Below, piece by piece: positions 1-64,000 of a DNA stretch of 64,000 nt. The stretch is from NCBI GenBank assembly GCA_913775305.1, contig CAJYIY010000082.1, positions 1-64,000 of the forward strand. Direction: 5' to 3'. The notes beneath the pieces are model-generated. The model ran no database searches. It was given only the letters and a program-made list of their open reading frames with translations, and was not told the origin of the DNA. Numbering within the stretch: the stretch's first letter is position 1; every line of letters starts with the position of its first letter. A program made the position numbers and the translations under genes. Origin of the DNA: an uncultured Erwinia sp. (lineage in GTDB: Bacteria; Pseudomonadota; Gammaproteobacteria; Enterobacterales; Enterobacteriaceae).

Positions 1-913
1 GCGCTACCCAGCCGTTCGGCGCAATACCCAGCAGCAGCAGGCCAAGCGCCTCGACACCCAACGAGATCAGCGCAACGCGCGCGCCGCCGAGCCGGTCCGG
101 CAGGCCACCCAGTAACATTCGCACCAGCACAAATGCCAGTCCGAAAGCGGTCAGCGCAAATCCGGCGTTGTCCCACAGGCGATCGGCAAAGTAGAGCGAG
201 GTAAAGGTGCCAATAACCGCAAAGCCGGTGCCCTGGAGAGCCAGCGCACAGCCGGGCTGGATGATCTGTCCTACCACGGCCCACAGTGAGGGCCGCTCTC
301 CCCCCAGCAGCGGCACCGCCCTGATGCCGACGTTAATCAGCAGTGCCACCAGCGGCAGCAGGATCGTAGCCGCGCCCAGTGCCATAAATCCCCACTGGCT
401 GTGCAGCATCAGGCCCAGCGGCGCACCGGCCGCCAGCGCGCCGTAAATTGCCATGCCGTTCCACGACATCACCTGGCCGGAGCGCTTTACCCCCACCAGC
501 CCCATTCCCCAGATAAGATTACCGGTCAGCAGCAGGCTCTCGCCAAACCCCAGCAGCAGCCTGCCCACCACCAGTAGTGCAAACTTTCCGGCCACCGGCA
601 GCGGCAGAAAGGCCGCCAGCAGATAGGCGACACCAACCAGCGCCAGCGCGATGACACCCTGCACGGTGGTGCGTTTAGCGCCGCGCTGATCCGCCAGCCT
701 GCCAGCATAGCCCCGCGTCAGCAGCGTGGCGAAAAACTGAATGCCGACCGCAATGCCCACCATCACGTTGTTGAAGCCCAGCTCCTGATGGACGTACAGC
801 GGGATCACCGGCAGAGCCAGCCCGGCAGTCAGGTAGGTAAGAAAAACAGCAAACGAAATCCGCGCCAGCTCGCGGGTGGCCCTGGCGGGGCGCGCTTCAA
901 CACTGACCGACAT
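1..913 (-). CDS. yfcJ: MFS transporter YfcJ (5' part; C-terminus lies outside the window)
   Basis: Inner-membrane major facilitator superfamily exporter; E. coli YfcJ belongs to the arabinose-efflux-like group, substrate unproven. The visible part is about 304 residues of a family near 390-400, so the last helices lie beyond the window edge. The ATG at 913 follows a strong AGGAGGAGG ribosome site. Around residues 65-75 the loop '[15 protein letters not shown]' is the MFS motif A (G-x-x-x-D-x-x-G-R/K), and successive hydrophobic helices follow. In E. coli yfcJ is directly next to fabB; here the sugar ABC operon and other genes separate them, so the position supports the assignment. The true substrate is unknown. 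Confidence 0.82.
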
Positions 914-1493
914 GTTTCCTCCTCCTGAGGGAAAACCAACGCTGGCCGGTGAGGGTCTGGCAGCGACCTGGAGTGTTTGTTTCAGAAATGCAGATGACGA
1001 CCATTATATTTTACCGCATGGATAAGCGAAAACAGGGATTGTAAGAGACCTCGCATTCAGCACTTTTTGCAGATCCGCTGCCCGGTGAAAAAAATAACGT
1101 AACAAGCTTTACGCTAACATGCCGCTGATGCGGCGTTATCGGGCGTAAAAATGGGATGAATCTCGCAATTCAGATAACAAAATTGCCTGTAAAAGGTTCT
1201 GAACGGTCGCGTTCTGGCAAACCAGTGAATTTCAGACGATATATGTTTACTAAATGTTATATTTAATATCTTATTTAACATTATTTTAACATATTTTTGT
1301 TGTAAAATTACCACCTGCAGCCTTATTTAAACAAATTATTAACATAATAAATTATTAAATTTCACATAAAAAGTCACCGATCACATAATTCCTCTCTGCT
1401 CAGATCTTCTGCAAAGCGTTCTTGCTATCCTGGTACCGTTGTTAAAACCCCGTTACCTGACAAAAACACGCCCTACAAAACAAAGGTACTGCT
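914..1493. other. Intergenic region between yfcJ and the sugar ABC operon
   Basis: About 580 bp, very AT-rich from roughly 1200 to 1390. It must hold the divergent promoters of yfcJ and the ABC operon. At about 1370-1391 a half-conserved CRP-like element (GTCAC, six bases, CATAA) is present, with only one good half-site. I see no convincing gene; a minus-strand open frame at 1114-1314 has no family resemblance or good ribosome site. Confidence 0.5.
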
Positions 1494-2480
1494 ATGAAAT
1501 TTAATCTCGCATTACTGAATGCATGTGTTGTTTCTGCCTGCATGCTGTTAACCACACCGCTGATGGCTGCGGAAAAACACGATATTGCTCTGGTTGCCAA
1601 AGTCACCGGTATTCCCTGGTTCACCCGCATGGCCGTAGGCGTGGACGAGGCAGCGAAAAAACTCGACGTGAATGCCTATCAGGTGGGGGGTTCCACCGCC
1701 GATCCGGCGCAGCAGGTAAAAGTGATTGAAGACCTGATCGCGAAAAAGGTGGATGCGATTATCGTTGTGCCTAACGATGCCAAAGTTCTGGAACCGGTGC
1801 TGAAAAAAGCGCGCGATCAGGGGATTGTGGTACTGACCCACGAATCGCCGGATCAGCAGATTGGCCAGTGGGATGTGGAAACCATCGACAGCGTCAAATA
1901 CGCCCAGAAGAATATGGATGAGCTGGCCAGCGCAATGGGCGGTAAGGGCGGCTATGCCATCTACGTGGGCTCGCTGACCGTGCCTCTGCACAACGCCTGG
2001 GCAGACGCGGCGATTAAATATCAGAAAGAAAAATATCCGCAGATGCATGAAGTGACCTCACGCCTGCCGGTCGCCGAAAGCATCGATAAATCCTACGCCA
2101 CTACCCTCGACCTGATGCGCACCTATCCGGATCTGAAAGGTATTATCGGTTTTGGCTCCCTCGGCCCAATTGGTGCAGGCCAGGCGGTGAAGAGCAAACG
2201 CGCGAAAAACAAAATTGCCGTTGTCGGCATTGCCATGCCTGCTCAGGCAGCGCCATATCTGGCGTCTGGCGATATCAAAAAAGTGCTGCTGTGGGATCCC
2301 AAAGACGCTGGTTTCGCACTGGTCAGCCTGGCAGACCAGCTGCTGGACGGCAAAGCCGTGACGCCTGAGCTGACCATCGACGGCATCGGCAAGGCGGATG
2401 TGGATATGGACCATCATGTGATTCGCTTCAACCGTATTCTGGAAGTCACCAAAGACAACGCAGCATCCCTCGGCTTTTGA
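1494..2480 (+). CDS. Sugar ABC transporter periplasmic substrate-binding protein
   Basis: Periplasmic binding protein of the type I (RbsB/LsrB-like, Peripla_BP_4) family, 328 residues, that would capture a sugar for the importer encoded downstream. Residues 1-25 form a signal peptide ending near 'PLMA|AEKHD'. A VSAC tetrad at 13-16 resembles a lipobox but lies inside the hydrophobic core, so signal peptidase I cleavage is more likely. The mature N-terminus (IALVAKVTGIPWFTRM) and 'VDAIIVVPNDAKVLEPVL' are typical of the family. The ATG is preceded by AAGG at good spacing. It is the first gene of the operon. The ligand cannot be read from sequence; the kinase and isomerase suggest a pentose/pentulose or polyol. 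Confidence 0.85.
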   Translation: MKFNLALLNACVVSACMLLTTPLMAAEKHDIALVAKVTGIPWFTRMAVGVDEAAKKLDVNAYQVGGSTADPAQQVKVIEDLIAKKVDAIIVVPNDAKVLEPVLKKARDQGIVVLTHESPDQQIGQWDVETIDSVKYAQKNMDELASAMGGKGGYAIYVGSLTVPLHNAWADAAIKYQKEKYPQMHEVTSRLPVAESIDKSYATTLDLMRTYPDLKGIIGFGSLGPIGAGQAVKSKRAKNKIAVVGIAMPAQAAPYLASGDIKKVLLWDPKDAGFALVSLADQLLDGKAVTPELTIDGIGKADVDMDHHVIRFNRILEVTKDNAASLGF

Positions 2481-2487
2481 CAGATTC

Positions 2488-2507
2488 GGGCCAGCCCTTG
2501 CTGGCCC
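2488..2507 (+). other. Intercistronic stem-loop after the binding-protein gene
   Basis: A perfect 8-bp stem (GGGCCAGC / GCTGGCCC, loop CCTT) lies 8 bp after the stop codon and before the ATPase gene, without a T-tract. Such hairpins after binding-protein genes are known to protect the upstream mRNA and raise binding-protein levels over the membrane parts. The role here is inferred. Confidence 0.55.
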
Positions 2508-2531
2508 CTCCCCAACACCAGGGCACTGATT

Positions 2532-4031
2532 ATGGCCACGCAAAATACCTTTATTTCTCTGGAAAATATCAGCAAATCGTTCCCGGGCGTGCGCGCGTTG
2601 GATAACGTCTCGCTGACGCTCAATCGTGGCGAAGTCCACTGCCTGGCCGGACAAAACGGCTGCGGCAAAAGTACGCTGATTAAAGTGATCTCCGGCGTTT
2701 ATCAACCCGATAAGGGTTCACACATCAGCGTTGACGGCAAGCGTTTTCCGCGCCTGACTCCGGCGCTCTCTTCGTATTACGGCGTGCAGGTGATTTATCA
2801 GGATCTGTCGCTGTTTCCGAATCTCACGGTGATGGAAAATATCGCCATCCACCGCATGCTGCCGGGCGGCGACCTGCTGGTCAATCGCCGCGCAATGCGT
2901 CAGCTGGCGGTGGAAACCATGACGCGCATCGGGGTCAACCTCGATCCGTCACGCAAAGTGGAAAAGCTGTCGATCGCCGATCGCCAGCTGGTGGCCATTT
3001 GCCGCGCGCTGGCCGCCAGCGCCAGCCTGGTGATTATGGACGAACCGACCGCCTCGCTGACCCGTCATGAAGTTAACGGCCTGCTGCGGGTGGTGAATGA
3101 ACTGAAGGCAGCAGGGATCTGCGTGGTGTTCGTCAGCCACAAGCTGGATGAGGTGATGGAGGTGTCTGATCGCATCAGCGTGATCCGCGACGGTAAACTG
3201 GTTGGTACCTGGCAGGCCAGCGAGCTTGACAGCAACGAGCTGGCGTATCTGATGACCGGCCAGCGCTTCAGCTTCAGTCATCTGCCGCAGCGTGCTGACG
3301 GCGATGAAACCCCGCTGCTGGAATTGCGCAACCTCAGCCGCCGCAGCGAGTATCAGAACATCAACTTGCAGCTGCGGCGCGGCGAAATTGTCTCCATCGT
3401 CGGCCTGCTGGGTGCCGGACGTACAGAGCTTTGTCTGTCGCTGTTTGGTATCAGTCAGCCGGACAGCGGAGAGCTGATCGTTGACGGCCAGCCGGTGAAG
3501 CTGCGCCACAACCGCGACGCCATCCGCCACGGCATTGCCTACGTTTCCGAGGATCGACAGAGTGAGGGGCTGATTATGCCACAGTCGATTTTCGACAACC
3601 TGCTGGTGTCGATCTTCGATCGCCTGCGCAGCGGCTTCGGCCTGATGGACCGTCAGAAAGCGCGGCAGCAGGCGGCAGAGCTGATCCGCGAGTTGAATAT
3701 CAAAGTGTCCGACAACCAGCTGCCGGTCCAGACGCTCTCCGGCGGCAATGCCCAGCGCGTGGCAATCGGTAAATGGGTCGCCACTCAACCGAAGGTGCTG
3801 ATCCTCGACTCTCCCACCGTCGGCGTCGATATCGCCAATAAAGAGGGGATCTATCGCATCGCGCGTCAGCTGGCCGAATCCGGCATGGCGGTGCTGATGA
3901 TCTGCGATGAGATCCCGGAAGCTTATTACAACAGCCATCGGGTACTGGTGATGCGCAAAGGTGAGCTGGTTGCCAGCTTCGCGCCGCATCAGTGCCGCGA
4001 AGAAGAGATCGCCGGGGTGGTCAATGAATAA
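2532..4031 (+). CDS. Sugar ABC transporter ATP-binding protein (two ABC domains)
   Basis: Cytoplasmic energising subunit of the RbsA/MglA type, 499 residues with two tandem ABC domains. Domain 1 has Walker A GQNGCGKST near residue 40 and Walker B 'LVIMDEPTASL' near 165; its signature is the degenerate 'LSIADRQLVAI' normal for this family. Domain 2 has the usual degenerate Walker A 'GLLGAGRTEL' near 290, signature 'LSGGNAQRVAIGKW' near 400 and Walker B 'VLILDSPTVGVD'. The GQNGCGKST loop replaces the more usual GENGAGKST. It overlaps the next permease gene by 8 bp, indicating translational coupling. Confidence 0.9.
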   Translation: MATQNTFISLENISKSFPGVRALDNVSLTLNRGEVHCLAGQNGCGKSTLIKVISGVYQPDKGSHISVDGKRFPRLTPALSSYYGVQVIYQDLSLFPNLTVMENIAIHRMLPGGDLLVNRRAMRQLAVETMTRIGVNLDPSRKVEKLSIADRQLVAICRALAASASLVIMDEPTASLTRHEVNGLLRVVNELKAAGICVVFVSHKLDEVMEVSDRISVIRDGKLVGTWQASELDSNELAYLMTGQRFSFSHLPQRADGDETPLLELRNLSRRSEYQNINLQLRRGEIVSIVGLLGAGRTELCLSLFGISQPDSGELIVDGQPVKLRHNRDAIRHGIAYVSEDRQSEGLIMPQSIFDNLLVSIFDRLRSGFGLMDRQKARQQAAELIRELNIKVSDNQLPVQTLSGGNAQRVAIGKWVATQPKVLILDSPTVGVDIANKEGIYRIARQLAESGMAVLMICDEIPEAYYNSHRVLVMRKGELVASFAPHQCREEEIAGVVNE

Positions 4032-5010
4032 TAAATTACGCCAGCTTATTGGTTATCACGAATTCTGGCTGGGGATGCTGATCCTGCTGCTGGCGGTGGG
4101 CCTCAGCCTGCGCACCAGTGAATTTTTAACCCTTGGTAACCTGACTGATGTGGCCACCAGCTATGCCATTCTTGGCATTCTGGCCTGTGGACTGTTTGTG
4201 GTGCTGATTGCCGGCGGGATTGATATCTCTTTCCCGGCAATGACCGCTATCGCCCAGTATGTGATGGCCAGCACCATGCTGGCACACGGCGGCAATCTGA
4301 TCAGCGTATTTGCCGTGGCAATGGGCGTCGGGCTGCTGCTGGGTATGGTAAACGGGCTGCTGGTTTATCTGCTGCGGGTTCCGGCGATTATTATCACCAT
4401 TGCCACGCTGAATCTGTTCTACGGCCTGCTGGTGTGGTTTACCGGCGGCACCTGGCTGTACGGTTTCCCGGACTGGTTTATGAACGGCATTAACTGGTTC
4501 TCCTTTACCGCCGCTGACGGCTATGAATATGGCCTGACGCTGCCGCTGCTTTGCCTGCTGGTGACCTTCCTGATGACCGGATTTCTGATGAACTCTACCC
4601 GGCTGGGGCGACAGATCTTCGCCATGGGCGGCAACCGCGAATCGGCGGCGCGCCTCGGCATCAATCTGCGCGGCCTGCATTTACGGGTGTATGGCTATAT
4701 GGGCCTGCTGGCCGGCATCGCGGCGGTGGTGCAGGCGCAGACCACCCAGTCGGTGGCCCCTAACTCACTGGTCGGCTACGAGCTGACGGTGCTGGCGGCG
4801 GTGGTGCTGGGCGGAACCAGCATGAGCGGCGGGCGCGGTTCGCTGACCGGCACGCTGCTCGGCGTGCTGCTGCTGGCCTTTCTGCAAAACGGACTGACGC
4901 TGCTGGCAGTCTCTTCTTACTGGCACATGGTTTTCAGCGGCATCATTATTCTGCTCAGCGTCAGCGCGACAGCGTGGAATGAGAAACGCAAACAGGTTAA
5001 GGGGAATTAA
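4024..5010 (+). CDS. Sugar ABC transporter permease 1 (RbsC-like)
   Basis: Integral membrane permease of the BPD_transp_2 family, 328 residues, 8-10 hydrophobic helices. The start at 4024 (ATGAATAA overlapping the ATPase stop) gives a normal N-terminus 'MNNKLRQLIGYHEFWLG'. The family motif region 'GGNRESAARLGIN' near residue 205 is the cytoplasmic loop that contacts the ATPase, and 'VVLGGTSMSGGRGSLTGT' near 265 is the conserved C-terminal motif. It forms a heterodimeric channel with the next permease, as in LsrC/LsrD. Confidence 0.88.
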   Translation: MNNKLRQLIGYHEFWLGMLILLLAVGLSLRTSEFLTLGNLTDVATSYAILGILACGLFVVLIAGGIDISFPAMTAIAQYVMASTMLAHGGNLISVFAVAMGVGLLLGMVNGLLVYLLRVPAIIITIATLNLFYGLLVWFTGGTWLYGFPDWFMNGINWFSFTAADGYEYGLTLPLLCLLVTFLMTGFLMNSTRLGRQIFAMGGNRESAARLGINLRGLHLRVYGYMGLLAGIAAVVQAQTTQSVAPNSLVGYELTVLAAVVLGGTSMSGGRGSLTGTLLGVLLLAFLQNGLTLLAVSSYWHMVFSGIIILLSVSATAWNEKRKQVKGN

Positions 5011-5011
5011 T

Positions 5012-5965
5012 ATGCAGACTCTGCTGAAGAGGCTGCCGGGCGACCGCATTATTCGCCTGCAGCTGTTGATGATTGCCATGGTGCTGGTGCTGTTTTCCCT
5101 GACGCTTGGCTCGCGCTTCTTTAGCGTGGGTAACTTCCAGTCGATTGCCAGCCAGCTGCCGGTAATGGGGCTGCTGGCGCTGGGTATGGGCGTCACTATG
5201 CTGACCGGTGGCATTAACCTGTCGATTATCGCCAGCGCCAACGCCTGCTCGCTGCTGATGGCGGCAGTTATCGTCGCCCATCCCAACCAGCCGGAATGGC
5301 TGGCGATCGCTCTGCTGGCCGGGCTGCTGCTGGCGGTACTCATCGGCGTGTTAAACGGCGTACTGATCGCGGTGATTGGCGTATCCCCCATTCTGGCCAC
5401 CCTCGGCACCATGACGCTGATCGCCGGGCTGAATATTCTGCTGACAAACGGCGCGGTGATCTCCGGCTTCCCGCCGCTGATTCAGGCGATTGGCAACCGT
5501 TCGCTGGCGGGTATCCCGCTGTCGCTGATGCTGTTTTTAGCCGTCGCTGCCCTGCTGTGGCTGCTGCTGGAACGCTCCACGCTGGGCCGCAGCATCCTGC
5601 TGCTGGGCTCAAACTTACAGGCGACCCGCTTCAGCGGCGTAAATACCACCCGCGTGCTGATTACCGTTTACGTCCTGTCAGCCCTGATGAGCTGGGCGGC
5701 GGCGCTGCTGATGATGTCGATGTTTAACTCGGCGAAAGCAGGCTACGGCGAGTCCTGGCTGCTGGTCACCATTCTGGCCTCGGTGCTGGGCGGTATTAAC
5801 CCCGACGGAGGGTTTGGCCGGGTTATCGGACTGGTGCTGGCACTGATTGTCTTACAAATGCTGGAAAGCGGGCTGAATCTGCTGGGGGTCAGCAGCTACC
5901 TGACCATGGCGCTGTGGGGCGGCGTACTTATCCTGTTTATTGCGCTACAGAATCGCAAAAACTGA
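5012..5965 (+). CDS. Sugar ABC transporter permease 2 (RbsC-like)
   Basis: Second BPD_transp_2 permease, 317 residues. The ATG at 5012 follows AAGGGGAATTAAT, a good ribosome site, one base after the previous stop. The coupling loop 'LLGSNLQATRFSGVN' near residue 200 is conserved. The C-terminal motif 'SVLGGINPDGGFGRVIG' is a variant of the family GG-x-x-x-x-GG-x-G. Two different permeases with one double ATPase fits the LsrACDB or rhamnose-importer layout rather than the single-permease ribose system. Confidence 0.87.
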   Translation: MQTLLKRLPGDRIIRLQLLMIAMVLVLFSLTLGSRFFSVGNFQSIASQLPVMGLLALGMGVTMLTGGINLSIIASANACSLLMAAVIVAHPNQPEWLAIALLAGLLLAVLIGVLNGVLIAVIGVSPILATLGTMTLIAGLNILLTNGAVISGFPPLIQAIGNRSLAGIPLSLMLFLAVAALLWLLLERSTLGRSILLLGSNLQATRFSGVNTTRVLITVYVLSALMSWAAALLMMSMFNSAKAGYGESWLLVTILASVLGGINPDGGFGRVIGLVLALIVLQMLESGLNLLGVSSYLTMALWGGVLILFIALQNRKN

Positions 5966-5980
5966 TTATCGAGGGAAAAA

Positions 5981-7618
5981 ATGAGCAGCTATTACATAGG
6001 TGTGGATGTAGGAACCGGTAGCGCACGCGCGGGCATTTTTGATATTACCGGCCGGATGATGGGCCAGGCCAGCCGTGAAATTGAGCTGTATCGTCCGCAG
6101 GCGGATTTTGTTGAGCAGTCCTCGGACAATATCTGGCAGGCGGTGTGCCAGTCAGTGCGCGACGCGCTGAACCAGTGCAATATCAATCCGGTACAGATTA
6201 AGGGGCTGGGTTTTGATGCCACCTGTTCGCTGGTCGTGCTGGATAAAGAAGGAGAGCCGCTGACGGTCAGTCCCTCCGGGCGCAATGAACAGAACGTGGT
6301 GGTGTGGATGGATCACCGCGCCATCGTTCAGGCCGAGCGTATCAATGCCCTGCACCATGAGGTGCTGGACTACGTTGGTGGCGTGATCTCACCGGAAATG
6401 CAAACTCCAAAGCTGATGTGGCTGAAGCAACATATGCCGGGCAGCTGGAATAACATCGGTCACCTGTTCGATCTGCCCGATTTTCTGACCTGGCGCGCCA
6501 CGGGGGATACCACCCGCTCGGTGTGCTCTCTGGTGTGTAAGTGGACCTGGCTGGCACACAAACAGGGTTGGGATGCCAGCTACTTCCGCGAAATCGGGCT
6601 GGAAGATCTGCTGGAACACGATATGGCCAGGATCGGCAGTGAAGTGAAGAGTATGGGCGAACCGCTGGGCCGCGGCCTGACCCAGCGTGCCGCGCTGGAA
6701 CTGGGGCTTCTGCCCGGTACGGCGGTGAGCGCATCAATTATTGATGCTCACGCCGGAAGCCTGGGAACGCTGGGTGCCTCCGGCCCTTCCGGGGAACTGG
6801 CCGATTTTGACCGTCGTATTGCACTGATTGGCGGTACGTCAACCGGGCATATGGCTATCTCCCGCGAGCCGCGCTTTATCAAGGGCGTCTGGGGGCCCTA
6901 TTTCTCCGCGGTGCTGCCGGACTTCTGGCTGAACGAAGGCGGCCAGTCGGCCACCGGCGCGCTGATTGACCATATTATTCAGTCTCATCCCTGCTACAGC
7001 ACACTGCGTGAACAGGGCAAAAGTCAGGGGAAAACCATCTACGAGGTGCTGAACGAACTGCTGCGAAAAATGGCCGGTGAAGTGGATCAAATCGCCTTTC
7101 TGACTCGCGATATCCATATGCTGCCCTACTTCCACGGCAATCGTTCGCCGCGCGCTAACCCACACCTGACCGGGATGCTGACCGGACTGAAGCTCTCCCG
7201 TACCGCGGAGGATATGGCATTACAGTATCTGGCGACTATTCAGGCGATCGCGCTCGGCACGCGGCATATCGTCGAGACAATGAACCAGAGCGGCTACAGC
7301 ATCGATACCATTATGGCCAGCGGCGGCGGCACCAAGAATCCGATTTTCGTCCAGGAACATGCTAATGCCACCGGCTGCACCATGCTGCTGGCCGAAGAGA
7401 GCGAGGCGATGCTGCTGGGCGGTGCGATTATGGGCACCGTGGCTGCGGGCGTGTACGACTCGCTGCCGGAGGCGATGAACGCCATGAGCCGGATCGGTAA
7501 AACCGTGACGCCGCAGACTAATGAAATCAAACGCTACTACGATCGTAAATATCAGGTCTTCCGCGAGATGTATCACGACCAGATGAAATATCGTCAGATG
7601 ATGCAGGAGGGAGCATGA
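5981..7618 (+). CDS. FGGY-family pentulose kinase (D-ribulokinase-like)
   Basis: Cytoplasmic carbohydrate kinase of the FGGY family, 545 residues, matching the longer pentulose-kinase branch (bacterial and animal D-ribulokinase type). The N-terminal phosphate loop 'IGVDVGTGSARAGIF' is at residues 6-20. The catalytic Asp is probably the one in 'SIIDAHAGSLG' near 250. The adenosine motif 'MASGGGTKNPIFVQ' is near 445, the FGGY signature region. It probably phosphorylates a ketopentose delivered by the importer. It follows the second permease by 15 bp and overlaps the isomerase gene by 4 bp (ATGA). Substrate assignment is family-based inference; a polyol substrate cannot be excluded. Confidence 0.8.
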   Translation: MSSYYIGVDVGTGSARAGIFDITGRMMGQASREIELYRPQADFVEQSSDNIWQAVCQSVRDALNQCNINPVQIKGLGFDATCSLVVLDKEGEPLTVSPSGRNEQNVVVWMDHRAIVQAERINALHHEVLDYVGGVISPEMQTPKLMWLKQHMPGSWNNIGHLFDLPDFLTWRATGDTTRSVCSLVCKWTWLAHKQGWDASYFREIGLEDLLEHDMARIGSEVKSMGEPLGRGLTQRAALELGLLPGTAVSASIIDAHAGSLGTLGASGPSGELADFDRRIALIGGTSTGHMAISREPRFIKGVWGPYFSAVLPDFWLNEGGQSATGALIDHIIQSHPCYSTLREQGKSQGKTIYEVLNELLRKMAGEVDQIAFLTRDIHMLPYFHGNRSPRANPHLTGMLTGLKLSRTAEDMALQYLATIQAIALGTRHIVETMNQSGYSIDTIMASGGGTKNPIFVQEHANATGCTMLLAEESEAMLLGGAIMGTVAAGVYDSLPEAMNAMSRIGKTVTPQTNEIKRYYDRKYQVFREMYHDQMKYRQMMQEGA

Positions 7619-8223
7619 GTTCCCTGCCGGACTGGCAGCAGGCGATCGCGGCCTGGCAGATCGGTAGCCGGGCGCTGGACGCACTGGAAACCCAGCTGGA
7701 CCAACAGCAGTGGCAGGCGGTACTCGACGCCATCGCCCGCTGCGGTGGCAAAATTGCGGTGACCGGCATCGGTACTTCCGGCATTGCCGCACGAAAAATC
7801 GCCCATATGCTGGCGTGCATTGAGCATCCGGCGATCTGGCTGAGCGCCGCCGACGCCGCCCACGGCGACATGGGTTTTCTGCGCGGCGAAGACCTGCTGA
7901 TTATGCTGTCGCGAGGCGGTAATTCGGACGAGCTGACGCGGCTGCTGCCGACGATAAAGGCAAAAGGCACCACGCTGATCGCCGTCACCGAAAACCCCGA
8001 TTCCGCCATCGCACAGCAGGCCGACCTGCTGTTGCTGATACCCCAAAGTCAGGAGGTTGACCCGTTACAAATGCTGGCGACCACTTCGATCATCAGCGTG
8101 CTGGCCGTGTTTGACGCAATGGTGGCAGTGCTGATGAACCGCAGCGGCTATAACAAAGAGAGCCTGCTGGCCGTTCATCCCGCTGGCAATGTCGGCAAGG
8201 TGCTGCGTGAAGCGCACGAGTAA
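7615..8223 (+). CDS. Single-domain SIS sugar-phosphate isomerase
   Basis: SIS-fold protein, 202 residues, resembling the isomerase domain of KdsD/GutQ (arabinose-5-phosphate isomerase) but without the C-terminal CBS pair. Residues 35-60 (KIAVTGIGTSGIAARKIAHML) and 98-105 (LSRGGNSDEL) form the phosphate-binding loops; 'AADAAHGDMG' near 80 and 'VHPAGNVGK' near the C-terminus match the KdsD pattern. It would act on the kinase product, for example interconverting D-ribulose 5-phosphate and D-arabinose 5-phosphate. A 6-phospho-3-hexuloisomerase-like activity is the main alternative, since those enzymes are also CBS-free and about this length. Confidence 0.78.
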   Translation: MSSLPDWQQAIAAWQIGSRALDALETQLDQQQWQAVLDAIARCGGKIAVTGIGTSGIAARKIAHMLACIEHPAIWLSAADAAHGDMGFLRGEDLLIMLSRGGNSDELTRLLPTIKAKGTTLIAVTENPDSAIAQQADLLLLIPQSQEVDPLQMLATTSIISVLAVFDAMVAVLMNRSGYNKESLLAVHPAGNVGKVLREAHE

Positions 8224-8252
8224 TTGCCATAAATGATACAGTAACGCGCTGC

Positions 8253-8272
8253 GGCAGGGGGCATCCCCTGCC
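8253..8272 (+). terminator. Hairpin after the ABC-kinase-isomerase operon
   Basis: Perfect 8-bp stem GGCAGGGG / CCCCTGCC with a GCAT loop, 30 bp past the isomerase stop. There is no clear T-tract (AGCCCACTCTTG follows), so it may be a weak terminator or an mRNA-end stabiliser. Confidence 0.45.
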
Positions 8273-8295
8273 AGCCCACTCTTGCTTCAGCCACG

Positions 8296-8487
8296 ATGAA
8301 AGCGGATAGCACGATAAAACAAGCTGGTCAGCAGCGCACCTGCCGGGAAGTCGCCACACTGCTGCGTACTCTGATTGTCCGGCAGCCGTATACGGCAGGC
8401 AACAGGCTTCCACCCGAGCGGGCGATCGCGGAGCGGCTGAGCGTCAGCCGGGCGGTAGTGCGTGCGGCGCCGATCAGTTTCAGCTGA
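8296..8487 (+). pseudogene. Truncated GntR-family regulator (N-terminal helix-turn-helix only)
   Basis: Reads as the first ~57 residues of a GntR/FadR-type repressor: 'LIVRQPYTAGNRLPPERAIA' followed by 'ERLSVSRAVVR' is the winged-helix DNA-binding motif. Where the family continues with 'EALIMLE', this copy changes to 'AAPISFS' and stops at 8485-8487. No effector domain follows. Just after it, another frame reads through about 110 bp to a stop at 8577, possibly a leftover C-terminus of something else. It is most simply a regulator of the upstream operon destroyed by an internal deletion; inactivity is inferred. Confidence 0.7.
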
Positions 8488-8610
8488 CCGTTGAATCACC
8501 CGCCCCCCTGAAGACCAGCCAGCAAAAATACGTCGCCCGCACCTATCGCCCAACCCCGCGCCGCAATCCTCCGTAAGTTATTGTCGTCTGATGCACACAG
8601 GGGACAGATT

Positions 8611-8877
8611 ATGTTACGGATGCTAATGCTGATTTTTTTCCTGACCGCTTTGACCGGCTGTGCCAGCATGGAAAGCAGAAGCCCAAACAACTATCAAAGA
8701 AACTCGTTTTATTCAGGAACGCAGCAGGACTATCACTGCTTTTTTGATTCGGCGCTGTGCGCGCTCGATCTGCCGCTGTCGGCGGTGGGGGACACGCTGA
8801 TGACGCCCTTTGACGGCTGGTACTATTATCAGACGCCGGACGATGACGAGAGGGAAAATAACAAGGTGACGGATTAG
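8611..8877 (+). CDS. YceK/YidQ-like small lipoprotein (DUF1375)
   Basis: 88-residue predicted lipoprotein: signal peptide 'MLRMLMLIFFLTALTGC' with lipobox LTGC (lipidated Cys17). The body contains 'YSGTQQDYHCFFDSALCALD' and 'LPLSAVGDTLMTPFDGWYY', the pattern of the YceK/YidQ family (x-Y-x-G-x-x-x-D ... D-L-P-x-S-x-x-x-D-T-x-x-x-P). The ATG at 8611 has GGGGACAG upstream and is preferred to an earlier start at 8581 because it places the signal peptide correctly. The function of this family is unknown. It converges on fabB. Confidence 0.8.
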   Translation: MLRMLMLIFFLTALTGCASMESRSPNNYQRNSFYSGTQQDYHCFFDSALCALDLPLSAVGDTLMTPFDGWYYYQTPDDDERENNKVTD

Positions 8878-8878
8878 A

Positions 8879-8902
8879 GCGGGGGTGAGGATTCACCCCC
8901 GC
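8879..8902. terminator. Convergent hairpin between the lipoprotein gene and fabB
   Basis: Ten-base perfect stem (GCGGGGGTGA / TCACCCCCGC, loop GGAT) in the 32-bp space between two convergent genes. An A/T run lies on the fabB side. Probably ends transcription in both directions. Confidence 0.65.
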
Positions 8903-8909
8903 AAAAATC

Positions 8910-10133
8910 TTACTTCAGTTTACGCATCACCAGGGTAGCGTTGGTGCCGCCGAAACCGAAGCTGTTGGACATGACGGTGGTCAGTTCACGCTCGGTTGGT
9001 TTGGTGATGATATCCAGGCCTTCAGCGGCCGGATCCAGTTCGTCGATGTTGATACTTGGCGCAATAAAGCCGTGTTCCATCATCAGCAGCGAGTAGATAG
9101 CCTCCTGCACGCCAGCGGCGCCCAGCGAGTGGCCGGTCATCGCTTTAGTTGCCGACATCGCCGGAGTTTTGTCCGGGAACACTGCACGGATGGCGCCCAG
9201 CTCTTTCACATCACCGACCGGGGTAGAGGTGCCGTGGGTGTTGAGGTAATCAACCGGCGTATCCACGCCTTCCATCGCCATACGCATGCAGCGCATTGCG
9301 CCTTCGCCTGATGGCGCGACCATGTCAGCACCGTCAGAGGTTGCACCGTAGCCGACAATCTCAGCATAAATATGCGCACCACGCGCCAGCGCATGCTCCA
9401 GCTCTTCGACCACCACCATGCCGCCACCGCCAGCGATAACAAAGCCGTCACGGCTGGTATCATAGGTACGGGACGCTTTTTCAGGGGTTTCGTTGTATTT
9501 CGTCGAGAGTGCGCCCATGGCGTCAAACTCACAGGACATTTCCCAGCACAGCTCTTCACCGCCACCGGCGAAAACGATGTCCTGCTTGCCCAGCTGAATT
9601 TGCTCAACCGCGTTACCGATGCAGTGTGCAGAGGTCGCACAGGCGGAGCTGATTGAGTAGTTCACACCGTGAATTTTGAACGGGGTCGCCAGACAGGCAG
9701 AAACGCCGGAGGCCATCGCCTTGGTCACCATGTAGGGACCTACGCCACGCAGGCCTTTAGCACGCATACCGTCCACGCTGGCCGCCTGATAGAACGGGGA
9801 GCCGCCGCCGGAACCGGCAACCAGGCCTACACGCGGGTTGTTCTGATACTGCTCATCAGTCAGGCCGGAATCCTTTACGGCATCCTGCATAGCAAGAAAA
9901 GCATAGATAGAAGCATCGCTCATAAAACGCAGCATTTTGCGATCGATACGTGCGGAGATGTCGTCTTTAGACAATTTGACATTACCCCAGACGTGACTAC
10001 GCATACCGGAATCTTTCAGCTCCTGGGAGAAGGTAATACCAGAACGTCCTTCGCGTAAAGACGCCAGAACTTCTTCCTGGTTATTACCAATACTGGATAC
10101 GATTCCAAGACCAGTAATCACAGCACGTTTCAT
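8910..10133 (-). CDS. fabB: 3-oxoacyl-[acyl-carrier-protein] synthase I (KAS I)
   Basis: Cytoplasmic condensing enzyme that elongates acyl-ACP and is needed for unsaturated fatty acid synthesis. 407 residues, one more than E. coli FabB. The N-terminus '[19 protein letters not shown]' and nucleophile motif '[10 protein letters not shown]' (Cys near 163) are plain. The two catalytic histidines lie in '[11 protein letters not shown]' near 298 and 'TGHSLGAAG' near 333; the C-terminus has '[13 protein letters not shown]'. The upstream region holds adjacent FabR and FadR operator sequences, matching E. coli dual control. It is separated from yfcJ by the ABC operon. Confidence 0.97.
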
Positions 10134-10178
10134 TCAATACCTCTTTTACTTCTATTATTAGGATTCGACACGCACTTT

Positions 10179-10196
10179 AGCTTACAGTTGTACGCC
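10179..10196. promoter_or_regulatory. Putative FabR operator of fabB
   Basis: The 18-mer AGCTTACAGTTGTACGCC matches the known FabR palindrome AGCGTACANNTGTACGCT at all but two defined positions. It lies 46 bp upstream of the fabB start, as in E. coli, where FabR represses fabB according to the unsaturated/saturated acyl ratio. Confidence 0.7.
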
Positions 10197-10197
10197 G

Positions 10198-10212
10198 AAC
10201 AAGTCCGATCAG
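10198..10212. promoter_or_regulatory. Putative FadR activator site of fabB
   Basis: On the minus strand the bases read CTGATCGGACTTGTT, the FadR site pattern (T-G-x-T-C-x-G-A-C) that I recall for E. coli fabB, located immediately upstream of the FabR palindrome. FadR activates fabB in E. coli. Confidence 0.65.
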
Positions 10213-10290
10213 CGTTTTCCTTGTGTAAATTTGCGTAGCCTCACCCGGCTGGTTAGAATCCCGGCACCGCCTGAGCAATGAGCCTTTTCC

Positions 10291-12291
10291 GTGAAAACTG
10301 CCCCAATTGAGTACGCCGCGCTAAGCTGGAACGATCAGGGTACACCTGTATCCCGAGCGTTTGATGACGTCTATTTCTCCAACCAGAATGGTCTGAAAGA
10401 GACGGAATACGTTTTCCTTAACGGTAACGGCCTGCCCGATCGTTTTGCTCAGCATCCGCGCGATCTCTTTATCGCTGCCGAGACCGGTTTCGGCACCGGT
10501 TTAAATTTTCTTATGCTGTGGCAGGCGTTCGATCGCTTCCGCCAGCAGCAGCCCGACGCCATGCTTCAGCGCCTGCATTTCATCAGCTGCGAGAAATTCC
10601 CGCTCAGCCCTGACGATTTAGCCGCCGCACATGCCAGCTGGCCGGAGCTGGAACCCTGGGCACGGGCATTGCGTGAACAGTGGCCTTCTGCACTGGCAGG
10701 CTGTCATCGTCTGCTGCTGGACGACGGTCGCATCACCCTGGACCTGTGGTTTGGCGATATTAATCAACTTATTCACACTTTTGATGACACGCTGAATCAT
10801 CAGGTCGATGCCTGGTTCCTTGACGGCTTTGCGCCGTCCAAAAACCCGGATATGTGGACCGATGGGCTGTTCAGCTGTATGGCGCGGCTGGCGCGACCGG
10901 GTGCCACGCTGGCTACCTTCACCTGTGCCGGATTCGTGCGTCGTGGGCTGCTGGCGGCCGGTTTCAGCGTCAGCAAGCGCAAAGGGTACGGGCAGAAGCG
11001 TGAAATGCTGGTGGGCCATCTGCCTGCCGCTATTGAGGCCCCGATGCAGGCTCCGTGGTATGCCCGCCCTGCCGCCAGCGGTGACGACATCGCGCTGATT
11101 GGCGGCGGTGTTGCCAGCGCGCTGCTGGCCAACGCCCTGCTCCGTCGCGGTAAGCGGGTCACACTATACAGCGAGGCATCCGCGCCTGCCGGGGGCGCCT
11201 CCGGCAATCGCCAGGGCGCGCTTTATCCTTTACTGACCCATCACGATCCGGCGCTGGCGACCTTCTTCCCCACCGCCTTTACCTTTGCGCGGCGCATGTA
11301 TGACGCGCTGAGCGTTCCCTTTGAGCACGACTGGTGCGGCGTGACCCAGCTCGGCTGGGATCAAAAAAGTCAGGATAAGATCGCCAATATGCTGGCGATG
11401 AATCTCCCCGCCGATATTGCCCACGCGGTGGATGCCGCAGACGTTCAGGCGATAACCGGCGTGGCCACCGGCTGCAGTGGCATTACCTATCCGGCGGGCG
11501 GCTGGCTCTCCCCAGCCGAACTCACCGCAGGTCTGATTCGGCTGGCCTGCGAGCAGGGGATGGCGATGCACTGGCAGCATGAACTGACCGCATTAGATCG
11601 CCATCAGGATGAATGGCAGCTGCGTTTCAGCGATCGGGAACCGGTACGGCATCGTAACGTGGTGCTGTGCAGCGGCCATCGCCTTGCCGACCTCAGCCAG
11701 AGCGAAAAGCTGCCGGTGTACGCGGTGGGTGGCCAGGTCAGCCATGTGACAGGCGGCAGCGGGCTGGCGGCGCTCAGGCAGGTATTGTGCTATGACGGCT
11801 ACCTCACCCCCGTCAGCCCGCAGTATCAGCAGCACTGCATCGGTGCCAGCTACCGCCGCGGCGACAGCAGTACCGACTACCGCGACCAGGATCAGCAGGA
11901 AAATCGTGCCCGCCTGCTGCGCTGCCTGCCGCAGGCGGAATGGGCTGAAGAGATTGATATCAGTGCCGGATCGGCCCGCTGCGGCGTGCGCTGCGCCTCA
12001 CGCGACCATCTGCCGTTAATTGGCGCGCTGCCCGATTACGAGCGGCTGATTGAGCAGTACGCAGAGCTTTCACAACAGCCGGAGCTGGCCAAACCCGCAC
12101 CGGTCCACGACGGTATTTTCCTGTTAGGGGCATTAGGTTCACGCGGCCTGTGCAGTGGCCCGCTGGCGGCAGAAATTCTTGCCGCACAGCTGTGTGGCGA
12201 ACCGATACCGCTGGACAGCGCCACGCTGGCCGCAATTAACCCAAACCGCTACTGGGTTCGCAGGCTGCTCAAAGGTCGGCCATTGAGATAA
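10291..12291 (+). CDS. mnmC: Bifunctional tRNA 5-methylaminomethyl-2-thiouridine biosynthesis protein MnmC
   Basis: Modifies wobble U34 of tRNAs: the C-terminal FAD domain converts cmnm5(s2)U to nm5(s2)U and the N-terminal SAM methyltransferase makes mnm5(s2)U. 666 residues, the usual size. The GTG start at 10291 is chosen because '[17 protein letters not shown]' aligns with the family N-terminus; the nearby ATG at 10278 is out of frame. The methyltransferase domain shows '[13 protein letters not shown]' near residue 65; '[15 protein letters not shown]' near 175 is the DGFxP motif. The FAD domain begins at '[18 protein letters not shown]' near 268. '[14 protein letters not shown]' is the conserved C-terminal motif. 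It diverges from fabB, as in E. coli. Confidence 0.96.
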
Positions 12292-12367
12292 TTCTTATCA
12301 TTTAATCTAAACGTGCGATTACCGGTTAATTCGCTTAACAGCCAATAAGTAAATCGCCTAAAATTTT

Positions 12368-12394
12368 AAAACCCATGCTTGTACCATGGGTTTT
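12368..12394. terminator. Terminator-like hairpin after mnmC
   Basis: Ten-base stem AAAACCCATG / CATGGGTTTT with a 7-base loop, flanked by A on the left and T on the right. Probably ends mnmC transcription and insulates the following operon. Confidence 0.6.
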
Positions 12395-12454
12395 ATGACT
12401 TCAGGCCGGGCCCTTTCCTCTGGACTTGCCCCACCTTCAACGGATGATTCAGCT

Positions 12455-12925
12455 ATGCACTTCATGCTTAACGGCAGGCACGTCGAAATCGACGATGCGC
12501 TGTCTGATACTCCCCTGCTCTATATTCTGCGTAATGATTTCCAGCTTAACGGCCCCAAATACGGCTGCGGCGTTGGGGAATGCGGTGCCTGCACCATTCA
12601 TATTAATGGCGTCGCCGCACGCTCATGCAGCATCCCCGCTGGCAGCGCGGCAGGTAAAACCATTGTGACGCTGGAAGGCCTGGCTGAGGGGACGCAGCTG
12701 CATCCTGTTCAGCAGGGATTTATTGAAGAGCAGGCAGCGCAGTGCGGCTACTGCGCCAACGGCATGATTATGACCCTGGTGGCGCTGTTCACCCGCCAGC
12801 CTGATGCCTCCGATCAGCAGATCAAAAGCGAACTGGCATTCAATCTTTGCCGCTGCGGCACTCATCTGGAAATCCTGCGTGCAGCGGAAAAAGCACGGGC
12901 GATTATTGCCGGGGGACAGTCGTAA
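12455..12925 (+). CDS. iorA: 2Fe-2S subunit of an isoquinoline 1-oxidoreductase-type molybdenum hydroxylase
   Basis: Small electron-transfer subunit (156 residues) of a xanthine-oxidase-family enzyme. The plant-ferredoxin cluster is bound by 'YGCGVGECGACTI' (residues 40-52) with a further Cys near 62. The C-terminal domain binds the second cluster with 'QCGYCANGMIM' near 100 and 'LCRCGTH' near 135. The ATG at 12455 gives the normal N-terminus 'MHFMLNGRHVEID'; its ribosome site is weak. It has no signal peptide, so it would have to be exported together with the Tat-signal-bearing large subunit. First gene of a tightly overlapping five-gene operon. Confidence 0.86.
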   Translation: MHFMLNGRHVEIDDALSDTPLLYILRNDFQLNGPKYGCGVGECGACTIHINGVAARSCSIPAGSAAGKTIVTLEGLAEGTQLHPVQQGFIEEQAAQCGYCANGMIMTLVALFTRQPDASDQQIKSELAFNLCRCGTHLEILRAAEKARAIIAGGQS

Positions 12926-15177
12926 TGAATACGTTTGCCCTAACCCGACGTCGCCTGCTTCAGGCCGGTGGCTTCCTCAGCGTCAGCGCTATGCTGCCCC
13001 ACTCCGCGCTGGCATCCGGCACGCCCGACTCCGCTTTCCCGGTGAGCGAACGTTCAAAGACTCAACTGGGCAGCTTTATTGCGCTCTCCGCTGACGGTCG
13101 CGTGACCGCGTTCAACGGCCATGTTGATCTGGGCACCGGCGTGCGTACCGCACTGACACAGTACGTTGCCGATGCCCTTGACGTGGAGTTCAGCGCGGTC
13201 ACCATGATCCTTGGAAATACCTCGCTGACCCCCGACCAGGGGCCGACCATCGCCAGCTCCACGTTACAGGTTACAGCCATTCCCCTGCGCAAGGCCGCCA
13301 GCCAGCTGCGTCAGCAGCTGATTCAGCTGGCCGCCGCTGCGATGAAGGTGCCTGCTGAACAGCTGCACACCGAAGCAGGATGGGTGGTGGACAGCCACAC
13401 TCCAGCCCGCCGACTAAGCTACGGACAGCTGGCCAGCAACGAGGACAGCAATCTACCCCTCGACCCGGATACGCCTTTGAACACCGCCACCCCGCGCTAT
13501 GTCGGCCAGTCGGTTGCCCGCGTGGATATTCCCGCTAAAGTCACCGGAAAGCTGAGCTGGATCCACGATTTACGCCTGCCGGGTATGCTGCATGGCCGCG
13601 TCATCCGCCCACCTTATCCGGGTACCGACAGCAGCGCCCCACTGGGCCACAGTCTGATTTCCGTGGATGAAAGTTCGGTCGCTCACCTGCGGGGCATTGT
13701 GAAAATCGTGGTTAAGCATGATTTTGTCGGCATCGTTGCCCGCCGCGAGGAGCAGGCTATCGCCGCCATGCGCGCACTGAAAGTAGAGTGGCAGCCCTGG
13801 GCACAGGTCCCTGCACTGGATCCTGAAAGCCTGCCGGTCACGCTGGCTGACTGTGCGAAAAGCCCGCGCGTATTGCGTGAAGATGCGGAAATCGACGGGG
13901 CGCTGAACGAACGTCATATCGCCATCGATGCCGATTACGTCTGGCCCTACCAGCTACACGGTTCTATTGGTCCCTCGTGTGCGGTGGCCGATGTCAGCGC
14001 ACGCCAGGCGGTGATCTGGTCCGGCACGCAAAACCCTCACGACCTGCGCCGCGATCTGTCGCTGCTGCTGAATATGGACACCGGCTGGATTGAAGTTAAG
14101 CGCATGGAAGCCTCCGGCTGCTATGGCCGTAACTGCGCGGATGATGTCTCCGCGGATGCTGCACTGCTGTCGCAGGCAACGGGCCATCCGGTTCGCGTTC
14201 AGCTGATGCGCGAGCAGGAAGCCGCGTGGGAGCCTAAAGGTAGCGGGCAGCTAATGCGCGTGCGCGGTGGCCTGGACAAGGATTTACAGGTTTCCTGCTA
14301 TCAACTGCACACCTGTTACCCCTCGAATAACGCCACCACCTTACCGCTGCTGCTAACACGCAAAGTCGAGAACAAGCCGGACGTACAAACGATGGGCGAT
14401 CGCTCCGCGATTCCCCAGTACCGCTTCCCGCAGATGCGCGTGGTCTGTGAAGATGCCGCCCCGCTGGTGCGCGCCTCGTGGATGCGCGGCGTATCGGCGA
14501 TGCCTAACGTGTTTGCCCACGAGAGCTGGCTGGATGAAGCAGCCTGGCGCGCCGGGCAGGATCCTGTCGCTTTTCGTATGCCGTCCATCCAGGATAGCCG
14601 GGCCATCGCGCTTATCAACGCCGTAAAGAAGCTGGCCAATTGGCAGGAGGGCCCTGCCCACCGCCAGCAGCAGCAGGGCGATATTCTGCGCGGGCGCGGC
14701 TTTGCGTGGGCGCGCTACTTCCACAGCAAATTCCCCGGCTTCGGGGCAGCATGGGCGGCATGGGTCTGCGATCTGACGGTCAACCGCAGGACCGGCGTAG
14801 TGAAAATTGACAAGGTTTACGTCACGCACGACTGCGGACAGATGGTGAATCCGGCGGGAGTCCGTCATCAGGTTCACGGCAATATCATTCAGTGCTGCAG
14901 CCGGGTATTGAAAGAGACCGTCACCTTTGACGATCGCGGCACCACCTCGCTGGAGTGGGGAAGCTATCCGCTGCTGCGTTTTGACGAGCTGCCCGAAGTC
15001 GAAATTCAACTTCTGGCGTATCCCGAAGAGCCGGCAATGGGTGCGGGTGAATCAGCTTCGGTTCCCGGCCCGGCGGCCATTGCCAATGCGCTATTTGACG
15101 CCACGGGAAGGCGTTTCCGCGCCCCTCCGTTTACCCCAGAGCGAGTGCTACAGGTTTTACAGGGAGCAGAAAAATGA
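12925..15177 (+). CDS. iorB: Molybdopterin-binding large subunit of an isoquinoline 1-oxidoreductase-type dehydrogenase (Tat-exported)
   Basis: Catalytic subunit, 750 residues, with the molybdopterin-cytosine-dinucleotide cofactor. The start at 12925 (TAATG, one-base overlap with the 2Fe-2S gene) gives an N-terminus with a twin-arginine signal, 'LTRRRLLQAGGFLSV' followed by 'HSALASG'; so the enzyme is probably folded and exported to the periplasm. 'NGHVDLGTGVRTALTQ' near residue 65 and 'QNPHDLRRDLSLLL' near 370 are family landmarks. 'MGAGESASVPGPAAIANAL' near 715 holds the catalytic Glu. Likely substrates are N-heterocycles or aldehydes; the exact one cannot be read. Confidence 0.85.
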   Translation: MNTFALTRRRLLQAGGFLSVSAMLPHSALASGTPDSAFPVSERSKTQLGSFIALSADGRVTAFNGHVDLGTGVRTALTQYVADALDVEFSAVTMILGNTSLTPDQGPTIASSTLQVTAIPLRKAASQLRQQLIQLAAAAMKVPAEQLHTEAGWVVDSHTPARRLSYGQLASNEDSNLPLDPDTPLNTATPRYVGQSVARVDIPAKVTGKLSWIHDLRLPGMLHGRVIRPPYPGTDSSAPLGHSLISVDESSVAHLRGIVKIVVKHDFVGIVARREEQAIAAMRALKVEWQPWAQVPALDPESLPVTLADCAKSPRVLREDAEIDGALNERHIAIDADYVWPYQLHGSIGPSCAVADVSARQAVIWSGTQNPHDLRRDLSLLLNMDTGWIEVKRMEASGCYGRNCADDVSADAALLSQATGHPVRVQLMREQEAAWEPKGSGQLMRVRGGLDKDLQVSCYQLHTCYPSNNATTLPLLLTRKVENKPDVQTMGDRSAIPQYRFPQMRVVCEDAAPLVRASWMRGVSAMPNVFAHESWLDEAAWRAGQDPVAFRMPSIQDSRAIALINAVKKLANWQEGPAHRQQQQGDILRGRGFAWARYFHSKFPGFGAAWAAWVCDLTVNRRTGVVKIDKVYVTHDCGQMVNPAGVRHQVHGNIIQCCSRVLKETVTFDDRGTTSLEWGSYPLLRFDELPEVEIQLLAYPEEPAMGAGESASVPGPAAIANALFDATGRRFRAPPFTPERVLQVLQGAEK

Positions 15178-16469
15178 ACCGCTGGAAAAAAAGAGCCCTT
15201 TCGCTGTCCGTGCTGGTGCTGGTCGCCGGTGCGGTCATGCTGGTATTCAGCCTTCAGCCGGAGATTGATCCGGTGGCACCGCCGCTGGCCAGCCAGTTCA
15301 GCGCCGAACAAATTGCACGCGGGAAGACCCTGGCCGCACTGGGCGACTGCAGCGTTTGCCACACCCGTACTGGCGGTCCACGCGATGCCGGGGGAATGGC
15401 GTTTGAAACACAGTTCGGCACTATCTACAGCAGCAATATCACCCCGGACGTTGAAACCGGTATCGGTAACTGGTCTTATCCCGCTTTTAAACGCGCGATG
15501 CGCTACGGCATTAACCGCGAGGGACATTACCTCTACCCGGCGTTCCCCTATACCTCCTTCACCCTCAGCCGGGATAAGGATTTACAGGACCTGTATGCGT
15601 GGCTGATGGTTCAGCCCGCGGTAAACTACCGTCCACCGCAAGCCACAATGCATTTTCCCTTCAACATTCGTCAGGGTATGTTTGCCTGGAACTGGCTTTT
15701 TCTGAAGCCCGGACCGGTCCCGGCGAACCCTCAGCAGAGTGAAGAGTGGAACCGGGGTGCCTACCTGGGAGAAGGACTGGGACACTGTAGCGCCTGCCAC
15801 TCACCACGCAATCTGGCCGGCGCGGAAAAAGGCGGTAGCCAGCATCTCAGCGGCGGTATCGCAGAAGGATGGAGCGCTCCGGCGCTCAACGCCAATTCCC
15901 CCGCACCGACCCCCTGGAACCATCAACAGCTGGTCGAGTTTATGCGCAAGGGCTATACCAGCGCTCACGGCGTGGCGGCCGGTCCGATGGGCCCGGTGAT
16001 TACCGAGGGATTGTCGCAGCTGCCGGACAAAGATTTACAGGCGATTGCCACCTGGCTGGTCAGCTTCCAGCCGATTTCGTCGGACCAGGCTAAAGTGACC
16101 GGTCACCAGGCCGAGCCGCACATGATGCTGGCGAACTCACCGGGAGCCCGCCAGTTCGCAGGCTCCTGCATGTCCTGCCACGCGCAGAGTATCGGGCCTG
16201 TGCTTTACGGCGTGCGGCCCTCGCTGATACTCAACAGTAATCTCTACAGCGACAGCCCTGACAACCTGATCCGTATCGTACTGGATGGTATCCCGCATCC
16301 GGCCACCGATGGACTGGGCAGTATGCCCGGCTTCCGCCACCTGTTGAATAATCAGCAAATTGCGATTTTGCTGAATTATCTGCGTACCGATGTGGCACAG
16401 CGCCCATCCTGGCCGGACCTGAACCATCGTGTTGATGCCATCCGCCAGCAAACGGCAGAAAAACCGTGA
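15174..16469 (+). CDS. Membrane-anchored tri-haem cytochrome c
   Basis: Electron-acceptor subunit for the molybdenum hydroxylase, 431 residues. An N-terminal hydrophobic segment (residues 8-25, 'LSLSVLVLVAGAVMLVFSL') acts as signal or anchor. Three haem attachment motifs are present: CSVCH near 60, CSACH near 205 and CSCMSCH-type 'GSCMSCH' near 320. The layout matches three-domain cytochromes of alcohol, aldehyde and gluconate dehydrogenases that pass electrons to ubiquinone. It overlaps the large-subunit gene by 4 bp (ATGA) and the next gene by 4 bp (GTGA). Confidence 0.88.
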   Translation: MNRWKKRALSLSVLVLVAGAVMLVFSLQPEIDPVAPPLASQFSAEQIARGKTLAALGDCSVCHTRTGGPRDAGGMAFETQFGTIYSSNITPDVETGIGNWSYPAFKRAMRYGINREGHYLYPAFPYTSFTLSRDKDLQDLYAWLMVQPAVNYRPPQATMHFPFNIRQGMFAWNWLFLKPGPVPANPQQSEEWNRGAYLGEGLGHCSACHSPRNLAGAEKGGSQHLSGGIAEGWSAPALNANSPAPTPWNHQQLVEFMRKGYTSAHGVAAGPMGPVITEGLSQLPDKDLQAIATWLVSFQPISSDQAKVTGHQAEPHMMLANSPGARQFAGSCMSCHAQSIGPVLYGVRPSLILNSNLYSDSPDNLIRIVLDGIPHPATDGLGSMPGFRHLLNNQQIAILLNYLRTDVAQRPSWPDLNHRVDAIRQQTAEKP

Positions 16470-17068
16470 TCGCCAGCACCGGGATCCTGCTGATGGCTGC
16501 GGGCCTGAGCCGCCGCTATCGTCAGCAAAGCGGTCAGCACAAACTTCAGACCCGGCCTGTTGATGACAATCCGTACCCGCTGCTGGAACGCAACCTGCGA
16601 CTGGCTACCGCCGTCGCAGGCCGGCAGGTCAATGTGGTCCTGCGGCCGGAAGAACACCAGATGATCGCCCTTGCCCGTCGCTATGGCTGTACGGTCACGC
16701 TGCTGGCGAGTCCCGGTCTGGGCAGTTCGATTGCCGCAGGTGTGGCAAAATGCCCGGGGTGGACCGGCTGGCTGGTTATGCTGGCCGATATGCCGTGGCT
16801 GCAGCAGCATACGTTGAGGCAGGTACGGCAAATGCTGGAGCATGCGGATACCGTTCGGCCGAGGTGGCAGCAGCAGCCGGGACATCCGGTTGGTTTCGGC
16901 CACGCCCTGCGCCAGTCGCTGCTGACGCTGAGCGGCGATGAAGGCGCGAGCAGTGTTTTAGCGCGCTGTCCGCCGTTGTGGGTTGAGGTCGACGACCCCG
17001 GCTGCGTCTGGGACATCGATGTGCCAGCCGACTGGCAAAAAGAGAGAGAGAACCATGCATTCACCTGA
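16466..17068 (+). CDS. MocA-like molybdenum cofactor cytidylyltransferase
   Basis: Nucleotidyltransferase of the MobA/MocA family, 200 residues, that would turn Mo-molybdopterin into the cytosine-dinucleotide form used by xanthine-oxidase-family enzymes. The N-terminal nucleotide-binding motif is 'ILLMAAGLSRRY' (residues 7-18), slightly altered from the usual LAAGxSxRxG; the metal site is 'LVMLADMPWL' near 105. 'GHPVGFG' near 140 is the family P-V-G-F motif. It uses a GTG start overlapping the cytochrome stop and lies in the operon of its presumed client enzyme. Confidence 0.8.
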   Translation: MIASTGILLMAAGLSRRYRQQSGQHKLQTRPVDDNPYPLLERNLRLATAVAGRQVNVVLRPEEHQMIALARRYGCTVTLLASPGLGSSIAAGVAKCPGWTGWLVMLADMPWLQQHTLRQVRQMLEHADTVRPRWQQQPGHPVGFGHALRQSLLTLSGDEGASSVLARCPPLWVEVDDPGCVWDIDVPADWQKERENHAFT

Positions 17069-18047
17069 TACCAGAGTGCTGGAATTTGCACTGAGCGAGG
17101 CCGGGCAGCACAAAGACCTCTGGCTGTGTACCGTACTTTATACCTGGGGCTCGGCCCCGCGTTCGCCCGGTGCGCTAATGGCCGTCAGCCAGACGGGTGA
17201 GTCGTGCGGCTCTCTGTCCGGCGGCTGCGTTGAAGAACACTTTATGCAGCAGCTGGCGGCGGGTGCTTACCGTATGCCCAGCCAGCGCATACGCTACGGC
17301 GCGGGCAGCAATGTCGCAGAAATCTCACTGCCCTGCGGCGGTAGCCTTGAAGTTCTGGTGGAATATCTACCGGCCACAGCCGGAAACTTAAAGTATCTGC
17401 ACAACATGCTGCTGTCCGTGCGCGGGGAGTTCTCGCTGGAAAAAACGTTAGCGCCCGGCCAGCCCGCCAGGCTCAGACCCTGCCCGTATCTGCAACCCGG
17501 ACCAGTGGTTCATCAGCAGGGATCCACGCTCAGCCTGCGGCTGACTCCCGCGGTGCAGATTATTATTGCCGGACTGTCGCCGGTGGCAGAGTACTGCATC
17601 ACCTTCGCCCACGCCGTGGGCTTCACGGTTCTGGTCTGTGAACATCGCGAAGAGCAGCGGGCGGCTTTCGCACCGCAACAGGCGCTGCCGGAGTTTCCCG
17701 CGCGATACCTTGAACGACACGGATGTGGCCCGAACAGCGCGGTGCTTTGCCTGACCCATGATGCGCGCATCGACGATTTGACGCTGATGGAGGCCTGCCG
17801 GACGCCAGCTTTTTACATCGGCGTGCTGGGCTCTCAGCGCAACAGCGATAAAAGGCGGGAACGACTGCGAAATATTGCCGATCTGGATGAACAGCAGCTG
17901 GCGCGAATTCACGGTCCGGTCGGCCTCGCCATCGGCAGCAAGACGCCCGCTGAAATTGCGCTGGCGATTATTGCCGATATCGTCAGAGTCAAAAATGGCG
18001 CAGGCGTTGACTGTCTTTTACCGGACAGCAGAGTGGAGGTCGCATAA
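17055..18047 (+). CDS. XdhC/CoxI-family molybdenum hydroxylase maturation factor
   Basis: XdhC-type chaperone, 330 residues, thought to bind, sulfurate and insert the molybdenum cofactor. The N-terminal XdhC/CoxI domain shows 'YTWGSAPRSPGALMAV' near residue 30 and 'SLSGGCVEEHF' near 55. The C-terminal Rossmann domain runs from 'QIIIAGLSPVAEYCITFA' near 170 to 'FYIGVLGSQRNSDKR' and 'PVGLAIGSKTPAEIALAI'. The ATG at 17055 follows a purine-rich AGAGAGAGAG stretch; the gene overlaps the MocA-like gene by 14 bp. Last gene of the operon. Confidence 0.83.
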   Translation: MHSPDTRVLEFALSEAGQHKDLWLCTVLYTWGSAPRSPGALMAVSQTGESCGSLSGGCVEEHFMQQLAAGAYRMPSQRIRYGAGSNVAEISLPCGGSLEVLVEYLPATAGNLKYLHNMLLSVRGEFSLEKTLAPGQPARLRPCPYLQPGPVVHQQGSTLSLRLTPAVQIIIAGLSPVAEYCITFAHAVGFTVLVCEHREEQRAAFAPQQALPEFPARYLERHGCGPNSAVLCLTHDARIDDLTLMEACRTPAFYIGVLGSQRNSDKRRERLRNIADLDEQQLARIHGPVGLAIGSKTPAEIALAIIADIVRVKNGAGVDCLLPDSRVEVA

Positions 18048-18152
18048 CTAACCGACAGTAGCGCTGCTGGCGCGGAGTCCTGGCTCAGGTAGAAATGGCT
18101 TAGCGCTGGGTATGGCACAGCGCCGTGCTTCAACCGCGTTGAGAGAGTCGGC

Positions 18153-18185
18153 AAGCCGCAGCGGGATCACCGCCCGCTGTGGCTT
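18153..18185 (+). terminator. Hairpin after the molybdenum hydroxylase operon
   Basis: Stem of about 12 bp (AGCCGCAGCGGG pairing with CCCGCTGTGGCT, one G-U pair), loop of about 7, followed by TTGATTAAA. Lies between the operon end and convergent yfcL. Probably a terminator. Confidence 0.5.
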
Positions 18186-18200
18186 TGATTAAAGACCAGG

Positions 18201-18479
18201 TCAGGCGAGTTGACTTGCCTGACGGAACAGATTTTCCCACATGCCAATTACCAGCGCCCGATCGCGCGGCGACAGTTCGGACTGAATGGTGTTTTCCAGG
18301 CTCTGCTGCATGCGGGCCTGAAGCGCGTCCGGCGTAGGGTCACCGGAGAGTTCAATTTCGGCCACCGCTGCGGTCAGATGGCCACGCAGATAGCCGCTGG
18401 CAAACAGCTCATCATCGCTGGCGTGTTCAACCATATCATCAATCAGGCCCAGAATACGCGCCTCGAATTCATCAATCAT
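18201..18479 (-). CDS. yfcL: YfcL family protein
   Basis: 92-residue protein, same length as E. coli YfcL and nearly identical around '[18 protein letters not shown]' and '[18 protein letters not shown]'. Acidic, soluble, no signal or membrane segment. Function unknown in E. coli. Lies just upstream of epmC's end in the same orientation, as in E. coli, and its position marks the return to backbone order after the inserted operon. Confidence 0.93.
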
Positions 18480-18513
18480 ATTATTCCTCTGTAGGCTATT
18501 AGCTCCACGTAGA

Positions 18514-19059
18514 TTACAACTCTTCCGGCCAGGGAAACTGTTCCGCAGTGAGTGGTGGAGTGTGATAAAACGCGTGGAGTTCGGCGATCAGACGCGCCGG
18601 GCGGGCGGGGATGCCCTGCTCCAGAAAGGTCATGACCTGCGCATGAACCTTGCGCTGAAAAGCGATGCGATCTGGCTCACAGTCTCCTTCCAGATTGTCA
18701 CAGCTTACGTTGAACGGAAAACCCGCCGCGACAGAAAACAGCCACTCCAGCGCCTGCGGTTTTATCTCTACCGCTTCAAACTGGCCCTGGGTAACCGCAT
18801 CTCGCCCGTCCGGGCAATACCAGTAGCCGAAATCCACCTGCCTGCGGCGCTCGGCACCGGCAATGCACCAGTGCGAAATCTCGTGCAGGCCGCTGGCATA
18901 GTAGCCATGGGCAAACACCACCCGGTTCCAGGGGGATGTCTCGTCTGCAGGAAGATAGATGGGTTCATCGTCACCTTTTATCAGGCGGGTCTGGAAGTCT
19001 TCAGCAAAACAGCGATCGAAGATCTCAATTAGCTGTTGATAGTGGTGTTGCGTGCTCAT
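18514..19059 (-). CDS. epmC: Elongation factor P hydroxylase EpmC
   Basis: Hydroxylates the beta-lysyl-lysine side chain of elongation factor P after EpmA and EpmB have acted. 181 residues, as in E. coli YfcM. The metal-binding signature '[17 protein letters not shown]' (H-E-x-x-H) lies near residues 57-73. '[13 protein letters not shown]' and '[11 protein letters not shown]' are further conserved blocks. Same order as E. coli (yfcA, epmC, yfcL in this orientation). Confidence 0.94.
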
Positions 19060-19187
19060 AGCCGTTTGTCGTCACAGTAAAAAAACGCGCAATTGTCGCA
19101 TTATGTCAGCCCGGTTACGAGCACTATTACCCCGCCTGCCGCCGACGGACGCGCCCTGCGGTAAATTGGGTTATCATGCCGCGGCGG

Positions 19188-19985
19188 TCAGAGCGTATGG
19201 AACCAGGCGATGATTTCCGCCCCGTGGCTGTCATACAGCAGTTTGGCGCTCATCACCGCAGAAACAATCACGATCATCGGGCGAATAAGCTTCTGCCCCT
19301 TGCTTAACACCATCCGGGCACCGAGGCGAGCCCCGCACACCTGCCCTGCCAGCATGACCACACCCACGCCCCACACCACTTTACCGCCAATAATAAACAG
19401 CATCAGGCCGCCCAGATTCGAGGTAAAGTTCAGCACTTTGGCATGCGCGGTAGATTTAGCGAGGTTGTAGCCGCACAGCGTAACGAAAGCCAGCGCGTAA
19501 AACGATCCCGCCCCCGGGCCGAAAAAGCCGTCGTAGAAACCGACGCAGCCTCCGGCGACCAGCGCAAAGGGCAAACCGTGCAGGCGACGATGACGATCCT
19601 CCTCGCCAATGCGCGGCATCAGCAGGAAGTACAGACCGATAGCAATCACCAACAGCGGCAGCAGCTGGCGCAGGATGTCACCCTTGACGTGCTGCACCAG
19701 CAGCGCACCACAGATCGAACCCAGTAGCGTCAGGGCGATATTCAGCTTCTGCTCGCGAAGATCGACCGCCTTGCGGCGAACAAAATAGAGGCTGGCGGAA
19801 AACGATCCGCCAACGGACTGCAGCTTGTTGGTCGCCAGCGCCTGCGCCGGGGATAAACCAGCCGCCAGTAGGGCCGGCACGGTCAGTAATCCGCCGCCGC
19901 CGGCAATTGAGTCGATAAAGCCGGCAAGCAATGCCACCAGAAACAGCACCCCGAGTAACCAGGGCGCAACGGCAAACCACTCCAT
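19188..19985 (-). CDS. yfcA: TSUP-family membrane protein YfcA
   Basis: Inner-membrane protein of the TauE/SafE (sulfite/sulfoacetate exporter, TSUP) family, 265 residues with about 7-8 hydrophobic helices. The internal repeat signature 'AGFIDSIAGGGGLLTVPAL' near residue 22 is diagnostic. 'GCVGFYDGFFGPGAGSFYA' near 148 is the second repeat. The substrate is not established. Position between epmC and mepA matches E. coli. Confidence 0.93.
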   Translation of the reverse strand: MEWFAVAPWLLGVLFLVALLAGFIDSIAGGGGLLTVPALLAAGLSPAQALATNKLQSVGGSFSASLYFVRRKAVDLREQKLNIALTLLGSICGALLVQHVKGDILRQLLPLLVIAIGLYFLLMPRIGEEDRHRRLHGLPFALVAGGCVGFYDGFFGPGAGSFYALAFVTLCGYNLAKSTAHAKVLNFTSNLGGLMLFIIGGKVVWGVGVVMLAGQVCGARLGARMVLSKGQKLIRPMIVIVSAVMSAKLLYDSHGAEIIAWFHTL

Positions 19986-20017
19986 CTGAATTCCTTAAAT
20001 ACTGAATAAAACCATAA

Positions 20018-20845
20018 TCAGAGCAAATGCCGATCCAGCAGCGCCTGGCAGGCCGGCGGCAGCGGGGGTGGCTCGCGTTTCACCGGCGGCGTTGTAGCCG
20101 GTTTCGGCGGTGCAAACCAGCTTTGCAGCTCGGCTCCGCAGCCATCGCCCGCTGGCGGCAGCGGCTGATCCTCACACTGCAGGCTGCCTGCCGGACAGCG
20201 CAGGCGCACGTGCATATGCGCACGGTGCTGGAACCACGGGCGCACCTTACGCAGCCAGTCGCGGTCGGCGCCCGCATCGGCACACAGCTGCTTTTTAATC
20301 GCCGGATTGACGAAGATGCGCGTGACCTCCGTATCCTTCGCCGCCAGCTTGATCAGGCTGTCGATTTCCGGCTGCCAGTGACGGGCAACCACGTTTTTTC
20401 CGTCGGCGCTGACCAGATCCAGCGGCTGGGGCTTCAGCAGCATCTGCTGTGTCCAGCGCTGCTTCGGCAGCTGAAGCCAGATATCCACATCCAGCCCGGA
20501 CTGGTGGCTGGCGTGGCCGCTGCTGAAGCGCCCGCCGGCCGCCATCCCCATATCCCCCACCAGCACTTCGCCCAGGCCCAGCTGAGTGGTACGCGTACTC
20601 AGACGCTGGATAAAGGCAATCAAGTCGGGATGTCCAAAATAACGACGCTGATCGGTACGCATCACCTGATAACCCGGCGCCTCCAGCGGCAGCGCCTGAG
20701 CGCCAATAATGCAGCCGTTGGAAAACGCACCAATCGACTGCGGATTGCCGCTTATTGGCTGACGGATCGTTTGCCACGGCGTTGCGGCCTGCGAAGCCAG
20801 GGATACCAGCACTGCACACAGCAGAAACAGCGTCTTTTTCATCAT
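20018..20845 (-). CDS. mepA: Penicillin-insensitive murein endopeptidase MepA
   Basis: Periplasmic LAS-family metallopeptidase that cuts D-Ala-mDAP cross-links (and LD bonds) in peptidoglycan. 275 residues from the double ATG at 20845/20842; signal peptide '[24 protein letters not shown]'. Zinc ligands include the His and Asp of '[14 protein letters not shown]' near residue 110 and the His pair in '[10 protein letters not shown]' near 207. Six conserved cysteines are present. A Pro-rich tail '[15 protein letters not shown]' is family-typical. It ends the aroC-mepA pair. Confidence 0.95.
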
Positions 20846-20858
20846 CGTGACCCGATGG

Positions 20859-21944
20859 TTACCAGCGTGGGATGTCAGTATGAACGTCAGCATTCTGTGC
20901 GCGATGGCGCAGCAGATGATCCATCAAGACAATGGCCATCATCGCTTCGGCAATCGGCACCGCGCGAATGCCCACGCAGGGATCGTGACGCCCTTTGGTG
21001 ATCATCTCCACCTCCTCGCCGCTGCGGGTGATGGTCTGGCCCGGCACGGTAATACTGGAGGTCGGCTTCATCGCCAGATGTGCAATAATCGTCTGACCGC
21101 TGCTGATGCCGCCGAGAATACCGCCCGCGTGGTTGCTCTGGAAACCGCTGGCACGAATTTCATCACGGTGCTGGCTGCCGCGCTGATTCACCACCGCGAA
21201 ACCGTCACCGATTTCGATACCCTTCACCGCGTTGATGCTCATCAGCGCGTGCGCCAGGTCGGCGTCAAGGCGATCGAAAACCGGCTCGCCGAGGCCCACA
21301 GGAACCCGCTCCGCCATCACCGTCACTTTTGCTCCGATGGAATCGCCCTCTTTTTTCAGGCCGCGCATCAGCTCATCCAGCGCCTCAATTTTATCCGGGT
21401 CCGGGCAGAAGAACGGGTTCTGCTCTACCTGATCCCAGTCTTTCAGCTCGCAGGATACCTCACCAATCTGCGCCAGATAGCCGCGTACTTTGATGCCGTG
21501 CTTCATTTCCAGGTATTTTTTAGCGATCGCTCCCGCTGCAACCCGCATGGCGGTTTCACGAGCGGATGAACGACCGCCGCCGCGATAGTCGCGGAAACCG
21601 TATTTTTGATCGTAGGTATAGTCTGCGTGGCCCGGACGGAACAGATCCTTAATCGTGCCGTAGTCCTGTGAACGCTGGTCGGTATTCTCAATCAGCAGAC
21701 CGATACTGGTGCCGGTGGTGCGGCCTTCAAACACGCCGGACAGGATTTTCACCTGGTCCGGTTCGCGGCGCTGGGTGGTGTAGCGCGAGGTGCCGGGGCG
21801 ACGGCGATCGAGATCGTGCTGCAGATCGGCTTCGGTCAGCGGAATACCCGGCGGCACACCATCAACGATGCAGCCGAGGGCGAGACCATGCGATTCGCCA
21901 AACGTCGTTACCCGAAATACTTGTCCAATCGTATTACCCGCCAT
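20859..21944 (-). CDS. aroC: Chorismate synthase
   Basis: Last shikimate-pathway enzyme: converts EPSP to chorismate using reduced FMN. 361 residues as in E. coli. N-terminus '[20 protein letters not shown]' holds the signature GESHG with catalytic His near 18. '[18 protein letters not shown]' near 123 and '[20 protein letters not shown]' near 235 are the other family signatures. 13 bp upstream of mepA and likely co-transcribed with prmB (26 bp gap). Confidence 0.97.
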
Positions 21945-21970
21945 GCTGGCTCCTCGCTCTGTTTTTCTAA

Positions 21971-22903
21971 TTAGTCTTGGTAAATTTTGAAGTGATGCTG
22001 GGCATCAATAATCTGTTGTCTGGTCAGCATAAATACGCCGTCACCGCCGTTATCGAATTCCAGCCAGGTGAAGGGCACATCCGGGTACTGTTCGATCATG
22101 TGCACCATGCTGTTGCCCACTTCGCAAATCAGTACACCTTCATCGCTGAGATAGTTCGGCGCGCAGGCCAGAATGCGGCGCACCAGCTTGAGGCCATCGC
22201 GCCCCGCAGCCAGACCCAGTTCCGGCTCATGACGGTATTCATCCGGCAGATCGTCCATATCGTCCGCGTCAACGTAGGGGGGATTGGTCACAATCAGATC
22301 GTACTGCGTTTCGGGCAGTCCGCGGAACAGATCGGCGCGAATCGGCGTCACGTGCTGCTCCAGGCCGTGAGCACTGATATTTTGTTCAGTGACCGCCAGC
22401 GCGTCGGTGGAGATATCGACCGCGTCCACTTCGGCTTCCGGGAACGCGTAAGCACAGGCAATGGCGATGCAGCCGCTGCCGGTGCACATGTCCAGAATAT
22501 GACGTGGCTCATGGCTGATGATGCCGGAGAAGCGGTTGTTGATCAGCTCGCCCACCGGCGAACGCGGCACCAGCACGCGCTCATCAACGTAAAATTCATG
22601 GCCGCAGAACCAGGCCTTGTTGGTCAGATAGGCAACCGGAATGCGCTCGTTGACGCGGCGAATCACGCGCTCAACGATGCGGTGACGCTCGCTGGAAGTC
22701 AGGCGCGCGGTGCGCATATCTTCCGGGATATCCAGCGGCAGGTAGAGCGTCGGCAACACCAGCTGAACGGCTTCGTCCCAGGGATTGTCGGTGCCGTGGC
22801 CGTACCAGATATCAGCAGCAGAAAAGCGGCTGACCGACCAGCGCAACATATCCTGAATGGTGTGCAGTTCATTCACTGCTTCATCGACGAAAATTTTGTC
22901 CAA
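21971..22903 (-). CDS. prmB: Ribosomal protein uL3 N5-glutamine methyltransferase PrmB
   Basis: SAM-dependent methyltransferase that modifies a glutamine of ribosomal protein uL3 (L3). 310 residues. SAM-binding motif I '[19 protein letters not shown]' near residue 137 and catalytic '[11 protein letters not shown]' near 203 (NPPY) are clear. Gene pair prmB-aroC is conserved in enterobacteria; smrB is divergent upstream. Confidence 0.96.
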
Positions 22904-23101
22904 AGTGCCCTCCGCAGGCCGTTCGTTAAACCCGGGCGTTAGTTTGCCACGAAGACGGAGAGAATTCAGCGCGAGGGGATGAAAAAGCTGAGATTTGTTT
23001 AGTACCGGGGTGAAGAAAAGGTAGACTAGCGGCTGAATATGATAATGATGCGGAATACTGGCCTGTTATCTGCGCCATTCCAGAACTAGCAGTGAGTTGA
23101 G

Positions 23102-23653
23102 ATGAGTAAAAAAGAGAAACTGAGCGTGGAAGACCAGGCGCTGTTTCGCGGACTGATGAGCGGAACGCGCAAGCTGGTGCAGGACACCATTGTGCACCAG
23201 CCGCCGCGCAGGAAAATCAGTGACGTGCCGCAAAAACGCCTGTTGTCCGAGCAGATGGATGCCAGCCACTACTTTTCTGACGAATTCCAGCCTCTGCTGG
23301 CCAATGAAGGTCCGGTTCGCTACGTGCGGTCAGACGTCAGCCATTACGAATTAAAAAAGCTGCGCCGCGGCGACTACACGCCGGAGATTTTTCTCGATCT
23401 GCACGGATTAACCCAGCAGCAGGCCAAACAGGAACTGGGGGCGCTGATTGCCGCCTGCCGGCGTGAGCATATTTTTTGCGCCAGCGTGATGCACGGCCAC
23501 GGCAAGCATATTCTTAAACAGCAAACGCCACTGTGGCTGGCTCAGCATCCCTGGGTGACGGCGTTTCATCAGGCACCGAAGCTGTTCGGCGGCGATGCGG
23601 CCCTGCTGGTGCTGATAGAAGTCGAGGAGTGGACGCCGCCGGAACTGCCTTAA
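23102..23653 (+). CDS. smrB: Ribosome rescue endonuclease SmrB
   Basis: Smr-domain nuclease that cleaves mRNA between collided ribosomes. 183 residues, same as E. coli. The Smr domain starts at '[17 protein letters not shown]' near residue 97 (DLHG motif) and includes '[18 protein letters not shown]' near 130 (HGxG). Divergent from prmB, as in E. coli. Confidence 0.95.
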
Positions 23654-23705
23654 AGACGGTGTCGAAAAGGCCGGCCGCACAGTGTGGCCGACCCGAAGCC
23701 GCGGG

Positions 23706-24188
23706 TTAGATCGCTTTGGCGAGTTTAGCCGGAGAAACCTGCCACTCAAGTTTACCCTGAGCGCTGTCAGGATTGACATTAACGCAGGCAATGGCGGAGG
23801 TGGAAAACATCGGTGGGGCTTCCTGCGGGCACAGTTCTGCAACAAGATAGCCCACCAGCGGCAGGTGCGAAATCACCAGCGCCGATTTTACCCCCTGGCC
23901 AGCAAGCACCTGGAGATAGGACGCCACCTGTCCGGGATCGCCACCGGGGGTCAGCTCAGGCAAGACTTCTTCACCCGCTGGCAACGTCAGGGCTTCACGC
24001 ACCGTATTCAGGGTCTGCCTTGCCCGCAGATAAGGACTGACCAGCACGCGTTCGATTTCCACAGACTGGCCGTTAAGCCAGGCCGCCATTTGACGGGACT
24101 CTTCACAGCCGCAGTGGGTCAGAGGTCTTACTGAATCACTGGCTGCATCGAGAGCCGCATCACCGTGACGCATTATAAAAACTTGCAT
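23706..24188 (-). CDS. sixA: Phosphohistidine phosphatase SixA
   Basis: Small histidine phosphatase, 160 residues, that removes phosphate from His of phosphotransfer proteins (ArcB HPt, nitrogen-PTS NPr). Catalytic RHG motif 'MQVFIMRHGDAALDAA' at residues 6-10, second Arg in 'VSPYLRARQT' near 52 and the second His in 'VISHLPLVG' near 107. Orientation and neighbours (smrB, fadJ) as in E. coli. Confidence 0.95.
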   Translation of the reverse strand: MQVFIMRHGDAALDAASDSVRPLTHCGCEESRQMAAWLNGQSVEIERVLVSPYLRARQTLNTVREALTLPAGEEVLPELTPGGDPGQVASYLQVLAGQGVKSALVISHLPLVGYLVAELCPQEAPPMFSTSAIACVNVNPDSAQGKLEWQVSPAKLAKAI

Positions 24189-24358
24189 ATAGCACCGCTG
24201 TTATTAAACAAAAACGCCGGAGGAGCAACGCCACCGACTCTTCATTCAGAGAATGAACGGTGTGTTGTACCTAATGCCTTTAGTATAGTCAACCGATTGT
24301 TTACTTAATGAACGATCGGTATTCCCCCCTGACAGAGCAACCCTCTTACTGAACAGAA

Positions 24359-26515
24359 CTAACGCGCTGGATCATCGCTGTTATCCAGCGTAACATCCGG
24401 TTCACAGAAGGTTTTCTGCGCTTCCATCATTATTTTCAGCCGTTCGCAGGGTGCAAAGCGGGAGCCAAATCGCTGCTCCAGCTGCTCAAGAGTTCTGACC
24501 ACCTGAGCGATTCCCACGCGATCCATGTAGCGGAATGGCCCGCCGAGGAACGGTGGGAAACCGATGCCAAACACCGCAGCAATATCCCCATCCCGCGCGC
24601 TACGGATCACCTGCTCATCCAGCGTTCGGGCGGCTTCATTGAGCATCATCATCACACAACGCGTGGCAATATCTTGTGCGCTGAGACAAGATTTTGGCGT
24701 CAGCTTTAGCAGGCGATAGATCTCAGCGTCGGCCTTTTTCTTCGCACCCCAACGTTTCCCGTACAGATAAAAGCCCCGACCGTTTTTGCGCCCTTTACGG
24801 TTATCGTTCAGCACCGCATCCAGCGCAGAAGGCAGCGCGAAGCGTTCACCCCAGGCTTTTTCCATGACCGGCATCATATGCGTGCCGATATCGATGCCAA
24901 CCTCATCCAGCAGCTGCACCGGGCCAACGGGGAAGCCAAAATTCACCAGCGCCTCGTCAATCGCGTCGATCGGTTCTCCGGCCAGCAGGCAGTGCATCGC
25001 CTCAATCACGTACGGTGCGAGGATACGGTTAACATAAAAACCGGCTTTATCCGCCACGACAATCGCCGTTTTGCCCTGTTTTTTCGCCAGTGCCACCACC
25101 GTCGCCACGGTTACCTCGCTGCTGCCTGCGTGCGGGATCACCTCGACCAGCGGCATCTTTTCCGGCGGGCTGAAATAGTGCAGGCCGATAACGTTCTCCG
25201 GGCGCTGCGCACGGGCAGCGATATCCGCAATCGGCAAAGAAGATGTATTAGAGGCGAATATCGTCTGCGGTCCGCAGTGAGCCTCAATCTCCCCCACCAT
25301 CTTCTGCTTCAGCGCCAGATCTTCAAATACCGCTTCAATAATCACATCGCGCTGGCTGAAGCCCTGATAGTCGGTGCTGCCGGTAATCAGCGCCATCTGC
25401 TGTTGCCGCCCGGCCTCCGTCAGGTGGCGGCGCCTGACCGCTTTGCTTAAAACCTGCCAGCTGGTTTTCATCGCGTGGTTGATGCCCTGCGCATTAATAT
25501 CCTTGATTCGTACCGGCAGCCCGGCTCGGGTGGCGGTCACGCAGGCGATGCCACCGCCCATCAACCCGCCGCCCAGCACGCCAATGCTGCGCACCGCCCG
25601 CGGTTCGCCCTCTGCTCCCGGATCTTTTTTCAGCGCGGTGGTGGCAAAAAACAGCCCGCGCAGCGCGGCCGACTCCGGCGTCATCGCCAGCTCACCAAAG
25701 GCTCTGGCTTCCGCTTCGTAGCCGCGGCTACCGCCCTGCTCCAGCCCCTGGCGTACCACCTTGAGAATTTTATCCACCGCCGGATAGTTGCCACGGGCCC
25801 TGGCCTGCGCACGGCGTTCCGCCATGTTAAACAGCAGCGCCCTGCCCACGGGGCCGGTCAGCAGCCGCTCGCGCAGCGGCAGCGGCTTTCTCGCTTCGCG
25901 GGCTTTCAGCGCGCTTTTTACCGCCGTTTCCAGCAGAATAGCATGCGGTACCGCATCATCCACCAGCCCGCATTTCAACGCCTGCCGCGCGCGCAGGGTT
26001 TTACCGGAGAGGATCATATCCAGCGCCACCGGGGCGCCCGTTAATCGCGGCAGGCGCTGCGTGCCGCCGGACCCCGGCAGCAATCCCAGCTGCACTTCGG
26101 GTAATCCCAGACGGGTTTTCTCATCCAGGGTACAGACACGGCGATCGCAGGCCAGCGCCAGCTCAAGGCCACCACCGAGACAGGCGCCGTGGATCGCCGC
26201 GACCACGGGGACCGGCAATGCGGCAATGTCGGCCATCACTTTCTGCCCCTGCAACGCCAGTTGTTCAGCCTGCTGCGCGCTGCGGCAGGCGGCAATCATC
26301 GCGATATCCGCACCGGCGATAAACGAGTCCGGCTTACCTGAGATGATAACCAGCCCGGCCAGCTGCGGGTTGGCGCAGGCACGCTGCAATACGCTGCGGA
26401 TCTCGGCGGCAAACTCCGCTTTCAGGGTGTTCATCTTCTCGCCCGGCACGTCGATGGTAATCACCCCAACGTTATCCAGCCGCATTGTCAGGGTAAATGC
26501 CGATGTCTGTTCCAT
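24359..26515 (-). CDS. fadJ: Fatty acid oxidation complex alpha subunit FadJ
   Basis: Multifunctional beta-oxidation enzyme: enoyl-CoA hydratase, 3-hydroxyacyl-CoA dehydrogenase and 3-hydroxybutyryl-CoA epimerase. 718 residues. The N-terminal crotonase domain shows '[19 protein letters not shown]' near residue 105 and '[18 protein letters not shown]' near 138. The NAD-binding start of the dehydrogenase domain is '[16 protein letters not shown]' near 312; catalytic His is in '[17 protein letters not shown]' near 443. Start shares one base with the fadI stop (TAATG), so the two are translationally coupled and form the anaerobic/aerobic alternative complex to FadBA. Confidence 0.97.
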
Positions 26516-27825
26516 TATTCCGCCTCCAGAACCATTGCCGCGCCAAGACCTCCGGCCGCACAGGCCGTTACCAGTCCCAGACCGCCGCCGCGACGCCGCA
26601 GCTCGTTCAGCGTCTGGGTAATCATTCGGGCTCCGGTCGCCGCGAACGGGTGACCGTAGGCTATCGATCCACCCAGCACGTTGAAGATCTCTTCATTCAC
26701 TTCGCCCAGCGCGTGTGGACGATTCAGTACTTCGCGGGCAAAGCGCTCGTCGGCAAACATTTTAAGATTGGCGAGAGTCTGTGCGGCAAACGCCTCATGC
26801 ATGTCGATCAGCGTCAAATCGCTGAGGGTGATGCCCGCCCGTTCCAGCGCCAGCGGGGAGGACCACGCCGGGCCAAGCAGCATATCTTCACGCACGCCAA
26901 TGGCGGTGAAGGCATAGCTGCGCAGATAGCCCAGCGGAGTGATGCCCAGCTCACGCGCTCGGGATTCCGTCATCAGGATCACCGCCGCCGCGCCATCGGT
27001 CAGCGGTGTGCTGTTGGCCGCGGTCACCGTTCCGTGTCGGCGATCGAATGCCGGGCGCAGTCGCGCATAGTCTTCCAGCTTCGAGTCAGCGCGAATGTTG
27101 TTATCCTGTTCCAGCGCCGCCTGCCACGGCGGAGCGAAAGCGGTCATCACCTCCTGATTCAGCACCCCCTTCTGCCAGGCGCGGGCCGCGCGCTGATGGG
27201 AACGATGCGCCAGCGCATCCTGCTGCTCACGGCTGATACCGTGGCTTTTCGCCATCTGTTCCGCGGTATCGCCCATGCGCAGCCCGGTAGAGTATTCGGC
27301 GACAGCAGGTGGCACCGGCAGTAAATCACGCGGGCGAAGCTGGCTGAACAGCCTGAGTTTTTGCGTCAGCGTACGCGCCTTGTTGAGATCGACCAGCGTT
27401 CTTGCCAGCCTGCGGCTGACGCCAATCGGCAGCACGGAGGAGGAGTCGGCACCGCCGGCGATCCCCACCTGAATGCTCCCCACCATCAGACTTTCCGCCA
27501 CGTTCGCCACCGACTGAAAACTGGTGGCGCAGGCGCGACTGACGCTCCAGGCATCGGTGTGAACATTCATGCCGCTGGCCAGAACGATTTCACGAGCAAT
27601 GTTTGGTGCTTCCGGCATCTGCACCACCTGACCAAATACCAGTTGCCCGATCATGTCGGCAGGGATTTCACTGCGTGCCAGCAGTTCGCTGACCACCATG
27701 CGTCCCAGCTCCAGCGCCGGGATGCCGTGGAAGGCCGTCGCCTGCTTCGCAAAGGGCGTGCGCAGCCCGTGAGTGATGGCGATGCGGTCGCCCTGGCGCG
27801 TCAGCAAAGGTAACGCTTTGCTCAT
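26515..27825 (-). CDS. fadI: 3-ketoacyl-CoA thiolase FadI
   Basis: Beta subunit of the FadIJ beta-oxidation complex; thiolytic release of acetyl-CoA. 436 residues, equal to E. coli FadI, from the ATG at 27825 (AGGTGA seven bases upstream); an earlier in-frame ATG at 27867 lacks a ribosome site. Acyl-accepting Cys in '[19 protein letters not shown]' near 99; His in '[17 protein letters not shown]' near 390 and second Cys in '[15 protein letters not shown]' near 420. A FadR-like palindrome lies 42-58 bp upstream. Confidence 0.97.
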
Positions 27826-27866
27826 TGTTATCACCTGTCTAATGTCGATGGACGGCATCACTGCCA

Positions 27867-27883
27867 AAGAGGTCTGACCTCCT
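27867..27883. promoter_or_regulatory. Putative FadR operator of fadIJ
   Basis: AAGAGGTCTGACCTCCT: core GAGGTCTGACCTC is a near-perfect palindrome around the central T and fits the FadR consensus TGGTNNGACCA at the GGTC/GACC arms. Located 42 bp upstream of the fadI start, suitable for repression relieved by long-chain acyl-CoA. Confidence 0.7.
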
Positions 27884-27982
27884 CAGTGTTATCCAGAATA
27901 AGACAGGGCGCTATGACGGGAAGAAAAAAATGCGAGAGAAAACACGGTTTACGGGGGAGCAAGGCGCTCCCCACGGGGGTGA

Positions 27983-28279
27983 CTAGCGCAGACCAAGCTG
28001 AAAAATCAGCGTTTCAGCCTGGCAACAGAAGGTAAAGCTGCAGTCGAGCACCACGCCCTCTGGCGTTTCAGTGAATGAACTCTCTATTACGCAGGGATCG
28101 GACTCAACCTCATGCGCTTTCGCCGTCAGCGACTTCAGCATCGCTTCGGCTTCGCTGCGACTGGCGAAAGTACGGTTGTACCCCGCCAGACAGTCGGTGT
28201 TATCCATCACGGTGCCCACATCTACGCAGCAGCAGGCTGCCGTTTCGCTGGCGCTACAGCGGTTAATCGCGTCGGTCAT
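27983..28279 (-). CDS. yfcZ: YfcZ/YiiS family protein
   Basis: 98-residue Cys-rich protein (CCC motif 'ETAACCCVDVGTVMDN' near residue 12), collinear with E. coli YfcZ through to the C-terminus 'LIFQLGLR'. The ATG at 28279 has an ideal GGAGGATGAC ribosome site; an ATG 15 bp upstream does not. Function unknown. Between fadI and fadL as in E. coli. Confidence 0.93.
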   Translation of the reverse strand: MTDAINRCSASETAACCCVDVGTVMDNTDCLAGYNRTFASRSEAEAMLKSLTAKAHEVESDPCVIESSFTETPEGVVLDCSFTFCCQAETLIFQLGLR

Positions 28280-28386
28280 GTCATCCTCCGGCATGCCGCC
28301 TTCAGCGGACGGCAGGTTAATTTAAGACAATGTTTATTTTACGCCTGACGCCTTTCCGTCTCCAGCAGACAGGCATAAACCGCCGG

Positions 28387-28408
28387 TTAAGTGACGAAAA
28401 TCACACTA
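28387..28408. promoter_or_regulatory. Putative CRP site upstream of fadL
   Basis: TTAAGTGACGAAAATCACACTA carries GTGA-N6-TCAC half-sites, nine of ten core positions of the TGTGA-N6-TCACA consensus. Located about 150 bp upstream of the FadR boxes, plausible for catabolite control of fatty acid uptake. Confidence 0.55.
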
Positions 28409-28528
28409 TTAATTGATCCAACGCAATCCACGCTACTGCTCAGAATTTCAGCAGGTAAGTTTTTGTTAGACAGATCTCTTTTCTTGCATCATTTTAGAAA
28501 TAAATAGAAAACATTATTGCAACATACA

Positions 28529-28569
28529 TACAGGTCCGACCTATACTTGGGCCACTGGTCTGATTTGTT
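28529..28569. promoter_or_regulatory. Two putative FadR operators in the fadL promoter
   Basis: Site 1 centred at 28537 (core GGTCCGACC, followed by TATAC) and site 2 centred at 28561 (CTGGTCTGATTTG) are 24 bp apart. Both resemble the pair known in the E. coli fadL promoter, where FadR represses until acyl-CoA binds. Confidence 0.72.
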
Positions 28570-28651
28570 ACTTATCAGGCAGTCCCTACAATCCGCGATC
28601 CCTTGTTACTTGATGTAACAGAACTCAATAAAATCTAATGAGGTTGTGGTT

Positions 28652-29935
28652 ATGAACCATAAAAACCTGTTTACGCAATCCGCACTTGCCGTGGCAGTGG
28701 CCCTTGTCTCTTCAAATGTTTTTGCGGCTGGCTTTCAACTCAATGAATTTTCTTCAATTGGCTTAGGTCGTGCCTATTCCGGCGAAGGGGCGATGGGCGA
28801 TACCGCCGCATCAGCCAGCCGTAACCCCGCCACCATGGCGCTGATGGATCGTCCGATGTTCTCCATTGGCGCTGTGTTTATCGATCCCGGCGTTGATATT
28901 GACGGCCAGTCGGCCAGTGGTAACAGCCTGGATGCCAGCAATATTGCTCCTACCGCCTGGGTGCCAAATATTCACTACGTGCAGCCAATTAACGACCAGT
29001 GGTGGTTAGGTGCCAGCGCGACCTCTAACTACGGGTTGGCTACCGAGTTTAACGACAGCTACACCGCCGGGCCTTACGCCGGTAAAACCGACCTGACCAC
29101 CATGAACTTTAACCTGAGCACCGCCTACCGTCTGAACCAGCACTTCAGCTTCGGTGTGGGTTTTGATGCGGTTTACGCACGTGCCAAAATTGAACGCTAC
29201 GCCGGTGAATCCCTCGCTCCGCTGGGCATCCCGGCGGATACGCAGATTGCGCACCTGAAAGGGGATGAGTGGGGCTACGGCTGGAACGCCGGCATTCTGT
29301 ATGAAGTGGACGACAATAACCGCTTCGGCCTGACCTACCGTTCAGAAGTGAAAATCGATTTTGACGGAGATTACCGTAGCAGCCTGCCAGGCTCGATTAA
29401 CCCGCTGAATCAGGCTCTGGGCCTCGGCCTGCCGTTTGGCACCAGCGGCAATACCATTCCAGGGGCACTGACGCTGAATCTGCCGGAGATGTGGGAAGTG
29501 TCTGGCTTCCACAAGGTGGCACCGAAGTGGGCCGTTCACTACAGCCTCGCCTATACCAGCTGGAGCCAGTTCCAGGAGCTGAAGGCCACCGGCAGCAACG
29601 GCCAGCAGCTGTTCTACAAGGATGAGAGCTTCAAAGATGCCTACCGCATCGCGCTGGGTACCTCCTACTATCATGACGATCACTGGACCTTCCGTACCGG
29701 TATTGCCTTTGATGACAGCCCGGTTCCGGCTCAGACCCGATCCATTTCCATTCCTGACCAGGACCGTCTGTGGCTGAGTGCCGGGACGTCCTATGCCTTC
29801 AACCAGGATGCTTCGGTTGACGTCGGCATTTCCTATATGCACGGCCAGCACGTCACGATAAAAGAGGGTCCGTATACCTTTAACTCTACCGGTAAGGCCT
29901 GGCTGTACGGCGCCAGCTTTAACTACAAATTCTGA
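28652..29935 (+). CDS. fadL: Long-chain fatty acid outer membrane transporter FadL
   Basis: Outer-membrane 14-stranded beta-barrel that imports long-chain fatty acids and serves as phage T2 receptor in E. coli. 427 residues; signal peptide '[20 protein letters not shown]' then '[14 protein letters not shown]'. The N-terminal plug contains the 'NPA' family motif in '[10 protein letters not shown]' near residue 58. The C-terminus ends in 'ASFNYKF', a barrel-assembly signal with terminal Phe. ATG at 28652 follows GAGG; an in-frame GTG 6 bp upstream is less likely. Confidence 0.95.
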
Positions 29936-29948
29936 TCGTCGTTCAGAT

Positions 29949-29988
29949 CAAAAAAGGCCCGCGGGTTTCCCGGCGGGCCTTTTTTTAT
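29949..29988 (+). terminator. Rho-independent terminator of fadL
   Basis: GC-rich stem (AGGCCCGC ... GCGGGCCT, with an inner GGG/CCC and TTT loop) followed by seven T, with an A-run on the other side so it can also serve convergent mlaA. Confidence 0.88.
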
Positions 29989-30000
29989 GCATCACGAAAA

Positions 30001-30762
30001 TTACGGCGCATCGATATCGTTGAGATCGTCTTTGATCGCCGCGGCATTCGGGTTTTCCTGCGGGATCAACTTGCCATCGCTGGCCAGGAAATCATGATGC
30101 TGGAAGTAAGCCGAACGCATAAAGGCATAAGGATCTTTTGAATTGCGCAGAATAGCGTCAGAATCCAGCAGCTGCGCACGGGTTTCAATGCCTTCCAGCG
30201 CCCACTTACCGGCAGACATCCACCACGTCAGCCAGGACAGCGGCGGATAGAGGTCATCCACCAGGCCACCAACATCTTCACGCGGCGTAAAGCTACCGTA
30301 GCCAGGCACGACCACATAAGTACCGTAACCCACACCGTAGTGGCCCAGCGTGCTTCCGAAGGCGCGGGGCTCTTCTTTCGCCAGTTTCGGGTTTGCCATA
30401 GAGGCCACGTCAATCAGACCGCCCATGCCGAGCAATGTGTTCAGGAAGAAACGGTTAAAGTGGACCATCGCCTTGTAAGGATTGCCCTCGACGAAATAGT
30501 TGATCATCGAGGCAGGCTCATCAAGGTTACTGAAGAAGTTACCCAGACCGTTGCGCGCCGGTACCGGCACATAGTCACGCCACGCGACCGCGACCGGACG
30601 GAGAACGTAAGGGTCCACCACGTTATAGTTAAAGTTGAACATTGACCGGTTGAAGCCTTCCAGCGGATCGGAACGTCCCTGAGGCTCATCGGCGTTCTTA
30701 GAGCTGGCGCAGCCCACCATCATGACGCTTGCCAGCACTAAGCCCGTCAGGCGATAGTTCAT
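30001..30762 (-). CDS. mlaA: Phospholipid-binding lipoprotein MlaA (VacJ)
   Basis: Outer-membrane lipoprotein of the Mla lipid-asymmetry system that removes misplaced phospholipids from the outer leaflet and passes them to MlaC. 253 residues; signal peptide with lipobox 'MMVGC' at Cys18. The family block 'DPLEGFNRSMFNFNYNVVD' is at residues 32-50; 'NFFSNLDEPASMINYFVEG' near 78 and 'FGSTLGHYGVGYGTYVVVPG' near 135 follow. Convergent with fadL, as in E. coli. Confidence 0.95.
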   Translation of the reverse strand: MNYRLTGLVLASVMMVGCASSKNADEPQGRSDPLEGFNRSMFNFNYNVVDPYVLRPVAVAWRDYVPVPARNGLGNFFSNLDEPASMINYFVEGNPYKAMVHFNRFFLNTLLGMGGLIDVASMANPKLAKEEPRAFGSTLGHYGVGYGTYVVVPGYGSFTPREDVGGLVDDLYPPLSWLTWWMSAGKWALEGIETRAQLLDSDAILRNSKDPYAFMRSAYFQHHDFLASDGKLIPQENPNAAAIKDDLNDIDAP

Positions 30763-30827
30763 TGTTTTCTCCCTGTACTGGTTTATGGATTATCGCCTGC
30801 CACCTGCCGATCAATCATGACCGCAAG

Positions 30828-31135
30828 CTACTGTTGACCATGGAATGGCATCACCTTGCTCAGTCCGAACCAGTCACCCGGCTGAGGATTGATGCTGCCG
30901 TCGCGCGAAACACGCACGAAAATCCGCACCTGATGCCGCGCTGATATCAAGCGGGCCTCATTACGTTACAGTCATCCAGCGTGAGCGATAGAGGAAAATG
31001 GCTCAGCGGCAACTTTTTCGCCGCCACGGGAACTGGAGTGGTTCCGTCAGAAACAGAAATATACAACACTCCTCCTTCCGGTAACATTTTTTCTGCCTCC
31101 GGCGACAAAGATATCTCAACCGGCAGACTCCGCCT
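30828..31135 (-). pseudogene. Decayed CcmI-like C-terminal domain downstream of ccmH
   Basis: Directly after the ccmH TAA the same frame stays open for 57 codons, reading 'ISLSPEAEKMLPEGGVLYIS', 'GTTPVPVAAKKLPLSHFPLS' and 'LTLDDCNVMRPA', then meets TGA. A one-step frame change continues as 'LISARHQVRIFVRVSRDGS' and 'INPQPGDWFGLSKVMPFH' to a stop at 30828. This is the pattern of the periplasmic C-terminal domain of CcmI (x-P-E-x-x-x-x-L-P ... L-D-D-x-x-x-M-x-P ... R-I-S-x-S-G-x-x-x-P-x-x-G-D-x-x-G), absent from E. coli CcmH. One nonsense codon and one frameshift separate it from ccmH. It may alternatively be a sequencing error, or a low-level readthrough extension. Confidence 0.7.
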
Positions 31136-32284
31136 TTATTGACCGGATGCGCTTCTGGCCTGCTCAATACTGCGGCGAATGGCTTGAGCACGCTCGTCTT
31201 TCTCCGGTATCAGTGCCAACATCTTATCCCAGGCATGGATGGCTACAGTGTAGTTCTGCTGAACAAAAGCATTAAATGCCAATAAATCCAGCAGGCGCAA
31301 ATTGTCAGGGTCATGCTGTAGCATCTCATCCAGCATAACGGCTGCCTGGCGATTATCCTGCGGGTCAACCGATCGCGTCAGTACCTCGACATAGCTCATC
31401 CTGACTTCCTGATTATCCGGGGCCAGCCGCAGCGCGCGCTCAAAAGACTGGCTGGCGGTGGTGGCATTATTCAGCACTACCCCCAACCGACCCAGCAGCA
31501 TCCAGTCGTTCAGATTATGCGGTTGCTGCTGCAACTCGCTGCGAATGCCCAGCGCCAGCCGCGCAAGTTGGGCCATATCCAGCGGCGGAGCCTGCGGATC
31601 CATTACCTGCGCGCGCAAAGCGGGCAGCTCGTTTTTCACCTGCTGCCAGGCCAGCACCTGCAACAGCCCGCCGGTTTGCAGGTAAAAACCCACGCTGACC
31701 ACCACCAGCAGCACGCCACCCGGCAGCAACGCCCAACGGCTTAACTTTTGGTCCGGCGGCAAACCGATGTCAGCCACCCGCCGATCGGTGTCCTGATGCA
31801 GCTCATTTCTGTCGTTAACCGCGCCGCTAACAGCGTTTTGATCGGCGGATTCTTCTGAGACTTCGTTTCTACCCTCATCCTGATCCTCGCCAGCCCGCGT
31901 CGGCTTCCTGCCGCGCAGAACGATCGCCACCCCGCCAATAATGACAAACAGCAACGGGCCAGCCCACAGGATCAGCGTGGAGATCTGCACCGGCGGCTGA
32001 TAGGAAACAAAGTTGCCGTAGCGATCGATCATCCAGGCCTTTATCTGCTCGGGGGTTTGACCCTGGCGCAACAGCTCGTAGACCTTCAGCCGCATGTCTG
32101 CCGCGATCATCGAGTTAGAGTCTGCAATGCTGTTATTCTGGCATTTGGGGCAGCGCAGCGACTCCGTCAGATGGCGGTACTGCTGCTCCTGGTCGACCGA
32201 GTCAAAATGATAAGTATCAATGGTGTCTGCCAGCGCGGTCGCGCCAAACAGCATCAGCGCCAGCACAATCAGAAGATGTTTCAC
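31136..32284 (-). CDS. ccmH: Cytochrome c maturation protein CcmH (fused CcmH-CcmI type)
   Basis: Periplasm-facing thiol component that prepares apocytochrome c for haem ligation. 382 residues: signal peptide 'MKHLLIVLALMLFGATALA', redox motif 'LRCPKCQNNSIADSNS' (residues 43-58, LRCxxCQ), a membrane helix near 105-122 and another near 180-200 ('WALLPGGVLLVVVSVGFYL'), then a TPR-rich C-terminal region (about 245-370) that binds apocytochrome. The N-terminal half is CcmH and the C-terminal half corresponds to CcmI. The gene is slightly longer than E. coli CcmH (350). Last gene of the ccm operon; a 4-bp overlap couples it to ccmG. Confidence 0.93.
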   Translation of the reverse strand: MKHLLIVLALMLFGATALADTIDTYHFDSVDQEQQYRHLTESLRCPKCQNNSIADSNSMIAADMRLKVYELLRQGQTPEQIKAWMIDRYGNFVSYQPPVQISTLILWAGPLLFVIIGGVAIVLRGRKPTRAGEDQDEGRNEVSEESADQNAVSGAVNDRNELHQDTDRRVADIGLPPDQKLSRWALLPGGVLLVVVSVGFYLQTGGLLQVLAWQQVKNELPALRAQVMDPQAPPLDMAQLARLALGIRSELQQQPHNLNDWMLLGRLGVVLNNATTASQSFERALRLAPDNQEVRMSYVEVLTRSVDPQDNRQAAVMLDEMLQHDPDNLRLLDLLAFNAFVQQNYTVAIHAWDKMLALIPEKDERAQAIRRSIEQARSASGQ

Positions 32285-32838
32285 TGGTTGCCCTCCCGGC
32301 TGTACTGCTGCCAGAGAGGCAGCAGCTCATCCCGCCAGACCCGCTCGTTCAAATCTCCGGCGTGGCGATAGCGGATAATGCCCCTGCCATCAATCAGGAA
32401 TGTTTCCGGGGCGCCATACACCCCCAGATCCAGCCCCAGCATACCGTCACCGTCATACAGGCTCAGGGTGTAAGGATTCCCCAGCGTATTGAGCCAGTTT
32501 ACCGCTTTCAGGCGATCGTCTTTATAGTTGAGCCCCACTACACGCACTCCCTGGGTCGCCAGCGTATTTAAATACTGATGTTCCGCCCGGCAGGTCGGGC
32601 ACCAGGTGGCCCAGACGTTCAGCAGGATTGGTTTGCCGGTCAGCAACACCGACCTGCCGTACTCTTTCCCCGGCTGTTCCAGAGACTCCAGCCGAAATTC
32701 CGGCACCGGTTTTCCCACCAGCGCGGATTCAAGGCGGGTTGGGTCGTCACCGTTGGCGTTGCGGCCCAGCTGCCACAGCAGCGCCGTCGCCAGTAGCAGA
32801 AACAGGACCAGCGGAATAAATAACAGCTTCCTGTTCAT
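32281..32838 (-). CDS. ccmG: Thiol:disulfide interchange protein CcmG (DsbE)
   Basis: Membrane-anchored periplasmic thioredoxin that keeps the apocytochrome CxxCH cysteines reduced. 185 residues: N-terminal anchor 'LLFIPLVLFLLLATALLW', active site 'WATWCPTCRAEH' near 77-88 and cis-Pro region 'YGAPETFLIDGRGIIRYRH' near 145. Overlaps ccmF and ccmH by 4 bp each. Confidence 0.95.
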   Translation of the reverse strand: MNRKLLFIPLVLFLLLATALLWQLGRNANGDDPTRLESALVGKPVPEFRLESLEQPGKEYGRSVLLTGKPILLNVWATWCPTCRAEHQYLNTLATQGVRVVGLNYKDDRLKAVNWLNTLGNPYTLSLYDGDGMLGLDLGVYGAPETFLIDGRGIIRYRHAGDLNERVWRDELLPLWQQYSREGNQ

Positions 32839-34787
32839 ACTGCCCCCTGCACTTTCTTGCGCGAACGGTAACGGGGATCAAGCAGGCAAAGCCCGCCACC
32901 GGCGGCCATCAACAGACCGCCAAACCAGATCCAACGCACGAAGGGTTTGTAGTAAATGCGCACGGCCCAGGCATTTCCTTCCAGCTCTTCCCCCAGCGCG
33001 GCATACAGATCGCGGGTAAAACCGCCATCAATCGCAGCTTCCGTCATCATGGCACGGGCGACGCTGTAGTAACGCTTTTCCGCATACAGCGTCGCCTCGG
33101 GTTTCCCGTTGCGGGTGACATCAATAATGCCAACGCCACCACTGTAGTTTGGCCCCTGCAGGTTGTGTAGCGCCCGGAATGTAAAATGATAATGATGGAT
33201 ATCCACTGAATCTCCGGCTTTCATCCTGACATCGCGCTCCACACTGTAGTTCTGGCTGAAGGCGATGCCGATCACCGTGACCGCCACGCCAAGATGGCCA
33301 AGCACCATGCCCCAGTGGCTGCGCGACAGGTGCAGCAGCCCCCTGAAAAAACCGTGGCGATGGACAGCACGCTCGTGCAGCTCCATCACCGTCAGAATAA
33401 TCACCCAGATCGCCATTAACAGCCCGACCACCGTCATTGCCTCAATGCGGTCCTGCATCAGCCACGGCAGCAGAATGGAGAGCGCACAGGTGGACAGCGC
33501 GGCAACGCTCAGCCGCTTCCACAGCGTTTTTGGATTGTCCCGACGCCAGCGCACCAGCGGCCCGATGCCCAGCATCAGTGCCATGGGTGCCATCAGCCAG
33601 GTAAACAGCGTATTAAAGAAAGGCTCGCCGATGGAAATACTGCCCAGCCCCAGCTGCTTATGCACCAGCGGCAGCATCGTCCCCAGCAGCACGACCAGCA
33701 TGGCGGTAATCAACAGCACATTATTGCCCAGCAGGAATGATTCGCGCGACCAGAGGTCGTTTTGCACTCTGCCACGCACCCGCCCGCCCCTGAGGGCGTA
33801 CAGCAGCAGCGATCCACCAATAGCGATTGTCAGGAAGGCGAGAATATACATGCCTCGCGCCGGGTCGGAGGCGAAGGCATGAACTGAGACCAGCACGCCA
33901 GAGCGTACAAGAAAGGTTCCCAGCAGGCTGAGGGAAAAGGCGGTAATCGCCAGCAGCACCGTCCACGCCTTAAATGCACCGCGCTTTTCAGTCACCGCCA
34001 GCGAGTGCAGCAGCGCCGTACCAGCCAGCCACGGCATCAGCGAAGCGTTCTCTACCGGATCCCAGAACCACCAGCCTCCCCAGCCCAGCTCGTAATAGGC
34101 CCATGCCGATCCCAGCACAATACCAACCGTCAGAAAGCTCCAGGCTGCCAGAGTCCACGGTCGGGACCAGCGGGACCACGCCGTATCAAGCCGACCGGCC
34201 AGCAGCGAGGCAATCGCAAAAGCAAAAGCCACGGAGAAACCCACGTAGCCCATATACAGCAGCGGCGGATGAAAGATCAGGCCAATATCCTGCAACATCG
34301 GGTTCAGATCGCTGCCATCGATCGGCAGGTCCGGCAGGGTGCGAACAAACGGGTTAGACGTCAGAGTGATAAACAGCAGAAAAGCCAGGTTGATCATCCC
34401 CATCACCGCCAGCACGCGGGCGATAGCTTCCGGCGGCATACTGCGGCTGAACAGGGCGACTGCCAGCGTCCAGCCACTGAGCAGCAGCAGCCACAGCAGC
34501 AGCGATCCTTCATGGGCACCCCAGGTTGCCGCCACGCGGTACCAGACCGGCAGCAGACTGTTGGAGTTGGCAGCCACGTACGCCACGCTGAAATCATTAA
34601 CCGCGAAAGCATGCACGAGGATCATAAAAGCGCCGGCAACACAGGCAAACAGCGCACAGGCCAGCGGGCGGGCCAGCGCCATCAGACGTGTATCCCGTCG
34701 TGCTGTACCCCACAGTGGATAAACGATCAGCAGCAGGGACACGCCCAGCGCCAGGCACAGCAGGAAACTGCCGATTTCAGGGATCAT
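32835..34787 (-). CDS. ccmF: Cytochrome c haem lyase subunit CcmF
   Basis: Large inner-membrane protein, 650 residues with about 15 helices, that oxidises holo-CcmE haem and ligates it to apocytochrome with CcmH. The haem-handling WWD motif '[20 protein letters not shown]' is near residue 235. The periplasmic-helix region '[11 protein letters not shown]' and late '[16 protein letters not shown]' near 505 are family-typical. In the gap-free ccm operon. Confidence 0.95.
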
Positions 34788-35266
34788 GGCCGGTCTTCCT
34801 GGTGCGTGGTGGATGCCGCCGGCAAAGGATTTTTCTTCATCGCATCGGTAATTTCAGGCGGGGTATATTTCTCATCGTGCTTCGCCAGAACCTCCTTCGC
34901 CAGCACGTGGCGACTGTCCTTCAGCACGCCCTGAGCCACCACGCCCTGCCCTTCACGGAACAGGTCTGGCAGGATGCCCTCGTAGCTGACGTTAACAACC
35001 CCACTGTTGTCATACAGCTGAAACGACACTTTCAGCGTGTGGGGGTCGCGCTTCACGCTGCCCGGCATCACCATGCCACCGACCCGCAGCCGCTGGTCAG
35101 GCTGAGGTTTAAGCCGCGCTTCGCCCTTGCCGTAGATAATTTCACTGGGTGTGTAAAACAGATCGATATTGCTGCGCAGCGCGTACATCACCAGCGCCGT
35201 GGCGATGCCTGTGCCGGCGAGCGCGACCATCGTCAGGATCAGGCGGTTTTTACGACGTTGATTCAT
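34784..35266 (-). CDS. ccmE: Cytochrome c maturation haem chaperone CcmE
   Basis: Periplasmic haem carrier, 160 residues. Single N-terminal anchor helix '[20 protein letters not shown]' type (residues 9-29) and an OB-fold domain. The covalent haem-binding His is in '[15 protein letters not shown]' near residue 130 with the following Tyr also conserved. Overlaps ccmD (4 bp) and ccmF (4 bp). Confidence 0.95.
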
Positions 35267-35496
35267 GGTTGCTTCCCTGTCACGGCGGGGCGATGGGTGT
35301 TGAGCCTGGCCGCACGAATACGTTGTTCTCGCGCTTCGCGCTGGCGAATCGCTGCCAGCAGACGACGGCGCTGGATGAGGGTACTGAGGATCAGGCCACA
35401 GAGGCCGATCAGCGCACAGGCCACCGCCAGCCAGACATAGCGGGCATAGCCGCCCATGGCGAAGAAGTCCTGCCAGCTGCTGAATGCCGGAGTCAT
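35263..35496 (-). CDS. ccmD: Haem exporter protein CcmD
   Basis: Small single-helix membrane protein, 77 residues, that releases holo-CcmE from the CcmABC complex. Start ATG at 35496 lies inside the ccmC stop (ATGA overlap). N-terminal '[20 protein letters not shown]' (family F-x-x-M-G-G-Y-x-x-Y-V-W), then a basic tail from residue 43. A larger open frame extends upstream but is only the antisense-free extension into ccmC. Confidence 0.9.
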
Positions 35497-36236
35497 AATT
35501 TGCGTCCTTCTTTCATTGCGATCGCCACGGCCCACGGACGATGGCTTTCGCTCATCAACAGCAGATTGCGCAGACGCATCAGAGTGAGGGTGATAAACAC
35601 CAGCAGCATGCCAAGAATTGACCAGCGCAGCGGCGTGCGCATGCTGGGATCGATAGCCTGTTGCATCAGACCCGAGGATCCCTGATGCAGGGTATTCCAC
35701 CATTCGACCGAGTAATGAATAATGGGCAGATTAATGACGCCGACGAGGATCAGGATCCCGGCGGCACGCCCGCCGATACGGCGGTCGTCGAAAGCATGTC
35801 GAAGAGCCATCGCGCCGATGTACAGGAACAGCAGCACCAGCTCCGAGGTGAGCCGCGCATCCCAAATCCACCAGGTGCCCCACATCGGTTTGCCCCACGC
35901 GGCACCGGTTACCAGAGCGGTAAAAGCAAACACGGCACCGGTTGGCGCCATGGCCGCGGCGGTAAGATCGGCCGTTTTCCACTGCCACACCAGGCCAACA
36001 AAGGCCGACACGGCCATGGCGGCGTAAATGCCCATCGACCACATCGCGGCGGGGACATGGATATAAATGATGCGATAGCTGTCGCCCTGCTGATAGTCCG
36101 CCGGGGCAAAGCCGAATCCCCACGCCCATCCCAGCAGCAGCGTTATTGCGCTGGCCACCGCAAACCAGGGAATAAAACGGCCGCAGATTTCATACAGCCG
36201 CTCCGGCTTGCTAAGTTGATGAATCCATTTCAACAT
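35493..36236 (-). CDS. ccmC: Haem exporter protein CcmC
   Basis: Inner-membrane haem-handling protein, 247 residues with six helices, that loads haem onto CcmE. WWD motif '[17 protein letters not shown]' near residue 120 and flanking histidines ('[12 protein letters not shown]' near 60 and '[15 protein letters not shown]' near 185) are the haem ligands known from the family. Overlap with ccmD. Confidence 0.95.
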
Positions 36237-36303
36237 GATTAACCTGCTTTAATTAAATAAAATCGTTCCGCGCCCGACACGCTGGAGTTTCATTTTTGTC
36301 CCG

Positions 36304-36963
36304 TCACTGCACGCTGATGCGCAGCGCGGCGGCGGTGGCAAACGGCGCCAGGGAAAAGCTGGCGGCCAGCAAAGCGCCGAGGATCGCCAGATAGCCCCCA
36401 ATCGGCAACCCCTGCCCGGCAGCATCCATCGCGCCGCTGGCAAAAATCAGCACCGGGATAGCCAGCGGCAGAACCAGCAGACTTAACAGCACGCCGCCGC
36501 GTCGCAGCCCGACGGTCAGCCCCACGCCGATAGCCCCCAGAAAGCTCAGCGTTGGCGTCCCCAGCAACAGGGTGAGTGCCATCGCGCGCCAGCTGGCAAA
36601 ATCCAGTGAAAGCAGCAGCGCCGCCAGCGGGGAAAGCAGCAGCAGCGGGAGTCCGGTGATCATCCAGTGCGCGGCAACCTTACCCAGCACGATCAGGGGC
36701 AGCGGCGCGGGCATCAGCAACAGCTGCTCCAGCGAACCATCGATAAAATCATCGCGAAACAGCCTCTCCAGCGCCAGCAGTGAGGATAGCAGCGCGGCAA
36801 CCCAGAGAATGCCCGGCGCAATCCGTGCCAGCAGCCGGGGCTCCGGCCCGATCCCCAGCGGAAACAGGGTTATCACGATGAGAAAGAACCACAGCGGATT
36901 CATCACTTCCGATCCACTGCGGAACGCAATGCGCAGTTCCCGTTTCAGCACACGCCCGAGCAT
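36304..36963 (-). CDS. ccmB: Haem exporter permease CcmB
   Basis: Membrane subunit of the CcmAB ABC complex that releases holo-CcmE. 219 residues with six helices; 'LKRELRIAFRSGSEVMNPLWFF' at the N-terminus (positions 6-27) and 'LERLFRDDFIDGSLEQLLL' near 63 are signatures. The start shares a base with the ccmA stop (TGATG). Confidence 0.94.
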   Translation of the reverse strand: MLGRVLKRELRIAFRSGSEVMNPLWFFLIVITLFPLGIGPEPRLLARIAPGILWVAALLSSLLALERLFRDDFIDGSLEQLLLMPAPLPLIVLGKVAAHWMITGLPLLLLSPLAALLLSLDFASWRAMALTLLLGTPTLSFLGAIGVGLTVGLRRGGVLLSLLVLPLAIPVLIFASGAMDAAGQGLPIGGYLAILGALLAASFSLAPFATAAALRISVQ

Positions 36964-37580
36964 CAGATATCCTCCGGCGCGGTCAGACGAATCAGGCCGA
37001 TCCGCTGCATGGCGGAGGGCAACGGCTGGTGAGTGGTGAGGATCACCGCACCGCCCTGTGCCGTATGGCGGGTGAACAGCGCCATCAGCTTCTCTGCGCC
37101 AGATTGATCGATAGCGGTCAGCGGTTCATCGAGGATCCACAGCGGCGCCCGGGTCAGCCACAGCCGGGCCAGCCCCACGCGGCGCTGCTGGCCCGCCGAC
37201 AACTGTGCAACCGGCATGTCTTCATAACCGATAAGATCGACCTGCTCCAGCGCCTCCCACAGCCTGGTTTCCGCACAATCGGCCTGATAGAAACGCAGGT
37301 TCTCCAGCGGGGTCAAAATCGCCTTCACTCCCGGCTGATGCCCGAGGTAGAGCAGACTGGCATGGTAAACCTCTCGCTGCCGGTCAATACTTTGCTGCTG
37401 CCAGAGTACCTTCCCCTCATCAGCCCGACTGAGCCCGGCGAGAATGCGCAGCAGCGACGTTTTACCCGCGCCGTTAGCCCCTTCAATCTGCACCAGATCC
37501 CCCGCGGAAACGGTAAAACTCAGGCCGCTAAACAGCGTCCGGTTATCACGCATACAGGTAAGATTGCTGGCAGCCAACAT
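36963..37580 (-). CDS. ccmA: Cytochrome c biogenesis ATP-binding export protein CcmA
   Basis: ATPase of the CcmABCD complex, 205 residues from the ATG at 37580 ('[19 protein letters not shown]'), matching the 207-residue E. coli protein. In-frame ATGs at 37595 and 37616 are possible alternatives; none has a strong ribosome site. Walker A '[12 protein letters not shown]' near residue 38, signature '[16 protein letters not shown]' near 125 and Walker B '[12 protein letters not shown]' near 147. First gene of the operon, so the promoter lies in 37581-37849. Confidence 0.93.
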
Positions 37581-37849
37581 GGAAAATTCACACATTAAAA
37601 ACGGGGCATGGATCATATCACAGGCGCTGCATCAGCCGACAAGCAGCCGGATAATTATCCACACCAACTTCAGGTTAATTCACTATTAATACATCAATTT
37701 TCGTTAAAAAACGTCGCGATTAAAGCTTTGTTACTCTTCTTGCGGCAAAGCATGGCATTTTCCCCGATTGACTCTTTCACGTCGGCAGCGATAGCAATTC
37801 AAAAACTCCGCTACGCTTAACAGGTTACGTACGTGCAACTGGGGGAAAT

Positions 37850-38776
37850 ATGAACGACAAGCAAAATGATAAAAACGCTGAAAATGAAGTTGAAAGCGAG
37901 GAGAGCGAACAGGGTAAAGAAATTGAGGTGAATGAAGAGGTGCTCCCCTCTCGCGCTGCCGCGGTGCATGAGCAGATACGTCAGGAAGGTGAGAAAGAAC
38001 TGGAACGAGACGGCATGGCGCTGCTGTTTTCGGCGATTGCCGCCGGGATGTCAATGGGCGCTTCGCTGATGGCGAAGGGGATTTTCCAGGTTAATCTGCA
38101 CGATGTGCCGGGCGGCTTTCTGCTGGAGAACTTCGGTTACACCTTCGGCTTTATTATTGTGATCATGGCCCGCCAGCAGCTGTTTACCGAGAACACCGTG
38201 ACGGCGGTGCTACCGGTGATGCAAAAACCCACTGCGGGTAATGCGCTGCTGCTGCTGCGGCTGTGGGGACTGGTGCTGTTCGGCAACCTGATCGGCACTG
38301 CGCTGGCGGCGCTGGCATTTGTCCATATGCCGATTTTTGATGAGGCTACCCGCAGCGCGTTTGTCAGCATCAGCCAGAAAGTGATGGAGAATCCGGCGGA
38401 TGAAATGTTTGCCAATGCCGTGGTTTCCGGATGGATTATCGCCACCATGGTCTGGATGTTTCCTTCGGCCGGGGCCGCTAAAATCTGGGTAATTATCCTG
38501 ATGACCTGGCTGGTTGCGCTGGGCGATCTGGCCCATATCGTGGTCGGTTCCGTTGAAACCTTCTATCTGGTGTTCAGCGGCAATATCCCGTGGCAGCAGT
38601 TTCTCTGGCCGTTTGCCCTCCCCACTCTGGCTGGCAATATCATCGGCGGCACCTTTATTTTTGCACTGCTCAGCCATGCGCAAATCCGCAACGATATGCG
38701 TAACAAAGCTAAAGCCGAGGCGGAAGCTAAGGCCAGAAGTGAGCAGCAAGGGCAGCGCAGCCGCAAAGCCGATTGA
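37850..38776 (+). CDS. yfdC: FNT-family inner membrane protein YfdC
   Basis: Formate/nitrite-transporter (FNT) family channel, 308 residues (E. coli YfdC 310). Charged N-terminal segment of about 60 residues rich in Glu and Lys, then six helices from 'ALLFSAIAAGMSMGASLMAKG' near 63. 'MARQQLFTENTVTAVLPVM' near 105 is the family 'L-F-T-x-N' motif. The substrate is not established. Adjacent to argW as in E. coli. Confidence 0.93.
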   Translation: MNDKQNDKNAENEVESEESEQGKEIEVNEEVLPSRAAAVHEQIRQEGEKELERDGMALLFSAIAAGMSMGASLMAKGIFQVNLHDVPGGFLLENFGYTFGFIIVIMARQQLFTENTVTAVLPVMQKPTAGNALLLLRLWGLVLFGNLIGTALAALAFVHMPIFDEATRSAFVSISQKVMENPADEMFANAVVSGWIIATMVWMFPSAGAAKIWVIILMTWLVALGDLAHIVVGSVETFYLVFSGNIPWQQFLWPFALPTLAGNIIGGTFIFALLSHAQIRNDMRNKAKAEAEAKARSEQQGQRSRKAD

Positions 38777-38807
38777 TGGTAAAACGCGCAGTCAGTTGGG
38801 TAACCAG

Positions 38808-38836
38808 TTAATCTGCGGCAGGAATTGCGTTATACT
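38808..38836 (+). promoter_or_regulatory. Promoter of argW
   Basis: -35 TTAATC (38808) and -10 TATACT (38831) separated by 17 bp, with the tRNA beginning 10 bp after the -10 box. Confidence 0.6.
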
Positions 38837-38845
38837 GCCGCAGCT

Positions 38846-38920
38846 GTCTCCTTAGTTAAATGGATATAACGAGCCCCTCCTAAGGGCTAGTTGCAGGTTC
38901 GATTCCTGCAGGGGACACCA
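38846..38920 (+). tRNA. argW: tRNA-Arg (anticodon CCT)
   Basis: 75 nt with encoded CCA. Acceptor stem GTCTCCT pairs with AGGGGAC (one G-U). Anticodon loop CTCCTAA gives CCT, reading AGG. The T-arm is TGCAGGTTCGATTCCTGCA. Only a few bases differ from E. coli argW, and the yfdC-argW order is the same. In E. coli this tRNA is the attachment site of the KplE1/CPS-53 prophage and of O-antigen-converting phages. Confidence 0.97.
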
Positions 38921-39071
38921 TTTCACAGCTCGCCCCCCTCCGTAGTAGTTCGCAAAACCCCTTAAATCCCAGGCTTTATCAAAATTACTCGTTCACGATG
39001 GTTCGTATACAGCCACACCTTTAAGCGGGTAAAAAAACAAGTAAATAAATTTATCCACCAGAATTTTACTC
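38921..39071. other. Spacer between argW and the integrase remnant
   Basis: 150 bp of lower-GC sequence immediately 3' of the tRNA, expected position of an attL arm. I see no gene. No second copy of the argW 3' end was found elsewhere in the window. Confidence 0.4.
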
Positions 39072-39332
39072 ATGCTCACGGTTAAACAGATCGACGCTGC
39101 AAAGCCAGAAGATAAGCCTTAACGTCTTCGGGATGACAATGGCCTGTACCTGTAATTTCCTTAACTGGATAAAAAGATCGTGCAGATGCGCCACAAGAGC
39201 ATTAATTGGCACTCGCAGACAGCGGCTCAATAGTTGCCGTACATAACCACGCTTAATACCCGAGAAGCGCCGGGAAATGATACAGTATTGGGCTGACTGG
39301 ATAGACAGCAAGATTTAGTAAGATACGCCGGT
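39072..39332 (+). pseudogene. IntS-like prophage integrase pseudogene (N-terminal arm-binding domain)
   Basis: Reading from the ATG at 39072, 'MLTVKQIDAAKPEDKP' stop 'RLRDDNGLYL' stop is the arm-type DNA-binding domain (DUF4102) of P4-type tyrosine recombinases, almost residue for residue the start of E. coli KplE1 IntS. It continues as 'KKIVQMRHK', 'QTAAQ' stop 'LPYITTLNTREAP' and 'GNDTVLG', matching the family '(Q)T(A)xIGxYPxxTLxEAR'. At least four in-frame stops occur in the first 80 codons and no catalytic domain follows, so it is dead. Its place just 3' of argW matches the KplE1 layout. Confidence 0.78.
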
Positions 39333-39359
39333 TCACACACGGACATCATCAGACTCAAA

Positions 39360-39830
39360 CGTAGCCGTGTCATTCAATGAGTGCGTGACCACCGCGAATA
39401 ACGCCGTTCCTTCGTTAGCGTAAAATCCCCGTCAAGATGTTTCACCACTTTCCGAGAAAGCGGCTCTGTAGGTGCAAACCGAGGGAGCATGCGCATAACG
39501 AATATCCGAAATTTTCCTTCAACATCCGCAATGACCATCGAACCATCAACCGGCTGCTATCAACAATCAGCAATGAATCCGTCATGATGCCTATTTGTGA
39601 ATAGCCAGAACAGGACTTAATCAGGTATGTCTCAGCCGGGCGCTGGATGCAAAGCTTATCAAGAGAAATCCGTTTCTCTGCATAGTCTGGTACGGGTGAT
39701 GGCAATCCCATAACGCCCCTAATAAACTGTGTTTATATACAGCACTATTAATCAAGCAGGGAAAATGACCAACCGGTGTTCTGGGGGGAGTATTGTCAGG
39801 ATGATGATCTTGCGAAAAATTTTTCCACAC
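39360..39830 (-). mobile_element. Possible IS5-family transposase debris
   Basis: On the minus strand 'FIRGVMGLPSPVPDYAEKR' (near 39655-39720) and 'DSLLIVDSSRLMV' (near 39550-39590) resemble the IS5-family 'MGLPLPVPDYxxLxRR' and 'HLVVDSTGLKV' blocks, but the intervening sequence is scrambled and short. A second frame further along (about 39365-39545) reads 'FRIFVMRMLPRFAPTEPLS' then 'RKVVKHLDGDFTL', which I do not recognise. No inverted repeats were identified. Treat as decayed insertion material between integrase and gtrA. Confidence 0.35.
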
Positions 39831-39903
39831 TAAGCTTTACGAATTCTTGCCATTGTCACGACAGATGGTAGGATCCACCCACTTCAATATTTAAGATAAT
39901 TCA

Positions 39904-40263
39904 ATGTATAAACTATTCGCCCGATATGCTTCTGTGGGAGTCATTAATACGGCTATCCACTGGATAGTTTTCCTGTTTATTCACTGGCTTTGCGATAATC
40001 AGGCTATATCGAACATGTTCGCTTTTTTAGTGGCCGTCACATTCTCATTCTTCGCCAATGCTCGCTTCACATTTAAGGGTGAAGTGACGTCAGGTCGCTA
40101 CATGATTTATCTTGCGTTTATGGGGGCAATGGCTGCTAGCGTGGGTCAAATGAGTGACAGCCTGGAGCTGCCCTCTATCGTCACCCTGGTGACATTTTCT
40201 GTGATAAGTCTGGTAATGGGCTTCTTCTATTCGAAATACATCGTATTCAGGGAGAGAAAATGA
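39904..40263 (+). CDS. gtrA: GtrA-family bactoprenol-linked glucose flippase
   Basis: Small membrane protein, 119 residues with four helices (about 10-30, 38-55, 70-88 and 95-112). It is thought to flip undecaprenyl-phosphate-glucose across the inner membrane for O-antigen modification. Family landmark '[19 protein letters not shown]' at residues 4-22; the C-terminus '[14 protein letters not shown]' ends in the basic tail typical of GtrA. Overlaps gtrB by 4 bp (ATGA). Confidence 0.9.
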
Positions 40264-41171
40264 AAATTTCACTTGTTGTTCCGGTCTTCAATGAAGAAGA
40301 CGCAATTCCGATTTTCTACCAGGCGGTGCGCAGTGAACTCGCGAAATATGAAGTAGAGATCGTCTTTGTTAATGACGGCAGCTCAGATAGTACTGAGGCT
40401 GTTATTAATTCGCTGGCAGTATCTGATGGGCTCGTAAAGCCAATTTCATTTACGCGCAACTTTGGAAAGGAGCCAGCTCTGTTCGCCGGACTTGAGCATG
40501 CAACTGGCGATGCCGTAATTCCGATAGATGTCGACTTGCAGGACCCCATCAGCGTGGTCCCACAGCTCATAGAAAAGTGGCAGGAAGGGGCTGACGTGGT
40601 TCTTGCAAAACGGAGTGACCGTTCTTCTGACAGCCACTTAAAGCGAAAGAGTGCCGAGTGGTTCTACCGTCTGCACAACAAAATAAGCACACCTAAAATC
40701 GAAGATAACGTGGGTGACTTCCGCCTGATGTCGCGTGCTACTGTTGAGAATATCAAGCTGCTGCCAGAACGAAACCTTTTCATGAAAGGTATCCTTGGAT
40801 GGGTGGGTGGCCGGGTTGAGGTTGTCGAATACGCCAGAGCAGAGCGTGTGGCCGGAGCAAGTAAGTTCAACGGCTGGAAACTGTGGAACCTGGCGCTGGA
40901 GGGTATTACAAGTTTTTCAACATTTCCCCTGCGCATCTGGACGTATATTGGCTTTTTTGTGGCCGCCTTATCATTCCTCTATGGCGTCTGGATGATTATT
41001 GACAAAGTCATTTGGGGGAATCCCGTAGCAGGATATCCATCAATTCTGGTTTCGATACTATTCCTTGGTGGCATTCAGCTTATCGGGATTGGTGTACTGG
41101 GTGAGTACATTGGGCGTATTTATATTGAGTCGAAAAATCGACCTAGATATATCATTAAAGGTAAAAAATGA
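40260..41171 (+). CDS. gtrB: GtrB bactoprenol glucosyltransferase
   Basis: GT2-family enzyme that transfers glucose from UDP-glucose to undecaprenyl phosphate, 303 residues. '[17 protein letters not shown]' at residues 4-20 opens the nucleotide-binding fold; the metal-binding DxD is '[11 protein letters not shown]' near 90, and '[16 protein letters not shown]' near 150 holds a conserved block. Two C-terminal helices (about 225-250 and 262-285). Second gene of the three-gene gtr operon. Confidence 0.93.
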
Positions 41172-42637
41172 ATAAAAAAGTTAGCAACAGGGAGATTACG
41201 GGCTTTGTGCCTTTTTTCATCGCAATGATGATTCTGGCTTTGCCAATAGTTATTGCAAATCAGTATTATATTGATGATATGGGAAGAGCTATGCGAGGCT
41301 TCACGGGGTGGGCCGTCGATGGCAGGCCTCTTGCAGAAGCAATCATGCGAATCTCAGTTATGAATTTAAAGATGGTGGATATATTTCCACTGCCTCTTTT
41401 AGCTGGATGTGCATTTGCAGCATATTCGATGCAAGCATTTCAGAAAAAATATCTCAAACCTGGCTTTCTGGCAATGCTAGTTCCCTTAAGCTTGTTGGTA
41501 GCCCCATCTACGCCAGAAATACTCTCTTACCGTTTCGATAGTCTAACTATGCTGATATCGATATTTCTACCTCTGCTTTTAATATCAAAGTCCACCAGCA
41601 GAATATGGGTGGATTTTCTAGCAGGAACAGTAGTAAGCATGTCGATACTGAGCATATATCAACCGTCTATAAACATTTTTGTAGTATGTGTCATTGCTGA
41701 ATTTATTCTTAACCTTAACAACAATAAAAAATTATCCAACTGTTTTTTTCAAGCCACTTCCAGAACTATTCAACTTACCGTTGGGACCATCATATATATG
41801 GGAATAATACTCCCTTGTACATTCTCTGGCGTGCATAGCAATAGTCACCCGGGAATTACAACTGGGGGAATTACTGAGAGGATAAAAAATAATGCAATTG
41901 ATTATTATAGCTTCCTTGACTTGAATTTTTTCTCAGGAAAAGAGTGGATTTTCTTTTCTATTTGCTTCCTTGTGATATTTTTATGCATAGCAATACATGC
42001 ATTTAATTTAATAAAAAAAAGTGAAAAGACTTCTCTTTTTATTCTTGCCTTCTTCATACCACTAATAGCCTGTATGTTTTCCATAGGAACGCTACTTACG
42101 CTTGATAAGTCCATTGTGCATTTCTCCAGACTTTACATTGGGGTTGGTGGCTTAACTTTTTTAACTGCATTATGCTTTAACATCCTAAGCTCGAAAATAA
42201 ATTTCTATAATTTATCCATGATAATTTCCATCCCATTAATTTATATTGTTATTTACACTTACTCATTTGGAGCAGCATCTAAGGCTCAGTGGGATTACAC
42301 AACCATGCTGATGAGGGATATAAAAACATCCAGTAGGGATATGAAGTTTGACTACTTTGTTTTTAATGGCCCGTATGCTAAATCTCCAATTCTCGTCAAC
42401 TCTGAAAATAGATATCCTATTTTCAAATTTAATATACCAAACTATTTTTATAACTGGGTATGGCCCTATAAAAGATTCGAGCTTGAGGGGATGAACCTGT
42501 ATCAGCCACCATCTAAAGAATTACGGATGAAGGCAATTGACAAAAAATGCGAAACAAAACACCGTATTAATGGCAGGTTATATGATTTATATTTATTTGA
42601 AAATGTATTAGTTATAGATTTTGCCAAATCTTGCTAA
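41168..42637 (+). CDS. O-antigen glucosyltransferase (serotype-specific Gtr, GtrII-like)
   Basis: Serotype-determining membrane enzyme that would move glucose from the lipid carrier onto the O-antigen in the periplasm. 489 residues, strongly hydrophobic, about 10-11 helices, with the N-terminal pattern '[19 protein letters not shown]' (residues 29-47), where the D-D pair after the first helix is typical of the glucosyltransferase II family. Third genes of gtr clusters are highly variable, so a function on a specific O-unit cannot be predicted. The gene is distinctly AT-rich relative to the backbone, a sign of transfer. Overlaps gtrB by 4 bp. Confidence 0.82.
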
Positions 42638-42640
42638 AAA

Positions 42641-42665
42641 AAGGGCTCCTTACGGAGCCTTTTTC
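42641..42665 (+). terminator. Terminator of the gtr operon
   Basis: Stem GGCTCC / GGAGCC with loop TTAC, preceded by an A-run and followed by TTTTT, starting just after the glucosyltransferase stop. Confidence 0.85.
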
Positions 42666-42667
42666 TC

Positions 42668-43082
42668 TAACTGGTGTAAAATTTAATCACCACCCTTTTT
42701 ACTATATTACCCTCACCCAAGAGCCAGATGTTTGTACAGGTGTAAACAATGCTAGCCCTGTAATATTATCTGACTTGATAATGCCTGACTCCAGCATTTC
42801 TCACCATCGCAGAATAATCAGTATAAACAGAAAAAGACCAGCCCGGGAAAAATATGTTGCCACAGTTAACAATATTGCGTTAGCGATATGATATTCAATT
42901 GCTATTGCAGCTCCGCTGACTTTGGAATTGATAATCTGTAATTATTGCTGTGCTGAGAAAATCCACCTGCAGACCCATAACCATAACCCTAAGAAACCAC
43001 CTGTCCCCCCATCCTAAAAGTTCATTATTTTAAATCAAAATTTTTAGATAATACTGCACCAGTAATAATTCCTGAACTTATC
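42668..43082. other. Low-GC spacer with a possible decayed minus-strand coding remnant
   Basis: No intact gene. On the minus strand (about 42690-42895) the frame 'NAILLTVATYFSRAGLFLFI' runs on to 'LRW', a stop, then 'EMLESGIIKSDNITGLALFT' and 'PVQTSGSWVRVI'. This looks protein-like (one membrane segment) but I do not recognise the family. It may be phage debris. Confidence 0.25.
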
Positions 43083-43710
43083 TGACCTGCCGTCAGAATT
43101 AGATACAACGCTCAGTGAGTAGTGCCTGTTTGATTACCTTCTAATTTTCTTTTTCTCCAGTCCGCTGCAAATTTAAATGGTATCTGATAATTCTGCGACG
43201 AATGTTGACAACACTCGCTATAATTCTGACGCCATGCACGGATGATATCCCCGGCATGGCCCCCCCTTGTTCGTTCAGGCATTCATCGCGAAAGCGTCCG
43301 TTAAAACTCTCAATAAATCCATTCTGCGTCGGCTTGCCAGGCTGGATAAGTCGCAGCTCCACGCCATGCTTAAAGACCCAATGATCGATCGCACGGCAGG
43401 TAAAATCCGGCCCCTGATCAGTTCTTATCCCCGCCGGATGCTTCTTGAGTCTGGCAATCTCTTCCTCAAGCAACTTCAGGCGATTACCTCAGGCACCTCC
43501 ACACTGCCATACTTCTTAAGCCATATGTAAAATCTGGCATCAGAAATGGCGTGCTTACGGCAGAGAGCATGGGCCGAAACTCCGGCTTCGGCCTCCCGGA
43601 GGATATTGATGATCTGTTCGTCGGAAAACGCTTCTTCGTGGGAATGTCCTCATGTTGCTAATGAAGGCATTACTAACATCACGGTGTGTTAATCAACGAG
43701 GAGCAAGTCA
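43083..43710 (-). mobile_element. IS3-family insertion sequence remnant (orfA and orfB fragments)
   Basis: Minus-strand orfA piece: 'EAFSDEQIINILREAEAGVS' then 'AHALCRKHAISDARFYIWLK' is the helix-turn-helix transposase N-terminus (about 43500-43640). It runs, after a stop, into an orfB C-terminal fragment at 43141-43473 with '[18 protein letters not shown]' and '[20 protein letters not shown]' then '[13 protein letters not shown]', including the last catalytic Glu. The front of orfB, with the first catalytic Asp, is deleted, and a frameshift after '[10 protein letters not shown]' moves the tail ('[20 protein letters not shown]') to another frame. Imperfect ends TGACCTGC (43083) and its inverse near 43710 may be the terminal repeats. 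Confidence 0.72.
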
Positions 43711-43773
43711 AGCATAATATCCATGTTAAATATTGCCACCATCAAAAAAAACCACCTGAGTGGGCTATCAATA

Positions 43774-44112
43774 TTACTTTTGCTGTTCTGATATGCTTCT
43801 TTTGACCATTTTCTTTGCGAACTCCAGGTCACTTATATTTGGGTCAACTTTCCTTTGACACTCATTAAATCCCTTAAGTGGACGAGTGTCATCGCTAACT
43901 GGCTCACTCGATTGCCCTAAAGCTTGTAAACGCGTCCTTTCAGACTCATCAAGAGCCAGATGTGTAGCATCAACAATGCAAACTGTGTGCTGAATGTCAA
44001 CCTTGGTAGTCCACTTCACATACCCCAAATAGGTAGCTCCAGCACCCAAAACGAAAGCAATAATTAATTTAAATAAACTCACATTTTTATCCTTCAACAG
44101 TGCAACTAGCAT
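43774..44112 (-). CDS. Hypothetical single-span membrane protein
   Basis: 112 residues. One hydrophobic segment at about residues 12-31 ('LFKLIIAFVLGAGATYLGYV') followed by a hydrophilic Cys-containing domain (CIVDATHLALDESERTRL, two Cys). I do not recognise the family; small anchored proteins like this are common on prophages, and the neighbours are mobile debris. Start uncertain; an ATG at 44112 or a later codon is possible. Low-GC like its surroundings. Confidence 0.5.
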   Translation of the reverse strand: MLVALLKDKNVSLFKLIIAFVLGAGATYLGYVKWTTKVDIQHTVCIVDATHLALDESERTRLQALGQSSEPVSDDTRPLKGFNECQRKVDPNISDLEFAKKMVKRSISEQQK

Positions 44113-44258
44113 TCCAGAGTGAGGAGGATTTTAGCACGTATTTTTTGTTTAGGTCAGGTTAAACCATAAGTACTGTTCATCTATCAGGGTATTAACGTTT
44201 AAATATGCAGTAAATTGGCGGCGGAATTTTCCGTTTGTCAAAGCAAAAGGGAATTAAA

Positions 44259-44297
44259 ATGAAAAAACTCGCAGCAATGATGCTAATTACGGTTTGA
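44259..44297 (+). pseudogene. Signal-peptide stub
   Basis: Good ribosome site (AAAAGGGAATTAAA) followed by ATG and 'MKKLAAMMLITV' then TGA at 44295. It looks like the beginning of an exported small protein that was cut off. Downstream on the minus strand (44396-about 44530) a fragment 'FTTPDSDNPNGYELTVPSGE' then 'VVEIAVGIACKESSLEEV' ends at a stop; it is an unrecognised protein C-terminus. Confidence 0.35.
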
Positions 44298-44489
44298 AGA
44301 TTACTCTGCGGTCTCTACTAACTAGAGATGACAATTGTCTTTTGATTGTAGAAATTTTTTGCATCATAAACTCTTGACCATTGGCAAAGCCAAGCCTAAA
44401 CCTCTTCCAAGGAAGATTCCTTGCATGCTATTCCAACCGCGATCTCGACAACTTCTCCACTTGGGACAGTTAGCTCATAACCATTAGGA

Positions 44490-44780
44490 TTGTCTGAATC
44501 TGGAGTTGTAAAGCGTTTCAGCAAAAACGCTGACGACGCTGGCGAATACTGTGTGGCTTACATTCTTTCCCGGCAGGAAATCAGTGCATCTCCCACTACA
44601 AGCGGCTTAAGCGCAGTAGATATCATTGCCAATATCGACGGCTCACTAAGCATCAGCATTCAGGTCAAAGGGCCAGCATTTTTAGTGGGGAAACGGGTTC
44701 GCACTGCTCGTGATGTAGAGATTAAAAGAGGGTCAGATACCCATAAATCAAAAACCCGCCTGACGGCGGGTTATCAATAA
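44490..44780 (+). pseudogene. Truncated PD-(D/E)XK endonuclease-like fragment
   Basis: 'DAGEYCVAYILSRQEISAS' followed by 'GLSAVDIIANIDGSLSISIQ' and 'VKG' has the spacing of a PD-(D/E)XK nuclease core: Glu after 'DAG', Asp in 'VDI', then Q-x-K in 'IQVK'. Only about 65 residues of this domain remain; the frame then runs through a terminator hairpin ('KSKTRLTAGYQ'), which is not coding in origin, and the start is a TTG. It is therefore a fragment rather than a working gene. Confidence 0.5.
44748..44772 (-). terminator. Terminator of the small lipoprotein gene (minus strand)
   Basis: Minus strand reads AACCCGCC GTCA GGCGGGTT followed by TTT: 8-bp stem, T-tract after it, about 27 bp beyond the lipoprotein stop. 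Confidence 0.8.
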
Positions 44781-44798
44781 CTACATCATTCTGATTAA

Positions 44799-45155
44799 TT
44801 AAGCGTGATTTTCACACCCGGGCAGACTGCGATCGATAATCAGGTTGCCCTCTGCACGCACGCCGATTTTACCGAACAGAAATGCATGATTCAGTTGAGT
44901 GATAACAACGTTACTCAAACCAACTGCACACTGATCTTTCTCAATCGCACGGTCAATAGCCGTTTTGATGTTTGGGAAACCTGTAGGGAAAATGATTACC
45001 GGATAGGAATCCTCGGCTGTAACACGAGGACCTGTAACAAATTTATTGCCATTAATGTTGTAATTTTTAGTGCTACCCACAGTGAGGTCAGCGACGCGGA
45101 TGGAACAACCAGACAGCAACAGTGCACCCAAAGCTACAGCCAAAACTTTTTTCAT
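44799..45155 (-). CDS. Phage-associated small lipoprotein
   Basis: 118-residue predicted lipoprotein: 'MKKVLAVALGALLLSGCSIR', lipobox LSGC with Cys17. The mature part 'ADLTVGSTKNYNINGNKFVT' and 'AIDRAIEKDQCAVGLSNVVI' recall a lipoprotein family found on enterobacterial prophages; function unknown. Intact, with its own promoter space (45156-45300) and terminator. AAAGGAAAT precedes the ATG. Confidence 0.7.
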   Translation of the reverse strand: MKKVLAVALGALLLSGCSIRVADLTVGSTKNYNINGNKFVTGPRVTAEDSYPVIIFPTGFPNIKTAIDRAIEKDQCAVGLSNVVITQLNHAFLFGKIGVRAEGNLIIDRSLPGCENHA

Positions 45156-45971
45156 TTATCAATTTCCTTTTATTGCAATCTGAAACACCTTAACACAAAA
45201 AATTTACAAAATTCAAAAATGATCCGTAGAAACATAACCCCCCCTTCACATTGATTAATTATCAGACAATGGTGTTTCAAACTGACAGTTAGTGTGCATT
45301 CTTAACGCACCCGCGCGTAAAGAATTCATCCTCACCGGATCATGTTACTCACACCAGTAGTGTTTTACTTAATCTGCCCTGCTGAGCGGATATGATCTGT
45401 TCATCTCAAAACAATTAATTGTCCGAATGAAAAGTCAAAATCAGCGCAGCGGTTAAAACGAATCCGCTCAACTGGCCCCTGACTGGGATTATATTCTATG
45501 CAGCGCACTTCACCGCCCGTCATGCCCAAGGCGTCCGGAAGTGCTTTTCAGGTCGTCGTTAACCCTATAAACAGTGAGTCAATGTTTCTGCCTGCGGCTG
45601 AAAACGTCATTTATGTGGCATGCGCTAATCTGTTTCCCCGATGCTCATCCGGCCTTCCCCCTCGCTTGTCGCGCAGCGCATTGCTTCGGCGCATCACTTG
45701 ATGTCTGCCGCACGGCTAACGTCGGCCAGAGATCTTCTCCCCTGCCCAGACTAGGTTAAACGGGTAACATCAGTTCATTACGGATGATCGATACGCCAGC
45801 AATAAGACGTGAAGTGATTACATTTATCCCGAGCCGATCGGGTTAAAAAACAGAACGACCTGAGACACCCGAGCACCACAATACATCACCAAAGCTTAAC
45901 TATTGACAGGGTATACAAAACTGCCTTTCTGGTGTGAGACTGGTCACAGTTTTTCAACCAGGTATCCACTT
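45156..45971. other. Gene-poor junction between the island and the dehydrogenase operon
   Basis: About 815 bp. AT-rich near 45160-45420, then GC-richer. I see no credible gene; small open frames around 45500-45760 lack homology and ribosome sites. A TTGACA (45903-45908) lies upstream of the dehydrogenase operon, followed by a perfect CRP half-site pair. This may contain the right end of the argW island, but no attR copy of argW was found. Confidence 0.45.
45933..45948. promoter_or_regulatory. Putative CRP site of the dehydrogenase operon
   Basis: TGTGAGACTGGTCACA has both CRP core half-sites (TGTGA, N6, TCACA) perfect. It ends only 23 bp before the first start codon and 24 bp after the TTGACA, so if that box is the -35 the site covers the start point and would suggest repression or an unusual arrangement. 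Confidence 0.6.
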
Positions 45972-46490
45972 ATGTTTACTCGCAGGAAGCTCATTTTTTC
46001 CGGTGCGGCGCTGATGGGCATGGCGGTGCTGAATCCGTTGCTATCCCGCGCCGCCACGCTTGCCGCCAGCAGCGACAGCCATCTCTTCTACCAGATTTCC
46101 CTGCTGTTAACCGGACGCGCTCGCCTCAGCCCGCTGGTAGCAGAGCGTGCCCTGCACGCGCTGGCGGCAGAAAGCGACCAGTTCGTTGCACGTTTGCGTC
46201 AGTTAACCGCTGCACTTCACTCTGCCGATATAACCAGTGCCGATCGACTTAACGGACATAAGCTGATGCAGGGGGTCAGTGGCGACACCATCAAAGCCAT
46301 CCTCTCTGCATGGTATCTTGGCTATACCGGCACTCCGGTACCGCTGCGTGCCGTCGACAGCACCCGCTTTATAACCTACACCGACGCGCTGATGTATGCC
46401 CCGACGCGGGATGCCACCGTCATCCCCTCTTATTCCCGGGGGCAGACTAATTACTGGATCCAGCCACCGGAAACCCTAAAAAAAGATTAA
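45972..46490 (+). CDS. Small subunit of a membrane FAD-dependent sugar/sugar-acid dehydrogenase
   Basis: 172-residue gamma subunit of the gluconate-2-dehydrogenase / sorbitol-dehydrogenase (FAD-SLDH) type, needed to export and hold the catalytic subunit. The ATG at 45972 starts a twin-arginine-like signal: 'MFTRRKLIFSGAALMGMAVL' then 'LSRAA'. The rest includes 'WYLGYTGTPVPLRAVDSTR' and 'YTDALMYAPTRDATVIPSYS', which match the family C-terminus. First gene of a three-gene operon, 27 bp before the large subunit. Confidence 0.83.
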   Translation: MFTRRKLIFSGAALMGMAVLNPLLSRAATLAASSDSHLFYQISLLLTGRARLSPLVAERALHALAAESDQFVARLRQLTAALHSADITSADRLNGHKLMQGVSGDTIKAILSAWYLGYTGTPVPLRAVDSTRFITYTDALMYAPTRDATVIPSYSRGQTNYWIQPPETLKKD

Positions 46491-46517
46491 CTCTTTTTCT
46501 TAACTGTGAGCACGACT

Positions 46518-48110
46518 ATGAGCCAGCAATACGATGCGGATGTGCTTGTCATCGGTTCAGGTGCGCTGGGCAGCAATGCCGCCACCACGCTTGCCCGAAT
46601 GGGCAAATCGGTGATTATTCTCGAAGCCGGAGTGAAGATCCCCCGGTGGAAAATCGTGGAAAACTTTCGTAATTCGCCGAAAAAAGGCAATTACAACTCG
46701 CCTTACCCGAATGAGCCGTGGGCGCATCACTCCTACGACGAGCAGTATATTGAAAACAGCGGTTCATTCGACTTCCGACCGGGCATGCTGAAGCTGGTAG
46801 GGGGAACCACCTGGCACTGGGCCTCGGCCTGCTGGCGCTATCTGCCCAATGACATGAAGCTGAATAGTCTGTACGGCGTGGGGCGTGACTGGCCGATAGA
46901 GTACAGCGATCTGGAGCCCTATTATCAGAAGGCCGAAGAGGCGCTGGGCGTCTGCGGTAGCGACAGTGACGATCAGAGCGGACAGGGCGGCAGCCACTTC
47001 CCGCCGCGCTCGAAGCCCTATCCGATGGAGCCGGAAGGCGAAACTTACCTCTTTCAGCGTTTGAAAAGACGTCTCGGCCCGGCCGGGTTTCGCTTTATTC
47101 ACGAACCTAACGGCCGCGCTACCCGCCCTTATGATGGCCGCCCGGCGTGCAGTGGTAATAACAACTGTATGCCGGTGTGCCCGATTGGCGCCATGTACAG
47201 CGGCGATAAACACGCTCAGCACGCAGAAGATGCAGGGGCGCGCCTGCTGACCGATGCCACCGCGTGGAAGCTGGAAACCGGCCTCCACGGTAAGATCGTT
47301 GCGGTGCACGTGCGCAGCTCAAAAGGGATCGATACGCGCCTGACGGCGAAATATTTCATTGTTGCCGCACACGGTCTGGAAACGCCGAAGCTGCTGCTGC
47401 TGTCCGATGTGGCTAACAGTTCCGATCAGGTCGGACGCAACCTGATGGATCATACCGGCATGGGGCTGCAGTTCCTCGCTGATGAACCGCTGTGGCCGGG
47501 GCGCGGTGCCGTGCAGCAGGGCGGAATTTTCAACTACCGCGACGGCGAGTTTCGCAAAGACCATGCTGCGATCAAGCACACCACGTCTAACCAGGTGCCG
47601 AACAGGGCGGTGACCGAGCGGCTGATTGCTCAGGGCCTGACGGGCAAAGCACTCGACGAACAGATCCGTCATCAGGCGGCGCGCTGGGTGGATATCTCAA
47701 CGGTGTTTGAGATGCTGCCGCACGCCACCAACACCGTGCGTCCGAGCGCCACGCGCAGGGATGCGCTCGGTATTCCCATGCTGACAGTACATTACGAGGT
47801 CGATGATTACGTGAAGGCGGGGAAATCCGTGGTTGAGGCCGATTACCGTCGTTTCGTCAGTCTGATGGGAGGCGAAGTGGTGAATGATAATACCGGCTGG
47901 CAAAACCGCGATCATCTGATGGGAACGGTGATTATGGGGTCCAATCCGCGAGATTCCGTGGTCAATCATGAATGCCGCAGCTGGGATCACAGCAATCTGT
48001 TCCTGGCCACGACCGGCGTGATCCCCGCTTCCGGGGTGATCAACCCTACGCTGACCGGCGTGGCGCTGAGTATCCGACTGGCCGAAATCATCGCGAGGGA
48101 AATAGGATGA
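46518..48110 (+). CDS. FAD-dependent GMC-family large subunit (gluconate / 2-ketogluconate dehydrogenase type)
   Basis: Catalytic flavoprotein, 530 residues from the ATG at 46518 (an in-frame GTG lies 12 bp upstream). The dinucleotide-binding start 'VLVIGSGALGSNAATTLAR' is at residues 9-27. 'KLVGGTTWHWASACWRYLP' near 90 and 'CMPVCPIGAMYSGDKHAQHA' near 220 are family landmarks. The active-site region near the C-terminus is 'MGTVIMGSNPRDSVVNHECR' and 'INPTLTGVALSIRLAE'. The length and GSGALG start resemble 2-keto-D-gluconate dehydrogenase more than the longer gluconate dehydrogenase, but sorbitol or other polyol oxidation remains possible. No signal of its own; export presumably with the small subunit. 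Confidence 0.83.
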   Translation: MSQQYDADVLVIGSGALGSNAATTLARMGKSVIILEAGVKIPRWKIVENFRNSPKKGNYNSPYPNEPWAHHSYDEQYIENSGSFDFRPGMLKLVGGTTWHWASACWRYLPNDMKLNSLYGVGRDWPIEYSDLEPYYQKAEEALGVCGSDSDDQSGQGGSHFPPRSKPYPMEPEGETYLFQRLKRRLGPAGFRFIHEPNGRATRPYDGRPACSGNNNCMPVCPIGAMYSGDKHAQHAEDAGARLLTDATAWKLETGLHGKIVAVHVRSSKGIDTRLTAKYFIVAAHGLETPKLLLLSDVANSSDQVGRNLMDHTGMGLQFLADEPLWPGRGAVQQGGIFNYRDGEFRKDHAAIKHTTSNQVPNRAVTERLIAQGLTGKALDEQIRHQAARWVDISTVFEMLPHATNTVRPSATRRDALGIPMLTVHYEVDDYVKAGKSVVEADYRRFVSLMGGEVVNDNTGWQNRDHLMGTVIMGSNPRDSVVNHECRSWDHSNLFLATTGVIPASGVINPTLTGVALSIRLAEIIAREIG

Positions 48111-49480
48111 TGAAGTCCCTGATAACCACGCTGCTGCTGATGGCAGCATGCAGCGCGGCGGCGAGCGATCCGCAGCCTGACCCGGCGCTGATTGCGCGGG
48201 GCAGATACCTGGCCGTGGCGGCCGACTGTGGTGCCTGTCACCGCCAGACCGTCAGCAACGGCGCGCCCTTTGCCGGTGGCAGCGTTATCGCCTCACCGAT
48301 GGGGCGCATTGTGGCCAGCAACATTACCCCGTCAAAACAATTTGGCATTGGTAACTACAGCGAGCAGCAGTTTGCCGATGCGCTGCGCAAAGGGATAGCC
48401 TCTGACAGCAGCAACCTCTATCCGGCTATGCCGTATACCGCTTACCGGGGAATGACCGATGCAGATACCCACGCCCTGTATGCTTATCTGATGCACGGAG
48501 TCGAACCTTACGATCGCGCACCAGCAGAAAATACCGCGCTGGCATTTCCGTTTAATATCCGTCAGCTGATGTGGGGCTGGAACCTGCTGTACCGGGACAA
48601 TCCGCCGTTTGAACCGCAGTCCGGTCTGAGCGCGCAGCTTAACCGCGGCAAATATCTGGTCGATGTGCTGGCTCACTGCAGCACCTGCCATACGCCTCGC
48701 AACATGATGATGGCCGAAGACAACCATCGTTATCTGTCCGGCGGCCCGTTAGAGGGCTGGTATGCACCCAACATCACTCCGGATAAATCAGGCATTGGCG
48801 ACTGGAGCCAGCAGGATCTGGTGACCTACCTGAAAACCGGCCACCTTGCAGGTAAAGCTCAGGCTGCGGGGCCAATGGGCGAAGCGGTTGAACACAGTTT
48901 CCGCTACCTGAAGGATGATGATTTACAGGCGATCGCAGCATGGATCAAGCAGGTTCCTGCACAGTCTGGCCCGCTGGCCCGGGTCGGCTCTGTGCCTGCC
49001 CTTGTCGATATCAATGCGACTGTCGGTGGACAGGGTGATCAGGCTTCGCTGGCGAACAGTGTATCCACCGACGGTGCGACACTCTATAGTGCTGCCTGCT
49101 CCAGCTGTCACGGGCAGACAGGCGAAGGAACAAAGGATAACTTCTATCCGTCACTGACGCACAACAGTGCGGTATCTGCCGCCACGCCGGACAATCTGGT
49201 GATGACGGTGGTTGAGGGTATTCATCGTCAGGGTAGCGATGCGGATGTCAGCATGCCGGCGTTTGCCGCCCAGTTGAACAATGCGCAGATTGCTTCGGTT
49301 ACCCACTACGTCCGCAGCCACTTTGCCGGTATCAGCCAGCCCGTGACGGCAGAGGACGTGAGCCAGATACGCAACGGTGGAGAACCCCCGTTCATCATGC
49401 GCTACAAAAACGGGTTTATGGCTGCTTGCGCACTGCTGCTGGTGCTGATCGTGCTGCTGCGCTGGCGCAGAAAGCGCTGA
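48107..49480 (+). CDS. Tri-haem cytochrome c subunit of the FAD-dependent dehydrogenase
   Basis: 457 residues. Signal peptide 'MMKSLITTLLLMAACSAAAS', three haem-binding motifs CGACH (near 45), CSTCH (near 190) and CSSCH (near 325), and a C-terminal anchor helix 'FMAACALLLVLIVLLRW' with a basic end. It carries electrons from the flavoprotein to ubiquinone. ATGA overlap with the large subunit. It is a paralogue of the cytochrome at 15174-16469. Confidence 0.9.
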   Translation: MMKSLITTLLLMAACSAAASDPQPDPALIARGRYLAVAADCGACHRQTVSNGAPFAGGSVIASPMGRIVASNITPSKQFGIGNYSEQQFADALRKGIASDSSNLYPAMPYTAYRGMTDADTHALYAYLMHGVEPYDRAPAENTALAFPFNIRQLMWGWNLLYRDNPPFEPQSGLSAQLNRGKYLVDVLAHCSTCHTPRNMMMAEDNHRYLSGGPLEGWYAPNITPDKSGIGDWSQQDLVTYLKTGHLAGKAQAAGPMGEAVEHSFRYLKDDDLQAIAAWIKQVPAQSGPLARVGSVPALVDINATVGGQGDQASLANSVSTDGATLYSAACSSCHGQTGEGTKDNFYPSLTHNSAVSAATPDNLVMTVVEGIHRQGSDADVSMPAFAAQLNNAQIASVTHYVRSHFAGISQPVTAEDVSQIRNGGEPPFIMRYKNGFMAACALLLVLIVLLRWRRKR

Positions 49481-49606
49481 AGTATGCGGAAAAATGGCCG
49501 GCATCTTACTCATTAATGACCCGGATGCCGGAGCAAGCCGCTTGATAAAAATTGATTTAAATCAATATACTTACCTCGACTTTTAGCCACAAAACAGGCG
49601 GCGAGA

Positions 49607-49658
49607 GGCCATTCATGTCGCCAGCCATGCATTTCATTCCCTCTACGCGGCAATTCAT
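49607..49658 (+). promoter_or_regulatory. Three direct YpdB-type boxes upstream of yhjX
   Basis: GGCCATTCAT (49607-49616), TGCATTTCAT (49628-49637) and GGCAATTCAT (49649-49658), each separated by exactly 11 bases (21-bp period). The known E. coli YpdB site upstream of yhjX is GGCATTTCAT-N11-GGCATTTCAT; these differ by one base each from it. The yhjX start is 83 bp downstream. A -10-like TTAAAAT lies at about 49691. Confidence 0.85.
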
Positions 49659-49741
49659 GCCCTTTCTGACCGCCAGGGTCGCAGGCGGGCTTAAAATTTC
49701 TCCAGTTTAAAGATTCTTAGCATTCCCACTGGGAGAAATAC

Positions 49742-50968
49742 ATGAACGCACCAGCATTAAGCAGCAGCGTAAACCGCACCCGTTGGTTAACCCTGACTGG
49801 CACCATCATGACTCAGTTTGCCCTCGGATCGGTTTACACCTGGAGCCTGTTCAACAGCCACCTGTCCAGCAAGCTGGATGCACCAATCGGTAAGGTGGCG
49901 TTGGCCTTTGGCCTGCTGAGCCTGGGCCTGGCGCTGGCTTCTTCCGTCGCCGGGAAGCTGCAGGATCGTTTCGGCGTCCGTAAGGTCACGCTGTCTGCCG
50001 GACTGCTGATGGCCGCCGGGCTGATGCTGACTTCGCAGGCGGACAGCCTGTTTATGCTCTACCTCACTGCGGGCGTTCTGGTCGGCCTGGCAGATGGTGC
50101 GGGCTACCTGATCACCCTGTCTAACTGCGTGAAGTGGTTCCCGGAGCGTAAAGGACTGATCTCCGCCTGCTCAATCGGGGCTTATGGGTTGGGCAGCCTG
50201 GGCTTTAAATTTATCTGCAGCTACCTGCTCAGCGTCAACAGCCTGGAAACCACCTTTATTATCTGGGGCGGACTGGCGATGGTGTTGATCGTGCTGGGAT
50301 CGCTGATGATGAAGGATGCGCCGCTGCAGAACGCCTCAGCCCGCCGCAGCACTCAGCCGGTTCGTGATTACACCCTGGCAGAATCCATGCGCCTGCCGCA
50401 GTACTGGATGCTGGCGCTGATGTTCCTGACGGCCTGTATGAGCGGTCTGTATGTCATTGGTGTAGCGAAGGATATCGGTGAAAGCCTCGTTCACCTCAGT
50501 GCCCAGACTGCTGCCAGCGCGGTAACCATTATTGCTATTGCTAACCTGAGTGGCCGTCTGATACTGGGCATTATGTCAGATAAAGTGGCGCGCATTCGTG
50601 TCATCAGCCTGGCGCAGGTGGTCTCTTTGTGTGGCATGAGCATCCTGCTGTTCAGCAACATGAGTGAAACGACTTTCTTTGTTGCCGTAGCCTGTGTCGC
50701 CTTCAGCTTTGGCGGAACCATTACCGTTTACCCGTCGCTGGTGAGTGATTTCTTTGGGCTCAATAACCTGACCAAAAACTACGGGGTGATTTATCTCGGC
50801 TTCGGTGTCGGTAGCGTGCTTGGCTCGCTGATCGCCTCGCTGTTCGGCGGTTTTATGGTTACCTTCAGCCTGATTATGGCCCTGTTGGTGGTTTCCCTGC
50901 TGATGTCGGCGACGATCCGCATGCCAAACGCCAGCGCGGAGCAGAAAAGTGAGTTGCAGCACGCCTGA
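49742..50968 (+). CDS. yhjX: YhjX, pyruvate-inducible MFS transporter (OFA family)
   Basis: Major facilitator of the oxalate:formate antiporter family, 408 residues with 12 helices. Near-identical to E. coli YhjX across 'ITQFALGSVYTWSLFN'-type N-terminus (here 'MTQFALGSVYTWSLFNSHL'), 'SNCVKWFPERKGLISA' near 132 and 'FFGLNNLTKNYGVIYLGFG' near 335. In E. coli it is the main target of the YpdA/YpdB system, induced by pyruvate; its substrate is not settled. Ribosome site GGGAGAAATAC before the ATG. Confidence 0.94.
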   Translation: MNAPALSSSVNRTRWLTLTGTIMTQFALGSVYTWSLFNSHLSSKLDAPIGKVALAFGLLSLGLALASSVAGKLQDRFGVRKVTLSAGLLMAAGLMLTSQADSLFMLYLTAGVLVGLADGAGYLITLSNCVKWFPERKGLISACSIGAYGLGSLGFKFICSYLLSVNSLETTFIIWGGLAMVLIVLGSLMMKDAPLQNASARRSTQPVRDYTLAESMRLPQYWMLALMFLTACMSGLYVIGVAKDIGESLVHLSAQTAASAVTIIAIANLSGRLILGIMSDKVARIRVISLAQVVSLCGMSILLFSNMSETTFFVAVACVAFSFGGTITVYPSLVSDFFGLNNLTKNYGVIYLGFGVGSVLGSLIASLFGGFMVTFSLIMALLVVSLLMSATIRMPNASAEQKSELQHA

Positions 50969-50987
50969 CAGCTGACCAGTTGAGATC

Positions 50988-51018
50988 AACCGCCGTCCTG
51001 ACCGACGGCGGTTTTTTT
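50988..51018 (+). terminator. Terminator of yhjX
   Basis: Stem AACCGCCGTC / GACGGCGGTT, loop CTGACC, followed by TTTTTTT. The next gene, on the minus strand, ends right at the hairpin, so it can serve both. Confidence 0.9.
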
Positions 51019-51898
51019 ATCGGTGAATAAAACGCGGCTCGGGAAGCCCGGCAACGTTGACCCGGACGGCAAACAGATCGCCGGACTGAGGATACTGCGC
51101 CAGTTCTTCGGCGCTACGGTTTTCACGCGAGCTGGTGATATACAGCGTTTTCAGATCGCTGCCGCCAAAAGCCACCATGGTGGGCCAGCGCACCGGCAGC
51201 GGGATCTCATCAACGATCTTACCGCTGGCCGGGTCGAGACGAATCACCCGCTGACCGTCAAACATTGCCGACCAGTAAAAACCCTCCGAGTCCACGGCCG
51301 CGCCGTCCGGCAAACCACCCTGCTGCTGAATAAAGTGCCTGACCACCTCCCGCTCGCCGGGCTCACCCGCAGCATCAAGCGGATAGCGATACATCATACC
51401 ATTGGGCGTATCGGTGTGGTACATCCAGCGGCGGTCGGGGGAAAACGCCAGCCCGTTGGAAATTTTGACATCCTGCGCCTTTACCTTCAGCGCCAGGTTC
51501 TCATCCACGCGGCAGAGTTTCCCGCCGTTACGATCCTGAGGCTCCCACAGGCTGCCGCACCAGAAGCGACCAAAGGGATCGACACGGCCATCGTTAAAGC
51601 GGCTCAGCGCCGCCTCTCCCGGATTGTCCGCGATTCGCTGAACGATGTTTCCTTGCTCATCCAGGAAATACACTCCGCTACGCAGTGCGGCAATCAGCCC
51701 GCCTTCCGCGCGCAGGCCGATGCAGCCGATATCTTCCGCCACCGGCCAGACCTGATGTTCGCCGCTTAACGGGTCGAAACGATGCAGCGCAGGCGCGAGG
51801 ATATCGACAAACCAGAGCACCTGATGCTGCGTATCCCACAGCGGGCACTCACCCAGTTCGGCCTGCACGCGCAGGACGTTGGCAACCTGATAGCTCAT
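51017..51898 (-). CDS. SMP-30/gluconolactonase-family protein
   Basis: Six-bladed propeller hydrolase, 293 residues from the ATG at 51898 (AAGGAG seven bases upstream). 'LGECPLWDTQHQVLWFVD' near residue 14 carries the metal-binding Glu; 'LSRFNDGRVDPFGRFWCGS' near 100, 'ISNGLAFSPDRRWMYHTD' near 145 and 'LPDGAAVDSEGFYW' near 198 supply the other ligands (Asn, Asp). No signal peptide, so cytoplasmic. It probably opens an aldonolactone; context beside a sugar(-acid) dehydrogenase suggests sugar oxidation, but regucalcin-like roles are possible. Confidence 0.85.
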   Translation of the reverse strand: MSYQVANVLRVQAELGECPLWDTQHQVLWFVDILAPALHRFDPLSGEHQVWPVAEDIGCIGLRAEGGLIAALRSGVYFLDEQGNIVQRIADNPGEAALSRFNDGRVDPFGRFWCGSLWEPQDRNGGKLCRVDENLALKVKAQDVKISNGLAFSPDRRWMYHTDTPNGMMYRYPLDAAGEPGEREVVRHFIQQQGGLPDGAAVDSEGFYWSAMFDGQRVIRLDPASGKIVDEIPLPVRWPTMVAFGGSDLKTLYITSSRENRSAEELAQYPQSGDLFAVRVNVAGLPEPRFIHR

Positions 51899-52061
51899 TT
51901 CCACTCCTTCCCGCTCATCTCTGTTATCGCCCACTTAGTCAGAAATAATAAAGTCACTCACTCTACACTGTCAGCGGGCAAAGCCTGCACACAGCAAGAT
52001 AACAATAAAGAAAGTGGTTATTTTTAATAAATTTCGGGCGGAAATTCATCCGCCCATTTTT

Positions 52062-52346
52062 TTAGCTTTTAATACTGTAATTGCACTGATACCAGGCTTT
52101 CATCAGCCCGGGTACGTGACTCTCCTGCGGAGAGAGGGCTTCAACTTTATCAAACCCCCTTTCGGTGCAGTAACGCTCAATATCTTGAGCCAGCGCCGCT
52201 TTATCCACTTTGGTTGGATTAAAACGGTACTGCACGGTATTGACCGCCGGATCTTCATCCACTTTTTCAAAGGCACCGGGCTTACTGGATGTGCATCCCA
52301 CCAGCAGCATTGTGGCCACTAAGGCCGTCATTGTTGTTTTCATCAT
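52062..52346 (-). CDS. Small predicted lipoprotein
   Basis: 94-residue lipoprotein: 'MMKTTMTALVATMLLVGCTSS' with lipobox LVGC (Cys18). ATG at 52346 has GGAGG eight bases upstream. The mature part 'YRFNPTKVDKAALAQDIERY' and 'CTERGFDKVEALSPQESHVP' has two cysteines; no family recognised. Stands alone between the lactonase and the membrane protein genes. Confidence 0.7.
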   Translation of the reverse strand: MMKTTMTALVATMLLVGCTSSKPGAFEKVDEDPAVNTVQYRFNPTKVDKAALAQDIERYCTERGFDKVEALSPQESHVPGLMKAWYQCNYSIKS

Positions 52347-52638
52347 GGCTTTTTCCTCCGGCCAGCATAATAACAACCTCGCCTCCGGGGACTATCAGAC
52401 TACGGCGCATTTGCATTTTTTTACTCAGCGGTAGGTCGTATCACTCACAGAGCTCAGCGCAGAAATGCCATGGTTTTACCGATTGAATCAATATGGGGAG
52501 ACGTCTGGCGTTATTAGCCGTTCAATGCGATGCTTATTCACAGACAACGCGAATGTCTGAACCACACCAGGTTTTTATTGTTATATCATTAAATTAAATA
52601 ATGAATTATGCCCGCGGCGAGCGGGCTTTTTTTCAGGA
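52347..52638. other. Gene-less interval containing a strong plus-strand terminator
   Basis: About 290 bp without an open frame of note. It ends with a typical terminator on the plus strand at 52610-52633, although both flanking genes are on the minus strand. A small RNA on the plus strand would explain this. Confidence 0.35.
52610..52633 (+). terminator. Plus-strand terminator with no known upstream gene
   Basis: Stem GCCCGC / GCGGGC, loop GGCGA, followed by TTTTTTT. Downstream of the minus-strand gene that ends at 52639 it reads with the A-run first, so its efficient direction is plus. Confidence 0.75.
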
Positions 52639-53445
52639 TTAATTACCTGTTCCACTAATTATTATACGCAAAACGTTGGCTGAATCTTTATCCGCAAGTG
52701 CCAGCACAGACTGATAAAGATCGATAGTCATGTCGCAGAGTTTGCTCTCGTCCACGCCAGGTTCTGCCGGGGTGTTCAGAGTTTGTAAGTCACTGCCCCA
52801 TTTGCCATACAGCTTTTTCACTACTGACTGAAGCTGCTTTCGGCCGTGCGGCAGGTCCACCGTACGATCGCCACCACGGCTGTTGGCTAACAGCCTGTCC
52901 ATCGTCTGCATTTCGCTCTCGATTAGCGACGGCGGCAGCAGCTCTGCAATATCCACGCCTCCCCTGACCTGCGGGAAAAGGAAGCGGAAACAGCGATCCG
53001 CGCTCTGCTGGCGCAGCTGCTTCATCTCCTCCAGCGAAATTTTCATGTAGCCGATGAGATCCTCGTCCGCAGCCGTGTTTATCCGCTGATTGAGCAACTC
53101 AGCGGCCAGCGGGCGCAGACGGTCAAACGCCTGCTGTTCAGCCAGTCCGGCCTGCAGCGCATTCTGCAACTTATCGCTGGCCTGCCTGTACAGTGCGGGC
53201 TGCTGTATTTTGATGGTACGCCATACCGGCAGCGTAGCCAGCTTTTGCCGGGCGGCCTCCAGCCGGGCTGTTTCCGCCTGCTGCGGTGCCAGCCAGCGAA
53301 AGTAGTAGAGGTTGCCCGCCACCAGCGGGAGGATCAGCAGCAGCAGCGCGGCTATCTTCCCCAGGCTGCCGCGCTTCACCAGTAGCGCAATCACCACCAG
53401 CCAGACCAGGGCAATCGCTGAAGAAATCATGACGGGTTGAGACAT
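52639..53445 (-). CDS. Uncharacterised membrane protein
   Basis: 268 residues. Two N-terminal helices at about 6-23 ('MISSAIALVWLVVIALLVKR') and 28-48, then a long hydrophilic domain with 'QKLATLPVWRTIKIQQPALY' and 'RQASDKLQNALQAGLAEQQA', mostly helical and with coiled-coil character. No enzyme motif recognised. An ATG 15 bp inside is an alternative start. Likely inner-membrane with a cytoplasmic or periplasmic domain; function unknown. Confidence 0.6.
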   Translation of the reverse strand: MSQPVMISSAIALVWLVVIALLVKRGSLGKIAALLLLILPLVAGNLYYFRWLAPQQAETARLEAARQKLATLPVWRTIKIQQPALYRQASDKLQNALQAGLAEQQAFDRLRPLAAELLNQRINTAADEDLIGYMKISLEEMKQLRQQSADRCFRFLFPQVRGGVDIAELLPPSLIESEMQTMDRLLANSRGGDRTVDLPHGRKQLQSVVKKLYGKWGSDLQTLNTPAEPGVDESKLCDMTIDLYQSVLALADKDSANVLRIIISGTGN

Positions 53446-53499
53446 TAAAACGGTTTTCCTGATGCAGTCAGGCCGGCCAGCGGCCTGAAGTAAACGGGC

Positions 53500-53949
53500 T
53501 TAATCAGCCCGAACGTCGACTAATACCGGACAGCTGGCGCGTTCAATGACCGAAGCGCTGCATGAACCTTTCAGCAGGCGGTTAAATGAAGAGAGGTGCC
53601 GCCGCCCCATGATAATCATTGCGGCGTTCAGCGAATTAGCCTGAGCCACAATGGTTTCTGCCGATTCACCGGCAATCACCCGCCCGCGAGCCGTCACGCC
53701 GGATTTTTGCAGCTCTGACAGCGCGTTGCGCACCACCGCTTCGGCGGTGTTTTGTTCGTCCAGCGCCATGCCAAAATCACCGGGATCTTCCCCGGCTTCA
53801 ATCTCAAACGGCCCGGAGGAGGCGTAGCTGACGTCAATACAGCACAGCACCACCACCTCCGCCCGCTGCGCCAGCGCCTGTTCCGCGGCCAGAGCCACTA
53901 CTTTGCGAGCTATATCAGAATTATCAACGGCGACTAAAAGCGTTTTCAT
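53500..53949 (-). CDS. Universal stress protein (UspA family)
   Basis: 149-residue cytoplasmic Usp-fold protein. N-terminal 'MKTLLVAVDNSDIARKVVAL' (V-D-x-S nucleotide-binding Asp), 'VIAGESAETIVAQAN' near 93 and 'AAMIIMGRRHLSSFNRLLKG' then 'SCSASVIERASCPVLV' near 113-145. The G-x-x-x9-G-S pattern is close to the ATP-binding UspFG type (G-R-R in place of G-S-R). Twelve bp downstream of the iclR-type gene, so possibly co-transcribed with it. Confidence 0.88.
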   Translation of the reverse strand: MKTLLVAVDNSDIARKVVALAAEQALAQRAEVVVLCCIDVSYASSGPFEIEAGEDPGDFGMALDEQNTAEAVVRNALSELQKSGVTARGRVIAGESAETIVAQANSLNAAMIIMGRRHLSSFNRLLKGSCSASVIERASCPVLVDVRAD

Positions 53950-53961
53950 GGCTTTCTCCTG

Positions 53962-54747
53962 TTAATCACGCAATGCCACTTTGCCAATTTCATCAACCAT
54001 CCCGAGTTTACATTTAAGGATTTCCTGACGGTAACGATCTTCAAATTTTTCAAAACGGGGAGTGGGAACCAGAAGACTGATGGAGAAACGTCCCAGAATG
54101 GTATCGATAGCCACCGCCATCGTCGATACGCCCTCCAGCGTTTCACCCCGGTCATAGGCCAGACCGGTACGACGAATTTCCGTTAAGTGCGCCAGCAGCG
54201 CCGGAAAATCACGCACGGTCAGATCGGTGATGGCCTGATAGGCTTCGCCGAGCAGCTCCCGGGCGGCATCATCGCTGTCCAGCGCCAGCAGCGCACGCCC
54301 ACCGGAGGTGCTGTAGAGCGGCAGATTCATCCCGATGCGCGGCACGACGCGCAGTTCACGCTCTGCCACCACATAATGCACTATCGCCAGCTGTAAACCG
54401 CTGGCCCTGCCCAGCGACACCGTTTCGCCCGTTGCCTGACACAGCGCCTGAAGCCAGGGCTGCGCAATCGCCACCACATCGGTATGCACATTGGCAATCA
54501 GCCGCAGCAGAGCCGGGCCGAGCCGCACACCGCCTGCGCTGCCCTGGCTGCGAACTAACTGTACGGAGTCCAGTGCAGCAACGATGCGCTGTACGGTGGA
54601 ACGCGGAAGATCGACCGCCAGCGCAATTTCCCCGAGGCTCATCCCATCAGGCTTTGCGCCAAGCGCATCCAGAATTTTTGCCGCCCGAGTGATGACCTGA
54701 ATGCCACCGGTCTTTTCTTCATCGTGCGGTGTTACGGTTTCAGACAT
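53962..54747 (-). CDS. IclR-family transcriptional regulator
   Basis: 261 residues from the ATG at 54747 (GGAAAGAGAAT upstream). Winged helix-turn-helix at about 20-80: 'ITRAAKILDALGAKPDGMSL' and 'GEIALAVDLPRSTVQRIVAA'. The effector domain includes 'YSTSGGRALLALDSDDAARE' near 150 and 'RRTGLAYDRGETLEGVSTMA' near 195. Divergent from an MFS-HlyD efflux operon; the 162-bp spacer holds repeated TGCAATACACTGCA elements. Probably controls that operon. Confidence 0.88.
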   Translation of the reverse strand: MSETVTPHDEEKTGGIQVITRAAKILDALGAKPDGMSLGEIALAVDLPRSTVQRIVAALDSVQLVRSQGSAGGVRLGPALLRLIANVHTDVVAIAQPWLQALCQATGETVSLGRASGLQLAIVHYVVAERELRVVPRIGMNLPLYSTSGGRALLALDSDDAARELLGEAYQAITDLTVRDFPALLAHLTEIRRTGLAYDRGETLEGVSTMAVAIDTILGRFSISLLVPTPRFEKFEDRYRQEILKCKLGMVDEIGKVALRD

Positions 54748-54819
54748 AGCGATTCTCTTTCCTTGCTGTCGGGGGTTACTGTAGCACTTTTTCGTCCGGT
54801 TCGGCACGATGCATCGCAT

Positions 54820-54880
54820 TGCAATACACTGCATCAGAAGGTAATATCGGCGCCGTTGTATCACGATGCAATACACTGCA
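54820..54880. repeat. Two TGCAATACACTGCA direct repeats in the iclR-MFS spacer
   Basis: Identical 14-mers at 54820-54833 and 54867-54880, each with TGCA at both ends (dyad). A further ACGATGCA occurs before each copy (54806 and 54863). The 47-bp spacing is about 4.5 turns. Best read as operators of the adjacent IclR-type protein. Confidence 0.7.
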
Positions 54881-54909
54881 CCGATAATAATTCTATTGGA
54901 GTTCCTGCT

Positions 54910-56520
54910 ATGAACAGCTCGCCGGTGGCGATGCCACCGCCGCATCCTTTTACCCTGCGCCTGGCTCTCGGGCTCATTGGGGTGCTGATTGCCACGCTCA
55001 GTTCCGGCCTTAACGATCGCGTGACCGATCTGGCGCTGGCGGATATCCGTGCGGCGACGGGCATCGACTACGATACCGGCAGTTGGATCACCTCAGCCTA
55101 CCAGGCCGCTGAGGTCGCCGCGATGATGATTGCTCCGTGGCTGGCGGTCACCTTTTCACTGCGGCGTTTTACCCTGGCCGTTGCAGCAGGATTTGCCGGT
55201 CTGGCGGTGGTGCAGCCATTGGTTTCAGATCCGGGTCTGTTTATTGCTATCCGGATGATTCAGGGTCTGTTCGGCGGTGCGCTGCCGCCAATGCTGATGA
55301 CCGTGGCGCTGCGTTTTTTGCCCCCGCCCGTCAAGCTTTACGGACTGGCAGCTTATGCGATGACCGCCACCTTTGGTCCCAATATGGCCGCCTCCCTCGC
55401 TGCCTTCTGGACCGATTCGGTCGGCTGGCAGTTTGCCTTCTGGCAGGTGATCCCCCCCTGCCTGATCGCTGCCCTGCTGATCGGCTGGGGAATACCGCAG
55501 GATCCACTTCGCCTGGAGCGCTTCCGTCAGATCGATGCCTTCGGGATGCTGACCGGATGCAGCGGTATGGCACTGCTGATCCTGGCGTTAACCCAGGGGG
55601 AAAGACTGGCGTGGTTTCAGTCGCCGCTGATTGCCGGCATGTTGCTGGCATCCGCCGCGCTGCTGATAACCTTCTTGATTAACGAGTGGTATCACCCGCT
55701 GCCGCTGTTTAAATTGCAGATGCTGCAACGTAAAAATCTGACCCACGGCCTGCTGGTTCTGGCGGGAATACTGATGGTGTCGCTTTCCGGCTCCGCGCTG
55801 CCGTCTGCTTACTTCGCACAGATTGAGGGTTTTCGCACCGCACAGTTTGCCCCGCTGGCGCTGGCCATCGGTCTGCCGCAGTTGGCGATCGCCCCGCTTG
55901 TTGCCGCGCTGCTGAATTTTCGCCAGATTGACTGCCGGTGGGTCCTTGCCGTCGGAGCCGGGCTGATGATCGCTTCCTGCCTGCTGGGTATGCAGTTAAC
56001 CGATGAGTGGGCGCGACAGAATTTCTGGCTGATCCAGGTGCTACAGGCCTTTGGCCAGCCGATGCTGATCCTGCCAGTGCTGATGAGCGCCACCAGCGTG
56101 GTGATGCCGCCGGAAGGACCGTTTGCCTCGGCAATGTTTAATACCGTGCGCGGCTTTTCCAGCGTTGCCGCCGGTAGCCTGGTCGAGAACTTTCTCAGCC
56201 ATCGCGAGAAGTTCCACTCTCATGTCCTGGTCGATAACCTGGGCAACCGTCCCTGGCTGCTTACGGCAGAGAGCAGCAGTACGGCCTCCGGCCTTCAGCC
56301 GCTGCTGGCAGATGGCTCGGCCAGCTCCACGGAAAATCTCAGCCATTTCAGTACTCTGGTCAGGCATCAGGCGACGATCCTCAGCATCAGCGATACCTAT
56401 CAGTTAATTATTGGTTTTGCGCTGCTGCTGGTGCTGCTGACCGTCTGGCTGCCTAAACGCGTCTGGCCGCCGCAAACCCTGATTCATTCTGCTTTGCAAA
56501 CGACGAGAACAACATTATGA
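54910..56520 (+). CDS. MFS efflux transporter, DHA2 (EmrB/QacA) type
   Basis: 536 residues, about 14 helices. ATG at 54910 follows TTGGAGTT. 'LGLIGVLIATLSSGLNDRVT' near residue 18 and 'ALADIRAATGIDYDTGSWIT' near 40 are the DHA2 N-terminal motif (D-x-x-I-V-x-x-A-L-P-like); 'RMIQGLFGGALPPMLMT' near 117 is motif C-like. Operon with an HlyD-family adaptor (4-bp overlap), forming an inner-membrane efflux unit that would use TolC. Substrate unknown. Confidence 0.88.
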   Translation: MNSSPVAMPPPHPFTLRLALGLIGVLIATLSSGLNDRVTDLALADIRAATGIDYDTGSWITSAYQAAEVAAMMIAPWLAVTFSLRRFTLAVAAGFAGLAVVQPLVSDPGLFIAIRMIQGLFGGALPPMLMTVALRFLPPPVKLYGLAAYAMTATFGPNMAASLAAFWTDSVGWQFAFWQVIPPCLIAALLIGWGIPQDPLRLERFRQIDAFGMLTGCSGMALLILALTQGERLAWFQSPLIAGMLLASAALLITFLINEWYHPLPLFKLQMLQRKNLTHGLLVLAGILMVSLSGSALPSAYFAQIEGFRTAQFAPLALAIGLPQLAIAPLVAALLNFRQIDCRWVLAVGAGLMIASCLLGMQLTDEWARQNFWLIQVLQAFGQPMLILPVLMSATSVVMPPEGPFASAMFNTVRGFSSVAAGSLVENFLSHREKFHSHVLVDNLGNRPWLLTAESSSTASGLQPLLADGSASSTENLSHFSTLVRHQATILSISDTYQLIIGFALLLVLLTVWLPKRVWPPQTLIHSALQTTRTTL

Positions 56521-57545
56521 GTTTCACACCTGCAAAACGTACCTCTCTGCTGGCGCTGCTGCTGCTGGCTCTCTCAGGGATGGCCTTTTTTATCTGGTCG
56601 GAAATTGGAAGCCACGACTATCGCACCAACGATGCGGTGGTCACTGCCGACTATACGCTGGTTGCACCGAAAATTTCCGGCTATATCCGCCAGGTTAACG
56701 TGGCGGATAACCAGCAGGTTAAGGCCGGTGACGTACTGGCAACCATTGACGACCGCGATTTCCGTGTGGCGCTGGAGACGGCGCGGGCGAACTTACAGAT
56801 CAGTGAGGCCCGGCTGAGCAGCGCTCAGGCACAGCTCGATCAGCAGCAGGCGACTATCGCGCAGAACGAAGCCGCGGTCAGCGCCAGCCAGGCCTCGTTG
56901 AGCTACGCCGGGCACAACGCTGAACGTTACCGTCAGCTGCTGAAAAGCGGCACGGCAACCGCCGATGAGCAGCAGAAATCCACCTCAACCATGCTGAGCG
57001 CCGCAGCACAGGTTAAACAGAGCCAGGCTGCCGTACTGGCCGCCCGCAAACAGGTTCCGGTACTGCAGGCCAACGTACGTCAGGCTGAAGCCGATATTGC
57101 CGCCTCTAAAGCCAGCGTCGATCAGGCCGAGCTGAATCTTTCCTACACCCGGATTACTGCGCCGATTTCCGGTACGGTGGGCCAGCGTTCGCTGCGTGAA
57201 GGGGCGTGGGTCTCTGCCGGTACACGTCTGCTGGCGGTGGTTCCCCTGCAGCAGAGCTACGTGCTGGCAAACTTTCTGGAAACGCAGCTGGCGCATGTCA
57301 GCATCGGCCAGCCGGTCAGCATCACCGTTGACGCCCTGCCCGGGGTGACGCTGCACGGCCACGTCGACAGCATTGCGCCAGCAACAGGCTCCACTTTTGC
57401 GGCGATAAGCGCGGACAACGCCACCGGCAACTACACCAAAGTGGTTCAGCGGCTGCCGGTGAAAATCATACTGGAGAGAGAGCAGCCGGAGCTGGCTCGT
57501 CTTCGGGTGGGAATGTCGGTGATTCCTGAATTAAAAATGCGCTAA
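56517..57545 (+). CDS. HlyD/EmrA-family membrane fusion protein
   Basis: 342 residues. N-terminal anchor helix 'LLALLLLALSGMAFFIWSEI' (residues 11-30), lipoyl half-motifs 'VAPKISGYIRQVNVADNQQV' near 50 and 'ITAPISGTVGQRSLREGAWV' near 215, separated by a long alpha-hairpin (about 90-200) rich in Gln/Ala coiled coil. Links the MFS pump to an outer-membrane channel. Overlaps the pump gene by 4 bp. Confidence 0.9.
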   Translation: MSFTPAKRTSLLALLLLALSGMAFFIWSEIGSHDYRTNDAVVTADYTLVAPKISGYIRQVNVADNQQVKAGDVLATIDDRDFRVALETARANLQISEARLSSAQAQLDQQQATIAQNEAAVSASQASLSYAGHNAERYRQLLKSGTATADEQQKSTSTMLSAAAQVKQSQAAVLAARKQVPVLQANVRQAEADIAASKASVDQAELNLSYTRITAPISGTVGQRSLREGAWVSAGTRLLAVVPLQQSYVLANFLETQLAHVSIGQPVSITVDALPGVTLHGHVDSIAPATGSTFAAISADNATGNYTKVVQRLPVKIILEREQPELARLRVGMSVIPELKMR

Positions 57546-57743
57546 ATGTGAGAAAAGTCTCAGCACAATCACCTTTATTTTGCCAGGCAATGCGGGTAAA
57601 TTAGCGATCGATCCTGCCGTGGGCTGCCCACGGCGACCCTGCCTCAGCGCGCCCGGCATTAATTAAGTCCGCCTGAGGTTGATTCTGTTCGCGTTACGCT
57701 GGTCCGGGATCGCCGAAGCCGTAACCGCTCAGAGGAGTTGTTC

Positions 57744-57815
57744 GTGAAATACGCGTTGATGGGGATCTCGTTTATCCTGCTACTTTGGGTCGGCACCTTT
57801 TATCTGATGCTGTAA
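57744..57815 (+). CDS. ypdK: Small membrane protein YpdK
   Basis: 23-residue membrane peptide starting at a GTG with AGAGGAG six bases upstream: 'MKYALMGISFILLLWVGTFY' then 'LML' and stop. E. coli YpdK (MKYFFMGISF..., 23 residues) is collinear and lies in the same place, upstream of alaC. One transmembrane helix covers almost all of it. Function unknown. Too short for usual gene finders. Confidence 0.85.
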   Translation: MKYALMGISFILLLWVGTFYLML

Positions 57816-57830
57816 AGCTTCCCGAAAAGT

Positions 57831-57850
57831 GGGTCAGGCCGGCCTGACCC
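57831..57850. terminator. Perfect 20-bp palindrome between ypdK and alaC
   Basis: GGGTCAGGCCGGCCTGACCC is a perfect palindrome in the 54-bp space between the convergent genes. On the minus strand it is followed by ACTTTT. It probably ends both transcripts. Confidence 0.6.
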
Positions 57851-57869
57851 AGCCTGACTCAGCTCGCTG

Positions 57870-59105
57870 TCAGAGCGTTTCCGCGCTACCTTTCGCGGCA
57901 GAGGGTAATATCCCCTCTGCCCGGAACATCGTTTTAATCCCTCTCACCGCCTGGCGAATACGATCGCTGTTTTCAATCAGCGCGAAGCGCACGTGAGTGT
58001 CACCGTAGTCGCCAAAGCCAATCCCCGGCGAAACGCAGACTTTGGCTTCCTGCAGCAGCAGTTTGGCAAACTCCAGCGAGCCAAGGTGCGCATACCGATC
58101 GGGAATTTTGGCCCAGACGTACATTGAGGCTTTAGGATTGTCGACCATCCATCCCGCTTCATGCAGCCCTTTCACCAGCACATCGCGGCGGCGCTTGTAC
58201 TGCTCGGCGATATCACGCACGCACTGCTGATCGCCCTCCAGAGCGGCAATCGCCGCCACCTGTAGCGGAGTAAAGGTGCCGTAGTCGTGATAGCTTTTAA
58301 TCCGTGCCAGAGCGGCAACCAGATCTTTATTACCCACCATAAAGCCGATACGCCAGCCGGCCATATTGTAGCTTTTTGACAGGGTGAAGAACTCTACCGC
58401 CACGTCACGCGCGCCCGGCACTTCCATAATCGACGGAGCTTTCCAGCCGTCATAGACAATATCGGCATAGGCCAGGTCATGTACCACCAGGACGTTGTAC
58501 TGCTTCGCCAGCGCAATGACGCGCTCAAAGAAGTCCAGCTCCACGCACTGGGCGGTTGGATTGGACGGGAAGCCCAGAATCATCATTTTAGGCTTGGGGT
58601 AGCTTTCGCGGATGGCACGCTCGAGTTCGTTAAAGAAATCGACGCCCGCCACCAGCGGAACGGAACGCACCTGGGCACCGGCGATGACCGCGCCGTAAAT
58701 ATGAATAGGGTAACTGGGATTGGGCACCAGCACCGTATCACCGTGATCGAGCGTTGCCAGCATCAGGTGCGCCAGCCCCTCTTTCGAGCCAATGGTGACA
58801 ATGGCTTCCGATTCCGGATCGATTTCAACCTGATAACGATCGGCGTACCAGCGGGAAATCGCCCGGCGCAGACGCGGAATGCCGCGTGAGGTGGAGTAGC
58901 CGTGGGTATCTTCGCGCTGGGCAACGGTGCAGAGTTTCTCTACGATATGCGGTGGCGTAGGGCCATCGGGGTTGCCCATGCTGAAATCAATAATATCTTC
59001 GCCACGACGGCGTGCGGCCATCTTCAGTTCCGCGGTGATGTTGAACACATAGGGAGGAAGGCGTTCTATACGGGAGAAACGACGGGGTGAACTGTTATCA
59101 GCCAT
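57870..59105 (-). CDS. alaC: Glutamate-pyruvate aminotransferase AlaC
   Basis: PLP-dependent class I/II aminotransferase making alanine from pyruvate and glutamate. 411 residues from the ATG at 59105, aligned with E. coli AlaC (412). '[20 protein letters not shown]' near residue 44, PLP-lysine in '[18 protein letters not shown]' near 243 (S-K-S-Y-N-M) and Asp in '[15 protein letters not shown]' near 205. The neighbouring ypdAB pyruvate sensor suggests a pyruvate-linked gene cluster. Confidence 0.96.
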
Positions 59106-59224
59106 AGGATTTTGCTCGCTTACGTTAGCGCCCGGACCGTCCGAGCGACGCCGGCCACTGCGGTGGCCGTACAACGAACATAGCGCACTCATCCAACAGC
59201 TGTCGATAGCACGGATAACATTTT

Positions 59225-59752
59225 TTATGCCCGCGGATTAACGCGCCCAAACAGCCAGTCATTCACCCACTGTCCGCGCAGCAGATAATTATCCCGCAGC
59301 GTGCCTTCCAGCTCGAAGCCGTTCTTTTCCAGTACCCGGCGAGACGCCCAGTTGCCCTCCACCACCTGCGCCTTCAGCTTGTGGAATTCACATTCATTGA
59401 ACAAATAGTCGCTGAGCGCGGCCAGCGCCTCGCTGCCGTAGCCGCGGCCAAAATGGGTGCTGAGCAGCGAATAGCCGACCTCGGCCTGCCGATACGGCAC
59501 CCATTCAGCGTTGGTGCCGATCAGCCCCACCGCCTCCCCCCCCGCTTTGCACCGAACCACCAGGCACAGCATATGAAAACTGGTGATCTGCCAGGGAGCC
59601 AGACGATCCTGAAAGCGCTGACGGATGTCCGCCAGCTGCGGCACCGCGCTGATAAAGCGCATGCTGACTTCATCACTGTGCACCTGTAAAAACAGCTGCC
59701 AGTCTTCCGGCTGGAGCCGGGTGAGAATCAATCGCTCGGTAATCAGTTGCAT
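59225..59752 (-). CDS. GNAT-family N-acetyltransferase (RimJ/RimL type)
   Basis: 175 residues from the ATG at 59752 (a longer frame reaches 59800 but lacks a ribosome site). '[20 protein letters not shown]' is the RimJ/RimL N-terminus; acetyl-CoA motif '[18 protein letters not shown]' near 105 (R/Q-x-x-G-x-G/A) and '[20 protein letters not shown]' near 135. Acceptor unknown; protein N-terminal or small amine acetylation is typical of the group. Confidence 0.85.
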
Positions 59753-59988
59753 AGCTGTCTCACACACGGGGGCGTTCCCCCTGCCAGCGTGACCTGTCAT
59801 GTGGTTTGAGGGAGTTGCCGTCAGTGACGTTAGGGGATTAATTTATGTCACCCGGGCCATCATAAACATCGTCTTGCTCAATATTTTCCTGTTAATCTGT
59901 TAAACGCAGCCTAATCTGCCGCAGGCATAGCGCATCAGCCCGCCTTTTCTTATCATAGTGGCATTGCCACCCGTCAGCCGAGATGCCC

Positions 59989-61692
59989 GTGCATTCCATG
60001 TTTGAAATGTTGCTCGCCGTATTTGACCGCGCAGCGCTGATGCTGATCAGTCTGTTTTTTATCACCCGCACCCGCCATTTTCGCCAGCTGTTGCAGAAGG
60101 ATGAGCACTCGCGCCAGGAGCTGGTAGCCGTAACGGCCATCTTCTCGCTGTTTGCTCTGTTCAGCACATGGACCGGGATTAACGTCGAAGGCTCGCTGGT
60201 TAACGTGCGCACTATTGCGATTATGTCTGGCGGGATCCTGTTTGGTCCCTGGGTGGGCATTACCACCGGCATCATCGCCGGAGTACACCGTTTTCTGATT
60301 GATATTCACGGCGTGTCATCGGTGCCCTGCCTGATCACCAGCATCGCGGCCGGTGTCGCCTCCGGCTGGATTAACCTGAAGGTGGTCAAAGAGAAACGCT
60401 GGAGCGCGGGGATCGTCGGCGGCATGCTGTGCGAATTGCTGACCATGCTGCTGATTATCCTCTGGGCTTCACCGACCTCGTTAGGAATGGATATCGTGTC
60501 TGAAATCGCCATTCCGATGATCCTCGGTGCCAGCAGCATTGGCCTTATCGTGCTGCTGGTGCAAAGCGTGGAGGGGGAAAAGGAAGCCAGCGCGGCGCGT
60601 CAGGCCAAGCTGGCGCTGGATATTGCCAATAAAACCCTGCCGCTGTTTCGCCAGATCAACAGCCACTCCCTGCGTCAGGTGTGCGAAATCATTCGCAGCG
60701 ATATCAAAGCGGACGCCGTGGCGATCACCGACAAACATCAAATTATGGCTTACGTGGGCTTCGGTGAGGAGAACTACTACAACGGCGATGACGGCATCAG
60801 CCCGACCACCTCGGCGGCGATTGCCGAGGGTAAAATTATCATCAAAAATAATGATGAGGCCCATCGCACGCCGGAAATCCATTCAATGATTGTGATCCCG
60901 CTGTGGGAGAAAGGAGAAGTCACCGGCACGCTGAAGATTTACTACTGCCATGCACACCGCATTACCTCGTCGCTGAAGGAGATGGCGATTGGCCTGTCGC
61001 AGATCATTTCCACCCAGCTTGAAGTGTCACGTGCCGAACAGCTGCGGGAGATGGCCAACAAAGCCGAGCTGAGGGCGCTGCAGAGCAAGATTAATCCCCA
61101 CTTTCTGTTCAATGCGCTCAACGCCATTTCCTCCTCTATCCGACTGAACCCGGATACGGCGCGGCAGCTGATCACCAACCTGTCGCGCTATCTGCGCTAC
61201 AACCTTGAACTGAACGACGACGAGATTATCGATATCAAAAAAGAGCTGTATCAGGTGAAAGACTACATCGCTATTGAGCAGGCACGATTTGGCGATAAGC
61301 TGACGGTTATCTACGATATTCAGGATGATGTCAGCTGTTCACTGCCGAGCCTGCTGATCCAGCCGCTGATAGAAAATGCGATTGTTCACGGTATTCATCC
61401 CTGCCGGGGCAAGGGCGTGGTGACGCTGAGTATTCAGGATCGGGGCGATCGCGTGCGTATTGCGGTTCGCGACACCGGCAACGGCATTGCCGAAGAGGTT
61501 ATTGCCCGGGTGGAAAATAATGAGATGCCGGGGAATAAAATCGGCCTGCTCAACGTTCACCATCGGGTCAGGCTACTGTATGGTGAAGGCCTGCATATCC
61601 ATCGCCTGAATCCGGGCACGGAAATCTCTTTCTGCATCAGTAAAAATGGGGCACCGCTGCCGGAAAACCAGCGTATTTCGCTGTCGGTATAA
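59989..61692 (+). CDS. ypdA: Pyruvate-sensing histidine kinase YpdA
   Basis: LytS-type membrane sensor kinase, 567 residues from the GTG at 59989, which matches the E. coli N-terminus ([19 protein letters not shown]; here [19 protein letters not shown]). An in-frame ATG 6 bp upstream is the alternative. Six-helix 5TM-LYT sensor (about 1-200), GAF domain (about 215-340) and the His-kinase domain with phosphorylated His in '[20 protein letters not shown]' near 365. N box is '[15 protein letters not shown]' near 470 and '[12 protein letters not shown]' follows. Twenty-four bp before ypdB. It signals extracellular pyruvate in E. coli. Confidence 0.94.
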
Positions 61693-61715
61693 TATTTGTA
61701 AACCGGGAAAACGTT

Positions 61716-62444
61716 GTGAAAGCGATTATTGTTGAAGATGAGTTTCTGGCCCAACAGGAGCTGAGCTGGCTTATCCGCCAGCACAGCCAGATTGTCATTG
61801 AAGCGATTTTTGATGACGGGCTGGACGTGTTGAAATATCTGCAAAGCCATCAGGTGGACGTGATATTTCTTGATATTAATATTCCCTCGCTGGACGGCAT
61901 GCTGCTGGCGCAAAACATCAGCAAGTTCGCCAGTAAGCCGCTGATCGTGTTTATTACCGCCTGTAAAGAGCACGCCGTGGACGCCTTCGAGCTGGAAGCA
62001 TTCGACTATATCCTTAAGCCGTATCACGAAATGCGCATCGTGACCCTGCTGCGCAAGCTGGAAAACCACGTCCGACAGGATCAGACACAGAATAATGCCC
62101 CGCCCCGCCCGGCTTCCCACAGCATCAATCTGGTAAAAGACGAGCGCATTATCGTTACCGATATCAACGATATTTATTATGCCGAAGCGCACGAAAAGCT
62201 GACGTTTGTTTATACCCGGCGGGAAGAGTTTGTCATGTCGATGAACATGACCGAGTTTTGCAGTCGTCTGCCGGAGGAGTACTTCTTCCGCTGTCACCGC
62301 TCTTACTGCGTTAACCTCAGTAAGATCCGCGAGATCGAGCCCTGGTTCAACAATACCTATATTCTCAAGCTGCGCGACCTGGAATTTCAGGTGCCGGTAA
62401 GCCGGAGCAAGGTGAAGGCGTTTCGCCAGCTGATGCGCCTGTGA
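61716..62444 (+). CDS. ypdB: LytTR response regulator YpdB
   Basis: 242 residues from a GTG at 61716. Receiver domain: 'MKAIIVEDEFLAQQELSWLI', phospho-acceptor in 'DVIFLDINIPSLDGMLL' (Asp53) and Lys in 'DYILKPYHEM'. C-terminal LytTR DNA-binding domain: 'INLVKDERIIVTDINDIYYA' to 'FFRCHRSYCVNLSKIREIEP'. It binds direct repeats upstream of yhjX in E. coli; matching repeats occur at 49607-49658 here. Confidence 0.95.
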   Translation: MKAIIVEDEFLAQQELSWLIRQHSQIVIEAIFDDGLDVLKYLQSHQVDVIFLDINIPSLDGMLLAQNISKFASKPLIVFITACKEHAVDAFELEAFDYILKPYHEMRIVTLLRKLENHVRQDQTQNNAPPRPASHSINLVKDERIIVTDINDIYYAEAHEKLTFVYTRREEFVMSMNMTEFCSRLPEEYFFRCHRSYCVNLSKIREIEPWFNNTYILKLRDLEFQVPVSRSKVKAFRQLMRL

Positions 62445-62474
62445 TCGCGCGTCAGCTGGCGGAAGGGTTTCGCG

Positions 62475-63440
62475 TTACAGTACCTGGCCCAGTGTCTGAC
62501 GCAGATGGGCACCGGCACCCAGCAGGCCTGGCTGATCGTGGGTGATCAGATAAACCGGGATATCACTGACGTACTCTTTAAAGCGCCCTTTATCTTCAAA
62601 GGCAGCGCGGAAGCCGGACGCTTTAAAGAAGTCGAGGAAGCGCGGCACGATACCCCCGGCAATATACACGCCGCCGAAGGTGCCGAGATTCAGTGCCAGA
62701 TTGCCGCCAAAGCGCCCCATAATCACGCAGAACATCGACAGCGCACGGCGGCAGTCGGTGCAGCTGTCGGCCAGCGCACGTTCGGTGACATCGCGCGGTT
62801 TCAGCGCTTCCGGCACGCGGCCATCTGATTTCACTATGGCGCGATAAAGATTCACCAGTCCGCCACCGGAGAGAATTCGCTCGGCGGAAACGTGTCCCAG
62901 CTCAGCACGGAGCACTTCGAGGATCTGATCTTCCTCTTCGCTGTTTGCCGCGAAGTCCACGTGACCGCCCTCGCCCGGCAGGCTGACCCAGCGCTTATCC
63001 ACATGCACCAGGTGAGAAACGCCCAGTCCGGTCCCGGCGCCATAAATGGCAATCGGCTTATCTTTCACCGGCGTCTTCCCGCCAAACTGAAGCAGGTGCG
63101 CTTCCTGTAGCATCGGTACCGCCATCGATACGGCGGTAAAATCGTTGATAATTTCCAGATGCTTCAGCCCGAGGTTGGCTTTCATCTCACGGGTGGAAAA
63201 TGCCCAGTCGTGATTGGTCATTTCAACCCGATCGCCTGTGATGGGGCAGGCGATGGCAATACAGGCATCGTGAATTTCCTGCTGCTGTTCATCAAGCCAG
63301 GTGCGGATCACCGCTTCCAGACTGTCATAGTCCGAAGTGGAGAACGTTTTGGCCTGTGAGATGGCACCGCTTTCAAGATGACAGAGTGCCAGGCGTGCAT
63401 TAGTGCCACCGACATCACCTACCAAAGCATACTGGGTCAT
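62475..63440 (-). CDS. glk: Glucokinase
   Basis: Phosphorylates intracellular glucose with ATP. 321 residues, as in E. coli, from ATG 63440 (GGAGC ribosome site). '[16 protein letters not shown]' (residues 5-20) is the phosphate loop, '[18 protein letters not shown]' near 95 holds the catalytic Asp, and '[20 protein letters not shown]' near 155 is the glucose-binding motif. Last backbone gene before ipdC. Confidence 0.96.
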
Positions 63441-63501
63441 TATGGTTTTGCTCCGCTTAGTCAAGTGGATACACTATAAATTTCCACTGCGAAAACAACA
63501 A

Positions 63502-63526
63502 CGCTCACCGGGCAGAAAGGTGAGCG
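63502..63526 (-). terminator. Terminator of ipdC (minus strand)
   Basis: Stem CGCTCACC / GGTGAGCG with a 9-base loop; on the minus strand it is followed by TTGTTGTTTT. Lies 73 bp beyond the ipdC stop and upstream of the glk promoter. Confidence 0.75.
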
Positions 63527-63598
63527 ATTGAGACTAAAATCCGTTCTTTCGGAATAATTCAGTTAATTGACTGAATAAAATGGCTGCATTCGTCGGCG

Positions 63599-64000
<402 letters not shown>

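Follow-up and report, generated by a model that had tools for sequence, protein, structure and literature searches.

The question raised by this locus is how many binding sites the yhjX promoter holds for the response regulator YpdB, and whether their number sets the site apart from that of E. coli. In the window, by which is meant the whole 64,000-nucleotide stretch that was analyzed, three phased direct repeats lie upstream of yhjX, and ypdA and ypdB are encoded in the same neighborhood. The site probably (roughly 0.8) serves as the yhjX operator through which the pyruvate-responsive YpdA/YpdB (PyrS/PyrR) system acts, and it has the form common in the family, namely three half-sites in which the middle box and either of its neighbors cooperate. 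What is new here is a putative third half-site, conserved in sequence, within an operator that was already known.

The array and its neighborhood in the window

The features under discussion are as follows.

49607-49616, + strand: box 1, GGCCATTCAT, a repeat and matrix match, with a 3' extension GTC to 49619
49628-49637, + strand: box 2, core repeat TGCATTTCAT, 13-bp unit TGCATTTCATTCC to 49640, counterpart of E. coli site A
49649-49658, + strand: box 3, core repeat GGCAATTCAT, 13-bp unit GGCAATTCATGCC to 49661, counterpart of E. coli site B
49742-50968, + strand: yhjX orthologue, encoding an MFS transporter of the oxalate/formate antiporter family (NCBIfam) with 68% identity to E. coli YhjX
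57870-59192, - strand: alaC-like aminotransferase, named by position and Pfam Aminotran_1_2
59983-61692, + strand: ypdA (pyrS), LytS-type sensor kinase (5TM-5TMR_LYT, GAF, His_kinase, HATPase_c)
61716-62444, + strand: ypdB (pyrR), response regulator (Response_reg, LytTR) with Asp53 present

The three 10-bp direct repeats begin at 49607, 49628, and 49649, exactly where an earlier note on this DNA had placed them. With their 11-bp spacers they have a period of exactly 21 bp, or about two helical turns. Boxes 1, 2, and 3 agree with GGCATTTCAT at 8, 9, and 9 of 10 positions, respectively, such that direct repeats of this type with the 11-bp spacer are indeed found upstream of yhjX. The 3' extension of box 1 is incomplete, reading GTC where the family consensus is TCC. 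By eye, no further box was found 21 bp before or after the array.

At three or fewer mismatches, the sole matches to the pair pattern in the window are two overlapping two-box matches with 3 and 2 mismatches (0.01 expected from shuffles), and no other match at this tolerance was found in the organism's own assembly (3.96 Mb, 134 contigs, 91.7% complete). Phased TTCAT repeats do arise in some genomes by chance or as short tandem repeats, and it might be argued that the array is of that kind. With a three-box weight matrix, however, the site scores 58.2, as compared to -2.9 for the next position in the window and a maximum of 6.3 among 100 windows simulated with a first-order Markov model, and the 21-bp register is conserved across genera. 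The probability that the array reflects chance or low sequence complexity is practically negligible.

Additional arrays in the same genome were considered as further targets and rejected. A search with the extended pair pattern, allowing at most one mismatch, returned 11 matches, of which two lie at yhjX. Six of the nine others scored no higher than -10.8 with the three-box matrix. Two of the nine have both TTCAT cores in the 21-bp register (G000:C29:17649-17674 and G000:C42:6105-6130), and neither scores as a three-box array.

The yhjX reading frame starts 83 bp downstream of the array, and among the 80 named loci compared its product is closest to those of Erwinia sp. JUb26 (93%) and Pantoea coffeiphila (92%). 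YpdA displays the 5TM-5TMR_LYT, GAF, and kinase domains of a LytS-type kinase. YpdB, with its receiver and LytTR domains and Asp53, is 75% identical to the E. coli protein, which is named PyrR in RefSeq. The alaC-like gene adjoins ypdA, as alaC does in E. coli. The assignment of the repeats as YpdB-type boxes, likewise proposed in the earlier note, is supported by the repeat type, the 21-bp period, and the intact ypdAB pair nearby. On the upstream side of yhjX, positions 45903-49480 hold three consecutive genes for an FAD/GMC dehydrogenase with a cytochrome c subunit (FAD-SLDH, GMC_oxred, Cytochrom_C).

Conservation of the three boxes across the family

A sample of 392 genomes of the family was searched using cut-offs of E <= 1e-120 for YhjX and E <= 1e-60 for YpdB. 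YhjX was found in 151 genomes and YpdB in 191: 149 had both, 42 had YpdB only, and 199 had neither. YhjX without YpdB was limited to two genomes, G026 and G313, the assembly of the latter being 84% complete. The promoter set comprised 149 of the 151 yhjX genomes, the window included, from 50 genera; G019 and G026 were left out because coordinates were missing. The anatomy of the site, its conservation, and its co-occurrence with ypdB are matters of direct observation.

For the third-core test, each promoter was anchored on its best two-box pair, and a TTCAT core was then sought at -21 or +42. An exact third core was present in 125 of the 149 promoters and in 46 of the 50 genera, with none in genera g36, g109, g113, and g137. 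When the register was shifted by -9 to +10 bp, the count fell to 0, apart from 1 at -5 and 4 at +4. With one mismatch allowed, 148 of the 149 promoters had a third core, and the ten tested shifts yielded 0-6 except for +4, at which 74 of the 149 matched, a count that may be read as self-overlap of box 1 through TCATTCAT. The outcome that the earlier note had named as speaking against its reading, a lack of conservation of the repeats in close relatives with intact ypdAB, did not arise.

In genus-weighted columns the site resolves into three units, each about 13 bp long, which are separated by variable stretches of 8 bp. The consensus sequences are nGYCATTCATTCC for box 1, kGCATTTCATTCC for box 2, and kGCAnTTCATGCC for box 3; box 1 thus has its own consensus, GYCATTCAT, and boxes 2 and 3 have GCATTTCAT. 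In the 36 genera with at least two genomes each, the mean within-genus mismatch was 0.084, 0.026, and 0.043 for boxes 1, 2, and 3, against 0.340 and 0.289 for the spacers and 0.408 for the 30 bases upstream. Box 1 varied less than spacer 1 in 33 of these 36 genera (with one tie) and less than the upstream stretch in 34. Both the columns and the within-genus counts lean towards the boxes because the register was chosen to maximize all three, a bias from which the anchor test is free.

Box 2 is the most conserved of the three and is the relatively best box in 32 of the 50 genera. Boxes 1 and 3 each score at least 10 of 22 in 49 of the 50 genera, and box 1 exceeds box 3 in 25. Box 3 is degraded and boxes 1 and 2 are kept in Pantoea rodasii (L072), P. 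eucrina (L111), and a record named Enterobacter cancerogenus (L078).

In E. coli MG1655, the yhjX promoter reads CGTCATTCAT-N11-GGCATTTCAT-N11-GGCATTTCAT, with box 1, CGTCATTCAT, positioned exactly 21 bp upstream of the published "site A." Judged by this register, E. coli sites A and B correspond to boxes 2 and 3 of three. When 5,426 E. coli genomes were searched for the 121-bp E. coli promoter stretch, 5,372 had a match, and in 5,327 the identity was at least 95%; in two hand-picked variant strains the boxes are unchanged apart from the variable first base of boxes 1 and 2.

These data bear directly on the proposal in the earlier note that the third box sets the site apart from the E. coli form. 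Three boxes are certainly present in the window, and as a peculiarity of its lineage the third could have strengthened induction beyond that in E. coli. MG1655 has CGTCATTCAT in register, however, and 46 of the 50 sampled genera likewise have the third exact core. In addition, the genus to which the window belongs has a below-average box 1, with a mean over four genomes of 11.4 of 22.1. We regard such a peculiarity as very improbable, and a box 1 unique to the window's lineage was rejected in view of the E. coli box and the 125 promoters. Rather, box 1 appears to be a putative YpdB half-site in most genera sampled, E. coli included.

Promoter geometry and elements upstream of the boxes

Two further features are of relevance to the position of the array.

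49692-49697, + strand: TAAAAT, candidate -10 element of the yhjX promoter, at an offset of 85 from the start of box 1
49552-49565, no strand assigned: TTGATTTAAATCAA, a perfect FNR-type palindrome centered 48 bp upstream of box 1

The columns at offsets 85, 86, and 90 (T, A, and T) carry 1.08, 0.95, and 1.05 bits, a pattern spaced like a -10 hexamer. The best -10-like hexamer lies at offset 84-85 in 118 of the 149 promoters with ties decided towards 85 and in 65 with ties split, 92 promoters being tied; because of this drop the -10 element is treated as possible only. If TAAAAT is used, and assuming a start about 7 bp later, the boxes would be centered at about -51, -72, and -93, upstream of the -35 region. 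A competing sigma70-like match is located at 49542-49571, and the palindrome lies within it. TTGATTTAAATCAA fits the FNR consensus. G353 and five named relatives (L034-L038) likewise have an exact TTGATN4ATCAA, at a distance of 48-49 bp from box 1 on its upstream side.

A second conserved element, GATAGTGGNTACTNAC, occurs 49 bp upstream of box 1 in E. coli (L033). With three or fewer mismatches in 14 it was present in 74 of the 149 promoters and 26 of the 50 genera, as compared to at most 4 genomes for 40 permuted patterns. The promoter in the window has no match that good, the best having 5 mismatches.

Boxes behind ypdB and the probable history of the array

For other ARRANGEMENTS, the stretch behind ypdB was read in 31 of the 42 genomes with YpdB only, including G151 and G241. 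All 31 have a three-box match of at least 30.9 downstream of ypdB. In 17 of them the box-1 position overlaps with the final codons of ypdB, and the box-1 match there is consequently in part a coding one. The next gene encodes a YhjX-like protein of 46-48% identity in 8 of the first 9 genomes examined, and one of 44-45% follows ypdB in G151 and G241. No open reading frame of 100 amino acids was found behind ypdB in the ninth, L269. With the 39-position matrix, sites can thus be located at transporters linked to ypdB even where a genus lacks a close YhjX.

In all 11 YpdB genomes of the Aeromonas-like family f25, one of which is 91.7% identical to an Aeromonas caviae record, and in one f6 genome, yhjX (68-72%) lies directly behind ypdB. 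Two free boxes are present there, TGTCATTCAT (box-1 type) and TGCATTTCAT. This two-box form in Aeromonas-like genomes can be set beside an earlier study which, in its available text, reported no YpdB motif for S. marcescens or A. hydrophila (PMC5552118). In more distant families, a two-box pair scoring at least 8 within 20 bases of the ypdB end was observed in 9 of 15 stretches (5/6 in f2, 3/5 in f12, 1/2 in f6, and 0/2 in f10), whereas the best of 150 shuffled stretches reached -4.0. The pairs in f2, f12, and f10 (8 of 13 stretches) are weaker than the f25/f6 form.

Given that the outgroup families showed two free boxes only, two free boxes probably represent the older state. This finding might seem to revive the notion of a box added in the window's lineage, but the third box as a free-standing element is probably older than the split between E. 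coli and Erwinia. Note that in L279, L280, L283, L292-L303, and others, in which the target directly follows ypdB, a partial box is formed by the final codons of that gene (QLMR or similar). It precedes the first free box by exactly 21 bp, and the tail of ypdB may therefore have given rise to box 1.

The published binding model and a three-site alternative

In the available text of PMC4847170, E. coli YpdB (PyrR) is described as binding at yhjX to two direct repeats of GGCATTTCAT with an N11 spacer, and two sites are named. The E. coli promoter and that in the window share the regulator, target, repeat, spacing, and, at the DNA level, the third box; they differ in that the available text on E. 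coli names two sites. No third YpdB box is described in the YpdB literature searched, which comprised titles, the starts of abstracts, and the available text of PMC4847170 and PMC5552118.

The fragment employed for SPR in PMC4847170 (Table 1 and methods), described as matching all DNase I-protected bases, contains the whole of box 1, which is also retained in the A and B mutants. According to the same available text, mutation of A abolished binding and mutation of B did not, the data were fitted to two interactions rather than three, and an "A first, then B" (AB-BA) model was put forward that might hold for LytTR regulators in general.

A cooperative three-site array predicts the same asymmetry and could explain it. 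Site A is the middle box, so that its loss leaves boxes 1 and 3 separated by 42 bp; site B is an end box, and its loss leaves the pair of boxes 1 and 2 intact. In such an arrangement, three half-sites of about 13 bp would recur every 21 bp on the same side of the helix, the last of them ending some 30 bp short of the candidate -10 element. YpdB~P would bind the strong middle box first, and a second monomer would then be recruited either to box 1 on the upstream side or to box 3 on the downstream side, each 21 bp away. Box 3, adjoining the -35 region, would help to recruit RNA polymerase, and box 1 would stabilize the middle-box complex. The order of binding, the recruitment, and the roles of the boxes are what we infer from the arrangement. 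It is further suggested, with somewhat less than even confidence, that the asymmetry stems from three-site geometry and not from an obligatory order, and that pulses of yhjX expression are perhaps shaped by competition of the outer boxes for the middle monomer.

A different reading is that only boxes 2 and 3 are YpdB sites, occupied sequentially as in the AB-BA model, and that box 1 is conserved for another protein with a similar site. The two sites named and the two interactions fitted in the available text of PMC4847170 agree with it, as do the separate consensus of box 1, with C4 and A5, and the other conserved elements just upstream. Box 1, however, has the same TTCAT core, the same CC extension, and the exact 21-bp register. 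Moreover, the f25 genomes have no more than two free boxes downstream of ypdB, one of them of the box-1 type, and box 1 outlasts box 3 in some Pantoea. A separate protein at box 1 is therefore considered unlikely, and three YpdB half-sites remain the preferred reading. If it is correct, the AB-BA model rests on fragments that contain an unnamed third half-site, and the three-box geometry provides a simple alternative to it. The architecture of a well-studied LytTR target would then be revised to three conserved half-sites in most sampled genera, including E. coli.

Linkage of regulator and target

The gap between the yhjX stop and the ypdA start is 9,015 bp, in fair agreement with the figure of about 10 kb in the earlier note, and the two loci are indeed far apart in E. 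coli, at about 1.2 Mb by record coordinates. As a special feature of the window, the linkage did not hold up; relatives share it, and such proximity is recorded in Table 1 of PMC5552118. Its novelty was rejected on both grounds. Distances of 3.5-16 kb between yhjX and ypdB were measured in at least 15 genomes from six genus codes (g1, g21, g87, g99, g130, and g146), and in g137 the two genes adjoin in both genomes checked of the three sampled. Among the 80 named loci, ypdB lies within the yhjX flank (10 kb or less) in three: Erwinia oleae, E. piriflorinigrans, and Tatumella morbirosei.

According to the available portion of PMC5552118, putative targets are close to ypdAB in Yersinia and Aeromonas and have neighboring locus tags in Serratia. 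As in those organisms, the regulator and its transporter target share one neighborhood in the window. Unlike their close arrangement, yhjX and ypdAB in the window are 9 kb apart.

Related LytTR operators and further arrays

The array in the window shares with triplet LytTR operators the arrangement of three direct repeats at even spacing. RcoM and CoxC employ such operators, and CoxC requires all three repeats for efficient binding, as stated in the available text of PMC11347149. What the two have in common is the set of three such repeats as a target for a LytTR domain, in the window a predicted one. The differences are that the RcoM/CoxC repeats are 8 bp in length (TTCNNGCA and TTNNNGCN), that these systems respond to CO, and that CoxC is a repressor. 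By inspection, the repeat unit in the window is GNCATTTCATNCC rather than TTCNNGCA. The array may thus work like a triplet operator but does not represent an RcoM/CoxC site.

Two genomes of g142 (L263:1849-1924 and L264:4479-4554) also have YpdB-like arrays, in which as many as four repeats occur and the last is degenerate. They lie upstream of a xanthine/uracil-type permease, a possible second target. Finally, one genome (L262 / G317:C39) has four in-phase boxes upstream of a YhjX paralogue of 61% identity.
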